Positions 1 through 64,000 of a DNA stretch of 64,000 nt are shown here, in pieces. The DNA comes from Tribonema minus (lineage: Eukaryota > Sar > Xanthophyceae > Tribonematales > Tribonemataceae): NCBI GenBank assembly GCA_017506865.1, contig JAFCMP010000101.1:186001-250000 (forward strand), in the 5' to 3' direction. How positions within the stretch are numbered: the stretch's first letter is position 1; each line of letters starts with the position of its first letter. A program made the position numbers and the translations under genes. The notes beneath the pieces were generated by a model. It was not told where the DNA came from, did no database searches, and saw only the letters and a list, made by a program, of their open reading frames with translations.

Positions 1-3000
1 TCCGCGCCCCCATCCACTATGCGCGCAGGACCTAGTTCAGCAGCAGCAGCAGCAGCGCCAGCAAGCAACAGCCGTGCTACTGAGCAGCCAGCAGCGTCAA
101 CAACCGCCTCATCGCCTCGGCCACGTGTTTCGCGGTGGATGCCACGCGATGCAGTGGTCGCTCCCGCCAATCTGGCCTTGCAGCAAGGCAGCAATGCTAG
201 TCCTTCCACCGCATCAGCGGCTGCAGCCGCGGCGGCGGCAGGAGCAGCAGCAATGCGTTTGTTGCCTCATGACATTGTGCCTGGCTCAACCCCACCAGGT
301 ACGCACCAGGTTGCGGCTGCTGTGGCCAGTGCGCGGCAAAACGGTCGGCCTGCATACATAGATGCAGCGGCATCACCACCAGCGATGAAGGCGGCACTTG
401 TTGCGCCAGTAGCCATGCATGCGCATGTAGATGCTGCGCAGTTGTCCACTGCTGCTTCCCTCGCACGAGCAATTGCGCAGCCCTTTGACGCTGCGCCTGC
501 TGCGCATGCGCACGCGGTCGCACCGGCGACGCATGGCGCTGCTGCCGGCGCTGTATCTGCTGAGCAACCTCACGCCGCTCTCAGACTGGCTGCTTCAGCA
601 AAGCCAGTGGACGCAGTGGCAGCCGTGGTGGCGGCTTTGAACAAGCGCGCCTGCTCACAGCGCGCATCTGCAACGGAGACACGGGTGCCTGCGCCCACAA
701 GCCAGGGACGCTCCTCAGCTGCATCCCTGGGCCAGGGCAAGACAGCGGAGGCTGGAGACAGAGCTTCAACAGCAGGCGGGACTGCCAGTAGTACCGCAAC
801 TGGGCAGCGGGCAGCTGTTGTGGAGGAGCCGTGGCGTGACAGTGCATTGCAGGTCAGCTCTTCTGAATCAGTTCTTCGGTATGATTGTTGATACTACTCT
901 GGGCGGTAATTGGTGACATGTTTTTGAGAGGGGGGCTGGTGTGCGCCATTGGGACTGTGTTTCAACTACTCTACCGCTTCGAAGCAAATGGCAACGCATG
1001 CGTTTGGGACAAATTAACCTGGAATGCAAGTCAATGAGGCTGTCTTTCGCTGAGCGTTGGGGCAAAGTTGCGGTGAGGTGCGAATTGGGTTTCAAAGCTG
1101 TTGTGTGTAACTCTGCTTGATGCTTGTGGGGTTTGCATGCGATGATGCAGTATTGATATCGGCAGCGTTGGTGCCAACTTTTAACCGCACGGCCCTTCTG
1201 ATGTCTGGGTCATGCAGAAGTTGCAATGGTCAACTTCAACTTACGGCTCTATCATCTCTCCCTTTTTCCTGCTTGATTGCGGTCTGCGTGTGACACCCTC
1301 GCCTTCAGCATTTTCGAAGTTACAGTTTGTTTGTCGAATTCCTGCACGATCTAAAGCATTTTTTACACTACGTGCGTTTGCAAATAATTGGCTGCATCCA
1401 TCCGTCGCGCACACGCCCCGCCAGGTGCTGGACCGCTACCGCCTGCACAAAATCTTCACCCTCCCCGACAGGCCCACGCTGCTGCTCGCTGTGGCGCCGG
1501 CGCTCGACCTCGAGTCGCTGCGCCGCCAGGTCGCCGCCGGCAAGATGCACACCGCGCAGGAGTTCATGCAGTGGGGCGAGGCGCTGCTGCGCGTCGCGGG
1601 CGGGCACACGGTGGGGCTCAGCGAGGACGGCGCCGCGGTGTGCGATGCGGCGGCGCAGCTCATGCGCATGTTCTTTCAGTGGCTGTGCCTGGAGCTGCTG
1701 CCGATGCCACGCGGCGGCGCGGAGCGCGACGCGGAGGAGAAGGCGGAGACCATGTGAGTTCCCTGCGGCAAGCTGTTTGAACCGCTCATATCATTATGAT
1801 ATCATCGTGCATGAGTCGGAAGTGCCCAGGCAACATTTGGATGCGTCATCAAATAACATCATCGATGTGGTACTTGCAGTTGCAGGGCCTCCAATTTACT
1901 GCTAGCTGTACATCATGCAATTGACATTCAGTGAAGAAGAAACGTCACTGGTGAGACTTGAAGTTTTTCAACAAGGGTGCTGCATGTTGAGCAGGCAAAG
2001 GCCGGCTGAGTCACTGGCATGGGTGTTCATCCTGTATTTTGAAATAATGGCCAATGTAGCACTAGAGTTGCAAGCGCGTTGGTGGAAACAGATATTGACC
2101 CCATAATCAGAGAGCTCATTTTTGCGTCTGACCTGACAATATCTCCAATTTCAGCAAGCGCTTCAGGCATCTCTGTCTCTGCATGACTTGACAATTTTTT
2201 CATTGCTATCAATAAACTGAGCGGTGCTGCTTGTCACAATGGCATGGCCGACTTGACATTTGTGTCGAATACCTTGGTGCGTCCTCACAAGCATCAGGGC
2301 TGCGCTTACAACGGTGCCAATGGCATGTTTTCCTGCCATGGCATACTCCTCTCAGGGGGCCCAGCACGGCGCGCATGCCGTCGTGGCGCGCTGCCTTAAT
2401 CCTGCAGCAGCAGTGCGCGGATGGCGCCAAGCAGCTGCGGCTGCTGCGCTCGCAGCGCCACAAGCATCGTGTCCTGCGCGAGGCGCTGTCGGCCGCAACT
2501 GAAATTGAGAGCCCCGCCGCGAGGGGCTACGCGCGCATCGTGGCGACGCTGCACGCCAAGGCCATGGCGATGCTGGGGCTGCCGCACAGCGTGGCGGTGA
2601 GTGTCACGGGTCGTGAGCTGCGATACACGCGTTAGGCGGCCATGCTGGCACTGCCACATAGCGATGCAATGAGAAGATCATCTGTCGTGCTCCAAAACTA
2701 CTGCTGTTCAGCATGGATCTCTCGGAAAGGGGGGGGGGATTCTGCATGTCGCTTGTCAACTGTTGGCAGTGGGTGTAACAAGAGGCAATATGCTTGCATG
2801 ATGCGTATGGTCAGCCACATCTGTTTTAACCATTTTACATGAGCAATGACATCACGAATATTGCATCATGAAAGCTCTGAATGACATGGCTGTTTTGGGG
2901 AGTGTATGTCAATTATTAGCCACAGCAGGCGGGAGAGGGGCTCCTCAGACAAACCAGATCGGCAACTGGCACAGCATTCAGTAGACGTGATCCGTGCATC

Positions 3001-6000
3001 TCTCCAAGCACAGCCCGAGATGCCTGCTGTCAAACACAAAATTTAATCCCACTTGCGCTCACCTGTTTTGTTGATGATGGCTGAACCACCTTGCACGCAA
3101 ACCATTAGTATCATCGCGCATGTCAGACCACTGCCATGGTCCCCGATCATCACCGATCAATCTCACCGACCCTGATCCCTCAAACACAGCCTTGCATACA
3201 CATCCTTTTGTTGCGTGCGCAGCTCGCACAGCTGGTACGCGCTCTCTACAACAACGCCGCCCCAGCACGCTTCAAAACGCACGGCGACATCCTCGCCAAC
3301 ATGCGCGCAGTAGTGCCGGCGGCGGCGGCGACGGGCGCTACGGACGGCACTGCAGTGAGCCAGCGGCGCGAGCTGGAGGTGCTGATCGCTGGGCGCTACA
3401 CGTTCCAGGTCAGTGCTCTGCAGTACGGCGTTGCTCAGCGCTTTTGTGAATTTTTTTCTACATGTGCTCGCATTGCTGTTGTGCGCAGCTTGATCGCTCA
3501 CTTGATCCGGCTCGCGGTGTGAGTTTGGCACGCTCGCTGTTGTTATACAAACGCGACATTTCACCAACCTCGTTGTCAATGTCGTCATGTGAGTTGAGGC
3601 TGCGTGTGTAACACATTGTGTAACATTGCACATTCCTGCAAAAAATGAAGTTGAACACTGAATCTTCGCCATGACCTTGGCGACGGGCAATTCGTTTTCA
3701 TGAATTGCATCAGCTAGTAGGATGGGCAGCAGTCGGTAAAACAACAAGATTTGCATGCGCGTTGCTGATTTTATAAGCCGATTGTCAGCCATGCGTGTAA
3801 AGCATCAGCGCGGACACTCATCACAAAAGAGCATGTTTCATTGTTCACGCCACTTCTCCTACCATCCATTCTTGCTTGAGAGCCAATGGAGGCACGCCGC
3901 ATCATAAAGTTTCGCGCAAGCAGCTTGTGCGCACAACTTACAACTTTACACCCCAATAATGTGTTGCTGAACAGGTTCTGGAGGACGTCGGCGTGCAGCT
4001 GATTGTTCAGCAGGCCAAGGAAGCCAGCGCTGCCGAGCAAGCGGCACGAAAAATGTCCCCGAGCCCGGCCCCGCCACCAGCAGCACCAGTGCGGCCTGCA
4101 AGCGCGTCGCCGCGTGCACTCTCTGTGTCCGCAGCGCCGCCTCCAAGCGCAGCGACGGACGCGAGCGCGGCCGACGTCGACACTGCTCAGCTCAGCGCAG
4201 CGCCGGCAACGCCGCGCACTGCCACCGACAGCCTTCAGCAGCGCTCAGCTGGCGCTGGGCGACGCCGCGCTGCTACGCCGCCGTTGCAGCCGCCGACGGC
4301 GGATGCACCAGCCAATGGCGATGCAGCACATGTTCAGCAGAAGGGGACCCCATGCCGCGCCTCGGTGACGGCGGCGGAGGGCGGGCGCGATGACTGGAGC
4401 CCAAAGCACAAAGCGCTGGCGCCTGCGGCAGCTGCGCAGCGGCGCGGATCATCGTCGCAGCCCACGGCCGCTTCGAAGGACCCCCAGCGCAGCCGCACGC
4501 CCTCCCCGAGAGTGCCAGCAGCAGCCTCCACGGACTGCAAGCTTGGCGACAGGGCGCCGTCGCCTACAGCGGCGGCAGCGGCAGCAGCAGAAGCAGAATC
4601 CATCAGCGATGCCAGCACGGCGCTTGAGAGGCAGTCGCCGCCCGTGGAAGCGGCAGCGGCAGCGGACGACGCAAGCAGCGCCACAGTGACTCCGGCCAGA
4701 GGCGACGCCCCTGCCGAAGGCGGCAGCCGCGGCAACGCGGGCAGCACCCATGGCGGCAGTGGCAGCGGTGGCGGCAGCGGCAGTCGGGGGATCGGCCTGC
4801 CCCCCGTGTATCCGCGCTCAGCCTCTGCCGTGGATGCCGATGATGGCGATGGCAGCACGACGACGGTGGAGACGAGTAGCGGAAGGGCGCTGACCGTCCA
4901 CGACCCGGTGCCCCAGCGCAGCCCGTCGCCGCAGCTGCAAGGCAGCACGCTTCCATCCAGGTACGGGCTTTGAAATCATCATTTGCGTAGCAAATTTTTT
5001 GTTATCTGTGCGAGCCCAGCATCAACCTCTGGTTGTTGCTTTTTGTGAATGGTTGGATGGATGGATAGTTTGTGGCATGTAGTGGATGATATTTGAGTTG
5101 CGCTACCTCAGATGCGGAGAAGCAGGCTAGGTTCGCAATGCGCTGTTCAGGTTGATGCCAGTGTGCAGACTCCGTTTTCACCACAAAGATTCTTGGCAAG
5201 GGACTATCAGAGGTGCCCGTGCAAAGGGTGTGTGCTGAAATGTCCTTGTCGCATGCACTTTGAGGTATTGCAGGGAAGACATTGAAACCATGAGCTCATG
5301 AAACGGCGTTTCAGTAGAGGGTTGGCCAATCTGATGCCAAGCTTCTTGGGGTGCTTCATGTAGTTTATGCCGTCGCCCGCACAATTATCGATAATCGTTG
5401 CTGTGCAAGCAGCATCCACTTTGAGTAAGCATCAACTTTTCATTGATATCGATAATTGTTGCTGTGCAAGCAGCATCCACTTTGAGTAAGCATCAACTTT
5501 TCATTGATCAACATTTTTCAAATGACTGTGAGCTAACACTAAAGTACAGCGACGGTCACGATATAAGAGCGGGTTCGTCCCGGCAACTCCACCGCTCTTA
5601 TACCGTGACCGCTCTTATATCGTCCTTGGGCTTAACTAGGGTTAGACCTAACCCTAGGCTAACCCTAGCCCTAGACTTAGGGTTTGAAGTATTTAAGTAG
5701 GGTTCGTGTGTCAACAGTTGAAGTTGGTTATGAATTAAGCCGGAAAGCAATTGCACCGTGCGCTCTACGCTGTGACTGATCGATATGCGCTTGAGCGATG
5801 TTGAATATCACGCAAAAGCCGCTGTTCAGGCATTGTTTGTGAGGCCGCTAGTGGTTGGTGGACATGATATAAGAGCGGTCGGCCCCGAGCAGCACCAAAC
5901 CGCTCTTATATCGACCAGATCCTTGTTCAGCCGTCAGACCGCTCTTATACCGTGACCGCTCTTATATCGAGCGCTCTTATATCGTAGCCGTCGCTGTATA

Positions 6001-8390
6001 GCAAATGACCGTAGGCATTGCATTGAGCCCCTGTCAACGTTGTGCATAACAATAAAGTTCTTTGTAGATTCACAAGGGTAACCTTTCACATCTGAAATTT
6101 ATGCGAGAATATTATGATATGTTGCTGCACGAATAAACCTCATATCTGAGAATAATCTCTGCCAGGGTACAGTTGGTGTAGTGAATTATGCCATCCTCCT
6201 CCCTAGCATTACCGTTTCAGTCAGCACTCCAGTGCTCTGGATGTACATGTAATTGTGCCATCCCGCCCCCCCTGTAGAGAAGTCATCATGAATTGCAGTT
6301 GGTTGCTCCTTTGTGCGTGACAATTTAGTAGATTTTTGCAGTCACAATGCGGCGAATTAGTGCCAATGAGTTGGTTTGTACTTCTATGTGCTTCTTGGGA
6401 GCAACATAAATGCTGACATAGTGCCACTGCAACATACACAAGGCGCGCGCCAGCAAACAAAAAATTGAATAAGAACAACGCCACGCACCACCTGAGACTG
6501 ACCAACGTGGCCTTTTTCTTGAGGAATTCATTGCGACCTCGCTGGTAATCATAAAACGCCCAGCCTACATGTTGCAGTGCTGCACAACTGTCAAGAAGTT
6601 GCAGCTAGACATGGGCAAGCTTGCTCTACCTTCTGCAGCGGCGGCAGCTCAATGCGCAGCGTAATGCACCGTGTGCACCTCCGCTTCTGCGGAGACCATC
6701 CGTCGTATGCTGCCAAGGCGGAGAGCTGTGCCCTGGCCTGAGTTGCAAAGCCTCCTCCAGACGTGTGTGCGCAGAACCTAAGTAGTTGACGGTTTCAAAG
6801 CGCTGTACGCTTGCGCCACCACTGGCAGAATGTCCTGCTGCCAACACCTCATTGCCCACCCCTCTTTGCCTCTGCGGAACTTGGAGCCCGCAGCTACTGT
6901 TGGACAACAGCGCTCTCATCACGGGTCTTTCTGGCCACTGCAAAATAGCATTTTGCAGGTTCGGTTGAAGTGGTGTCCTTCCACTCCAGAAGTACACTTT
7001 TCATAACTCCCCATATTTGGCTTCCACAACCGCTTTTGCATTTGTCTGCACTTTCCCCCTTGTACGTCTGCCGACCGCTATGCCCCCCCGCGCTGCCCCC
7101 ACTACCCCCCCCCCGACATCAGGCTCTGGAGCCTGCAGTCCCTCCTGGAGGGCGACGCTCTCATAGCAGGCGCATTCCTCAACATCGACTTCGACAAGTA
7201 CCCGACGTACCTGGACGAAGTCGAGTCCCCGCAGGATCTGAGGTCGGCGTCGTGCTGCCTGCGCGAGAGGCTCAAGCCCGGCGGCAGGGCTGCAGAGCAG
7301 CAGTTCGCCGCCGTCAAGTACCTGCTGCTGCTGATGGAGATTGTGCGCAACAGCCGGACGTTCACGGGGTTCACGGAGGGTGACTCTCCTAGCAGGTGCG
7401 GTTAGAGAGTGCGCGTGAAGCAGTAGGGCTGATGCGGCGTTTCACGAGGAGCTAGTGTATAAGCAGGTTGCTAACATGTCACTTCCACATGTTGAATAGC
7501 CTATGGGCCTGCTGACCGTATTCAGCTGCCGTCGTAGTCGCCTTATGTCGTGTCGCCACGCAAACCTGCAGCTTGGGAGGACTTATTGAGGCAGCAGTGG
7601 GCTCGACTCACACAATCACGACATGCTTTCTCAGTGATAGCTAGCTGTCTTCCGGTGCTCTGCTTGGTACATTTCCTGCAGCGTTCTGTTCTTGTGGCTC
7701 TGCTTCTGTCCTTGTGGCTCTGCTGTGCAGACAGGCAATGCTCTAACATGTAAGATGGCACAGCAGCGCTCACGCTACAGTTGTCGGCCCCTTGATAGTG
7801 GCAGGCTCCATGGGCAGCCCGCAACAACAATCATCAGCCCCTGTACCTCACCTGCGCCCCCCTCACGCACATGCGACAGGGCGGCGGCACGCATGGAGGA
7901 CCTCGTCCGCAGCACCTACACCAAGCAGCTGGCGGCATTCCTGCGTGATGCCCATCGTGCGACGCTCCACGGCGCAGGCTTCCCTGCCATGGAGCCGCCG
8001 CCGCTGCCCGCGGACGCTGACGCCGAGGCGGAAAAGTCACCCAGGAAGCACAAGCGCGGGCGCCCCCTCGACTCCAAGAACAAGGCGAGCGCTGCCCCCC
8101 GCGCAGCGCTCAACGGCGCAGTGGCGCCGCCGCCGCCTGCAGATGCGGACGGGGAAGAACCGCCCGCCAAACGCAAGCGCGGGCGTGCCACCGGCGCCAC
8201 CATCAACGGCAAGAAGGGCAGCGGAGACGCGGCGGCGGCGACGGGGGCCACGGTGGCGCGGCGCGGCAGTGAGGGAGGCCAGAAGCGGCCTCGGGATGCC
8301 AGCGAGGAGAACAGCGGCGGCAGCGGCGGAGGTGACGGCCGCAGTGCGCCGCATGGCAGCAGCAAGGTCGTGCGCCGTGGCGGCGGTTAG
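1..8390 (+). CDS. Copy A: bromodomain-like low-complexity protein (5' end outside window)
   Basis: This is a multi-exon gene entering from the left edge. Exons supported by GT/AG sites and matching phases are <1-852, 1425-1753, 2356-2596, 3223-3408, 3975-4960, 7123-7395 and 7880-8390 (stop TAG), about 1,125 codons in view. The first visible exon is Ala/Ser/Pro-rich. Exons 1425-2596 encode a helical region (FTLPDRP, AQEFMQWGEALL). The exon at 3975 starts VLEDVGVQLIVQQAKE and then becomes Ala/Pro/Ser-rich. The exon at 7123 resembles a bromodomain (DFDKYPTYLDEVESPQDL, then an AAVKYLLLLMEIVRNSRTF helix). The last exon is basic (KRKRGR), possibly a nuclear localisation signal. Every exon in view is open. 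The tandem copy at 10.4-22.9 kb and the reverse-strand gene at 58.9-63.8 kb have the same exon order and phases. A nuclear, histone-binding role is inferred from the bromodomain-like exon only; the acetyl-lysine pocket residues were not verified. Confidence 0.72.
5399..5520 (+). repeat. 61-bp tandem duplication in the copy A intron
   Basis: A segment containing GCTGTGCAAGCAGCATCC and ending CAACTTTTCATTGAT occurs at about 5400 and again at 5461. Copy B has a single diverged version near 20307-20352. It lies just left of the inverted-repeat transposon. Confidence 0.85.
5547..5996. mobile_element. 450-bp non-autonomous inverted-repeat transposon, only in copy A
   Basis: The ends are inverted repeats of about 25 bp, starting CAGCGACGG and running through a GATATAAGAGCG core, with one 2-base mismatch. 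The element sits between two TA dinucleotides (5545-5546 and 5997-5998). Copy B has the uninterrupted site AAAGTATAGCAA at about 20385-20396. That is exactly a TA target duplicated by insertion. It has no coding capacity. A TA target suggests a Tc1/mariner-like source, but the superfamily cannot be fixed from the ends alone. Confidence 0.85.
6640..6957 (+). other. Conserved block in intron 5 of copy A (possible cassette exon)
   Basis: This block lies between an AG after a pyrimidine-rich stretch (CTACCTTCTGCAG) and a GTTCGG following TTTTGCAG. Its copy B partner (about 21140-21457) is open on the plus strand for its full length; copy A has a TAG (AAG in copy B) at 6782-6784. The minus strand is open in both copies for 123 codons. 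The plus frame is Cys-rich but does not fit a PHD finger. It may be an optional exon or simply well-conserved intron. Confidence 0.3.
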
Positions 8391-10397
8391 GTGCCCAGCG
8401 CAGGGAATGGTGGCACAACCTTTAGCAGCCGCGGGCACGTCGGCGGCCGTGGCTTGGGAATGGCTGACGCACAGACAAGGAGCGCTGCTCAGATGAGGAG
8501 CAGCGTCGCTTGATCAGTGCTCGTTTGGCACCGACGGGCACGATTGATGGCAAGAGCCACAACATGGAGGGCAAGAGGCGGGCACTGAGCACTGCTGCGC
8601 GCTGCGCACGCAGTGGTGCGCGCCCTGCCAAGCGGCTTGAGTGGGTGGGTTTACACACAGATGTATGCAGTGGTTGCCAAGCCATGCAGCACGGTGCTCA
8701 GGCAGTAGCCACGGCACTGCAAGACTTAGTGTCAATAGGTCCGCAGGCATGAGGGATTCAGCAGTGCGTGACAAGTGTCTGAGTTGCGCAGGCCTGACAG
8801 CAACGCGCTCATGGGCAGCTACATACTGCCAGCACCCAAGCATGGCCACGCACGTAACAAACATGGATCACACACGCACATGTGGCCATAGATCCTGTGG
8901 GACGTTGTGTGCGCGTGTGTGTGTTCGGCAGGCTGCTGGCTGCAGAGTCATGCCATTTGTGAGCACATTCAAGTTGTGTGCACAGTGAAAATGTTGGTGG
9001 TCAAGCAAAGGCATACAAAGCTGGTGTGGCAGCAGATTGCTCTTGGGACAATGACGGGGAAGAATTGAGCTTATGTTGCATCGTGCATCGTGGACATTGC
9101 TTGCAGCGCTTCTTTGCCTGTTCCTGTTGTCACAGCTATGTGTATACATGATTCATTTTAAATGCATGCATTCGCTTCTGGTACTGGGTACGGTTGCTGC
9201 GTAAGGCCTTACCGGTATACATATATGACTGCACCAGGCATCACCTTTGCTTTGGCGCTCACTTTTGGTTTAGCTGATAAAGCTTCATTTTGCATACTGC
9301 TAATGCACTATGATGCACCAGCTGTGATCATCGGTGCAGAAGCTATATGGAAGTGCCTGCTTAGTGCTGCTTTGCAAAGATGTGTTAACAATTGAACACT
9401 TTTCGAGCCCTCATACTGAAAGCTGACACATCAGACAGTAGCAAGCCGTACATTAACGTTGCCGGTATGCCCTGGACTTTGTCGCCAACGGGAACCTTCA
9501 AGGCCTTCAGAAGATAGATTTTGACTCTCCAAAAAAAATATAGGTCGCAACGAGCGAGTGACTCTTTCGCTTGGCGCGCTTGAAGTTTAACTTCAACCTT
9601 CAGTCTTGTTTGTGGGCTGTCGCTGACACTCATTTGGGTAGTGGATTCCTCAGCGGTGATGGTGGTGGCATTCAAGCTGAACGACGAGGCGAGCGGAAGC
9701 AGAGGCAGCAGGCGCTGTGTTTGACAGGATTCAAAGGGATCTTGACTCGGTCACATGGTGCGCGACCGAGACCGCAGTGGGTCAAGGCGAGCACATGCGG
9801 AAGCCGACTCAGCGGCGGGGGAAGCAGAGCAGCCCCGGCGATGCGATGAAAAGGTCCGGTGGCTGTTGCTGGTTGCTCTCAAAGACCTGGTACTTACTTC
9901 GCAATGGACCTCATGACAGCGAAGTTAAACGTGTTTGAATGAATGCCGTGCCTATGTGTATGGAGATTTGCTTGCGACTGTAATTGATGACTGTGATTCG
10001 ATCAAGCAGTTTACGCCTTGACCGTCAATAAGGTCTGGTGTGCCATCAACCAAAGAGTGCGCCCGTGTAAGTTTGTACCAAACGATCGCAGCTGTAGCTC
10101 GTTGTCAATGTCGTGCCCGATAAGAAAATGCAGGCATTGGATGGTACTTGCTTGACAGAGACACGGGAAAGCCCCAGAATTGTACACCAGGTACCACTTC
10201 AGCTTGCCGGCACTCATGGTGCCAACCACAGAATGTGCTGTCGAAACCAGTGCGCTGGCTGCACTTCATCCTCCACCTACACATGGCAGTGAAGTCTGAG
10301 TTGCCTCTGGCATCCGTCATGCATTGGCGTGCATCATATTCAATCCGCAATGTCGACCTCCCTTTGTGAGTACCAACCGCCCTGCCCCCCTGCCGAC
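8391..10397. other. Spacer between copy A stop and copy B first supported exon
   Basis: The left 750 bp is still shared with copy B's downstream flank. The rest (9139 onward) is unique in the window. A GC-richer patch at 9655-9860 has short frames such as the one starting MVVAFKLNDEASGSRGS at 9659. It could be an upstream exon of copy B, but no joined model was convincing. No RNA gene was recognised. Confidence 0.35.
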
Positions 10398-11522
10398 ATG
10401 CAGGGCTCGTGGTGCTTGCAGCGGCACGAGCGCAAGCACCGGCAGCAGAACGTCTACTACGCCGCGCACGACGACGAGCAGCTGCTGGAGCGCCTGATGC
10501 TTGACGATGTGCCCATCGAGCCCCCCCACCGCCTGATACGTGACGACGATTGGAGGCCTCGGCGGAACCAGCAGCAGCACGGTGCGAGCCAGGGTGGCGA
10601 ACAGGCAGGCGCAGCGCATGTTGACGAGCCCGCGCTGCCGCCAACGCAGCCGCCATCGCCGGGCATCGCGAGCCATGGAGAGCAGCGCATCAACGACTCT
10701 CGACTGCCGAACGGCCGTGAGCATACCAGCAGTACGCCGCCAGCAGAGGGCGGCGACGCTCAGAACCATGAGCAGCACCAGCAGTCAGGCTTGGCGATTG
10801 ACCACGAGGAACAGCAGCAGCAGTGGTCACAGCAGCTACCGCCGCCGCCGCCGCCGCCGCTGCCGGCGCCATCGGTCCAGCAATTTACGGACGGTGACTT
10901 GGCGGCGAGCCCACAGGAGGAGCTGGACGCGGCGGAGCAGCAGGCTTTGCCACTGGCAGCACAGGCTGAGACTCAGCAGCAGACGCCGATGGAGGCGACT
11001 CTGGATGACGCGTCTACGCCGCAGCAGGCACCAGCCGTGCAGGCGCATGCGGAGGAGCAGCAACAGGAGCAGGAGGGACCGGAAATCAAACCACATGACG
11101 CAGTCATCAGCGGCAACGGCAGCGCTGCGCAGAGCACACAAGCGGCAGAGGCGGGAGATGCTGCCAATCTGGCGGGCATGGACGTCGTTGCTGCCGCGTT
11201 GGACGGCACAACATACACTGCAGCCGCTGTTACTTCAGCTGCAGCTGCGGTGCCTTCCAGCGCGAACACAGACAGCACTGCCGCTCCAGACGCAGCGGTG
11301 AGCGTTCCGCCTTGCTCAGCTGCATAACCGGCCGGGGGCGCTTTCGCTGAGCCTGCCGTACCTGAGTCAAGCGCTACTGACTCGATCGACGCACCCTCCG
11401 CCCAGCCATATTTTCCGCTGCCCCTGGAGCCCCCCAACATCCCTCTCCCACCGCCGCCATCGCTGCAACAGCAGCCGCAAGCATGGTTTTCACAGCCGGC
11501 ACCACAGCAGTCCCCTCCGCCC

Positions 11523-11552
11523 CAGCAGCAGCAGCAACAGCAGCAGCAGCAA

Positions 11553-11582
<30 letters not shown>
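11523..11582 (+). repeat. PolyGln tract (20 CAG/CAA codons) in copy B
   Basis: The codons are mixed CAG and CAA, so the tract is not a pure trinucleotide repeat. It follows a Pro-rich stretch and precedes HIVQVHVPQGH and a helical region. Such tracts are common in nuclear regulatory proteins. Confidence 0.9.
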
Positions 11583-11584
<2 letters not shown>

Positions 11585-12011
11585 CATTGTGCAGGTGCAC
11601 GTTCCGCAGGGGCACGCGGCGGTGGGGCCGGCGACGGAGGCGTATGCAGCGCTGCAGCACCTGCTGGCGCCGCTGCAGGCGCAGCTTACGGGCAGCACGC
11701 AGTGGGCGGTGGAGTCGTGCCGCTACAGCGCGCACGTGGCGCAGCGCCTCGACGCGCACGGCGCCGCGCTGCTCTCGCACAGCGGCGACCTGACCGAGCT
11801 CCGCCGCTCCATCGAGAAGGCGGTGACCGCGTCCGTGCAGCGCGACGTGCACGCTGCATTCAACGCTTACATGACGCCAATGCACGCGGAGGTGCGCGCG
11901 CTGCGCGGGGAGGTTGCCGAGTTGCGCACGCTGCTGGCGAACACGGCGCAGTCCACGCAGGCGGCGATTCGCGACGGCGTGGCGGCGGGCGTGAAGGCGG
12001 CAGCGAGCCTG

Positions 12012-13601
12012 GTGGGTGCGAGTGAAGGCTTGCAGCCTGACAGTGTGCCGATAATGCTCTGCTGCATTGATTCAATGAAACCTGAAGGCCGCCAACTAAC
12101 TCAATGACTTGCTAGCTGGCTGAAAATGCGAAGCGTGCACCTGCGTGTATGGAGGGTCACGCTGAATCAGCGGATGCATCCCAGGGCCCATAGCCGCACC
12201 AACGACAACTGATTACTTTACGGGCCACGCTTCCAACACTTGCGCACCAAAAAGTGCTGTGGATGGCGCTAGCGAGCATAGTGTCATCATCACAGCATTT
12301 TTGTGCCGCGAGGACCATGTGCCATGGAACGTCACCTGCGGACTCTGGATTTTCTTTCAGCTTCTTCAAGTTGGAGGCATATGCTGAAACGCGAGTGCAG
12401 ATAGGGCCAATTCCAATGGGCCATGGGGCTTACCTGATGAATGGTTTGACGTGAGACTGCGCATGATCATGATGCCAGACAGACAGCACTGCCACAGCAG
12501 CAGAGATACAAAGCCTCAGGCTGGCACACCTCCATGTACCAGACGAGTCAGGCCAGATCACATGTTGGTCCATAGAAAGCTTACTTTTACATTAGTTGAC
12601 AGTGAGCCTGGAGCATTGAATACAAATTGGATGTACCATTTACACTCACAGGTAGTACGTCTTAATATCCCTCATCCATCAGCAATTTATTTGGCAATTA
12701 TCATGGTGGCTATTGTTGTAGTATGGCATCAGCATGCACTTGCCGATGTGACCATGTTACGGATGCCATTGAGTTTTGCGCTGACAGCGTGTCACATGGA
12801 CTATTTCGACAGAGGCCGGGATGTGATAGCGTCCGCACTCAAAGTTTTACCACTTGAGTCTATGCAGGTGCGATTCAAACCTGCACCATTGACATGATGC
12901 GTGCTGGACCTTTTGATCATGAGAGCCGCCTTTTTGTAGCAACACGGCACTCAGTCTGATGCCGTGGCTTGCAAGTTAATGGCCTTAGGGCAATCATTAT
13001 GGCCTTAGAGGTCAACTGTGGAGACATAACACTCTATCAACGAGTTAAACAGCTGAACCTCTGAGTCACTATCATCATGGCCTTCGCGCTTCTAAATCAA
13101 CATTCTACTGCGTTTGTCAATTTTCAGAGTACTAGGCAGCGTCCGACAGAGTCTCTATCACAGTCGCTGTGCAACTGCTTGCAAGTCTCGGCTGGCGCCT
13201 GTTAGTACCACTGCCATGCTTAGCACGATGCTCTGGTCTGCTCAATGCGGTGTCTAATGCCATTGGGCAGATTCAATAGATGCAGCAGCTGTGCACTCAG
13301 AGGCTCAGGCTGCGGTGCTCTGGTTTGCGCAGGCGCAGACTGTCAGTGAGTGTCTGGTCAGTGCATGCAGCACAGGTGTATTCATAATTTGCAGGTGATG
13401 CAGAAGGCAACTTGAATGCTACTGCTTTAAAAAAGCATCATGACGGTAACCGTTGTCGTAGCTTTTACGTTCAGAATTTGCAAAAAAATGCTGAGCCCCC
13501 CAGCATCACTAATAGTATATAACATTGTGCATTGTCATCAACCGACTGCATCAACAGAGGTTTGAAATGGTGATCCACGCCTCCGCATGCATTCCGCACA
13601 G
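12012..13601. other. Intron of copy B between the Gln-rich and Ala/Ser-rich exons
   Basis: A GTGGGT donor follows at 12012 and acceptor AGs occur at 13601 and 13604; both exons are in phase 0. The 148-codon open frame at 12451-12897 has no recognisable features and intron-like composition. Nothing else was identified. Confidence 0.45.
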
Positions 13602-16600
13602 CAGGCGACGGATGCCGCGGCGTCAGCAACCTCCGATGCGGATGTGCACGCAAAGCAGCAGCACCGGCTGGCCCGCGCGAAGGAGTTTGCCGCGAGGCTA
13701 TCGCCTTTGTCATCGCAGTCACAGCAGCAGCAGGCCACGATAATCAAGCAGGGTGACGACGACGAGTTTGCAATGGCGTTGGAGGACGCGTCTCCTGCGC
13801 TGCTGCGGGCTCTGTCGAGCCCTGCAGTGCTATCGGCCGGAGCGTCACCAAATGCTCCAACGTCCGGTATGCCGGAGCTGCGTAGGGCGCATTCCGACGG
13901 CAGTTGTGGATCGACCGCTGCTCAAGCGACTACGGACGGTGCAGACCCGCTGGCGGCACACCCCAAACCTGCAGCTAGGACACCCAATCAGCTGCGGTTC
14001 AAGGTGGCTGCACCTGCAGCTGACGGTCGGAAGCCAAATGCCGACTCAGAGCTGCCAGCAGTTAGGGACGCGCCAGTGCGCATGAGCATGAGCACTGGGA
14101 AGCACAGCGCCAGGCGTGGACCGCTGCAGTCTCCCCTGCCGCGTTCAAGCAGCTCTATGCGGGCCAAAGCGCAAGCTCTACATGCAGCGAGCAACGACGG
14201 AGCAGTCACTGCCACAGTCACTGTGCACGGGACAGATGCCGCTGAGACAGCCATCAGCAGCAAGCAGCCAGCAGTTGGGACAGTCGCTGCTGCTCAGCAT
14301 GAGCCACCAACTGCCGCTGGTGAACAATCACAACAGCATCCCGCACCAGAGACGGCATCTACCGTAACGGTGCCGGCAGCCAGCAGCAAGGAAGCGGCAC
14401 AACGATCAGCAACGACAGTCACTGCTGTCAAGCAGCGCGCCACGCCAGCCAGAGGCAGTGCAGCACAGCAGCCGACGGGCACGCCACCGTCTACGCCGCG
14501 GTGGCAGCCATCAGCGGACACCACAGCCAAAGGTCCGCCATCATCAGCGATCAGCAACGGCAGTCAAACACCGGCGGCGGTCGCCGCTCCGCAGCCTTCA
14601 TCGCCGCAAATCAGCAGCCACCAACGGAGGCAGTCTGGAGATGCGTTGAGCAAAGCTGGCGTGCAGAAGCGGTCGACAGCTACGCGAACACCTCCATCAA
14701 CGAAGCAGCACCTGCCTGCAGCAGCCTTGAGCAGCGCACTCACAGCACAGCAGGCACAAGGCCCTGGAGGCGAGGATGCAGCTCGGTCCGCGCCACCATC
14801 CACTATGCGCGCAGGACCTAGTTCAGCAGCAGCAGCAGCAGCGCCAGCAAGCAACAGCCGTGCTACTGAGCAGCCAGCAGCGTCAACAACCGCCTCATCG
14901 CCTCGGCCACGTGTTTCGCGGTGGATGCCACGCGATGCAGTGGTCGCTCCCGCCAATCTGGCCTTGCAGCAAGGCAGCAATGCTAGTCCTTCCACCGCAT
15001 CAGCGGCTGCAGCCGCGGCGGCGGCAGGAGCAGCAGCAATGCGTTTGTTGCCTCATGACATTGTGCCTGGCTCAACCCCACCAGGTACGCACCAGGTTGC
15101 GGCTGCTGTGGCCAGTGCGCGGCAAAACGGTCGGCCTGCATACATAGATGCAGCGGCATCACCACCAGCGATGAAGGCGGCACTTGTTGCGCCAGTAGCC
15201 ATGCATGCGCATGTAGATGCTGCGCAGTTGTCCACTGCTGCTTCCCGCGCACGAGCAATTGCGCAGTCCTTTGACGCCGCACCTGCTGCGCATGCGCACG
15301 CGGTCGCACCTGCGACGCATGGCGCTGCTGCCGGCGCTGCATCTGCTGAGCAACCTCACGCCGCTCTCAGACTGGCTGCTTCAGCAAAGCCAGTGGACGC
15401 AGTGGCAGCCGTGGTGGCGGCTTTGAACAAGCGCGCCTGCTCACAGCGCGCATCTGCAACGGAGACACGGGTGCCTGCGCCCACAAGCCAGGGACGCTCC
15501 TCAGCTGCACCCCTGGGCCAGGGCAAGACAGCGTAGGCTGGAGACAGAGCTTCAACAGCAGGCGGGACTGCCAGTAGCACCGCAACTGGGCAGCGGGCAG
15601 CTGTTGTGGAGGAGCCGTGGCGTGACAGTGCATTGCAGGTCAGCTCTTCTCCAAATCAAATCTTCGATGTGACTGTTGGTAATCTGGGCAGTAAATGGTG
15701 ACAACATCTTGAGAGGGGGGCTGGTGTGCGCCATTGGGACTGTGTTTCAACTACTGCACCGCTTCGAAGCAGTTGGCAATGCATGCGTTTGGGACAAATT
15801 ATCTTGGAATGCAAGTCAATGAGGCTGTCTATCGCTGAGCGTCGGGCAAAGTTGCGGTGAGATGCGGATTGAATTGCAAAGCTGAACTCTGGTTGGTGCT
15901 TGTGGGGTTTGCATGCGATGATGCCAGTATTGATATCTGCAGTTTTGGTGCCAACTAATTGGACGAATGGCCCTTCTGATGTCTTGGGTTATGCAGCATT
16001 TGTGTCATGCAGAGTTGTTGCAATGTCAAGTTCAACTTACGGCTCTATTATCTCTCCCTTTTTTCTGCTTGATTGCGGTCTGCGTGTGACACCCTCGCCT
16101 TCAGCATTTTCAAAGCTACAGTTTTCTTGTCGCATTCCTGCACGATCTAAAGCATTCCTTACACTACGTGCGTTTGCAAATAATTGGCTGCATCCATCCG
16201 TCGCGCACACGCCCCGCCAGGTCCTGGACCGCTACCGCCTGCACAAAATCTTCACCCTCCCCGACAGGCCCGCGCTGCTGCTCGCCGTGGCGCCGGCGCT
16301 CGACCTCGAGTCGCTGCGGCGTCAGGTCGCCGCCGGCAAGATGCACACCGCGCAGGAGTTCATGCAGTGGGGCGAGGCGCTGCTGCGCGTCGCGGGCGGG
16401 CACACGGTGGGGCTCAGCGAGGACGGCGCCGCGGTGTGCGATGCGGCGGCGCAGCTCATGCGCATGTTCTTTCAGTGGCTGTGCCTGGAGCTGCTGCCGA
16501 TGCCGTGCGGCGGCGTCGAGCGCGACGCGGAGGAGAAGGCGGAGACCATGTGAGATGTGTGCGGAAGCTGTTTGAACAGCCCATATGATAGTGCGTGAGT

Positions 16601-18962
16601 TGGATGTGCGCAGGCAAAGGCGCGCGCGTCATCGCATTTCAGGAGCCGTGTGGTGCTTGCAGTTGCAGGGCTTTCAATGTGCTGCTAGCTGCGCAGCATG
16701 CAATTGTCATTCAGTCAAGAAGAAGTGTTCCTGATGGGTCCTTTAAATCCATCAACAAAATTCTATAAATGCGTGCCACGCAGGCATTTTGTTATTGAGC
16801 TGCATACTTCTACCTTGTAGGCCGCAATGGCTGGGCGAGTCACTGGCAATAGCATTTATCCTGTATTCTGAGACAATGGTTACTCTTGCCTGAAGAATTG
16901 AAAAGCTGAAAAACGCAAGCGCGTTGGTGGAAACAGATGTTGCCACCATGATCAGAGAGCCGTATGTCACTGCATTTGTATGATGCGACAATATCTCCAA
17001 TGTCAGCAACAAAGACCGTGTCGCTGCTTCTCATCTGTGCTGCGGGCATCACAGTGACTGTCTCTGCAAGACTCGACAATTTTTTCATTGCTATCAATTA
17101 ACTGAGCGGTGCTGCTTGTCAGCGAAGTCATGGTCTATTGACATTTGTGTCGAATGCCTCATTGCGTCCTCGCAGGCATCAGGGCTGCGCTGACGATTTT
17201 GTCAACGGCGTGTTTTCCCGCGATACTCCTCTCAGGGGGCCCAGCACGGCGCGCATGCCGTCGTGGCGCGCTGCCTTAATCCTGCGGCAGCAGTGCGCGG
17301 ACGGCGCCAAGCAGCTGCGGCTGCTGCGCTCGCAGCGCCACAAGCATCGTGTCCTGCGCGAGGCGCTGTCGGCCGCAACTGAAATTGAGAGCCCCGCCGC
17401 GAGGGGCTACGCGCGCATCGTGGCGACGCTGCACGCCAAGGCCATGGCGATACTGGGGCTGCCGCACAGCGTGGCGGTGAGTGTCACGGGTCGTGAGCTG
17501 CGATACACGCGTTAGGCGGCCATGCTGGCTGCCACATAGCGATGCAATGAGAAGATCATCTGTCGTGCTCCAAAACTACTGCTGTTCAGCATGGATCTCT
17601 GGGAAAGGGGGGGGGGATTCTGCATGTCGCTTGTCAACTGCTGGCAGTGGGTGTAACAAGAGGCAATATGCTTGCATGATGCGTATGGTCAGCGACATCT
17701 GTTTTAACCACTTTACATGAGCAATGACATCACGAATATTGCATCTTGAAAGCTCTGAATGTACATGGCTGTTTTGGGGAGTTTATGTCAATTATTAGCC
17801 ACAGCAGGCGGGAGAGGGGCTCCTCAGACAAACCAGAATCGGCAATTGACACAGCATTCTGTAGACGTGATCCGTGCATCTCTCCAAGCACAGCCCGAGA
17901 TGCCTGCTGTCAAACACAAAATTTAATCCCGCTTGCGCTCACCTGTTTTGTTGATGATGGCTGAACGACCTTGTGCGCAAACCATTAGTATCATCGCGCA
18001 TGTCGGACCACTGCCACGCTCCCGATCATCACTGACCAATCTCACCAACCCCGACCCCTCAAACACAGCCTTGCATACACGCCCTTTTGTTGCGTGCGCA
18101 GCTGGCACAGCTGGTGCGCGCTCTCTACAACAACGCCGCCCCAGCACGCTTCAGGACGCACGGCGACATCCTCGCCGCCATGCGCGCAGCAGTGCCGGCA
18201 GCGGCGGCGACGGGCGCTCGACGCCACTGCAGTGAGCCAGCGGCGCGAGCTGGAGGTGCTGATCGCTGGGCGCTACACGTTCCAGGTCAGTGCTCTGCAG
18301 TACGGCGTTGCTCAGCGCTTTTGTGATTTTTTTTCTACATGTGCTCGCATTGCTGTTGTGCGCAGCTTGATCTCTCACTTGAGCCGGCTCGCGGTGTGAG
18401 TTTGACACGCTCAATGCTCGCTGTTGTTTTATGAACGCGACATGTCACCAACCTCGTTGTCAGTGTCGGCATGTGAGTTAAGGCTGCATGTGCAACATTT
18501 CACATTCCTGCAAAAAATGAAGTTGAACACTGAATCTTTGCCTTGACCTTGGCAACAGGCATTTCATTTTAATAAATTGCACCAGCGAGTACAATGGGCA
18601 ACAGTCGGTAAAACAACAAGATTTGCATGCGCTTTCAGATTTAGTTTCCATTGCTGATTTCATGAGCCGATTGTCATCCGTGTGTGTAAAGCATCAGCGT
18701 GGACACTCATCACAAAAAGCCTGTTTTCATTGTTCACGCCCCTTCTCCTACCATCCATTCTTGCTTGAAAGCCGATGGAGGCGCACCCCATCATATCGTT
18801 TCGCGCAAGCAGCTTGTGCGCACTTGTGAACTTTACTCCTCAAAAATTGTGTTGCTGAACAGATTCTGGAGGACGTTGGCGTGCAGCTGATTGTTCAGCA
18901 GGCCAAGGAAGCCAGCACTGCCGAGCAAGCGGCACGACAAACGTCCCCGAGCCCGAGCCCTC

Positions 18963-18997
<35 letters not shown>

Positions 18998-21900
18998 CGG
19001 CCTGCAAGCGTGTCGCCGCGCGCACTCGCTGTGTCCACAGCGCCGCCTCCAAGTGCAGCGACGCAAGTGAGCGCGACGGACGTCGACACAGCTCAGCTCA
19101 GCGCAGCGCCGGCGCCGCCGCGCAGAGCCGCGCAGCAGCCCTCAGCTGGCGCCGCGCGACGCCGCGCTGCTGCGCCGCCGTCGCAGCCGCCGACGGCGGC
19201 CGCACCAGCCAATGTGGATGCGTCAGGTGCTCAGCAAAAGGTGACCCCATCACGCCGCCTCGCGACGGCGGAAGGCCGGCGCGATGACCGCAGCCCAGGG
19301 CACGGAGCGCCCATGCCCGCGGCAACTGCGCAGCGGCGCGGATCATCGTCGCTGCCCACGGCAGCTTTGAAGGACCCCCGGCGCAGCCGCACGCCCTCCC
19401 CGAAAGTGCCCGTGGCAGCCTCCACGGACTTGAAGTTTGGCGACAGGGCGCCGTCGCCTACAGCGCTGGCAGCGGCGGCAGCAGCAGCAGCGGCAGCAGC
19501 AGAAGCAGAGTCCATCAGCGATGCCAGCACGGCGCTTGAGAGGCAGTCGCCGCCAGTGGAAGCGGCAGCGGCAGCGGACGACGTCAGCAGCGTCACTCCG
19601 GCCAGAGGCGACGCCCCTACCGGAGGCAGCAGCTGCAGCAACATGGTCAGCACTCATGGCGGCAGCGGTGGCGGTGGCGACAGCGGCAGTTGGGGGATCG
19701 GCCTGCCCCCAGTGTATCCGCGTTCAGCCTCTGCCGCGGATGCTGGCGATGGCGACGACGGTATGACGAAGGTGGAGACGAGTAGCGGAAGAGCGCTGAC
19801 CGTCCACAGTCCGGTGCCCAACCGCAGCCCGTCGCCGCAGCTGCAAGGCGACACGCTGCCGTCCAGGTACGGGCTTTGAATTATCATTATTAAAGCAGCA
19901 TTTTTACGTCATCTGTGCGAGCCCAGCACCAACTTTAATCTGATGCTATTTATTTATGAGATTGATGATTTTTGTAGTTTGTAGTGTGCATGTAGTGGAT
20001 GACATTAGAGATGCGCTACCTCAGCTGCGGACAAGCAGGCTAGATTTGCAATACGCTGCTCAGGTTGATGCCAGTGTGCAGGTTTTTATCCTGTTTTCAC
20101 CACAAGGATGTTTTGGCTACATGCCTGTGTATAAAAGGCTGTGTGCTGAAATTTCCTTGTCGCACGCACTTTGAGGTACTGCAGGGAAGGCATTAAAAGT
20201 ATGAGATCATGAAACGGCGTTGCAGTAGAGGGGCAGTCAATCTGATGTCAAGCTTCTTGGGGTGCTTCATGCAATTTATGCAGTCACCCGCACAGCAATC
20301 GATTGCTGTGCAAGCAACTAAATTTTGACGAAGCATCAACTGTTCGTTGATCTATATTTTTCAAACGACCGTGAGCTGACACAAAAGTATAGCAATGGTC
20401 GTTGGCATTATATTGACCGTAGGCATTGCATTGAGCCCTCGTCTACTACTGTTGCGCATTAATTTGTTTTCGAAGCTGACATTTCTCATTTAAATCTTGT
20501 GCGAGAATTTCATGACATGATGCTGCAGGAACAAACATAAACATTTATATCTGAGAATAATCTCTGCCAGGGTACAGTTAGTGTCTTGAATTGCTGCCAT
20601 CGTCCTCCCTAGCATTACCTTCTCAATCAGCACTCCAGTGCTTTGGATGGATGTACTTGTGAAATAATAAAAATCTGTTCTCGGCAGGATACTGTGCAAT
20701 CACGTGGATGCCGATGTGCAGGTTGCTTGCTATACGTCAACGAGTGCTCAATTCATGTGCTTGCACTTTGACAGAGCCATCCCGCCCCCCCTGCGAGAAG
20801 TTACCATGAATTTGATTGGCCCCTCACTTGTGCATGACAGTTCAGGACGCTTGTGTACTCACAAATCAGCAAATGAGTGCCAATGATTTCTTTTGTGTGT
20901 GCTGCTAGGAAGCAACATATATGCTGCCATAACGCCTCTGTAACATGCACGAGCGCCAGCAAAGAGCAGTAAGAGCAACGCCGCGCATCAGCTGAGACTG
21001 ACCAACGTGGCCTTATTCTTGAAGAATTCGTTGCGACCTCTCTGGTAATCATAAAACGCCCAGCCTACATGTTGCAGTGCTGCACAAATGTCAAGAAGTT
21101 GCAGCTAGACATGGGCAAGCTTGCTCTACCTTCTGCAGCGGCGGCAGCTCAATGCGCAACGTAATGCACCGTGTGCTCCTCCGCTTTTGCAGAGACCATC
21201 CGTCATATGCTGCCAAGGCGGAGAGCTGTGCCCTGGCCTGAGTTGCAAAGCCTCTTCCAGACGTGTGTGCGCAGAACCTAAGAAGTTGACGGTTCCAAAG
21301 CGCTGTACGCTTGCGCCACCACTGGCAGAATGTCCTTCTGCCAACACCCCACTGCCCACCCCTCTTTGCCTCTGCGGAACTTGGAGCCCGCAGCTACTGT
21401 TGGACAACAGCGCTCTCATCACTGGTCTTTCTGGCCACTGCAAAATAGCATTTTGCAGGTCCGGTTGAAGTGGTGTCCTTCCACTCCAGAAGTACACTTT
21501 TCATAACGCGCTCCCCCTATTTGGCTTCCACAACCGCTTTTGCATTTGTCTGCACTTGCCCCCTTGTACGTCTGCCGACCACTCTGTCCCCCTGTGCTGC
21601 CCCACTGCCCCCCCCCCCGACACCAGGCTCTGGAGCCTGCAGTCCCTCCTGGAGGGCGACGCTCTCATAGTGGGCGCATTCCTCAACATCGACTTCGACA
21701 AGTACCTGACGTACCTGGACGAAGTCGAGTCCCCGCAGGACCTGAGGTCGGCGTCATGCTGCCTGCGCGAGAGGCTCAAGCCCGGCGGCACGGCCGCCGA
21801 GCAGCACTTCGCCGCCGTCAAGTACCTGCTGCTGCTGATGGAGATTGTGCGCAACAGCCGGACGTTCACGGGGTTCACGGAGGGCGACTCTCCCAGCAGG

Positions 21901-23615
21901 TGCGGTGGGAGAAAGCGCGCGCAGCTGCAGGGCTGGTGCTGCGTGTCACGAGCAATTGCAGAAGCGGGGTGCTCATATCACATTCACATGCCGCATAGCT
22001 TACGGACCTGATGAGCATGTTTGGCTGCTGCCGTGATTGTCTCATGTCGTGTCGCAACACAAAGCCGCAGCTTGTGATGATATTTATTATATTGAGGCAG
22101 CAGTTGTCCCAGCTCTTGGCAATCATGCCATGCATTGTCAGTGACAGTCAGTTGCCTTCCACCTCTCCGCTTGGACGCTCCGTGCAGCTCTCTGTGCTTG
22201 CGGTTTTGCTCTGCAGATATGCAATGCTCTAACAGATCCCCCGGAAACTAGCAGCGCTCACGCTACAGTCATCGGCCACATGCGTGCGCAGCCCGTGCAA
22301 CCATCGACCCTGCACCTCACCGGCGCCCCCCGCACGCACGCGCGCACGACAGGGCGGCGGTGCGCATGGAGGACCTCGTCCGCGGCACCTACACCAAGCA
22401 GCTGGCGGCATTCCTGAGCGATGCCCACCGTGCAACGCTCCACAGCGCGGGCTTTCCTGCCCTGGAGTCGCCGCTGCTGCCCGCGGACGCTGACGCCGAG
22501 GCGGAAACGTCGCCCATGAAGCACAAGCGTGGGCGCTCCCTCGACTCCAAGAACAAGGCGAGCACTGCCCCCGGCGCAGCGCTCAACGGCGCGGCGCCGC
22601 CGCCGCCACCTGCAGATGCGGACAAGGAGGAACCGCCCGCGAAGCGCAAGCGCGGGAGCGCCACCGGCACCACCACAAATGGCACGAAGGCCAATGGAAA
22701 CGCCGCGGTGGCGGCGACGGTGGCCGCGGCGGCGCGGCGCAGCGGCGAGGGCGGCCCGAAGCGGCCTCGGGATGCCAGCGAGGAGGACAGCGGCGACTAT
22801 GCCGGTGGTGGCGGCCGCAGTGCGCCGCATGGCAGCAGCAAGGTCGCGCGCGTGGAGGGCCGTGGCGGTGATGTGGTGACCAGCGCAGGGAATGGTGGCG
22901 CGAGCTAGTAGCCGCGCGCGCAGGCCGGCGGCCGGCTTGGGAACAGCTGGCGCACAAATGAAAAGCACTGTGTAGGCAAGGGGAATCGCGTGGATGAGGA
23001 GCAGTGCTGCTTGCTCAGTGCTCATTCAGCACAGACGAGCACAATTGGTGGCAAGAAGCAAGAGGCGGGCGCTGAGCACTGTTGCGCGCTGCGCACGCAG
23101 TGGTGCGCGCCCTGCCAAGTGGCTTGAGAGGGTGGTTTTACACACAGATGTATGCAGTGGTCGCCAAGCCACGCAGCACGGGGCTCAGGCAGTAGCCACG
23201 GCACTGCAAGTGTCAATAGGTCCGCAGGCATGAGGAATTTGGCAGTACGCGACAAGCGACTGAGTTGCGCAGGGCTGACAGCAACGCGCTGTCAGCTGCT
23301 CGTTGGCAGCTACATACTGCCAGCACCCAAGCATGTCCATGCAAGTAGCACACACATGGATCACAACACGCACGTCCACGGCCATAGATCCTGTAGGATG
23401 ATGTGTGTGTGTGTGTGTGGCGGGGTGCTGGCTGCAGAGTTATGCCATTTGTGAGCGCAGTGTGCGCATAGTGAACATGTTGGTGAGCGAGCAAAGCATA
23501 CAAGCTGGTGTGGTAGCAGATTGCTGCTGGGACAATGACAGGCAAGAATCGAGCTCGTGTTGCATTGTGCATCGTGGGTTTTGCTTGCAGCGCTGCCTGT
23601 TCCTGTTGTCACAGT

Positions 23616-26600
23616 TAGGAATGTGTCAGCATCATGCAAACCTGCGAACCCCGCCTACAAGCACTTGCATCCACTGGACAATGTTGGACTGCATTGAAGT
23701 CAAGATGTGCCTGATAATCCATGTTGCAGAGCGCCACCTGTTCATCTTGCAATATATCTTTAGGCAACAAATGTGAGCTTTCTTACGCCCAGATACGTTC
23801 TGAATTTGACAGCAAGAATCTGCCAGCTCACATGTATACAGAAAGGCACACGACGCGGCCTGTATTTCCATCTGCCATTCTTTATGCCATGGCACGCCAC
23901 ATGGGCTTGGGCAGAAGCAATGCAAGAGTGAGGGCACCGGGCCTTGCCACCCCATGTAACCGTTGCTTAGCAGGCAGTAGCCCTGATGCATGCACACCTT
24001 TTGTGTACAAATAATCACACCTGTGATGCGTGCATGTCCTGCTGAATTCAGCTACATGCACTGAGATGCTGCGGCGCAGTACAAAGCATCAAACTCTCAA
24101 AATTATCGACCATGCCGGCAGGCAAGCAAGACAGCGGCTCCAGCATCCACGCATGGGATCTGATATTGGCGGCTAGCGATTCGACCAAATTCACTGTGCA
24201 TTGTGACGAATGCGCACAATGACCATTGATGCACACAGCAAAACAAGCAGTTCTTGTGGCGATGGCTTTCAAGTATGATACACGTGGTATGTAGTGCTAT
24301 GGGAATGCCATCAATATTGGGCTCAGAAACCCTCTCAAGCACGGCACGTATGCTGCATTTGGCACGTACGGTATCATAGTGTATGCTCATGTTGCACAGA
24401 GTCTTGCTTGCCTTTTGCTGTCCTTGAAGTTGATGGGAACAGATCGATGCAGGTCACGCTAGCGCAACTCCTCCCTCAAACCTTACTGGTATCATCAGAC
24501 ACGGCATGACAGCCGCTTCACTCATGCAGTGCAAGCATGCCGGGGCGAGAGAACCCATTGATGGGCACTGCCGTCATGTCTTCATCGTGACGGTGGTTGT
24601 ATTGAAGGCGGGGGGCTTGCAAGCGAGGGAGGCGCATTGGTTCCGCATACCCCCCTTTGCATGGGCGAACTTGGTACTCCCCGTGTGTCAGGCCGCAGCG
24701 CTGGCGGCAGTCTCAGGCCTCGCAGATCGCGCGGCTGGACCCCTTATAATAAGATGCATGAGTGGGGGCCTGGCCACATGTCCGTCAGGAAACAGTGTTT
24801 TGTCCTTGGTTGATCACTCAAGGGGGCGAGTTTTTTAATTTACAAACATGTGGTCAGGCCGCCTGGCCGCCTTCCCTACCTCGTACATCTCATTAATATC
24901 ATACCAACAGCTCGATCGAGTCAGAAGCTAGAGGCTTGCTGCACATGCAACCTGGTGGCCTAGCCGTGGTGTTGGTGGTGGGATAGTGCTGCCATCAGCA
25001 GTAAGTAAACACTTGAGAGTAGTTCCAAGTATATTCTTCGAAGTACATCGATGTGTGCTTTCTGTACATTTTTATTAATTCTCGCTCAGGACATGAAAAA
25101 GCCCAGATTAATGGCATTCAAGTTTGCTATACGGAATCTACATGTCGTGTGACAGTTTGAGAGTGTCTCAATGACAACTTTCTGTACTTGCGCTTAAGCA
25201 ATTGAGGGCCGAAACCTCTTTGCAATATGCAAGATATGCAGCTCCCACGCTTGTGCAATGCGCGCGCACACAGCGCACATGTAACCTCAGCTGAGAGACA
25301 GTATTGCCTAAGCTTAGCCCAGCCAGCTGCAGATTGGCCTCCAGGAGAACTTTGTGCACCACGGGCTCTACGCCTAGTAGACGCCATCTGTGAGAGCCGC
25401 AGTGTCACACAGTACATGCACAATATTCAAGTCACCTGCCAGGCAGGACGGCGCCTTTGAATCTTCAAGTTGCAACGTCCAATATTGGGTATGATCATCA
25501 TTGCTACATCTCCATTGCGGCAATGACACCAGCTTCTTGCGGCGCATACTATCATTATGCTCGGGCGCCTGAGGCAGAGATCCGCAAGTTCAGGTGCCTA
25601 CAAAATCATTGTGTGCATGTGCGCGTTTGGGATAGAGTGTCACATTTGAAGGCCAGTACATTGTTGGATTTTTAAGAACCGTCCGGTCCGGCCGTCCCCT
25701 CCAACAGCGCTCATCCTGCTTGACTGCCTGTGGACGCCGCCGTGCGGGTCACGACGCGGAGTTGTGCAACGGTGTCAGTCTCATGTGGCGCTGCCACCGA
25801 AGTACCCACTCGATGCCGAGGAGCTGTGGCGATGTTATCGAACGGTGGTGCGAGGCCTCTTGCTTTTGCTGTCGAACTCTTCGGCCATGCCATAGCTATG
25901 TTCGTGTTCCGTTCCTGCCTGCTACTGCAGCTGTGAGCGGGTCATGCTGCTCCTTTTTCCATGGACACACAAGGGAGGTCTTCCTTGTACCTCCGGAGGT
26001 AGGGACGAGAGATCCTAGTGCATATGAGGAAGGTTTTGCACTAAAGCGGATCATCGGACATCACCTCAGCTAGGTGATTCTTTTGATTTCACACGAGCGT
26101 CACCTCTTCGCTAATGGTTTCCCGTTGAACCTGTGATCACCGTACGTCAAACTATGTGTACGCGCTGCGGGCAGAAAGCCTTCCTTGCCGCTAATTGGTG
26201 CTACTTTCGACGTCAAACACAGTCAACACCTTTGACACAGATCCGCAACTTCAAACCGTTACGCGCAACTTCCGATGACAGCGCTTGCTGCCTCCGCGAA
26301 CCCGCGAAACCCTGCCGCAGGCTTGAGAATGCAGCACAATACGTGCCGAGCGGCAGTACGCTGCACGCGGTCAGCGATTCCTGTGCAACATGCGCTGGAG
26401 AGCCAGCGCCAGAATAAGCTCGCAGCTTCCTGGATGTTCCTGGACGTGGGAAGCGGGCAACAGAACCCCCACTTTGTTCCTGCCCAGATGGGCAGCTGCA
26501 ACGGCGGTCGTGAGAGGGTCATGCTGGCCTCCCAAGGTTACTGCTGGATGATGTTGCTTTTTTCATGGACACATGAGAGGAAAGGCCAGGATTCTGCGCC

Positions 26601-26869
26601 CTGTCAGAGCAGCACGCACCGAGCGCAAACACCAGCGCAAACAACAACAGCCGCAACAACGCTGCCGTGCAACAACCGCTCGAGGGACAGTCACCGGAGA
26701 ACACCACTCGCTCGAGGGACAGTCACCGGAGAACAAGCGTGACTCGCTTGCTTGCACCCCTTTCGAGGGACGGCAGTCACCAGGAAAACACAGAGTGGCT
26801 TGCTTGGCAAAGACCTTGATTTGCCGACAGCATCTGCCTGCGGGGGCAGGCATTGCCGCCGGCCCCACC
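23616..26869. other. Intergenic region between copy B and the SMCHD1-like gene
   Basis: No gene is supported in this 3.2 kb. GC-richer patches near 24600-24740, 25700-26000 and 26260-26860 have short open frames without recognisable domains. They may hold promoter or untranslated exon sequence for the gene starting at 26870. A diverged relative of the 27.4 kb tandem repeat (TTCTCGCTCAGG...GCCCAGAT) lies at about 25079-25110. Confidence 0.4.
26680..26741 (+). repeat. 31-bp direct repeat upstream of the SMCHD1-like start codon
   Basis: CTCGAGGGACAGTCACCGG occurs at 26680 and 26711, and a diverged third version (TCGAGGGACGGCAGTCACCA) near 26764. It lies 130-190 bp upstream of the proposed ATG, so it could be promoter or 5' UTR sequence. 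Function is unknown. Confidence 0.8.
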
Positions 26870-26873
26870 ATGA
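26860..26873 (+). promoter_or_regulatory. Translation start context of the SMCHD1-like gene
   Basis: The ATG at 26870 sits in GGCCCCACCATGA. The A at -3 and C-rich -6 to -1 agree with the eukaryotic start consensus. It was chosen because the frame from here reaches a GT donor in the phase required by the next exon. Confidence 0.5.
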
Positions 26874-28446
26874 AACTCAAGTATACGTCAGGAGACAGCG
26901 AATTTCAAAGCGGCTCTAGGGCCGCCAGTCTCCATCCAGGAGCTGCTGCACATTGGAGTCAAGTGAAGGAAGCGGTGCGTTATGTGTGCGTTGACATCTG
27001 CAAACTCATCGTTAATGCCTACCCTTCTGCATGCCTTCAAGTTGACGTGAACCGCCATCAATTGAATCAACCTATGCTCAATTTTGAAGAAGAGCAAGTT
27101 GACAGCCGGCATTATCATTCAGGCCAGCAGTTGCTGTTTGCCATAGACCATCATGCTAACCATGGGCTGCAGCTACTCTTGCACAATCAGAGGGAGCATG
27201 CCACAGCCTGACACAGTGCATTTATGTGCTGACACAATAGCATGTGCGTGTGTACTGTGAAACAATGCGGCACAGATACCGCCACATCATTAAATGGTTG
27301 CTGTGCGCAGGCATAACCATGTCACGCAACTGCAGTTCATGATAGCAGTCTGAGCGCCAGACGGCCAGCATTTTCGTCGTCAATGGGCACTCAGTCCGGA
27401 AGTCACGCCATAGTATTACTTTGAGTAATTACCACCCACTAGACTTAAGTAGTACGGCATTGGCTATAGTATATGTTAACACTTGTCAGCCTCACATTGA
27501 CACTGTACTTTTTACTGTTCTCGCTCAGGGTGCGAAATAGCCCAGATGATTGATATCAAAGCTTATAGCTGAGTAATTACCACTAGACTAGCTAGTACTG
27601 CATTGGCTATAGTATATGGTAACACTGGTCAGCCTCACATTGACACTGTACTTTTTACTATTCTCGCTCACGGTGCACAATAGCCCAGATGATTGATATC
27701 AAAGCTATAGCTGAAATTCTGTACTATGTTGGTAGTGTACTATGTGGGTCTATGTAATACGATTATAATCGTAGGCTTTGAACAACACTTGGGCGCCGGT
27801 TTGATCGTGTGATGTTGTTGCGCACAATACTTATGACTACTATGATACTCGTTCAACAAAGTTATGATCACAAGTTCACCAGCAAATCATAGTACATATA
27901 TATATATACTTCTATATATGTCTCGATGATACCTTACTTGTTTGAAGTGCTTGTGTGCCATACTTCACAATGTATGCTACCAGTACTTACTGTATTTGTA
28001 TATCACAAGCACGAGGCATGACTCCGCACTTCATGATGTTACATCATGCTGTATGGTCTGTCACTGCGTTTGCACTGATCAGCACTGACTCTGGACATGT
28101 ATGTTTTACTATGTATTTATATTTGGTTCATTGGTGGCTCCTTCTGGCACATCCTGATTGGCTCAACTTTAATAAAGTAGAAGTGTTAGCTGTGGCATTG
28201 TTGGTGCCATCAAAGGGTCTTCTCGACTTGAAGTGCGGCCATCATCTAATCTTCATGATCTTCCCTGCCTGCGGCATGCAGACAGTGGCAGACGACATTA
28301 CCTATGGTGCCCTGCGACAGCAGCTCGTCCAAGGGCTGCAACTGCCACTTCAGCATGAGGGCGCCATCAGTGACTACAGACTTTACAGGTCGAGCGGCGA
28401 GGAGGAGATTAAGCCTGCAGACAATGGGCCAGGGCTACAGGTCATG
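26870..28446 (+). other. N-terminal ubiquitin-like segment of the SMCHD1-like gene (exons 1-2)
   Basis: Exon 1 starts at an ATG in the good eukaryotic context CCCCACCATGA and begins MKLKYTSGDSEFQ, like a first beta strand. It ends at a GTGAAG donor (26963) after exactly 31 codons. Exon 2 reads TVADDITYGALRQQL and then YRLYRSSGEEEIKPAD, a helix-plus-strand pattern typical of ubiquitin-like folds. It closes at a GTACGT donor (28447), or less likely at 28441. SMCHD1 carries a ubiquitin-like domain before its ATPase, so the position fits. Exon 2 also lies inside a longer open frame from 27955, but the residues before 28282 look like intron. An alternative start is the ATG at 28276, in frame with exon 2. 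Confidence 0.5.
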
Positions 28447-31400
28447 GTACGTACATTTGATCCATTGCTGAGCAATCATGATGCTGTGCTGATGACTTGG
28501 CACATGCGCACACGGACATGGCGTGGCTGCCACTGTAATTTTAACTGAATGATTGAAATCCTAGGTATTAGGCAATTGTTTGAGCGTCATGGCAATCAAG
28601 CAATCACGGTACCTCGCTGATTTGAAAGCACCCCTGGTGGTGGAGCTCATAAACTCACATCAAGTTCTCTACAATACTGTTGAGCCGTACTACTCCACAA
28701 ACACAACATGAGAAGTCATGTCTTTTACATAAACGGGGCGCAAGTGGGTAATGGCGCAGATGACAAGATGATTGTGCATACTACGGGGTGTTTGAATGTA
28801 CTACACATGCTGCAGCCAGTCCAGATGCTGGGTCTTTGTGAACACAATGACTTCATGAGTGCAGTGAGCAGCAGGTGCGCTGGTGCTGCGGACTTGCAAT
28901 GTGATGACGGGCGCCGCGTATGCGCAACAGTTATATATGCCTGGAAGTACTACAGTTTACTATTTTGCAATATCTGAGCTTGAGAGCAATGGTACATGTC
29001 AACAGCAGATGACAGCGGCAATTGTACACATTCGCATTTGAACCTCTTGAGTGACTGCAAGCAATGACTGTAAGCAATTACATCAAAGGCTCATGCTGAC
29101 ACAATATGCTGTCAACTCGTGCAGAGAAGTCTCAGGCTGCCAACATCAGCACTTGCTCCTGCTCACATGATATAACTGTGTTGCCAGTCTGGCTTGCTGT
29201 CATTGCAAGAGTTTACAGCCAGTTGACATAACTTGCAGGTGCAACAGGGTTAGCCTGCCGTAACGTTGGGACCGTTTCACACACAATCGCTAATTCAAAT
29301 CGCTGGCAGCTTAAGGTTGCCGCCGCTGTCATTTACCATCGGCCTGTCAGCAGGCATGCAAAGTTTTCTTGCCGACAGTCAACAATAATCTGGAGCAGAA
29401 ATGATGAATTTGATCGAAAGCAATATGAAATTACTCATGTTTTCTTGTCGTATCTGGGTGCGGGCACTCGTCATGTCGTCATGTAGCTGGTGTTAACTCA
29501 ATCAATAACTATGAATTACTTTCTGCATTTGCTGCTGCTGAGCAGCTGCCAGACGGCGCCGTGGTGCTTGTCAGTCGCCCAAATACACGAATCCAGAGGA
29601 ATGTGCAGGAGACGGTCATCATCAGGGCACCTCTCAATGAGGCCATATGGTGAGTGAAGCTGAGCTGTCAGTGTATGAACAGCCACAACCAACGCAACAT
29701 TGTCATGAATGCACACCCCCAGACCTTCTATGAATTACAGAAGTTGCCGATTCTTAGGTTTGCGCAACTGTTATAGAGCGCACTGTGGCGTCCATGCATT
29801 GCGCGCCAACAATTAGATTACTAAGTACATGCATTGGCCTTTATGAATACAAGTCCATACGTACATGCAGTTCACCGTGGGGCTCCTACTGTAAAGCAAA
29901 ATCATAAGTTCATGCAAACAGATTGTACGAAGGAATATGTTCTTTTGGCCTTGCATGACTGTATGGGTTGTTGACCCGCAGTCAATGTCAATCAGCTGCC
30001 AGGGCAAGAATCCAGAGGTATTCTATAGAGCTTATGACAACACGCAATTGCGCTCAAACCTGCTTAATGAACTAGACGAAGCGTCACCATGAGTAAATTA
30101 ACCATTGGCCAGAGAGCAGTTTTGTTTTACGCGCGATGCTTTGATAGAGTTCACAGCTTCGTCATCCAGGGACTGTCATGTGTATATGATACCAGCCACC
30201 ACCACATCTTGCAAGGATTGCGTATAGTTGCCAGCTATTGGTCGTTTTTTTATGTGGTTTTGCTGAACGACTACAGCAAGTGAGCAAGCAAAGCCACGGA
30301 AACTCTGAGAGTGAGATTGCAAAGACTGCATCAGCTGTCAAGATTGTAAATGTCCGGAGTCCTTCTGATGGTGTGTGCTTCAGTGCCCCATCACGTAAGC
30401 AGCGCGTACCATGTCTTAAAACAAGCTCTGTTGGAGGTGGGAGAAAAACCTCACCTGCCAATGAACAACTATCCGCTGAGCGTGCCGCGTTGCTATCGAA
30501 AGTGTGTGTCCTGCCAGCGTGTAATGGCCATATGGCAGCAGGTGTGAGGGCTCATAGAGCGTCTTCTGGCCTTGCATCATACCCTGCTCCCCAGAGCTCT
30601 GGCTGCCACACACCTTCCGCATTTTCACCGCAAGTCGGTGCCATGGCTCTGTTCACGAAACATGGGACGCGCAAAATGTCAATTTGAATTAATTAAAAGC
30701 TTTTCTAAAAAAGAAAATAAAATGAACATTCATTTATGAATGCATGTCAACCTTGCCTTACAATTTTATGAAAAGAAATGGAAGGCTTCGCGCACCAGCG
30801 GCCAGCCTCTTTGTCCGATATTCTTGGGCCTACTAAGACTTCAAGTGTAGTCTACTGTGGAGAGTGATTGCGCAATTTAACTATAGAAGTGAATGTCGGC
30901 ATTGCAAAGCGCCCGGGTCACTCGCCCCCAAACTCCTTCAGGACTGGAGAGTCCCGGGCATGCCAGTTTGACGACGTGCCAGCAGGTTATTCTGCCCCCT
31001 TGAGTGTTAAAACAGTGTGCGGTCTATGATTTGATACTGTGAATGTTGGGGATGCGAGCGCCCTTGGAGTATCTTGGAGAAAATTACGTTTGAAGTTTTG
31101 AGTGACGCACCTTTGCACTAGAGGTAAAGCAGACAGTATCTCTCTCAAAGCAGTGCCGACATTACCGACGGCATGATGCCGGTAATATCATCCAGCTCTC
31201 TCGCCGCTGCTGAAATGCCGCCAGCAGCAGAGGCGGAGGTAATGCAGAGAGCACTGTCCCTGTTTGCGTTGGTGAGCATTGCTTGTTATGCAAACCAAGC
31301 GTTTCTTACGGCATTTTGTGGCTTTGGCAGGCAGTCCATCAGGTTAAAGAAAAGTGCGAGAACACCTTGCGTCCGCAGCGGCAGGGGCGATAGAGCTTTT

Positions 31401-34400
31401 ATCATTCTTACGTGCGCTCATGCAGCTGGCACTATCAGCTGAAGTGTATACACACGCAGTTGCAAGATGTGGGTGTGATCACTATAAATAGGTCACCCAG
31501 TGAAGAGGCTGGTCTCATTTGCAATCTCTTGTGGGAAAGTGTAGTAGACTTGTAGTGTGCTTTGACAACGACAAGGTGGTTTCCATCACCCCCAGTTCAT
31601 CGGATCCTCGAGGTTAAAGGTTACGTAATGTTTACATGCTGGTACCTTTGGGACAGCATGCCACTGCAGCGAACGGCATAGAATGCTTAGTGATACGCTC
31701 CTGTTTATGTGCATGTGCAGGGCGGCCGACTTGTTTGGCCCCAGGCACAACGTGATTGCGCATTTCGCCCTCTGCGAGCTCATCGACAATGCGCTGGGAG
31801 CCTGTACTGGGCGGACAAAGGAGCCCATTGAGGTCCGCCTGCACTTCGAGTCGATCGACGGGGCAGATGAGCTTAAAGCCATCAGTGTTCGAGACCATGG
31901 CAAAGGTACGCATTCATGTCCTGATCTTGTCACTGATGGCATTGCCCGATGCACAAAGTTAGGGCCATTGGCAAGCTCGACGGACAGACAATGTGCCATT
32001 ACTCAGGTTGGGCTGCAAGATTGCCTTGTAATTTTTCTGATCGTATAGGTCCTGCAGACGCATGAGCTCAATGCTGCTGGCGTGCACGCCTTTGGTATCT
32101 CAATTTTCTTCAGGCAGGTTGTGGGATCCATCGTACTACTTCAAATTATTGTCCAAGACTGAGCGTTGTTTTGTTTGGACGCACTCTAGTGCAGGTATGG
32201 CCTCCGCTTTCTTATTAATTGTTGCGTGAAGCAGGTGCACTTGCACGTAAGCTCAGCTGCAACTCTCTATCGGATCCCCAACTATTCCATTACAGTAAGG
32301 CTTATTCAGTTACAAATAGGCTTGATTCGAGTTGTTGTCTGCTTCTGAACATATCGTCCGCTTGCGGAGCACTATAGCCCATCTTGCCCCAACCGTGTTG
32401 ACGGTGATGAACAACTGAAACAGCAGATCACTTCCTGGCCCATACATACAGTCATATTCAAATTGCTCTTCTCAACCCGGTCCGAATTATATCCCTCCAG
32501 GCACCGTGCATTACCTTATCCGGCCAATGATGCTGTTGTTCAGCGGCCCACTTATAACCAGTGAGATTAAGGTCAGAGTAAGCAATCTGAAATCTTGGGT
32601 GTGAATTGATGAAGGCTAAGGGTGGAGTTTGGACAATTGTAAGGAACGTGTATTCAATTTGTCGTAAAGCATCGGGCAGCTGTACCACCACTTCCTCAAG
32701 GATGTCATGACATCAGCCCTCATTACATGTACACTTCATGCCTGGCGCCATTGTCATATAAGTGTGGACGTAATTGCACTCTACCCTCTGCGCAGGCATG
32801 AACAAGATCGACATGCAACGCGCTCTCACGCCCAATGAGAGGCGGGCCAGGCAGGCCACCAGCAATACGCGGCATGCACACATGGCTGGACAACCTGAGG
32901 CTAGGCTTGACAACGACAGGAGGACACTGCGAACCTATGCGGATGGTGAAATGTCATGCTTCGGCATCGGCGTCAAGGCTACGGCAAAGTATTATGGTAA
33001 GCGGTCACAATGTCGTCAGTATAGCTCCAGTGCGTGCACACGCAGCATTCGAGCTGCGCACTAGCTACTGCATAAGTAGCCAAGATTTGCCTTGTGCACA
33101 CTATTGCGGTTGCGCAGCTGTTTCAAACCTCAGTTATCAAAGTGTTTGCTGTACAACATGCATAACTTTGGCATTGGCGTCAAGGCAACTGGAACGTATT
33201 ACGGTAAGCTGTCACGATGGGACTCTTAGAGTTATTGGCATGCGCCTGCATACGTGAAGTTTGCTACCACGCGCAAGCTTTTTATATTCAGTAACGCTCA
33301 TGCGCGTGCAACACGTGCAGGTGACAAGCTGCACTTCTACACCAACACGGGCAAGTTCGGCAAGGGGTACACGGACCTATGCTTCTCCAGGCTGGAACAG
33401 CAATACGACAAGGAAGTACCGTATGAGGCCATTATTGAGTCCGGCGGAGGCAACCTACCCGAAGAACGAGGCCTGCGAGCGCTCGCGCAGAGTGTGTACG
33501 ATGATCAGACATCGGGCACACTGGTGGTCATCTCGGACTTGAAGGTCAGTTGTATTCATGATGTAATGACGCCAAATTGCGTAAAACCAAGTATGTGAGT
33601 AAGATGCAACAAGTTGCTTGATGGAGAACTTGCGCTCCCAGCATGTATCCACGCCAAGAGCAGCAATACTATGTACATGGGAGCTCACAGGTGTACTTAC
33701 TATAGTATGTCACATACTGCTCTTTTTGCCATTGGCAGACACGCTGGTACACCACGAGCCCGCTGGTTGCGACCTGGTAACCTTTTGAGGTGAAATAAAC
33801 TACATCTGCTTGAAGTTAGTTGGAAGCCGTGCATAAAGCTTCCAGGTAGGCGGACGTATTGTGCGTAAGGGTTCCAGAGTTACTGTGACAGGCATGCTTA
33901 CATTCAAGTAACTGCCTCACTGCGCCGTAATTTATCGTAACGGTTGACAAAGGGCCAGTGCAGCAGTGGCATCCTTGTGACTCATGAAATGGGCACCCCC
34001 TTCAGAGGAAAGAAAAACACAAAGTCTCCTGGTTTTTACAGCGGTCAGGTTGCTGGGCTTGCGCAGTCCTTGCCAAGTGTACCTATCTGTGTATTGCAAT
34101 GCCCCACTGGCAGCTAGCTCAAAGAACTTCGGGTGGTACAGTCTAAGTTGCAAATGATCATATTCAGAGTTGCCATGTAAAGTTGAGGTAAGGCTTGGCA
34201 TACCTTTGCTCAAGCAACACGCGGATGTTGTCGTCCAGTATCCGACACATTGGCCTTCCCAGCGCAAGGTCTTGATTGGCCTTCAACTTTGAAGCAGGTA
34301 TTGAGAAGTTAGTACGTGTACTCATAAAAGACTTTGCTGCCACCGGTGAGAGCTTAACTGCCAGTGGTGACCAGCCATTGCAGCCTTATAATGGCCGCTT

Positions 34401-37400
34401 TCCTGTCATCAAGCCCATGCGATGATCGCCGAATACAGTTGACATCAAAGTGAAGAGGTCAAGTTCCCTTTCACATGCGGGCAACTGTATCGGATTGACT
34501 AACTGTCGGCCTTCTCTGGGTCAGCAGCTATCTCTCATCAACCACTCTTTGACTTGTCTAGTCAGAACAGACTGAACAGTCTCACTCCTACTATTTGTCA
34601 CTGCAACTCATGGGTACAAACATCAACCTGGCACTCTTCGACTCATGTCTACCTTGATGTTGTGCATCTCTGGTAAATGCACTTCTGTAATTATTATAGT
34701 TATATCCGCACAGATTGATGTTATGCTGCCAGCAATGCGTGGATCATACAATTACATTGCCTAGGGTATATGCACCGGTACAATGCTTTTCAGCTTGTAT
34801 AGATGGACATGCACCTCCTTTTCTATCTACTCCAGCCATGGTGGAAATCCTCTGATACATATGATCCATGTGATATTCAAAGTGGCCCGCCGTCCAAAAA
34901 CACTTGCACTCGCTAGAGCTGATCGAGTCACGGAAAAATTCTGTCTTAAGATCAATTGCATGTGTTGGCGGGTTCAACAAATGAGTCACAGTCATGTGGC
35001 GGAAACCAATCTGATTGAACTTGGAGTACTGGTGAGTGAAACCTGTGAGCCTTTAAAACATATCAGGAGGCTCTACTGCAGTACCTGGCTGACATCAGTT
35101 GTTCAAGCTGCTCGAAGCCTGGCAACTTAGGCTACAAAAATTGTTATTGCAAGGTTGCAGCATGCTGGTCAGTTGCAACTTACACAATGCTGGTTAGCTG
35201 CAACTTATATGATTGGTGAGTGTTGCGGTTGCCAAGTTGGCAGCATCACACAGGTGCAAGTCAGCACGGGATCACACTGGCAGCAACTTGAACTACACAT
35301 CAACTTGAAGGGTAACTGTATGCAGACAACACAACTCGAACTGCAGTTGCTCCAACTGCAGCCGCTGCTGTACAAGTCATATGCACATGCTTAAGGGGAA
35401 CGGTGGGCGATGCCGGTGTCTGGGGAAGTTGCCCACAGGCATTTTGGCACATGAATAAGCGCAATACCACACATACAGGTTGCACAGCCTGACCTGGCAT
35501 ACCATTGGCACTTTGTAGTCCCTCTCGGACTTGACACTTGCGCCTTGTGTTCTTGACCCTTCAGTGCTCCAAGCAGTATTCCTAATGTGCATTTTGTACT
35601 TTGAAGCCAGGGGGAACTAAGACCCCCTTGGTGAAGCTCTTCTTTAGAATTGGTTCCTCAAGGATCATTGCAGAACTGTCACGTCCGTCATATTTTGCAG
35701 CAGGAGGTATGTGATAACTACAGAATGCGCAGCAGCACAGCAGCTGCAGTGGATCTGACATCATGCGATGTATGCACATCATTGGGTGGCACCAGCTGCT
35801 GACAGTGCATGTGTGTGCTCAAGCCTACTTTCTGTAATCAAGCCACTGGATTGCCGATCATGTGCCAAACTTGAAGGTATCCACTTCTATGCCTTGCAGG
35901 AAATTCCCAAGCAGCATCTGAAGCTCGATGACATTGGGAAGACAGCAGAGTACTTGCGTGAGGCGTACTACATGTACCTGGGCTCTGGTGCTAGACGCCT
36001 AGTGGATCGCCACAACAAGGCCTGCGATGAGGAAATTAACAGGAGGTCCACGGGAGGTTGGCTTCGGCTTGAGAACTACAGCAGGTATGCCCATTTCTTA
36101 AAAACTACTGGAACGAGTAGAGGTCAAGTCTAGAATGCACCTTGCTGTGTCTTGACACGCAAGATATCAAGGTGGGCAGTGGGCGTGCTTGCAAGCATGT
36201 GGCAGATCCCATTCTCTCTAGTGTACGACATCAAGGTGGGTGGTGGGCGTGCTTGCGTGTGGCAGATCCCATCCTCTCCACAAGCCTTACCTGAGCACAG
36301 GAATGTGTGGGGCATGTGTGTCTTGCGAGGGTGTGAGCTTATACTTCTTTGTAGTACTCGCATAAACTTGAAGGCCCAAAGAAGCGGCCGGCTGTCTGGC
36401 ATGCAGTGATTGTAAGTAATTAGTTTGGCCGCAAGGACTCTGAGCTCATTTCCAATTGGCAATACAACCTCATGCAGAACGCAGTGCTCAACCACATATA
36501 ATGGGGCAGCACAGTCGTAAGACGTCGAGCTTCATCCGCCTGACTCTTCTCTCTCATCTGCAGCCTATAGGTTATATATAACCCTTCACCTGTCATAAAT
36601 ACCAGAACCTGTAGACAGTTTACACGATGTGCAGTAGTGTGTAGTATATCTCGACATCCTTAAACAGACCCTGCCAGAGTGAGGGCTTGTGCTACTAGTA
36701 GTACTCATCCCACTTGACAGCACTCCAGCCTGAGCATGTATGCTATCATGATGATGCGCCACAGCGGCTGTGCGAGCTCCTGTGCCAAGGACAAGGCATA
36801 TGAATGCTGACCCTTGGTAATTGCATTCATAGTTTAATTGCCAAAAATCTGATGTGCCAAGGACATGCTCAAGGCATGTGAATGCTGATCTTTGGCAGAC
36901 ACCATCTTGCACAATATTTCGTCCCTCTCTAAGCAGAATGTCAACTGTGCTTTGACGCTGAGACACAATGTATTTATAAATAATACTATTATATTACCAC
37001 AAGTTGGGTGTGATGATGTGCAAGCCCTCAGGCTGCAACAGCAGCAACCACCTGTGAGTCTGGATGCCTACGTTAGCCGGCGGCAGTGTACTGATCTGTG
37101 GGACACCGCAGTGTATGCTTTGACATGGCAGTGAGAAAATTGACCTTCTGCTGCTCTTGCTCAATGGCTTGGAATCTTGCCTAAAAGCAGCCCCTGCAGC
37201 ATCGAGCTGATAGGCGTGAAGGACAGCATCGACTTCTGCACCTACAAGCTGCATGAGGACCCACTCGTGCCGCCCACCCACATGCCAGCTACCCAACGCT
37301 CTGGTGCCATGGTCGACACTGACACGGAAGCGGACAGCTCAGACGACGAGGAGCATCAATGTGTCACGTCCGCTGACGATAACACAACTGCAGCAGCGCA

Positions 37401-40400
37401 CAGCTCGCCAGGTGGAGGCTCTGCAGCCACCCTAGCAGGCTCCGTCCACGGTGTTGTCCCGATGCCAGAATGCGCCATCGACCAGCTGCTGACCTACAGC
37501 CAGGGCCCTGGGTTCCCTTTCCGATGTGTGCTGTCCGAGCAGGACAGGCACGCGTTAAACATGGGCGATGACACGAGCAAGTTCCCCCTCTCCGAGATCT
37601 GCGGCATGCTTTTCTACCTTCCATGCAACCACGGCATTGAGATGAGCACCAAACTCACTTGCTGGCACCGCGTAAGGAGGGTGGAACACAGGGAGAACGC
37701 TGACACCAAGCCGGTGCAGCAAGAGCAGCGGATACTGTGCTTCTGGAAGGGCAGGTACGGGCCGGTGGTCGCCTTGTACACTCAGCAGCACAAACCGCCA
37801 TATAATTTGCTCTCCTCTGAAGGCCCTGAGAGCGGGCGACTGCCTGGCCTGCCAGTGTATTTTATAATAGTGCAGGCAATTATTCAAATAGGTAGGCTTG
37901 GGCTGTGCATACTGAACCGCTGGATAAGCACCTGATGTTACTGCTACGCACTATGAAGTCACTTACGGTATCCCCCATCTCATGTACTTCTTGTGAAGTA
38001 TGCCATAAATTTGTAATGACTGTGCTCTCGTTGACAAAAAGAGAACACTTTTCATGAGATGGATGTTAATGCATTCGTGATGCATAATACGTACGCTTCA
38101 CATAATCTACATCGTCCCCAACAGAGCACCGTTCTTTCGTTCTCCACTGGTTGTCACCAGGTTGATGACTTATCAGACGTTGTCTGAACTCTGGTTCATG
38201 ACACAAGCTCATAGGAGAGCCAGGTGCGTGGCAAGCAAGTTATAGTTACCATGCAAACATCGGTACCAAGTACCACCTTTCAGGAATCATTATACTTGAA
38301 GTATTGCGCAATATTGCAACTGCGAATATGGATTTAGCACTATATGCTTGTCCTGCATTGTTAGACTTCGAGTTGTGTGTATACGTCACGTGCCAGCAGA
38401 ATCTGGCTGATTGGCTCGTAATTGCAGGTTGATTACAAGTACACATTCAAGGCGCATGCCCTGTCCAGCCGCGCTTGCACACTCAGTCAAGGCCTGGCCA
38501 AGCTAAACTTGCCTATTAGTGCACTTGACATCACATCAATTTATCGAAGTAGAAGTACAAACATTCATCATCAAGTCGGAGGCTGCTACTAGTTGTACAC
38601 TGACTCTGCGATAGTACTATGATGCCGCTGGTACCAGACCTTAAATTATTGCAGAATTTAAACTTATTGTTTATTGCTTGCAGTACTAAAAATGACAGCT
38701 GACAATTTGAAGTTGCATATCTATGATCGACTACTGAAATGGCATGTAATGCTAAATCAGTCTGATGCTACCATATTTGCTCGCTATTGCCTTAGCATGC
38801 ATGTGCACCTGCTGGGCTCCCATAGAAGCATGTGTATGCCATCATATGGTGACATCGTGATTACCAGGGCTCTGAGTCAACACATCCCAGATCTGCAGAG
38901 ACTCTGAGGCTTTGCGCAATTTGAGGGCGGCACACAATGGGCATGTATTGCGCCCAATGCCGATGCTTGTTGATAGGTACCTTGATGTCTTCAACCTGTG
39001 GCTCTGTGCTCAACGCACTTGTCGGACCCTGTTGTGCATGCATGTGTGCGTCCAGCCGTATCGGCGCCTGTACGATGTCGATGTCAATGTCGTACAGGCG
39101 CCGATACGCCCGGGCGCACGCATGGATGGTCATCTGCATCCTCAGCTCTAGCCCTACGTGGTGACGGTAGCACAAGTCACTACATAGTACGCCAGCTCAT
39201 ATTGCTTCAAGTTAAGTTAGAACTGGTGACTAAAGAGTTCACCCCAGGGCCTGTTCCAGAACCTCAGACCGAAACAGTAAATGGCCGCCTTTTGCCACCA
39301 AAGTTTGCTGACATGAGAGCATCACGATGCCTTCGAGTAAACTGCACAAAGCTTTGGCTTCAGTAACCATTATGGCTGCAGCCTCCGTTTCAAAAATTTT
39401 CTCAACGATAATCTGCCACCACACTCCAGGATCTCTCAAGAAGCAAATTCAGGGAAGTACTACACAGAAGTACACCTGCTCCATTGTATCGTTGGTGCTC
39501 CAATGTATTGTGTCCCTGACCCACGCGTGTGTTCTTGCCATGAAATGTCCACATGTACAATTTAAGAGTTGTGCATTTGCAATGAATTACTGCGCACTGA
39601 GGACGGTGTCACTGAGAAGGCGGCCAGCGCTGCCGTGAGATTCGTTGGCTCAGCTACGTCGCACACTCTGTCTGCATGTTACAGGGCTGAGCTTGGCAGG
39701 AGCGTCGAGAAGGCGCGCGTATATGGCGTCCTCTTCCTGCCGCGCAGCGCTCAGCCGGACCCCTTGAAGAACACCCTGAATGGCGCCGTCTTGGACTTTC
39801 TGAAGACTGCGCAGGAGGGAACCCACGCTGGAGGGTGGCCACTGGCACCGATTGCCGACCAGATACTGCTCGTCAAAGCGTATGAGGAGTGGCTGAAGAC
39901 TTGTGCATGGTGAGCACATAAACTGCTGTTCTGAAGCCCAACGGTGAAAGCATGTGGATGCTGCAGATGCAGGCATGGTTAGAAGTGAGAACGAGCAGTA
40001 TATGATGCGCTTCGGAGTATATTGCATCTCATGCGGGTTTTGGCAGGCATCAGTTTCCTGTCCAGCTCAAGACAAACTTCAAGACACACTGTTCAGTGAA
40101 CCGAGTACACGTATTACACTCTGGCGTGCTCGTGGGCACGCTCTGGCATGACTGCTGTAAGCTTAGCCTCACCAGGCCTGCCCTCGAAATGTACGCGCAC
40201 CTGCGGCAGCAAATGTTGTCCTGGTAGACACCTGGCTCTGCGTGAGTACCATGACGTGACCATTGCCGGACAGCACACAAAGCCGCTTCCAAATGCATGT
40301 CGATCAATGGCATGGCGTCCGCATGGTGTCTGCAGCGTATCCGAAGAGTCTTCTGATGATGTCGTCTCACCTGTCGATCAGTACACCTTTAAAAATCTCA

Positions 40401-43400
40401 TGTTCTCATGACCACATCATCGTGGGGACTGTGGCTGACCTTCCAATGTGGCAACTCAAGGGTCGCCCAGTCTCTATCCTAGATGTGCAGGGTTGTCCAA
40501 CAGCGTATAATGGTATTGTGAGATGGTGTATAGTATGTATGATTCGGTGTAATTTGGCAGTATGCCGTATTGATCGTATCACAAATTCTGCGCATGATGA
40601 TCCTCTGGTGGATGAAACTGAAACTTATGCAGGCAGGTGATTCCAACCACTTGGTGAAGTTAGGTTGTCACCACTGATGGCATCAGTGCATGAATTGTGC
40701 ATTGCTTGTATGAAGGCAAGAAGTAACTCGCCAGTGTCCCGTATAATCTGCACGGTGGATTGGAGATGAGATCCACATTTTTCGCATTGGACCACTGGGC
40801 TAAGGCTCGCGCAGTCTAGCATGACGCTGGCATGTTTAGATGGAGAAGGTTTGTGTGAATCCCTAGGGCTGCATACTTAAAGTACATCTGCAAATTGGGC
40901 TGCCCATCAGCCTGGCATCAGAAGAATGCAGTTATCACGGAGGGAAGATACGAGCATGCATTTCATGATGCGTATAAACATACATACATTCGCTTGCTGC
41001 TGAAGCTGTGCAGATTGTCGCTTGCTCTACTGGTAGTGCTCTTAGCTTCTGGACGGGAGGCAGCTCGAAAAACACAAATTGCTGCAGCGCTCGGTTTACT
41101 GCTCACCGCAGTGCAAACCCTGCCGCACTACCTCCCTGCTGACCCCCAATGCCGTGCAGCAAGTTGAAGCTACTGTGCTCTCCGTGGTGTGGTGTCATGA
41201 TCTGCTAAGCTGCTGTCCATCGATCATTGCCCTCTTGCGTTACGCTGGGGCGCCTGCTGCTGCCGCGCAGTGCCGTAGAAGGTGTCTTGGAGTGTGTTCG
41301 GGACATGTGCATCAATTCTGCCGCACCTATGCCACACATTAAACATATCTCACGTACTCGTTATTGTACGTTATTTCCATTGGTTAGCCCTCTTTATGTT
41401 CTGCCACTCCTGACAACGTTCAAGTTGATACTTGCAGTGCAGCATTGCAATGCTGCCGGTAAATTCCCAGCCATGGCCACTGCCAGCAAACTCACGTGAT
41501 CTCTTGTACATGCCGTGCGTACTATGCTGCGGGTCTCTTGTGTTGTTGCTGCAGCCTGGATCAAAGCATCATCATGCAAGACAGGATCGGCTCCAGCGTG
41601 GCTGTGTCACGTGGAGGCCCCACCAAGTTTACTTCCATTCACATGTTCATATCTCCGGCTTGCCGCCGGACGGGCAGCAAAGGGCGTCGCACCCCAGCCA
41701 GCGAGCCTCAACACTACCAAGTGGGGGACATTGTGCATGTGAAGTTCCCAGCCACGAGCGCCGTCACAATTGCAGCGCTCTACTGTTCTGCAACTCAGAA
41801 ACTCTCCACAAAGGTAGGCAATCAGCACCGCAAAAACCAGGGGACTAGAGTTAGGGTTAGGGTTAGGGTTAGGGTTAGGGTCATGAAGACAAGGGGGTGC
41901 TACGGTGTGTGACGTTTATGGCAGTGGTACATTCAATTAACGAAAACTCGTGTTCTTACCTTCTTTAACCTGCAACCATGAGTTGCGGACAGTCCAGCAG
42001 AGTACTATTTTATTTTCGCTCGAGAGGCAAAAAATCATGTACGATAACATTGAATGAGCACTGCCAGGTAGCGTAGTACTATGCACAGTGTGCAAACCAC
42101 ATCATCAGCAACTGGCTCCCAGTGCACACAGGATGCGCCTACTTTAAACACATCGCCACCCTAACCAGCTGCAGCTACCATTGCTGCGAATACTATCACC
42201 ACCAGTACTGCTCTCCCCTGCTGTTGCAGCACATTCCAGCAGAGTACTGACGTGGCCATGATTTTGTATGCTAATGCAACAAGGCCGCTTTGTGCTGTCT
42301 CCAGCTTCAAGTTGAATGCAATCGCCAGTTAGCAATGGCACTGTACTCACATTCCTGCACTGTGTTTATCAGCCATTAGATTGCCTTTCCTTACGCGACG
42401 GTTAGCTCGACTGCAGTGTTTACTGTCGACGCACATCATAAATCTACTCTACTTTGACGATACATTAGCTTACAACATCAGCTACTCTACTCCTTTGAAG
42501 ATACATTAGCTCACAACATCAGCTGACAAGATCCATTGTGTTGGCTGGAGACACCGGACATCACCATAGGATATAATTTTTGCCAGTCCTGTGCAATGGC
42601 ACAGGCTCACCTGAGGAACTCCACGAGTGGCTAGTTAAAGGTGACAGTCACCAGACACACTATGTAATGGTATACGCTGCATGTCAGCGAAGCCATGCCA
42701 GTTGCCCCATGCTCAATGCCTTGCTCAAAAGTGCTCTAAAGTAATGATCGTATGCTCAGCGTAAGAATTCATCATAATCATGATTGTCAACAATTACACG
42801 TTATGATGTCACACTGTCGTCCCCAGCAATCGTTATGACAGCAGTACACCGCGCCTAACGGAGTTGCCTCAAGGCGGTCTCTGTAGCCCTGTCCCCCCCA
42901 AACAGGTCCACAAGACTCATTTTGCCTAGCAACAGCTGCTGTACGTCAAATTTTGCAGGGCATCCTCCATCTGTACAATGTCACCTGCAAGCACAGCATG
43001 CTGTACCTGCTTGGTGAAGAGAATCCATCATGATTGTTGGTGTTTCTGCAAGCAATTGATTTTGTCGGCTCCCTGACAGGATTGCACGCTGACAACTGGC
43101 ACATCATTGCCAGACTCAACAGAGCTCTCAGATTCAAAATTGCTTGAGACTCATGTTAATGAGGCCATACAAACCCCCTTGCCCATGTACACTTGTGTGC
43201 GCTTCACAGAACCAACTGCTGGCGCCTGCGAGATTGTGCACTTCTCCACCACAGACAGCGGTGCTGCATTTGCCAACAAGCACGTCTGCAGCACGTGCGA
43301 CGTGTATGTCAAGCGTGTGCCGACAGAGGTGTTTGGAGAGAACAACAGGGTCACCATTCCAGCGTCCGCGCTAACACCCTGGTCATCGCAGGGTCAACAG

Positions 43401-46400
43401 AAAGCTGCCAAGAAAAAGCAGGAGGACCTGAAGTTGCTGCCCACAAGGTTTAGCATCAGGCAACCCCCAAATGCTCAAGGTGCAGGTTCTGCAGCTGACT
43501 TCAGGTTGTCGAAGGGGCAGAGCAACAATCCACTGATCCTTGCATTGGACAACATGACGGCATTGGCGGATGTTCGCATTGGCATGCTGACGGGCGATGT
43601 CAGGCACAGCACGTCTATTACTAGTGGAGCAACGCACAGCAGCAGCGGCGGCGCCAGCGGCAGCAGCGGTGACGGCAGTCACGGCGGCAGCGGCCACGGC
43701 AGCGGCCCTAAAGCCAGCAGCATTGCGGTTACCAAATCTTTCATCTGCAAATGGATCGCTTCACTGCAGGCAACCGATGCCCAGGTCGCAAATCTATCAA
43801 AGAACTCGAAGAGCAAGGTGAACCCTCACGTACAGCTGGCGCCGGCGCGCATTAAGCAGGAGCTGAGACAGATGCGCCATGGCGCTTGGCCGGACCAGCC
43901 ATTTGACGTCCAGGAGCTCACAGTGGGTGAAAGCGGCTACGCCACTGTTTCACTACCGGAAGGTGCCATTCGCGAGCAGGGCAGCAGCGCACGCGGCACG
44001 TGGCGGCTGACCTTCACGCCTCTCTTCCCACAAGCTCAGGCTGCACGTCGTGCCGTGACGCGTGACCTGCACTTCGAGTTGCAGAGCGGTGCAGCAACCA
44101 AAATCGACCTGGACATCGTGCCCGCCAATGGCGCAGCTCGCAGCCGCAGCAACTGGGTCCTGGGCACGCCATGCTACATTCGCGCGGTGCTGCGCGACGG
44201 GCACGGCTGGCCAACCTCTGAGCTGCCCGCCGGCGGCGGGCAGCTGCTGTCAGATGTGCACACGCGCATCAACCTGGAAAACGGCGGTGACGCCGACCAC
44301 AACGTGAAAGTCATCAGAGCCAGCAATGGCGGTGCCCCCGGTGTCCCAGAGCTCTGCGAGGAGTCGCTGTCAGACAGCGGCGATGAGGAGCCCATCACGT
44401 TCCTCAAGTGGGACGACCTGCGCATCTGTCCGCGGACGTCAGCACCGGGTGCAGACGTGGATCCGCTGCAGTTTCGTGGCAAGAATCGAAGCACGGCGAG
44501 CGCCCGGCTGGGCCTGGTGCTCAGCGGCCTGCCGCTGGTGCGTCTGCCTGAGTCAGAGCGCGTGCGCGAGATGAAACTTCAAGTGGCGCCGGGGGAGCCT
44601 CGCACGCTGCTCGTGGACCACGCAAACCCCGGACCGCTGCGCCTGAGCGCTGAGGAGCTCACGCAGGCCACCGCCGCCGCTGCCGCCGAGGGTGCTGGCG
44701 CAGCAGCAGCGGCAGCGGAGGACGCACCAGTGGTGCAGAACATGACGGTCATGCAGTTCCGCGTGCGTATGGCAGACGAGTTTGGCAACCTTGCCGCGGT
44801 GGAGCCGGGGACACCGGTGACGTGCCAGTGCACCATGAGTGATGGCATCGCTGCAGAGGTGCTCGCCGCGGCGGTGGGCCAGATCGTCCGGGTGCGCATC
44901 ACAGAGCCACCGGCGGGTACGGCGAGGACGTTCATGACGAGGAGCACTCGCACCTGCGTTCTGTCCGCCCCGGCCTACGCGGATTCGCAGCCGTACTACT
45001 TCCGCACGATGGGCAACAGGACGCCAGAGAGGCTCCAGGTGTGGGACCATCACGGCAGCGCGCCCGCAGGCTCGCGCCGCGCACAGCCACCGCCAGCTGC
45101 TCCACTCGTGCAGGTGCGCAGTCCGCGGACGGCGCCTCGCTGGTAGCTGCTGTCGGCGTCAGCGCCATCAGCAGGGACAGCACGCTGCTGGATGTCCAAG
45201 CTCAGGCGTGCCAGTTCGCCATCGACTTCCGCAGGCCCGGCCAGCCGCCCGTGTTCGACGTGCAGCGCGCGTCCAGCGGAGGCTCCGCCACCGCTGCAGT
45301 GCTCATCCTCGACGTCCCGGCAGACATGCCCTGCGGCCATGGAGAGGTGGACATCCTCTGGTACGACTCTGTGGTCGCTTTCGATGAGGACCGTCGCTCG
45401 CGTGGCCGCCCCAGCAGGGCCAGCCTCACTGCCGCCGTGCGCCTCGACGTGCCGGCGGGGGAAGCCGACCACCTGCACCTGCTGCGCGCAGGCGCTGGCG
45501 CCTGCGCGGCGCTGAGCTTCGCGTGCGGCCGCGCCGCCGCGCTGCACACGCAGCTGCAGCTGGCCGTACACGACGCGCGCTGCAATGCGCTTCCCGAGAC
45601 ACCTGCCATTCTTGCGCGGCTGACCGGCGAGCTGTCTATTGAGGCCACGCCAGCTGCGGCGCGGGCAGGAGGCGTTGGCCCCCTGTTCTTTGGTGCCACA
45701 GGCGGTGGCACTGATGTGCTGCAGATTGAGAACGGCGTCATTCCACGGGGGCAGACCATCAGAGGGAGCGCCGGGATGTATCAGCTTCGGCTCAGAGCCG
45801 CAAGTTGTGGGGGTCAGCAAGGTGAGCACTGCAGCATCCAATTGAGTGCATTGGAGTTAACATTGATGCTGGCAGTTTTGATGTCTGCATTCCGAAGTGT
45901 CTGGGCAATCATCACACACCAGAAAGAGTGATGATTGACTGTGACACAGCCTGGCCCAACAAGGCAATGTGAAGCAGGGAGCTCACTGCAACTTGACCTT
46001 GAACCTACAAGTTCTTGTAGGTAATGCGAATGTAAGCACTTTGGCGCTGATACAACTGCTGTAATGATGCAAATGTTGGTGCTGTCAGCTTTGTACTCCA
46101 GTTCATATCACGACTCTTGCATAGCTACACAAGCAATCCTATGGCCATCTGCATTGACCAGAAATGCTCAAGTGTTGGGTACGTGATGCTTTTGAAAGCT
46201 GCTTTGAATAAACTCACAATAACGCACTTTTTTTCCAGCACGAATGTGTTTGCGTCTTGGCAGCAGCTTTTGGACTATCATGCAGGCAGGGCAGCCTCAG
46301 CTGCACCGTTTCTGGCCACTGACACCGATGTCAACTGTACGTGATGTCAGCGGGGATTGCTGAAGCAAGTGTTGCGTTGCGGCAATGATAACAGCACTCA

Positions 46401-49400
46401 GTTTCTATGCTCCCATCAGGGCGATCAGTGTGCAGCTTTGTAGCCACTTGAACGGTACATGCACCGCCTGCTAAACGGTGCTTGACGCAATCTCTCTATC
46501 CCACCAAGGAACATGACTCTGTTGTGCACAGTGACATAGGTAGCGGCTCAATAAGCCACGACGCTGAACAGACAACACGCATAGTACAAAAGCGCAGACT
46601 GCGTGCAGACTGCGCATTCTGTGTCAGTGAGCATGACTTGGGCGAGACTCTGAGTATCACGCTATAGAAAAACAGCGCCCCAGCAATGCTCCAACTTGAA
46701 GTTGTATATTATGTCCTGGACCGCATGGGCTGCGCGCACGATAAATCGGGCTTGCAATAACTAAATCTACGGAGGAGCCGGCGGTTCGGCGCTGGCCGGC
46801 GAGGGCCGCGGCACTTGCAACAGTGCGATGCGGCGGTAAGCGCTGACGTCGCCATCAGGGGCAATGACTGCGTTCCAGTTGTCGATCACGACACGTGTGA
46901 GCGCGCGCTGTAGCGCGAGGGAGGTGCGGCGGCGCCAGAAGGCAACGCGCTGCGCGAGATTGTAGCTGCCCTGCGAGCTCTGCTCGGCGAGTGCGTGTAG
47001 CAGCGCTTGGGTGTCGCGTGACATAGCGCCGAAGTGGTCAAAGGCTGCGGAAAATAGGGTGTGTGTAGTGGGGTCCAGGGCCCCTGAGACTACGTATGTG
47101 TCTATCTTTTCCTGCGAAGCCGATTCAAGCACGCGCTGCACATCGCGCGCGCCCCCCTGAGCCTGACGGAGGCGGGAGGGGCATGAGCTGTCACGTATGG
47201 TGACGTCTATGCAACAAGCTACTTCAAAGCCGCCGCGCAGTTTAGTGCACCGGCCTGCTGCTACCGCGTCGGCGCTCGGCTGCACTTTAGGGACTGGAAG
47301 GCAGACCTGGTTGCTGCCAAAGACGATGTCCATGAACTTGTTGAACCCGTGGCGCGCCGCGTAGCGGCGGAAGGGGGCAAGGGTGTCCCGGTCGAGACCG
47401 CGGAGGTGGGCCACCTGCTTGAGCAGCTGAAAGAGCGCGTCTGCGAGCAAGTTGTGTCGCGTGACGTTAAGCCCTTGTGTGCAGCGGCGCAGGTGGGCAC
47501 CCGAGTCCACTGGTCTATGGCACTTGGGGCACCGCGCCGCAGCGGGGGCGGGGCGCTCCACGCCCAGGTGGCGCCGCAGCGTCTCGCGGAATTCCGGCGG
47601 GGACATGGTCTCCGCTGGGTCAGTGCTCGGCAATTGCGCCAAGAAACCCATGGCCCCCTTAGAGGCGCCGCTGCGCCACGCCGCGACTGCTTCCAACGCA
47701 TTTGCTGCTTCAAGCCGACGCAGCTGCGTGGCGGCGAGCGCTGCGTCTAGCACCCGTGATAGCGCCGCTTGACGCCGCGGCAGCACGGCGGCCGGCGGGG
47801 CCTGGGCAGAGCCTGGCTCGCGCGCCACCGCTGGCGCAGCAGCGCGGCGCGCGCCGGCGCGAGTCCGCATGCCCGGCCCCGCAGCTCCGCCTGCCCGTTG
47901 CAGCAGATCGCGCAGCGCCCGCCATGCGCCGTCGTCCTGGCGCCAGTCCTGGTACCAGACCGTGGGCAGGAGCAGTGCGAGGGCCGCTGCAGCCTCATCG
48001 CTGCCGCTGCGCAGCTGCTGCAGGCAGGTAGCTATCTGGGTGAAGGTGAAGCCATAGCGGGCATGCTCTAGGACGCGGCTGCGTGCCGCGACTGGAAATG
48101 CCGCCAGTGCCGGCCCCATGCACTCGAGGGAACGTGCAGCAAATGCGGCACATGCACGGGGCGCCGCGCCCAGCACGCCAAAGCCACCACTCCCCAGCCG
48201 CAGATGCACGCGTACCTGCTGATGTGCTGGTAGCGTCACTGGGGCCTCGCCACCCCAGTCGGCGCCGCGTACCCATGCCACTGCCGCCGCCCACAGAGAG
48301 GGCGGCGCCGCCGCCGCCGAAACCGCCGGCGGGCCGCGGCAATCGTCACCCGCCGCCGGCGCGCGCTGGTGGGCCGGCGGCGTAAGACCCGCCGATGGCT
48401 CCTGCGCCAGCGCGGCCACGGCCGCTAGCGTGATGGCGTCGAAGCGCCGTAGCTCCTCGTGCGTGAGGGATGGCGCTGTATTGCGCGAGACATGCCCTGC
48501 GCGGGCGGGGACGGCAAGACGCAGAATGGAGAAGGCAGCCTGCACATCCTCCATCTGCACAAGCTCCGCAACCAGGCGGTCGGTGCCGGGGGCACGAAGG
48601 GTCGCCGCCACTTGCGCGCGCACGAAGCCCTCGGTGCCGACCGGCACCCCCATCAGCGTGATGCCGTCGTCACATACTGGTACGGGGACATTGGCGGCGG
48701 CAAAGACGGCGGCGGCGCGCTCGCGGGCGCCGCCTGAGGCCGGCACCACCGCCGCGCATTTCGTGACGTTGACCTGAATGTTGAGCTCGCTCAGCGCCTG
48801 TTGTATGAAGCAGAACGCGCGGCCAACGTGGTCGAGCACCGGCGCGTCACAGCTGGGCGTCATGATGGTGAGGTCATCGAGGTAGCCCGGAAGCGCCAGT
48901 TGCGGGAACTTGGCGCGGGCAGCCACCATGGTGCCGCGCAGTGCCAGCGCGAACAGCAGCGGCCCCAATGGGTCGCCCTGCTGCACGCCCTGTTGGGAGA
49001 GGATGATGGCGGCGTCGGCGTGCCCATCTAGGCCAAATTGTAGCCAAGGGGCCCGGCCGGGGCCGTAGATGTGCTCGACGTAGCCGTACAGGCCAGGCAG
49101 ATGCTCGGCCACCGCGGTGAGGACTGCCGAGCGCGACAGCGCGTTGAAGGCATTACTGCCGTCAATGGCAAGGAGCACGCCGCCGCACTCATGCGTGAGC
49201 TGCGCCATGAGCGCCACTCTCTCTGCGCCCCCCCGCGCGCCGACCCCAAACTGGCCAATTGGTTCCAGCAGCGCGGAGACGCGGTCCCGGGTGTCCGTGC
49301 AGAAGGTGCGGGCGAACAGGCGGCGGATGGTGTCGCCGCACGCGATGGGGCGCGCCTTCTCGCCCACAGCGCTGAGGCGCGCGGCCGCGTGAAGGCGCCA

Positions 49401-52400
49401 AAAGGGGGCGGGCAGCGCGGCGGGGGTGGAGTACACCGCGGTACCCAGCCACGCCAGCAGCTCAAGGAGCCAGTCAACCGTGCGCCCCGACGTGTGCGCC
49501 GTGTGCCGGACGCACTGCTGGAGGTGGGAGTTGCGCAGCCCAGAGGGACCGGCGGCCGAGCCAGGGTTGGCGGCGAGGATGGCCTCGCGTAGCCCGTCCG
49601 CCGTGAATGAAGCGCAGTTGAGTGGTGCCGGCGCCGCCAGCGCCGCCGCCGCCACCAAGCTGCGCGCCCGCGATGCCGCGGCATCCAGCTTCGCAGACGC
49701 ATCGCCAGCTGGGTGTTTAGCCTGCAGTTTATGCAAGGTAGCAGAGTCGCGGGGGGCAGATGTGTCAGCACCCTCCGCCAGCAGCCGCGCGGCGCGCCCG
49801 ACGCCGCCCGGCTGCCGCGCCGTCGCCGCCGCGCGTTCCCGCACTGCCGCCGCCGCCTCCGTCATAGACCTAGCGCGGCGCGTGCACGCACGGGCGGCGC
49901 CGCGGCGGCAGAAGGCCAGCGCTGTGCGCGTGAGCAGGTCCAGGTCGCCTGCCACGAAGGCCGCAAAACGGTGCGCCCGCGGCAGGGAGCCGTCGGGTAC
50001 AAGCAGCAGGCACGGCAGCAGATGCAGCAGCTTGCACCATGCACCGGCTGTGGCGGACGCCTGTGCCGCTGCCTCAACCCCGTGTGCCTGCGCTACCGCC
50101 GTCTGCGCTTCCCGGAGGCCCGCCAGCGTGGCCGTCAAGGCGGCTGTGAAGTCCGAGCGGTGCTCCAGGCGAATGCGGCGGCCGACCACCAGTTGCTGCT
50201 GCAGAACATAGTCAAAGGAGAGGTCGTCAAGCGCTGCGCGCGCGGGCGAGAGCGGCGCCAGCGTCCAGAGCGGAAGCGCGCTGCGCCATGTTGGCCCTGC
50301 CGCAGCCACAGCGGCAGCTGCGCGGGCGCCGGGGCCGCGCGCGCCGCCGCTGGCTGTAGAGAGGGGGAGGATGGGGGGCAGAGGCGCGACGCGGGGCCCG
50401 TGTGGCCGCTGCGTTGCGGCCGCCCCCCGGGACTTGTACAGGTGGTCGCGCTGGTGCAATTTCGTGCGCACGCACCCTGGCTCGCCGCACGAGGCGCATG
50501 CGCAGAGTAGCAGCTCGGGTTCCACGGCGTAGTAGGTGCCCGCGCCGGCTCGGTGGAGAGTCAAACACTCATCGTCGACCGCCTGCATACGCGCGAGAAA
50601 GTCGGCAGGCACATTCGGATGCTCGCGGCGCTGGTGATCCGCCAGCGTCGTGGCGATGCGGCGCGCCAGCGCCAGCGACGCCGACGTCTGCGCCGTGAGC
50701 GTGTTCGCCTCCCCGTTCCGGCGGAGGCGCGGTTTGGGCACTGGCACCCGAAAGAGGCAGCCAGTGTCATATAAAGGGCAGCGCGGATAGATGGCAGCTG
50801 TTGCAGGCTGAGCGGGCGCCTGCACTGCCTCAGGCTGCGCAGGGTCTATGCCCGCCGCGGCAGCCGCTGCTGCAGCAGCAGCTGCCGCAATGGCCGCCGG
50901 TGCGGCTCCCCCTGAAGTAGAGTCAGACATCATTACGGTGGATGAGGGGAGCGCCGCACCGGCGGCTTACAGGCCCGAGGCGCCGCCGCCTCCCTCCGAT
51001 GCCGGCGGCTGGGCCGTCGAGGTGGAGAGGAAGCGGTCGGCGGCGGACTGACCTTGGGGCAGCCCGCGCGCGGGGCGTGCAGCGGGGGGTTCCGCCGCCG
51101 AGCCCGGCGTGCGCTCAGCAGCCGTGCGCTTGCGGCTGGCGCGGGGTGTGCCACTGTCGGACATAAGCGCGCTGCTGTCACTGGCAGGCATGGGGGGCTG
51201 CCTACTGCGCGAGGGGGAGGCGCTGCAGTCGCTGCCGTGCCGAGCCGCTGGCGACGATGCGCGCCGACACCGCGAGCGCCCGCGTGAGCAAGAGCGCGGC
51301 GGCTGCCGCGGCGCCGCCGCTGCCTCCAGTGCCACCGCGGGGTCCGCTGCCGCGCTTGCGGCCGCTGCCGCTGCCGCGCTGGCAGCGCCTACAGCAGGCG
51401 GCGGCGCGCCCGCCGCCGCCGCGCCTGCCGCCGCCGCGCCCGCCGCCGTTGCCCCGTCCGCCGCCACCGCCGCCGCAGCGCCAGCCGCTGCAGAGCTAGC
51501 CTCAAGGTCTCCCGCCACGGGCGTGGTGGCCACCGCGCCGGCGGCGTCCGCCGCCGGCACCGCCACGCTCGCAGCGCGCGCCGCTTCCGCTGTCAGCTGC
51601 GCCTCGAGTCGAGCGGTCGCCGCAGCGTTGCGCACCTGCTCTCCTTCGCGCAGGCTCCGTTGCTGCGCCGCCAGCCGCTCCGCACGAACTTGCTCTGCCA
51701 GAGACCGGTCGCGATCGGCCTCAGCAGCCCGCTTTCCCGCCTCGGAGGCTGCCAGCAGCTTTGTCAGTGCCTTGACCTGCTGCTGCAGCCCCTTCCGCGC
51801 GGTCCTCCCCTCCAGGATGCCCCCCTGCAGCTGCTGAATGCGCTGCTCCTGGCCCAGCTGCGCAGGGTCCGCGTCGGCCGCCGGCGGCGGCGGCGAGGCG
51901 CCCGGCGACGCGCTCGCCAGCGCGGGCGTCGAGGCGGCGGCAGCGTCCGTCGCGGCGGCGCCGGTCGCCGCCGGCGCTGGGGGGTGCGAGGCGGCGGCGC
52001 CGGTGGGCGCACGCTGCGTCGCGGCGGCTGCCGCCGCGGCGGCTGCAGCCGTGGCTACCGCAGGGGCACCGGCGGCTGTGCCAGTGGCGGCGGCTGGCGT
52101 GGTGCAGGCCGCGGGGAGCGTGGTGTGCGCGCAGCGCGTTGCCCGGCACTGCTGACCCGGGCGCGTGAAGTGCCGTCGCAAGCAGGACGGGCACGCTGTC
52201 AGATTGTCAGGGCCCAGCAGCCGCAGCGCTACTTCCGTGCCGTCCACCGCGCATAGGACCGAGTGCGCGAGTCGCCGCGCAACGCCGCGGACCACTGTTA
52301 GCTCCCAAACACCCGCGGCGCCTGGCGATGCCGCCGACGCCGGCGCCGCGGATGAGGCCGCACCGTTAATGCCTACGCCGCAGGTCTTCAGAGCGCTGGC

Positions 52401-55400
52401 CAGCAGCAGAAAGGCGGCGGAAGTGCCGCCGCCGCCCGCCCGCAAGCGCACCGGCGCGATGGGCATGCCAGGAGCTGCGAGTGCGGGCGCAAGCAGCATT
52501 GCAAGCTGCGCTGCAGACCACGCCGCCGGCGCGCCGCGCACGGTGACCGTGACCGGGGCGCTCATGTCACCAGCGCGGGTGATGCGCAGGCGGAAGCCGC
52601 TGAAGCTGAAGTCAGCGGAGTCGCCGACCGTTCCGAGCGCCGCGTCAACGAGCGCGGCCGGCGCCCGCAAGCATAGCGTGCGGAAGTCATCGCGAGGCGA
52701 CAGAGGCCCCAGCGTCTCTGCACCCTTGAATAGGGACGCAAGTGAGGCAGCGTCTCCAGCGCCGGCCCTCGCCGCGTCGTGCATGTGCGTGAGCGCCGCC
52801 GCTAGCAGCTGCTGGCGCCCCCGCGTGAGTCGGGCGCGGCGCTGTGCAGCCGCCGCAGGGGTGCTGCGCTCGCGCTCGTGAGGCTGACGGGCCGGCGCGA
52901 GCTCTGCTAACAGTGCGCGGACGCTGGCCGGCAAGGCAGCCAAGTGCTCCTGGGTGTAGCAGGTGACTGGATCCACCGTAAACGAGACTAGGTCTGTGCC
53001 GGCTGCCGCCGCCGGCGGCACAAATGGCTGTCCCTCCGCTGTCGGACGGCCCTGCACGCGCGCCGCCATCGCCATGAGGCGGCCCGCAGCGGCTCCACCC
53101 TGGCGCCCCACCGCCGCGACAGCGGGGGGCACGAAGAAGTACTGCTCCTGTTCCGCGGCGTGGAACATCTCGCTCGCCTGTTGGTATAGCTGCCCTGGAG
53201 TGAGGGCGGATGGGGCTGGGGTTGGCGTGTAGCTGCCTCGGGGAGTGAAGTAGGCTCCATCGTGGCCGTGCAGCAGCCGTGCCTCCTCCCGAAGCAGGTT
53301 GCTCTTCGCTGTAAGCGACGGGGGTGTTGTCGCAGTTTTGGCGGCTTTGGCCGCCCACGAGGCAGCAGCAGCAGGAGGGGTGGCCGCGCGACCATTTGGG
53401 CCAGCTGGCGTGTCGCCAGTCGCCGCTGGCAGCACCACCTCCATCGCTTCGGATGGCATGAAACGACTTGAAGTTCATGAACTGCGTGGCTGTCCCTCCA
53501 ATCCAGTTGCGTTTCCAGCTGCAGCTGCCGGCGCCGGCGCCAGCCTTAAGGAGTGCCCGCTTTGCAATCTCGCACCCGCTCTCCCTGTGCAGCCGTGGAC
53601 TCATGCATCCCCTTCGAGCTGACTGCTGGCGCGCCGCACGTCATGACGGTGGTCCCAGACGCGATCACCACGAGCGGCCTCATTCACAATCTCCACGGTC
53701 TGCGCGCGGAGGTGCGCGACGCTGGTGGCAACGCGCTCAGCGACCTAGCGGTGGCACTGAAGGCGGTGCCTGGGCCGCTTGAGGCCGAGCTTCATGGAGA
53801 CACCGGGTGCGTTCACACTGATGCTGTGACGTTGGCACACCTGGTTTGGCGGTTGCCTGTTGGCCGCTGCCAGAGCAGTAATCATCGTGATGTCAGCTTT
53901 CACTGAACCTCTCAGATTTGTTAAAGCCTGATTCACATCAGTTTGGATTTAGTGTGTTGCTTGAAGTATGTACGCAGCACCGACGTTCATGCCCGTCAGA
54001 GACATGGAGTGAAAGCAATGGTTCCACTGCCTTCATGGTGCATTTTTTTCAATTAGCTGCAGTCTATCACTGTAGTATGACCGTACCACATGCAGCTACT
54101 GTAGACAAAATTTGCCATTGGCACCACCAGTCGCACTGATGGGAAGCGGATTTGATGCCCCAATCTCTCATTGGTTAGAGGTACGGCTGTGAGTGGTGCT
54201 GGCTGCTCAGAGTTGGTTGCTTTTATGGACACACCAGACATGTGATGCCGCTACATTGATGATATACTAGATCAATAGCTGTTGCTGACTGGAGGTTGCC
54301 CTCATGATAGAGCAGCCAAACTGTACTACTACATAGCATGCGTGGAAGCGGGCCCATAACTTTATAAGAATCCAGATTATTTCTGGAGCTGGCGTAATCA
54401 AACTTCGCCATATATTTTTTGAAGGCTCTGTTCAGATCAACTGGATCAGAAGTCACGTTTATGGTAATGTGCAGAAAATATGGGACGGGATGATCTGAGC
54501 TGCGGTCAAAGAAGAATACTCAAGAATATGTGAGACACAGTATTGAGAGAAGCTGTTGTGCCTCCATGTTTGCACCGTACAGCCGGCCCCTCCAGAGGCT
54601 CCAGCAGAGCGCAAGGTTGCAGTTTCGTGATGAGAATGAGTGCGTTAATGTGCACTGGCGTGCATTGCTTCCAACGATGCTTGTGTGAAGCGTTCACTCC
54701 TATTTAAGCGTCTTGGCAGCATGAACGCCCTGACAAAGCATAAGTGCTGGTGCATATAACCACATTCAAGTTGGAAGAAGGAGAGCAGACTCTCGGAGCT
54801 TCAGTATGACGACAACACATAATGCATCAGCATCGTGTACATTGATGGCCCATAACTTGCCACGGTATGATCAGAAACTGTCACAGCCATGAGTGCATCA
54901 GTGCTCCTCAACTGCTGACTTGCCGCCCAACATGCGGCAGCATCGTGCCAAACGCACAGCCCCTCATTATTTACCAGGTGATATCTGCCCGCCATACACC
55001 TTGTCTGTGCTCCCGTCAGTGTCTGTGCTGCCGTCAGCCTGCACCCCCAGCGTGGTGCTGAAGGTGTCTACGTGCTGGGAGACTGCTGGGCTGAGTTTCC
55101 GTCTGCGGCGGCAGCGCTCGACACCGAGATGCAGCTGCTGCTGGTGGCCAAACCCGTCAGAGGCAAGGGCTCCGGCACGGGCAAGGAGGCGCTGATAAAG
55201 GTACGCAGCTGATTCAAACCTGCAGGCCAAGATGATGGGAGGGGGGGGGGGGGGTTGTGGCATCATGGCAGCCAGAAGGGGAAGGCTGTCCTGCCAAATT
55301 TTCTACTCAGTGGTAAAGCCAGGGCCATCACAGTTGAACCAATTGCACATTGGTTAATTGCCTGAGCAAACACTGCAGAGGGGCGTCCGCTTTGTCAGAA

Positions 55401-56088
55401 TGTGCGCGGCGGGCATTGTGCTTGCATTAGTGCCGATGTGCAGCACACAGATATGTGCTTGACTGTCGGGCCACAAGCGCATGGCGCCTGTACGCGCAGC
55501 AGATGTTGCTGCAAGGGCAAAGCTCCACACAGCCCCCCTCACACGCGCACGACACACCCGCCGCAAACAATTTGCAGCAGCTGAAGGACATCTATGGGGT
55601 GCGAGTCCTGCATCTACTACTGTATCCATATGTCACCGCACCCTATTGTGCACTGCCGAGCTCCTTTCCTCACACAGTCTGATCTGCCACACACCCCAAC
55701 TACGTGAACTATGTAAGTCTCCTTGACCAAACATCTCAACCCCCTGCATGTGCAGGTCGCCGTCAACAGCCGCGGCGGCGAGAGCGCGCGCGTCATCGGC
55801 TTCGAGGTCCCCGCCAGCGCCATGCGCACCGACGCCGCGCCCGGCCAGCCCTTCGAGGTCCACGTGCTGCTGCGCGACGAGGAGGGGCACCCGCATGCCG
55901 CCGACCTCAGCGCTTACGTCACCTGCGCCATGTGCCAGGACAGCGCACCGCCGCCGCAGCAGGCGACGGGCAATAGGAGGAGCAGCGGCGGCGGCAGGGG
56001 CAGCGGCGGCGGCGGCAGGGGCGGCGGCGGCGGCAGGGGCAGCGGCGGCGGCGGCGGCGGCGGCGGCAGGGGCGGCGGCGGCGGCAGG

Positions 56089-56120
<32 letters not shown>

Positions 56121-57381
56121 GAGCGCGGCGGCCGCCGACGTGCAGCTGCAGCGCCCGCCGGAGCGCCGCAGCGTGAACGGCAGCGCCGTGTACGTGTTCC
56201 GCTGCCCGGGCGATCTGGCTCCCGGGCGTTGGCGCGCGGTGGCGGCGTACACAGAGGCGCGCGATGCCGTGCTGCTGGTGCGGCGCGGCGGCGAGCAGCT
56301 GCAGGCGCTGCCGCCAGCACAGCGCCAGAGCATTGTGAAGACCTCGGAGTGGGCGCACGATGTGCCCCTGCCGCCGCAGCCAGTGCCGCAGCCCGTTTTG
56401 CGTCCGCGCGAATTCGATGCGGCGGCGACGTGGGACGCGCTGGCAGCGTTCGACGGCGCGCAGGCCGCCTTTGTGGCGCGCGCGCGGGCAGTGGGGCAGC
56501 GCTCCGCCAGCCGCAATGGCGGCGGCAGAGGCAGGGGCGGCGGCACCGGGCCCGCGATTTCCGGCAAGCAGCTGACGTACGAGAGCGGTGCGACCTCCGT
56601 CTCGCCGGTCCGGTTCTGGACGCTCGTGTCGCTGCTGACGGTGCAGGACGCACGCACCGCGGCGCTGCTGGCGAGCGCCGTCGGTGCGCCAGCGCTGCGC
56701 ACGCTCGTGGTGGAGGACGACGTCGCAGTGAACCGGCTTCTCGCGCTGGCGCCGCCTCCGGGCATCCGCATCGTCTCCCTGGCGAGCGTGCCGCCGGCGC
56801 CGCCGGGCGCTGCTGCCGCTGCGGCGCTGCTGCCGCCGCCGCCATCGGGCGGGCACCTCCGCCTGCGCAATGACGTGCCGGTCGCCGAGCTGCCTGCGAA
56901 TGCGGACGGCCGGCTGCTGGCGCGGGTGCTGACGCTGCTGGGCCTTCACAGCGTCGAGATCATAGACACGCGCGCAGAGGCGCAGGCGGCGGCGCCGGCG
57001 CGGCCGTCGTGGCAGTGCAGCGTTGCCCGCGATGGTCACAGCGTATCCGGCGGCACCGCCTTGATCACCGTGCTGGACGAGAAGCTTTGGCGTCAGGCCG
57101 GCAACAAGGTGCCGCGGTTCCATGGCCCGGCCCCTGCGCGCAATCGTGGCAGCGGCGGCGGTGGCGGAGGCGGCAGCGGCGGCGGCGGCGGCAGCAGTGG
57201 AGGCGGCGACGGCGGCGGCGGCGGCGGCGGCGCTGGCAGCAAGCGTCGCAGCAGCACTGGCAGCGCACGTGAGGGCAGCAGCAGTGGCGGCAACGGCGGC
57301 GGCAATGCGGATGCTGCTGAGGACGCCAACAACGATGCCGTCCCGCACACACCCAAGCGAGCGCGCACGCAGCGCGGCTGA
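26870..57381 (+). CDS. SMCHD1/GMI1-like non-canonical SMC protein (GHKL ATPase plus SMC hinge), 17 exons
   Basis: Proposed exons: 26870-26962, 28282-28446, 29546-29649, 31721-31905, 32796-32996, 33321-33544, 35900-36084, 37191-37754, 39685-39909, 40047-40223, 41555-41813, 42959-43013, 43114-45038, 45122-45821, 53593-53806, 55038-55200 and 55756-57381 (stop TGA). All junctions are phase-compatible and give one 2,354-codon frame, close to the ~2,000 residues of animal SMCHD1. Order: ubiquitin-like start, GHKL ATPase, a conserved region after it, a long middle region, and a C-terminal hinge. In known members (animal SMCHD1, plant GMI1) an ATPase head and a hinge that dimerises and binds nucleic acid act on chromatin, in silencing or DNA repair; a nuclear role here is inferred. 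The intron 45822-53592 holds an antisense retrotransposon. The first exon is the least certain. Exons 40047-40223 and 42959-43013 rest mainly on phase agreement. Confidence 0.8.
27423..27713 (+). repeat. 148-bp tandem duplication in intron 1 of the SMCHD1-like gene
   Basis: Two adjacent copies start GAGTAATTACCA (27423 and 27571) and run through TATAGTATATG, CATTGACACTGTACTTTTTA and CAGATGATTGATATCAAAGC. A partial relative is found about 2.4 kb upstream, so it may be part of a dispersed element. An AT microsatellite follows at about 27897-27920. Confidence 0.9.
29546..36084 (+). other. GHKL (Bergerat-fold) ATPase domain of the SMCHD1-like gene
   Basis: Exons 3-7 encode the ATP-binding module, roughly residues 87-390. 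The N-box reads ALCELIDNAL, with the Glu (about residue 140) expected to activate water and the Asn (about 144) to hold Mg2+. The next motif is DHGKGM (about 179-184), corresponding to DxGxG. The lid-side motif is CFGIGVK (about 237-243) and the last is GTLVVISD (about 315). All signature residues are present, so the domain is predicted active. Intron phases agree across each junction. Exon 33321-33544 runs directly into EIPKQHLKLDDIGKTAEYLR at 35900, the helix that follows the ATPase core in this family. MORC proteins also have this ATPase, but they lack the C-terminal SMC hinge seen here. Confidence 0.85.
32959..33210 (+). repeat. Partial duplication of an ATPase exon end with its splice donor
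   Basis: The last ~40 bp of exon 32796-32996, encoding FGIGVKATAKYYG, and its GTAAGC donor recur about 207 bp downstream at 33166-33209 as FGIGVKATGTYYG followed by GTAAGC. The second copy keeps reading frame and donor but has no clear acceptor next to it. Confidence 0.85.
36166..36279 (+). repeat. 63-bp tandem repeat in intron 7 of the SMCHD1-like gene
   Basis: ATCAAGGTGGGCAGTGGGCG at 36166 and ATCAAGGTGGGTGGTGGGCG at 36229 begin two copies that end in GTGGCAGATCCCAT. It lies about 80 bp after the exon ending at 36084. Confidence 0.85.
36781..36896 (+). repeat. Imperfect ~72-bp tandem repeat in intron 7
   Basis: TGTGCCAAGGACAAGGCATA at 36781 recurs as TGTGCCAAGGACATGCTCAA at 36853. Both are followed by GAATGCTGA(C/T)C and TTGG. 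This is another short local duplication in the same intron. Confidence 0.7.
39057..39108. repeat. Inverted repeat with 19-bp perfect arms in intron 8
   Basis: The left arm CGTATCGGCGCCTGTACGA (39057-39075) and its exact reverse complement (39090-39108) flank a 14-bp spacer. Similarity continues imperfectly outward for about 20 bp on each side (GCATGTGTGCGTCC against GGGCGCACGCATGG). It would form a strong hairpin in DNA or pre-mRNA. Confidence 0.92.
41851..41880 (+). repeat. Interstitial telomere-type repeat (TTAGGG)5
   Basis: Five perfect tandem TTAGGG units lie in the intron 37 bp after the exon ending at 41813. A degenerate relative with AGGGTTAG and CCTAACCCTA words lies inside the inverted-repeat transposon at about 5632-5692. 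Such blocks can arise by repair of double-strand breaks with telomeric DNA. Confidence 0.95.
42443..42524 (+). repeat. ~40-bp tandem duplication in intron 11
   Basis: TACTCTACTTTGACGATACA and TACTCTACTCCTTTGAAGAT begin two adjacent copies, each continuing ACATTAGCT(T/C)ACAACATCAGCT. No function is apparent. Confidence 0.8.
46767..50933 (-). CDS. Retrotransposon ORF2 (zinc fingers, reverse transcriptase, restriction-like endonuclease)
   Basis: The frame has 1,388 codons. N-terminal Cys/His clusters suit DNA binding: C52, C59, H100, H105, and C146, C149, C154, H160, H164. The reverse transcriptase follows, with ANPGSAAGPSGLRN, then LLAIDGSNAFNALSR near residue 585, SQQGVQQGDPLGPLLFALAL, and the catalytic YLDD motif near 684-687 with both aspartates. 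After the thumb region comes CPKCHRPVDSGAHLRRC (about 1133-1149), a C-x2-C-x8-H-x3-C knuckle. The end holds FMDIVF, CIDVTIRDSS (about 1239) and EKIDTY (about 1272), spaced like the Asp...Asp...Lys of a PD-(D/E)XK restriction-like endonuclease. The protein should nick its target and prime reverse transcription there. All catalytic motifs are intact, so the copy may be young. Confidence 0.9.
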   Translation of the reverse strand: MMSDSTSGGAAPAAIAAAAAAAAAAAAGIDPAQPEAVQAPAQPATAAIYPRCPLYDTGCLFRVPVPKPRLRRNGEANTLTAQTSASLALARRIATTLADHQRREHPNVPADFLARMQAVDDECLTLHRAGAGTYYAVEPELLLCACASCGEPGCVRTKLHQRDHLYKSRGAAATQRPHGPRVAPLPPILPLSTASGGARGPGARAAAAVAAAGPTWRSALPLWTLAPLSPARAALDDLSFDYVLQQQLVVGRRIRLEHRSDFTAALTATLAGLREAQTAVAQAHGVEAAAQASATAGAWCKLLHLLPCLLLVPDGSLPRAHRFAAFVAGDLDLLTRTALAFCRRGAARACTRRARSMTEAAAAVRERAAATARQPGGVGRAARLLAEGADTSAPRDSATLHKLQAKHPAGDASAKLDAAASRARSLVAAAALAAPAPLNCASFTADGLREAILAANPGSAAGPSGLRNSHLQQCVRHTAHTSGRTVDWLLELLAWLGTAVYSTPAALPAPFWRLHAAARLSAVGEKARPIACGDTIRRLFARTFCTDTRDRVSALLEPIGQFGVGARGGAERVALMAQLTHECGGVLLAIDGSNAFNALSRSAVLTAVAEHLPGLYGYVEHIYGPGRAPWLQFGLDGHADAAIILSQQGVQQGDPLGPLLFALALRGTMVAARAKFPQLALPGYLDDLTIMTPSCDAPVLDHVGRAFCFIQQALSELNIQVNVTKCAAVVPASGGARERAAAVFAAANVPVPVCDDGITLMGVPVGTEGFVRAQVAATLRAPGTDRLVAELVQMEDVQAAFSILRLAVPARAGHVSRNTAPSLTHEELRRFDAITLAAVAALAQEPSAGLTPPAHQRAPAAGDDCRGPPAVSAAAAPPSLWAAAVAWVRGADWGGEAPVTLPAHQQVRVHLRLGSGGFGVLGAAPRACAAFAARSLECMGPALAAFPVAARSRVLEHARYGFTFTQIATCLQQLRSGSDEAAAALALLLPTVWYQDWRQDDGAWRALRDLLQRAGGAAGPGMRTRAGARRAAAPAVAREPGSAQAPPAAVLPRRQAALSRVLDAALAATQLRRLEAANALEAVAAWRSGASKGAMGFLAQLPSTDPAETMSPPEFRETLRRHLGVERPAPAAARCPKCHRPVDSGAHLRRCTQGLNVTRHNLLADALFQLLKQVAHLRGLDRDTLAPFRRYAARHGFNKFMDIVFGSNQVCLPVPKVQPSADAVAAGRCTKLRGGFEVACCIDVTIRDSSCPSRLRQAQGGARDVQRVLESASQEKIDTYVVSGALDPTTHTLFSAAFDHFGAMSRDTQALLHALAEQSSQGSYNLAQRVAFWRRRTSLALQRALTRVVIDNWNAVIAPDGDVSAYRRIALLQVPRPSPASAEPPAPP
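50934..50969 (-). other. ORF1-ORF2 junction: single in-frame TAA and 11 sense codons
   Basis: On the minus strand ORF1 ends with TAA at 50969-50967. The same frame then runs through 11 sense codons to ATGATG at 50933. No other stop or frame change lies between the ORFs. The codon before the stop is CTG and the one after is GCC. ORF2 could be made by stop-codon readthrough or by termination and reinitiation. Confidence 0.85.
50967..53459 (-). CDS. Retrotransposon ORF1 (gag-like RNA-binding protein)
   Basis: The frame has 830 codons and begins MPSEAMEVVLPAATGD. The N-terminal half is Ala-rich with folded stretches such as LTPGQLYQQASEMFHAAEQE. A central part (about residues 275-320; FSFSGFRLRITRAG, then VTVTVRGAPAAWSAAQLAML) looks like an RNA-binding fold. 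A Cys/His cluster follows at about 420-443 (CPSC, a spaced Cys, then CAH), resembling a zinc knuckle. Residues about 530-625 are charged and helical (QRIQQLQGGILEGRTARKGL onward), predicting a coiled coil. The C-terminus is Ser/Arg- and Lys-rich. Coiled coil plus nucleic-acid binding is the usual make-up of LINE ORF1 chaperones that coat element RNA. The ATG lies only about 130 bp from the acceptor of the downstream host exon, so the 5' UTR is very short or the start lies elsewhere. Confidence 0.8.
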   Translation of the reverse strand: MPSEAMEVVLPAATGDTPAGPNGRAATPPAAAASWAAKAAKTATTPPSLTAKSNLLREEARLLHGHDGAYFTPRGSYTPTPAPSALTPGQLYQQASEMFHAAEQEQYFFVPPAVAAVGRQGGAAAGRLMAMAARVQGRPTAEGQPFVPPAAAAGTDLVSFTVDPVTCYTQEHLAALPASVRALLAELAPARQPHERERSTPAAAAQRRARLTRGRQQLLAAALTHMHDAARAGAGDAASLASLFKGAETLGPLSPRDDFRTLCLRAPAALVDAALGTVGDSADFSFSGFRLRITRAGDMSAPVTVTVRGAPAAWSAAQLAMLLAPALAAPGMPIAPVRLRAGGGGTSAAFLLLASALKTCGVGINGAASSAAPASAASPGAAGVWELTVVRGVARRLAHSVLCAVDGTEVALRLLGPDNLTACPSCLRRHFTRPGQQCRATRCAHTTLPAACTTPAAATGTAAGAPAVATAAAAAAAAAATQRAPTGAAASHPPAPAATGAAATDAAAASTPALASASPGASPPPPAADADPAQLGQEQRIQQLQGGILEGRTARKGLQQQVKALTKLLAASEAGKRAAEADRDRSLAEQVRAERLAAQQRSLREGEQVRNAAATARLEAQLTAEAARAASVAVPAADAAGAVATTPVAGDLEASSAAAGAAAAVAADGATAAGAAAAGAAAAGAPPPAVGAASAAAAAAASAAADPAVALEAAAAPRQPPRSCSRGRSRCRRASSPAARHGSDCSASPSRSRQPPMPASDSSALMSDSGTPRASRKRTAAERTPGSAAEPPAARPARGLPQGQSAADRFLSTSTAQPPASEGGGGASGL
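55756..57381 (+). other. C-terminal SMC hinge exon of the SMCHD1-like gene
   Basis: The last exon begins VAVNSRGGESARVIGFEVPA, another beta-rich module, then has a Gly-rich insert (about 55975-56125). The hinge-like part spans roughly 56560-57125. It includes LTYESGATSVSPVRFWTLVS, TLVVEDDVAVNRLLALAP (the region that in SMC hinges reads like VEDxxxxxAL), VEIIDTRA and ITVLDEKLWRQ. A second Gly/Ser-rich basic tail ends KRARTQRG. Hinges of this family form homodimers and bind nucleic acids; that function is transferred from known members. The reverse strand also has long open frames here, caused by GGC/GCC codon runs and not by real genes. Confidence 0.72.
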
Positions 57382-58877
57382 GGTGCTACGCTTTGTTGTT
57401 CACATCGCGTGGATGTTCGACAGAGCGCTGAGAGAAAAAGGAGGATGCATCAGAGCTGCTGCATCGAGAGGCAGTGCCCACGCAAAGAGAAGCACAGAGG
57501 TGCTGAGCTTGTGGGCAATAAAGGGGGGGGGGAACGGTTGTGGCCTGAGAGTATTGAAACTGTGGGCCAATGGGGAGGGGGGGGCATGCTTGTGTCTGAT
57601 CGACGAGCAGTAGAGTAATGCATGCCATTGGTGAGCAGGAGAGTAATACGTGCAATTGAGCATCTGATGAAAAGTGTGTGGTGAGGTACGGAATTGCTTT
57701 GCCTGCACATGACACGAGCTGCAGTCCAGCCGCTGACAACTGGGGGATGGTGGCGGATCAAGTGAACGCTGGGGCTGCTACTGTAACATAATCGATATCA
57801 CTTCTCCAAATGCGACCAACAAGCTTGTGAATGTACCGACAAAATTCACCAATCACATCACTGCTCTTTGCTCTGCAACTTGTACGATGTGGGTGTCCAA
57901 CAATTCATGTGCGCAGGCAGCATCATGAGTGGCAGGCGCTGAGGTAGTGAGCGTGCACCGTTTTTGCTATGACTGCCATGACAGAACATAGCTCCAAGGG
58001 ACAGATGACATGGTGCGATGCTCATACTCAGAGATCCCTCAAAACAAGCTCTCGCTGTTGTACACGCTGCAGTGACCATCACATGCACTCAGCATGCTTC
58101 ATGCACATGCTGCAAATGCAAACGTCACGCATTGAAATTGAATGTAGTATTCAGACTGGCCACGCGTGACCATATGCACGTAAAGCAAGTCCACCGGCAC
58201 AAAGTCTCTGACTTGGCGACCTGCACACAGTCCCCAGCATGCCTGAGCTGCCGCCAATCGCAGTTGAAGTGAGTGCTGTCATGCATGTGCACGCATTGCC
58301 ACTGATACAGTTGGCATTGGCCAGAGTAAACAACACACAAGGTGGCCCAACATCAGCAGTGGTGCATGCTCGACGTGCAACGGGGTCTGGCCAGCCCAGG
58401 AGGCAATGCTCAAAGACCCTCAACGATCCACCTACTGCAGACCACTGATTCTCAGTGTCGTGGCAAGTTGATCTTGTCAGCAGTATTGGCCCCATGTATG
58501 TACGGGCTACTGAAAGCGCAGCAGCAGTGCTCAGGAACATGAACCGGGCCGCTCGCACGCGCGCTCTTTGCTGACCCAGCCAAGATACAGTTGCACCTCG
58601 CTGAGGTTTGGGCAGCACTGTCCGGTGTATGGCGTGTGCAGCAGTTTAGTAGCTGCTGCTCAGCGCTTGCGCCGCTACCTGCAGTAACTGCAGCTGGCAG
58701 AGCGGGGGACTTGCGGGGCTTGGGGGGGGGGGGGAGCTGCGAGAGCAAGGCAGCACCCGCTGCCACCGCAACATATTCCGGCATTACTGCTGCAAATTGC
58801 CATACCGGCAGCTTCTATGGCGTGTCGGCCTCTGTATCAGCTGCTGTCGCTGCTGCTCATTGCTCAACTGGGCGTCC
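57382..58877. other. Spacer between the convergent SMCHD1-like gene and gene C
   Basis: This 1.5 kb holds both 3' untranslated regions. It contains G-rich runs at about 57521-57531, 57575-57584 and 58719-58733, and no gene I can support. Short open frames on both strands lack recognisable features. Confidence 0.6.
57782..57786 (+). terminator. TGTAA polyadenylation-like signal after the SMCHD1-like gene
   Basis: TGTAA is the usual chlorophyte polyadenylation signal. This one lies about 400 bp after the stop codon at 57381. The motif is short and can occur by chance. Confidence 0.35.
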
Positions 58878-61800
58878 TCAGGCCCCGCTGGCCGCAACGC
58901 GGCCAGCCCGCGCCCCCTTCGGTGCGCTGCCGTTCACGCGCCCTTTGCTAGCCGGCGCGCTCGATGCGTCATCCTTCCGGCGCTTTTTCGCCGCTTTGCC
59001 CTTGCCGCCGCTGCCGTCGCCTCCGCTGTCGCGCCGCTTTCTGCCGGCGCTGTCGCCGCCGCCGCCGCTGCCGCCGCCGCCGCCACTGCCTTTACGCTTG
59101 GCATCGTGGGGCGTGGTCGCGGCGGCGCGGCTGGCCTCGGAGGGGCAGCGCAGCACGCCCTGCGGGGGTAGGTATTCGGGGGTCAGGTAGGGGGGGTACC
59201 CCTCCTTGCGCAGCGCGTACCTCTCCTCCGTGTCGAAGTGGTGCTCCAGGTAGAGCGTGTACGCGCCGTGGATGATGCGCTGCATGACGACCGACGTGCT
59301 GCGCGCGAGGCGAACGATGCGGGGTGCACACGTGGCGTATGAGCTTGATGAATGAGCGTTGGCACGGCGTGATTGAAGCAAGCTTGAATTCTTCTGGCCC
59401 TCGGCCAATACCTACGGCGTACAGCTGATGAATAAGCATTAGCAAGGCATTATTAATGCGAGTTGCGCATTCGTCTGGCCCGTGGGCATTACTCGTGGCG
59501 TAGAGTCAACATAAAAGATTTGTGACTGCTACTTCGAGCAGTCCATGCTTCAGAGTGACCCGGGATTTCGGATGCAAGCACTGTCAGGACAGCTGCATGA
59601 CGTGTGCTGCGTGACTGAGTAAACGCAATAGGGAAGCGGGCTTGCGTCATGTCGTTCTGTGCCCAAGGCATGTCGCTCCAACATTCACTTGAAGTACGAG
59701 ATGAGCCTCAAAGTAATAAAATAAAATCATGGCAGGTAACGGCATATACCACACCATAGTCACCAGAAACGCTCTGACAAAGCAGTGTGAAGTCTCTGCC
59801 AGCAGATTTATGTGATCCTCGAGTGTACCTCTCACCAGATCTCCAGCTGACCACTTAACTTGGTTGACAGATAGATGACAAGCACTCATACAGTGGGTTA
59901 TGCAAGCTCGAGGCAGCTTCTTGCCAGCAAAGGCTGTGGGTGCAAAGGCCACAAGACAACAAGCTGCTGCATCTCAGATGTTGGTGTGTTGAGGAGCAAA
60001 CGCCTGCAGCGCTTTCTCAAACTTCAAGCCTATATGTGTACATTTATCAGTGCACATGTCCCGGAGAGGCAAGTGCTAAGCCAAACACGGCAGCAACTAA
60101 ACCGTTATACATAGCGATGCTATCAATCACTGCTCGTTGTCAGGTCCACATGTCACTGCAACGCATATGGACATGACGCACACAGCAGCTCAGCTGTGCT
60201 CGGACCTAGGAGTGCCGCTGCACATTGCACTTCAACTTCAACGTCACACAGCGCCTGCGGCCCGGCAACGTACCCGTAGATCACCGTCTTCTTCCTGTTG
60301 AAGACCTGGCAGTTGTGGACGATGGTCGCCAGCAGCGTCAGGTACTTGAGCGCTGCTGCCTTGACGACCGCGTCCGCGGGGGGGTCCCCCACCTTGACCC
60401 CCTTGTCCAGGGTGCCCCACTCCCCCAGCCGCTCGCGCAGGCACTGGCTCGCTGATGTGAGGTCTTGCGGGGATTCCACCGTGTCGAGGTAGGCGGGGTA
60501 TTCGCGCAAGTCCACCGGGTGGAGGAACGACTCGCGGATCAGGTCGTGTCCCATGAGCAGCTTGTGCAGGCTCATCAGCCTGTGAAGGGGCGGCGATGAG
60601 GAGGGTCAGTGCGCGGGGAAGCGACAGGGGGATCGCCTTAGGGGGGCGGGGGAGGGGGTGGGGGGGGGGGCAACGGGCGGTCGCTTGTTCGCAGCAGTTG
60701 CGCTTGCAGATACGGCGGTACGCATACGTTTTACATTGAAGTACACATGAGCGCATCGCTTTTAAAAGCAGCTTGTGCAGGCCCATCAAGCTGAGGAGTG
60801 GTGAGCGACGCCACAATGAGTGTCGGTGGTGGAATGTCCCGTGTTCTGCACAGTGCATGCCCTAGGGCTAGGGCAGGAGGATCCTATGCTGTGGAAAATG
60901 CCATGGCGACGCCTGTGGGAGGGGGGGGGGGATCACTGGCTTGCAGCGCGCTGCTGCTCAAAGTGCAGCGATACGCACCGACCTTGCACCCAGTAACATG
61001 AGCATTTATAAATACAGGCATATGCACAAGTAGTTGTTTACGCCGTAGGGTGTAAAGTAAGCAGCGCCGCAGAGGCACGATATCAAGTAGTAAAGCTGCC
61101 TAGAATGTAGCCCTCAGCGTGCACAGTTGCAGTCATCTCCATGTCGCAACGTATTGAGTGGCTCTCACGCTCAATTTGCAACAGCATCACGTGGCTCGCT
61201 CAGATCACTTGTGGACAGCATCATTTATAAACTTCTACTTCCATGACAAAAATTGAACATTGGTAACAGATAGAAGTAGCAATTACAAATCAACTGACAA
61301 TAAAAAAATTTGCCAGTCGAACGCATTCTTGAAGTTGATTGGCGGACCGGCAAATCTATAAGATTCTTCAAGGTCCGCAAATTTTAGCAGGAGCACATGG
61401 GACTGTAGCAAAATCTCCTATCTTCACAACGGATTTCAGACTAATGACTCACTTTGCTAGCAGGTTTCGCCCTTCCAAGCTCGGCGTGCGCTCCGCACAA
61501 CACTGCGCGCCGAGGCAGCAAACAGCAAAGTAGAGTGTAATTGCAGGGGAAGCGGGCGTGAGCTCGTGAGCGGAACGTGCATACATACCGTACACGCCAC
61601 AGGCGCAACAGAGTCGCTTTGCACAGGTACAAATCGTATCACAGGCAGCAACCGTCACAGTGCAGTTGCAGCGGCAGAGGGTGAGAGCTGAGTGCAGTCA
61701 ACACTGCAAACACTAAATAGACGCCTCCCGGTCCGACAGAGTCTCGGTGACCAGGTGCATGCGGGGGGGGGGGGGGGGGGGGGGGGGCATTCAAATCCCA

Positions 61801-63004
61801 GGAACTAAGCACAAAGCATCTGCGCACAACCATTTTGTAAAGCGTTGAAGCGACGCAGCAGCAGTGATGGCCATCTCGTTGCACACGATCAGCCATGCTT
61901 CGCACCTTGAAACAGCACCAGAACTCGAGCCCTGCGAGCTGCTTCTTATGGCGACGTGCCGCAACAAGCGCAGTACAGTAGTTGAAGCAACTTAGTGTTA
62001 CTTTTGATTCACTTGCGCGGGTTTGATGGTTACGCACGCGCCTTGAAGCAGCACCATAACTCGAGCCCCACGAGCTCCTTCTTGCTGGCGACGCGCGGCG
62101 GCAGGCGCAGTATAGAAGTAGTAGTTGAAGCAGTTCAGTCTCACTCTCAATTTACTTGCGTGAATTTGACGGCTACGCACCTTGAAACAGCACCAGAACT
62201 CGAGGCCCACGAGCTGCTTCTTGCTGGCGACGTGCGGCGGCAGGCACAGTGCAGCAGTTGCAGTACTTACTCAAAAGTAGCTGAGTCACACTTTGATTCA
62301 AACAGCTCAGCTTCAGCTTCATTTTGCTTTTGATTGGTCTGCCAATTACGCACCTTGAAGCAGCACCAGAACTCGAGCCCCACGAGCTGCTTCTTGCTGG
62401 CGACGCGCGGCGGCAGGCGCCCCGCGGCGTCGCGCCGCAGGCACGCAAAGTGGTACGAGCGCGGGCACCCGTCGCACTGCACCAGGTCCCCCGTGTCGTC
62501 GCACACCGCGCACTGGTCGAGGTTCCACTCAGTCTCCTCCTCATTCGAGTCATCCGAGTCAGAGTCGCTGCCGCGGAGCGCGCGCTGCGCGTAGTGCGGG
62601 TAGTGCGGCGGCGGCGGCGGCGGCTCCTGAGCGTCGCTGCCGCTGCCGCTGCTGAGCGCTGGCGCCGCCGCCTCGCGCTCCGTCTCTGCGTCGCTGCCGC
62701 CGCCGTCGCCGCCGCCGCCGCCGCCACCGCCGCCGTTGCCGCCGCTGCTGCCGCCGCGCGCCGCAACATCCTCTGCCTCCACGATCGGGCAGTCGTCGCT
62801 GTCGTAGCCGCCGCCGCCGCCGCCGTGGTCATAGGCATCGCCGCCGCCGCCGCCGCCGCCGCCGTGCGAGTGATCACCGGCAGGGGGTGCAGCGGCGGCG
62901 CCGCTGCCGCCACTGCCGTCAACGGTCGCCCTGGCAGCAGCGCTAGGTTTTGGTGTCGCAGCGAGCACGGGCTCGGCCGCATCAGCACGCGGCTGCTGCT
63001 GCTG

Positions 63005-63061
<57 letters not shown>

Positions 63062-63771
63062 CTGAGTGGCGACGGCAGCCTCTGTCGCTGCCGCCGCTGG
63101 TGCCGCTGACGCTGCCGCCGCTGCGGTGGATCGTCCCACCATCACCGCTGCAGCGGCCGCCGTCGCAGCTGCCGCTGTCGCAGTTAGACGCGGCATTTGT
63201 TCTGCTATGGCCTTTTCCTCTAGGTACAGTTTGGTGACCCATGCATCGACCACCTGTCAGCGCAGCAGGAGACCATGGGAGAACAGTGTGGTGAGAGCAC
63301 CTTTTTTTAATGGAAGTACTCGTGACAGAGCAGAGTTGAAGTTAATGACAAGACGAGATGCTTGCGCACAAGGAAAGAATTGGAGGAGCATAAGATAAGT
63401 GGGCGCAGCGCACGGTGGGTGATGCAGCAGATCTCGAAGTTGTTGATGAGATGACGATAGGCGCAATTCGCATAAAATGGTACAGATGAATCAGTGCATT
63501 CTTCCAAACGACGTCACATTCGGCGCAGGTGACGTGCGCAATAGAAGTTACCACTGCCGAGCCGCAGTACGTGCCACATGGGTGAACCGAACCCCACTTC
63601 CACCCAGCTTAGCTGAGCAACAACTTGAAGTTCACCACCAGCGCGCACCTGTATCGTGAGGGGCTCCAGCTGAGCCGTGGCAGCGGTGTCAGCGCTCAGC
63701 GCCTGCTGCAGCGCGGCCAGCACCTCGCCGTGCGTGCTGAACTCTGAGATGAGCTCCAGAACTTGCTCCAT
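58878..63771 (-). CDS. Gene C: PHD finger and bromodomain-like protein (5' end outside window)
   Basis: Minus-strand exons are 63771-63649, 63253-62354, 61502-61453, 60579-60274 and 59298-58878 (stop at the left end). All junctions are phase-compatible, and upstream exons lie beyond 64 kb. It matches copies A and B exon by exon. FSTHGEVLAAL corresponds to FKTHGDILANM. VVDAWVTKLYLEEKAIAEQ corresponds to VLEDVGVQLIVQQAKEASA. REYPAYLDTVESPQDLTSA corresponds to DKYPTYLDEVESPQDLRSA. The large second exon adds a polyGln tract, acidic patches and a PHD finger. The bromodomain-like exon keeps F-x-HPVD and HNCQVFN, closer to classic bromodomains than copies A and B. The last exon ends in a Lys/Arg/Gly-rich tail. 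A histone-mark reader is inferred. The gene is convergent with the SMC-type gene, 1.5 kb away. Confidence 0.78.
60274..60579 (-). other. Bromodomain-like exon of gene C
   Basis: It encodes LHKLLMGHDLIRESFLHPVD, EYPAYLDTVESPQDL, an insert, then LKYLTLLATIVHNCQVFN. The F-x-x-PVD / YPxY / PxDL / NC-x-x-(F/Y)N order is the bromodomain order: ZA loop, helix A, and helices B and C with the acetyl-lysine Asn. Its paralogs at 7123-7395 and 21627-21899 have NSRTF in place of NCQVFN. The exon is 33 nt longer than theirs. The acceptor at 60582-60580 follows a very C-rich tract on this strand. Confidence 0.7.
60760..60792 (-). repeat. Copy of the bromodomain exon's first codons with acceptor
   Basis: On the minus strand CTCCTCAG is followed by CTTGATGGGCCTGCACAAGC, echoing the true exon start at 60579 (CACAG, then GCTGATGAGCCTGCACAAGC) about 210 bp downstream in transcription direction. 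Only the acceptor and about 9 codons are copied. Confidence 0.75.
61763..61787 (+). repeat. Run of 25 G
   Basis: An uninterrupted G homopolymer in an intron of gene C (C-run on the coding strand). Shorter runs lie near 55239-55254, 58719-58733, 60661-60670 and 60919-60930. Exact length may be affected by sequencing. Confidence 0.85.
61906..62425 (-). repeat. Four tandem copies of the PHD exon tail and its splice donor
   Basis: The end of the PHD exon (about 60 bp encoding ASKKQLVGLEFWCCFK) plus adjoining intron recurs at 62354, 62181, 62042 and 61906, spaced 173, 139 and 136 bp. The first copy is the real exon. Copy 62181 keeps an AAG|GTGCGT donor, 62042 has GC in place of GT, and 61906 has GTGCGA. 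No acceptor is obvious before the extra copies. Confidence 0.9.
62992..63062 (-). repeat. PolyGln tract in gene C
   Basis: A CTG run on the plus strand (CAG on the coding strand) encodes two adjoining Gln tracts separated by a Glu. It is nearly pure CAG, so length variation between strains is likely. It differs in position and codon mix from the tract in copy B. Confidence 0.9.
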
Positions 63772-64000
63772 CTGTTGGACGGTTTATGGAAGCGAAACAG
63801 ACAGGTCACCAAGATGCAGTGGTATCAGCAAAGGCGCCAGCATTGGAAATGTACGCTTGGAGGAGCATGGCGCTGCATCGGCACTGAGGGTGCACTAGAA
63901 CGCTCTCTAGAGTCAGTATACCATGGTGCTTACCAGACGTGAACAAGTTGCGGGCCCATGTGAATGTGACACTAAGCTGATTGGCGGAAGGCGCACACCA
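63772..64000 (-). other. Intron of gene C at the window edge
   Basis: On the minus strand this stretch ends in a CCAACAG acceptor at 63774-63772. By homology with copies A and B, at least three more exons should lie further upstream, beyond 64 kb. Nothing else is visible. Confidence 0.5.

Follow-up and report, generated by a model that had tools for sequence, protein, structure and literature searches.

A predicted stop-abutting hairpin at the in-frame junction of a two-ORF LINE with an R2-like reverse transcriptase in Tribonema minus

It is still poorly understood, even for human L1, how the second ORF of a single LINE transcript comes to yield a small amount of polymerase. An element on contig JAFCMP010000101.1 of Tribonema minus, located in a 64,000-nucleotide stretch (the window), raises this question in a compact form. 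Its sequence marks it as a non-LTR retrotransposon with two ORFs and an R2-like reverse transcriptase, young and present in many copies. ORF1 (830 codons and a TAA), a 33-nt spacer and ORF2 (1,388 codons) follow one another in a single reading frame of the minus strand. The junction reads TAA, 33 nt (11 sense codons) and ATGATG, and the TAA of ORF1 is the sole in-frame stop ahead of that of ORF2. Coordinates and letters agree with the initial annotation, which had described the common frame, both ORF lengths, and the one stop and 11 sense codons before the ORF2 ATG.

46704..53465, minus strand: body of this copy, from comparison with fetched copies
50967..53459, minus strand: ORF1 of 830 aa, rich in Ala (27.9%); only its position makes it gag-like
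50967..50969, minus strand: TAA that ends ORF1, with G as the next nucleotide; TAA at 110/110 distinct places read
50934..50966, minus strand: in-frame spacer of 33 nt (11 sense codons), read here and in other copies
50928..50933, minus strand: ORF2 start AUGAUG, within the hairpin loop (sequence and predicted fold)
46767..50933, minus strand: ORF2 polymerase, 1,388 aa, stop TAG (open reading frame)
53466..53475, plus strand: ACTTGAAGTT at the 5′ edge of the element (edge comparison)
46694..46703, plus strand: ACTTGAAGTT at the 3′ edge of the element, a target duplication or shared element sequence

The earlier assignment to a two-ORF LINE-type element stands, on the basis of an RVT_1 domain, a common 3′ end (9/10 fetched 3′ regions) and the lack of long terminal repeats: no terminal direct repeat of at least 18 nt lies between positions 46400 and 54000, and the 5′ and 3′ ends of fetched copies are unlike each other. 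This copy is without ~150 nt of 5′ UTR found in 8/8 other copies with an ORF1 start. The match stops early on the 5′ side in eight copies (L004, L007, L018, L024, L048, L055, L094 and L098), through truncation or rearrangement. For L089-L092, ORF1 dN/dS is unreliable because homology ends inside ORF1.

Since the frame of ~2,230 codons is otherwise open and broken by one TAA only, UAA might be a sense codon in the host, leaving one long ORF and no junction. This is extremely improbable. The 2,218 codons of both ORFs include 97 for Gln and no other TAA or TAG, and the RT-domain matches listed, drawn from 151, contain one in-frame stop, a TGA, with TAA or TAG in none. A genetic code change was rejected on these codon counts and in-frame stops.

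Fixation of the junction across genomic copies

TAA is found at all 110 distinct genomic places with junction letters read, 100 of which were chosen for exact flanks. These come from a junction pattern search with the stop position left free and at most three mismatches, which returned 208 places (53 with the reversed control); the first 100 listed show no mismatches and carry TAA in 100/100. Ten further places do so as well (L090, L091, L093, L095, L096, L097, L099, L113, L114 and L115). The spacer is unchanged in length in 12 copies found via ORF2 rather than via the junction, and the ORF2 ATG is retained in 12/12 of them; a separate junction set is likewise free of spacer indels at 12/12 loci. 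The open frame measures exactly 1,399 codons in 64/92 scored copies, as expected if a stop precedes the ORF2 ATG by 11 codons. Among the other 28, eight carry TAA with an altered frame length (seven in the junction list by position, and L099) and two are 5′-truncated (L004 and L098), which accounts for ten. L098, the only copy with a seemingly uninterrupted frame (2,270 codons), was considered as a stop-less copy and rejected; it is a 5′-truncated copy beside unrelated open sequence and has not lost the TAA.

Both the TAA and the common frame are thus kept in every copy with its junction read. Different stops, frame-breaking spacers or an uninterrupted ORF, which the initial annotation had named as signs of accident, were sought and appear at none of these junctions, so the arrangement is not accidental to this copy. 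Sharing a frame has by itself a 1-in-3 chance expectation; what goes beyond chance in the copies read is the fixation of the common frame throughout the family. Most copies are 99-100% identical (58/68 loci at least 99.3%, with some places counted twice), so that most of the 110 places are not independent and the case for conservation is carried by a handful of older subfamilies whose identity goes down to ~87%.

The search for relatives covered the same genome and viral contigs. An R2 fragment used as query against the former gave 201 candidates, of which 150 were scored; many were already known places, most had one common score, and none of the candidates opened pointed to a second R2-like family. 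Twenty junction stretches were fetched from these places: 3 have the junction, 5 match only downstream of it and 12 have no family match there. Two scans of viral contigs gave no relatives; in one, 134 stretches fitted the pattern and 0 passed tblastn.

A predicted stem-loop around the ORF2 start codon

A stem-loop at the junction, absent from the initial annotation, is an observation new to this analysis. A perfect 14-bp stem is predicted to begin at the first nucleotide after UAA and to pair with ORF2 codons, with the ORF2 AUG in its loop:

50953..50966, minus strand: 14-bp stem, 5′ arm, directly abutting the stop codon (predicted fold)
50946..50950, minus strand: inner 5-bp stem, 5′ arm, UCCCC (predicted fold)
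50907..50911, minus strand: inner 5-bp stem, 3′ arm, GGGGA, ORF2 codons 8-9 (predicted fold)
50893..50906, minus strand: 14-bp stem, 3′ arm, inside ORF2 codons 10-14 (predicted fold)

The junction stem is the longest perfect short-range inverted repeat of this copy and its only one of at least 12 bp with arms at most 100 nt apart; 60 dinucleotide shuffles gave a mean of 0.03 such repeats of at least 14 bp. The junction fold has a z of -6.4, below all 268 windows scanned, 12 of which have an equal or lower raw folding energy. Among 1,000 randomised junctions, none reached a 14-bp stem and three reached its energy. When the spacer was kept and the ORF2 codons were redrawn, 112/1,000 junctions were at least as stable, so the ORF2 codons are not clearly tuned for the fold. 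On its own, the spacer does not fold unusually well (z -0.27).

The hairpin persists in older subfamilies with mismatches, a C.A mismatch in most of them. Folding of 12 distinct junction sequences left the 14 bp intact in three and gave 13 bp with one C.A mismatch in seven; ~11 bp of the stem are left in L089, and the stem of L042 is weakened. The copies read show no compensatory changes in the stem, and its 5′ arm is invariant there. The five spacer substitutions seen all fall within the last 13 nt of the spacer, in keeping with the hairpin-coupled reading given below. Predicted AUG accessibility barely changes when the 12 nt that follow the stop are removed, which leaves unmasking of the AUG unsupported and supports only relief of a barrier. 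Rfam gave no gathering-score match in the window, the junction or the 5′ UTR.

An unlikely reading of these data is that the common frame is a coincidence, that the hairpin has another RNA role (such as binding of the element's own protein, packaging or stability) and that ORF2 is translated through internal entry or ordinary reinitiation at a low level. The 1-in-3 prior for sharing a frame fits this account, a constant 33-nt spacer needs little selection at such divergence, and Ala-codon-rich ORFs readily form GC stems, as seen in the eleven perfect repeats of at least 10 bp in this copy. However, the longest of its repeats sits precisely at the stop codon, with the start codon between its arms.

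Translation of the second ORF

With modest confidence, we take the second protein to be made by termination-reinitiation coupled through the hairpin. Translation of ORF1 would end at UAA, 33 nt upstream of the AUGAUG where part of the post-termination subunits would start again. The GC-rich 14-bp stem would close a loop around the ORF2 AUG from the nucleotide after UAA; a ribosome terminating there would open the stem at its base, and other ribosomes would be held back. This would couple ORF2 to ORF1 and keep the ORF2 yield low. The sequence itself shows the layout, its fixation in the copies read, an inverted repeat beyond chance expectation and the mismatched form of that repeat in older subfamilies; folding of the RNA in cells, ribosome restart and a ratio set by the hairpin are what we infer from it. 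More tentatively, an APE-less R2-like LINE with a gag-like ORF1 may use its stop-abutting hairpin as a gate opened only by ribosomes that have just terminated ORF1, with stop and stem setting the gag-to-polymerase ratio. The same stem could instead hinder reinitiation or stimulate readthrough.

Readthrough, in which a fraction of ribosomes decodes UAA under stimulation by the hairpin and yields an ORF1-ORF2 fusion of ~2,230 residues, is quite unlikely. It would make use of the common frame, with no further in-frame stop in ORF1, spacer or ORF2, and of the strong predicted structure 3′ of UAA. Such a placement has a viral parallel, as a stem-loop lies directly downstream of the leaky stop of Tobacco necrosis virus-D, and UAA is described as a possible readthrough stop in luteoviruses (PMC5382211). 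However, the UAA-G found here (UAA-GCC) matches none of the type I-III viral motifs as given in that source, namely UAG-CARYYA, UGA-CGG/CUA with a stem 8 nt away, and UAG with G/purines and a pseudoknot (PMC5382211). The stem base also falls where the terminating ribosome sits, and the ORF2 ATG is retained in the ORF2-found copies noted above. Of the five spacer substitutions, two are silent in the readthrough frame and three change the amino acid (S to F, T to I, S to L), numbers too small for a decision.

The initial annotation had offered readthrough or reinitiation. Its single stop between the frames stands, and readthrough becomes the weaker of its two routes given UAA-G, the kept AUG and the predicted hairpin enclosing it. 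Reinitiation is favoured because UAA-G lies outside the type I-III motifs, the AUG is retained and other LINEs reinitiate. With its single stop, 33-nt spacer and one strong predicted stem, the compact junction of this young, high-copy family offers a clean test case, in which a few reporter changes could separate reinitiation, readthrough and structural gating.

Class of the element and comparison with known systems

ORF1 has no convincing Pfam match. ORF2 appears to combine an R2-like reverse transcriptase with a candidate restriction-like endonuclease (RLE):

48744..49181, minus strand: reverse transcriptase domain (RVT_1, residues 585-730; YLDD at residue 684), from Pfam and PDB sequence matches
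47481..47531, minus strand: CCHC knuckle CX2CX8HX3C, residues 1135-1151, C-terminal of the RT (motif)
47064..47273, minus strand: SAD ... IDV ... EK, residues of a candidate restriction-like endonuclease (visual inspection and loose motif scan only)

RVT_1 scores E 1.4e-8, beyond its curated cut-off, and is the only Pfam family at E of at most 1 across the entire ORF2; an APE endonuclease was not detected. The RT finds only R2 proteins in the PDB, which holds few LINE RTs (best matches at E 1.3e-4 and 1.6e-4, the third at 0.49). The last spacing of the knuckle is one short of the published RLE-LINE consensus CX2-3CX7-8HX4C (PMC5678591). The C-terminus of ORF2 has no Pfam or relevant PDB match for a restriction-like endonuclease, and its AlphaFold2 model, made without an alignment, is unusable (mean pLDDT 40.5).

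If this assignment is true, an R2-like reverse transcriptase is paired here with a separate first ORF, unlike the standard description of the group. Two-ORF exceptions among RLE LINEs may exist in the CRE clade. The element appears to resemble the R2 group in the best PDB matches of its RT and in a CCHC knuckle between RT and C-terminus; it differs in having two ORFs, where the restriction-like endonuclease LINEs are described with a single one (PMC5678591), and an RLE that is a candidate only.

A two-ORF layout with non-overlapping ORFs is already known in other LINEs. L1 is not known to have a stop-abutting hairpin. The initial annotation's statement that most LINEs overlap or shift frames at this point was too broad, as the ORFs of L1 and Zorro3 are also non-overlapping. 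Mammalian LINE-1 shares the two ORFs and short spacer, and its ORF2 is described as made in small amounts via an unconventional mechanism (PMC5972666, PMC2951350); reinitiation across its 63-nt inter-ORF spacer has been proposed (PMC5972666). It differs in that longer spacer and in an APE endonuclease (PMC5678591), which Pfam did not find here. Zorro3, an L1-like element of Candida albicans, also has non-overlapping ORFs, and its ORF2 ATG is required for retrotransposition (PMC1965478); its inter-ORF region is A-rich, in contrast to the GC-rich hairpin here, and its ORF2 carries an L1-like endonuclease domain. In Drosophila TART-B1, 37 nt separate the gag stop from the polymerase start, and the polymerase is in the +1 frame (PMC5009743) rather than in the same frame. 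In silkworm SART1, ORF2 translation is coupled to ORF1 termination and needs downstream secondary structure (PMC5972666). RNA structure downstream of the stop is the common trait, here predicted only (by the z above); SART1 has an overlapping UAAUG stop-start, whereas stop and start lie 33 nt apart in the same frame here. This element does have the letters UAAUG where ORF2 begins, out of frame with ORF1, but L091 and L093 have lost them.

Layout, identity and ends of the element

The LINE occupies the minus strand of the window, with two open frames:

53459..50967 (minus), ORF1, 830 codons
50933..46767 (minus), ORF2, 1,388 codons

In the window copy, the two are separated by TAA and 33 nt, followed by ATGATG, in a single common frame. 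The coordinates and codon counts of the initial annotation are borne out by the reading of both frames and of the junction letters. The RT domain of ORF2 matches Pfam RVT_1 (E 1.4e-8), and its best PDB matches are R2 retrotransposon proteins (E 1.3e-4 and 1.6e-4, with a third at 0.49). ORF2 carries YLDD followed by a CCHC knuckle. Pfam returned neither an APE endonuclease in ORF2 nor a convincing family for ORF1. Judging by sequence, a restriction-like endonuclease is a plausible candidate at ORF2 residues 1221-1290. Among the matches listed for the host genome, many other places score better for RVT_1, some of which lie in frames open for roughly 3,100 to 3,500 codons.

Between subfamilies, ORF2 is under purifying selection, with dN/dS of 0.24-0.39 in eight of ten comparisons; the remaining two values are 0.60 (L043, based on ten changes) and 0.62 (L090, partly misaligned). 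Constraint on ORF1 is weaker than on ORF2 (dN/dS 0.21-0.85, with unreliable values for L089-L092).

Element ends were compared among the window copy and loci L069-L077, L080-L085, L087 and L088. Nine of ten fetched 3′ regions share a 3′ end near ...ATATACAAC, with TTCAA next in most. Several copies have early 5′ ends. The ORF1 start is present in 8/10 fetched 5′ regions, and all eight of these copies have a 5′ UTR of about 150 nt, which the window copy lacks. The element 3′ end AACTTCAA resembles a stretch CAACTTCAAGTCGTTTC within the 5′ UTR of full-length copies, and it is exactly at this stretch that the window copy starts. Its surroundings include:

46694-46703 and 53466-53475, ACTTGAAGTT on both flanks
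43107-45931 and 53553-53906 (plus), open frames on both sides of the insertion, similar-looking by eye

It is unclear whether the flanking ACTTGAAGTT reflects a target duplication, microhomology at the truncation or a short-UTR form. The LINE may sit in reverse orientation inside a host gene; the left-hand frames (43107-45931), the side covered by the scan, gave no Pfam match. Some copies (L073, L076, L080) directly adjoin pieces of other family copies, and the family may thus insert into or beside itself as well.

Conservation of the junction in a young family

Identity to the window over the aligned part is 99.3-100% in 58 of 68 loci (some places being counted twice), and the family is therefore judged to be young. 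The 301-bp junction is identical in all 40 scored copies (of 141 candidates), and the 92 copies scored by protein comparison (of 1,718 candidates) all show 98-100% protein identity. Older members have identities between about 87% and about 98%; they include L041, L042, L045/L089, L046, L052, L054, L062-L064, L067, L090-L093, L095, L097, L113 and L114.

The initial annotation had described a single TAA within a common frame, and other copies uphold this: TAA is found in 110/110 distinct places read. A junction-pattern search with the stop position left free counted 208 places with at most three mismatches, versus 53 for the reversed control. All 100 places listed (108 being unlisted) carry TAA, a biased set, since each shows an exact match at 21 flanking bases. 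Copies found through ORF2 are free of this flank bias, and TAA, the 33-nt spacer and the ORF2 ATG are present in 12/12 (L089-L093, L095-L097, L099 and L113-L115; identity to the window is 98-99% in L096, L099 and L115). As L089 and L092 also occur in the pattern list, the two sets add up to 110 distinct places. L094, whose match ends before the junction, was left out, and 17 of 20 other fetched junction stretches lacked the junction. TAA is also present in 72/72 locus junctions, a set that repeats some places and required a 15-nt arm for inclusion. The exact 1,399-codon frame is found in 64 of 92 scored copies.

A predicted hairpin abutting the stop codon

From the stop codon on, the RNA of the window copy is predicted to fold into a perfect 14-bp stem starting at the first nucleotide after UAA; the fold also has an inner stem of 5 bp, and its loop holds the ORF2 AUGAUG. 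A repeat search recovers this pairing too, as two 20-nt arms with 90% complementarity and 34 nt between them. No other perfect inverted repeat in the 6.8-kb copy reaches 12 bp with arms within 100 nt, and no other start position among 6,652 has a stem of at least 14 bp. The hairpin has a z of -6.4, lower than in any of the 268 windows scanned; its raw energy is equalled or undercut in 12 of them. Shuffling the spacer and redrawing ORF2 codons gave 14 bp in 0/1,000 and the hairpin energy in 3/1,000; with the spacer kept, redrawing gave 1/1,000 and 112/1,000, respectively. Folded alone, the spacer is not special (z -0.27). Downstream of the junction hairpin lies a further GC-rich palindrome:

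50853-50888 (minus), within Ala codons of ORF2

Twelve distinct junction sequences were folded, with 14 bp in three and 13 bp plus a C.A mismatch in seven; L089 retains about 11 bp, and in L042, whose 78-nt piece cuts the arm, the stem is weakened. The L042 form (C.A mismatch, G.U pair, loop 6 nt longer) recurs in L113 and L114. The L093 junction has the perfect stem form. All five spacer substitutions observed fall in the last 13 nt and none in the first 20, a clustering with a chance of about 0.01, (13/33)^5, by a test picked post hoc. Among ten representatives, five of them chosen through the junction pattern, variability over the 24 nt from the stop is among the coldest 1.6% of windows, and over 36 nt among the coldest 8%. 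At fourfold sites, 1/6 vary in the 3′ arm versus 108/310 elsewhere, which is not decisive.

Translation of ORF2

Reinitiation at the ORF2 AUG is the favoured route to the second protein: no other AUG comes between it and the stop, the gap is 33 nt, the AUG is retained in other copies, and restarting has precedents in other LINEs. Readthrough of the UAA along the shared frame has weak precedent where, as here, G follows the UAA (PMC5382211). For reinitiation, the stem would be a barrier to entry rather than a mask over the AUG itself, since predicted AUG accessibility hardly shifts when the 12 nt immediately following the stop are deleted. The junction, its hairpin known here as a predicted fold, offers a clean test case. 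In the passages of full-text literature covered, which included few subscription titles, no LINE with a stop-abutting hairpin enclosing the second start codon was found. SART1 is reported to restart with structure downstream, L1 is proposed to restart across 63 nt compared with the 33-nt spacer here (both PMC5972666), and Zorro3 requires its ORF2 ATG (PMC1965478).
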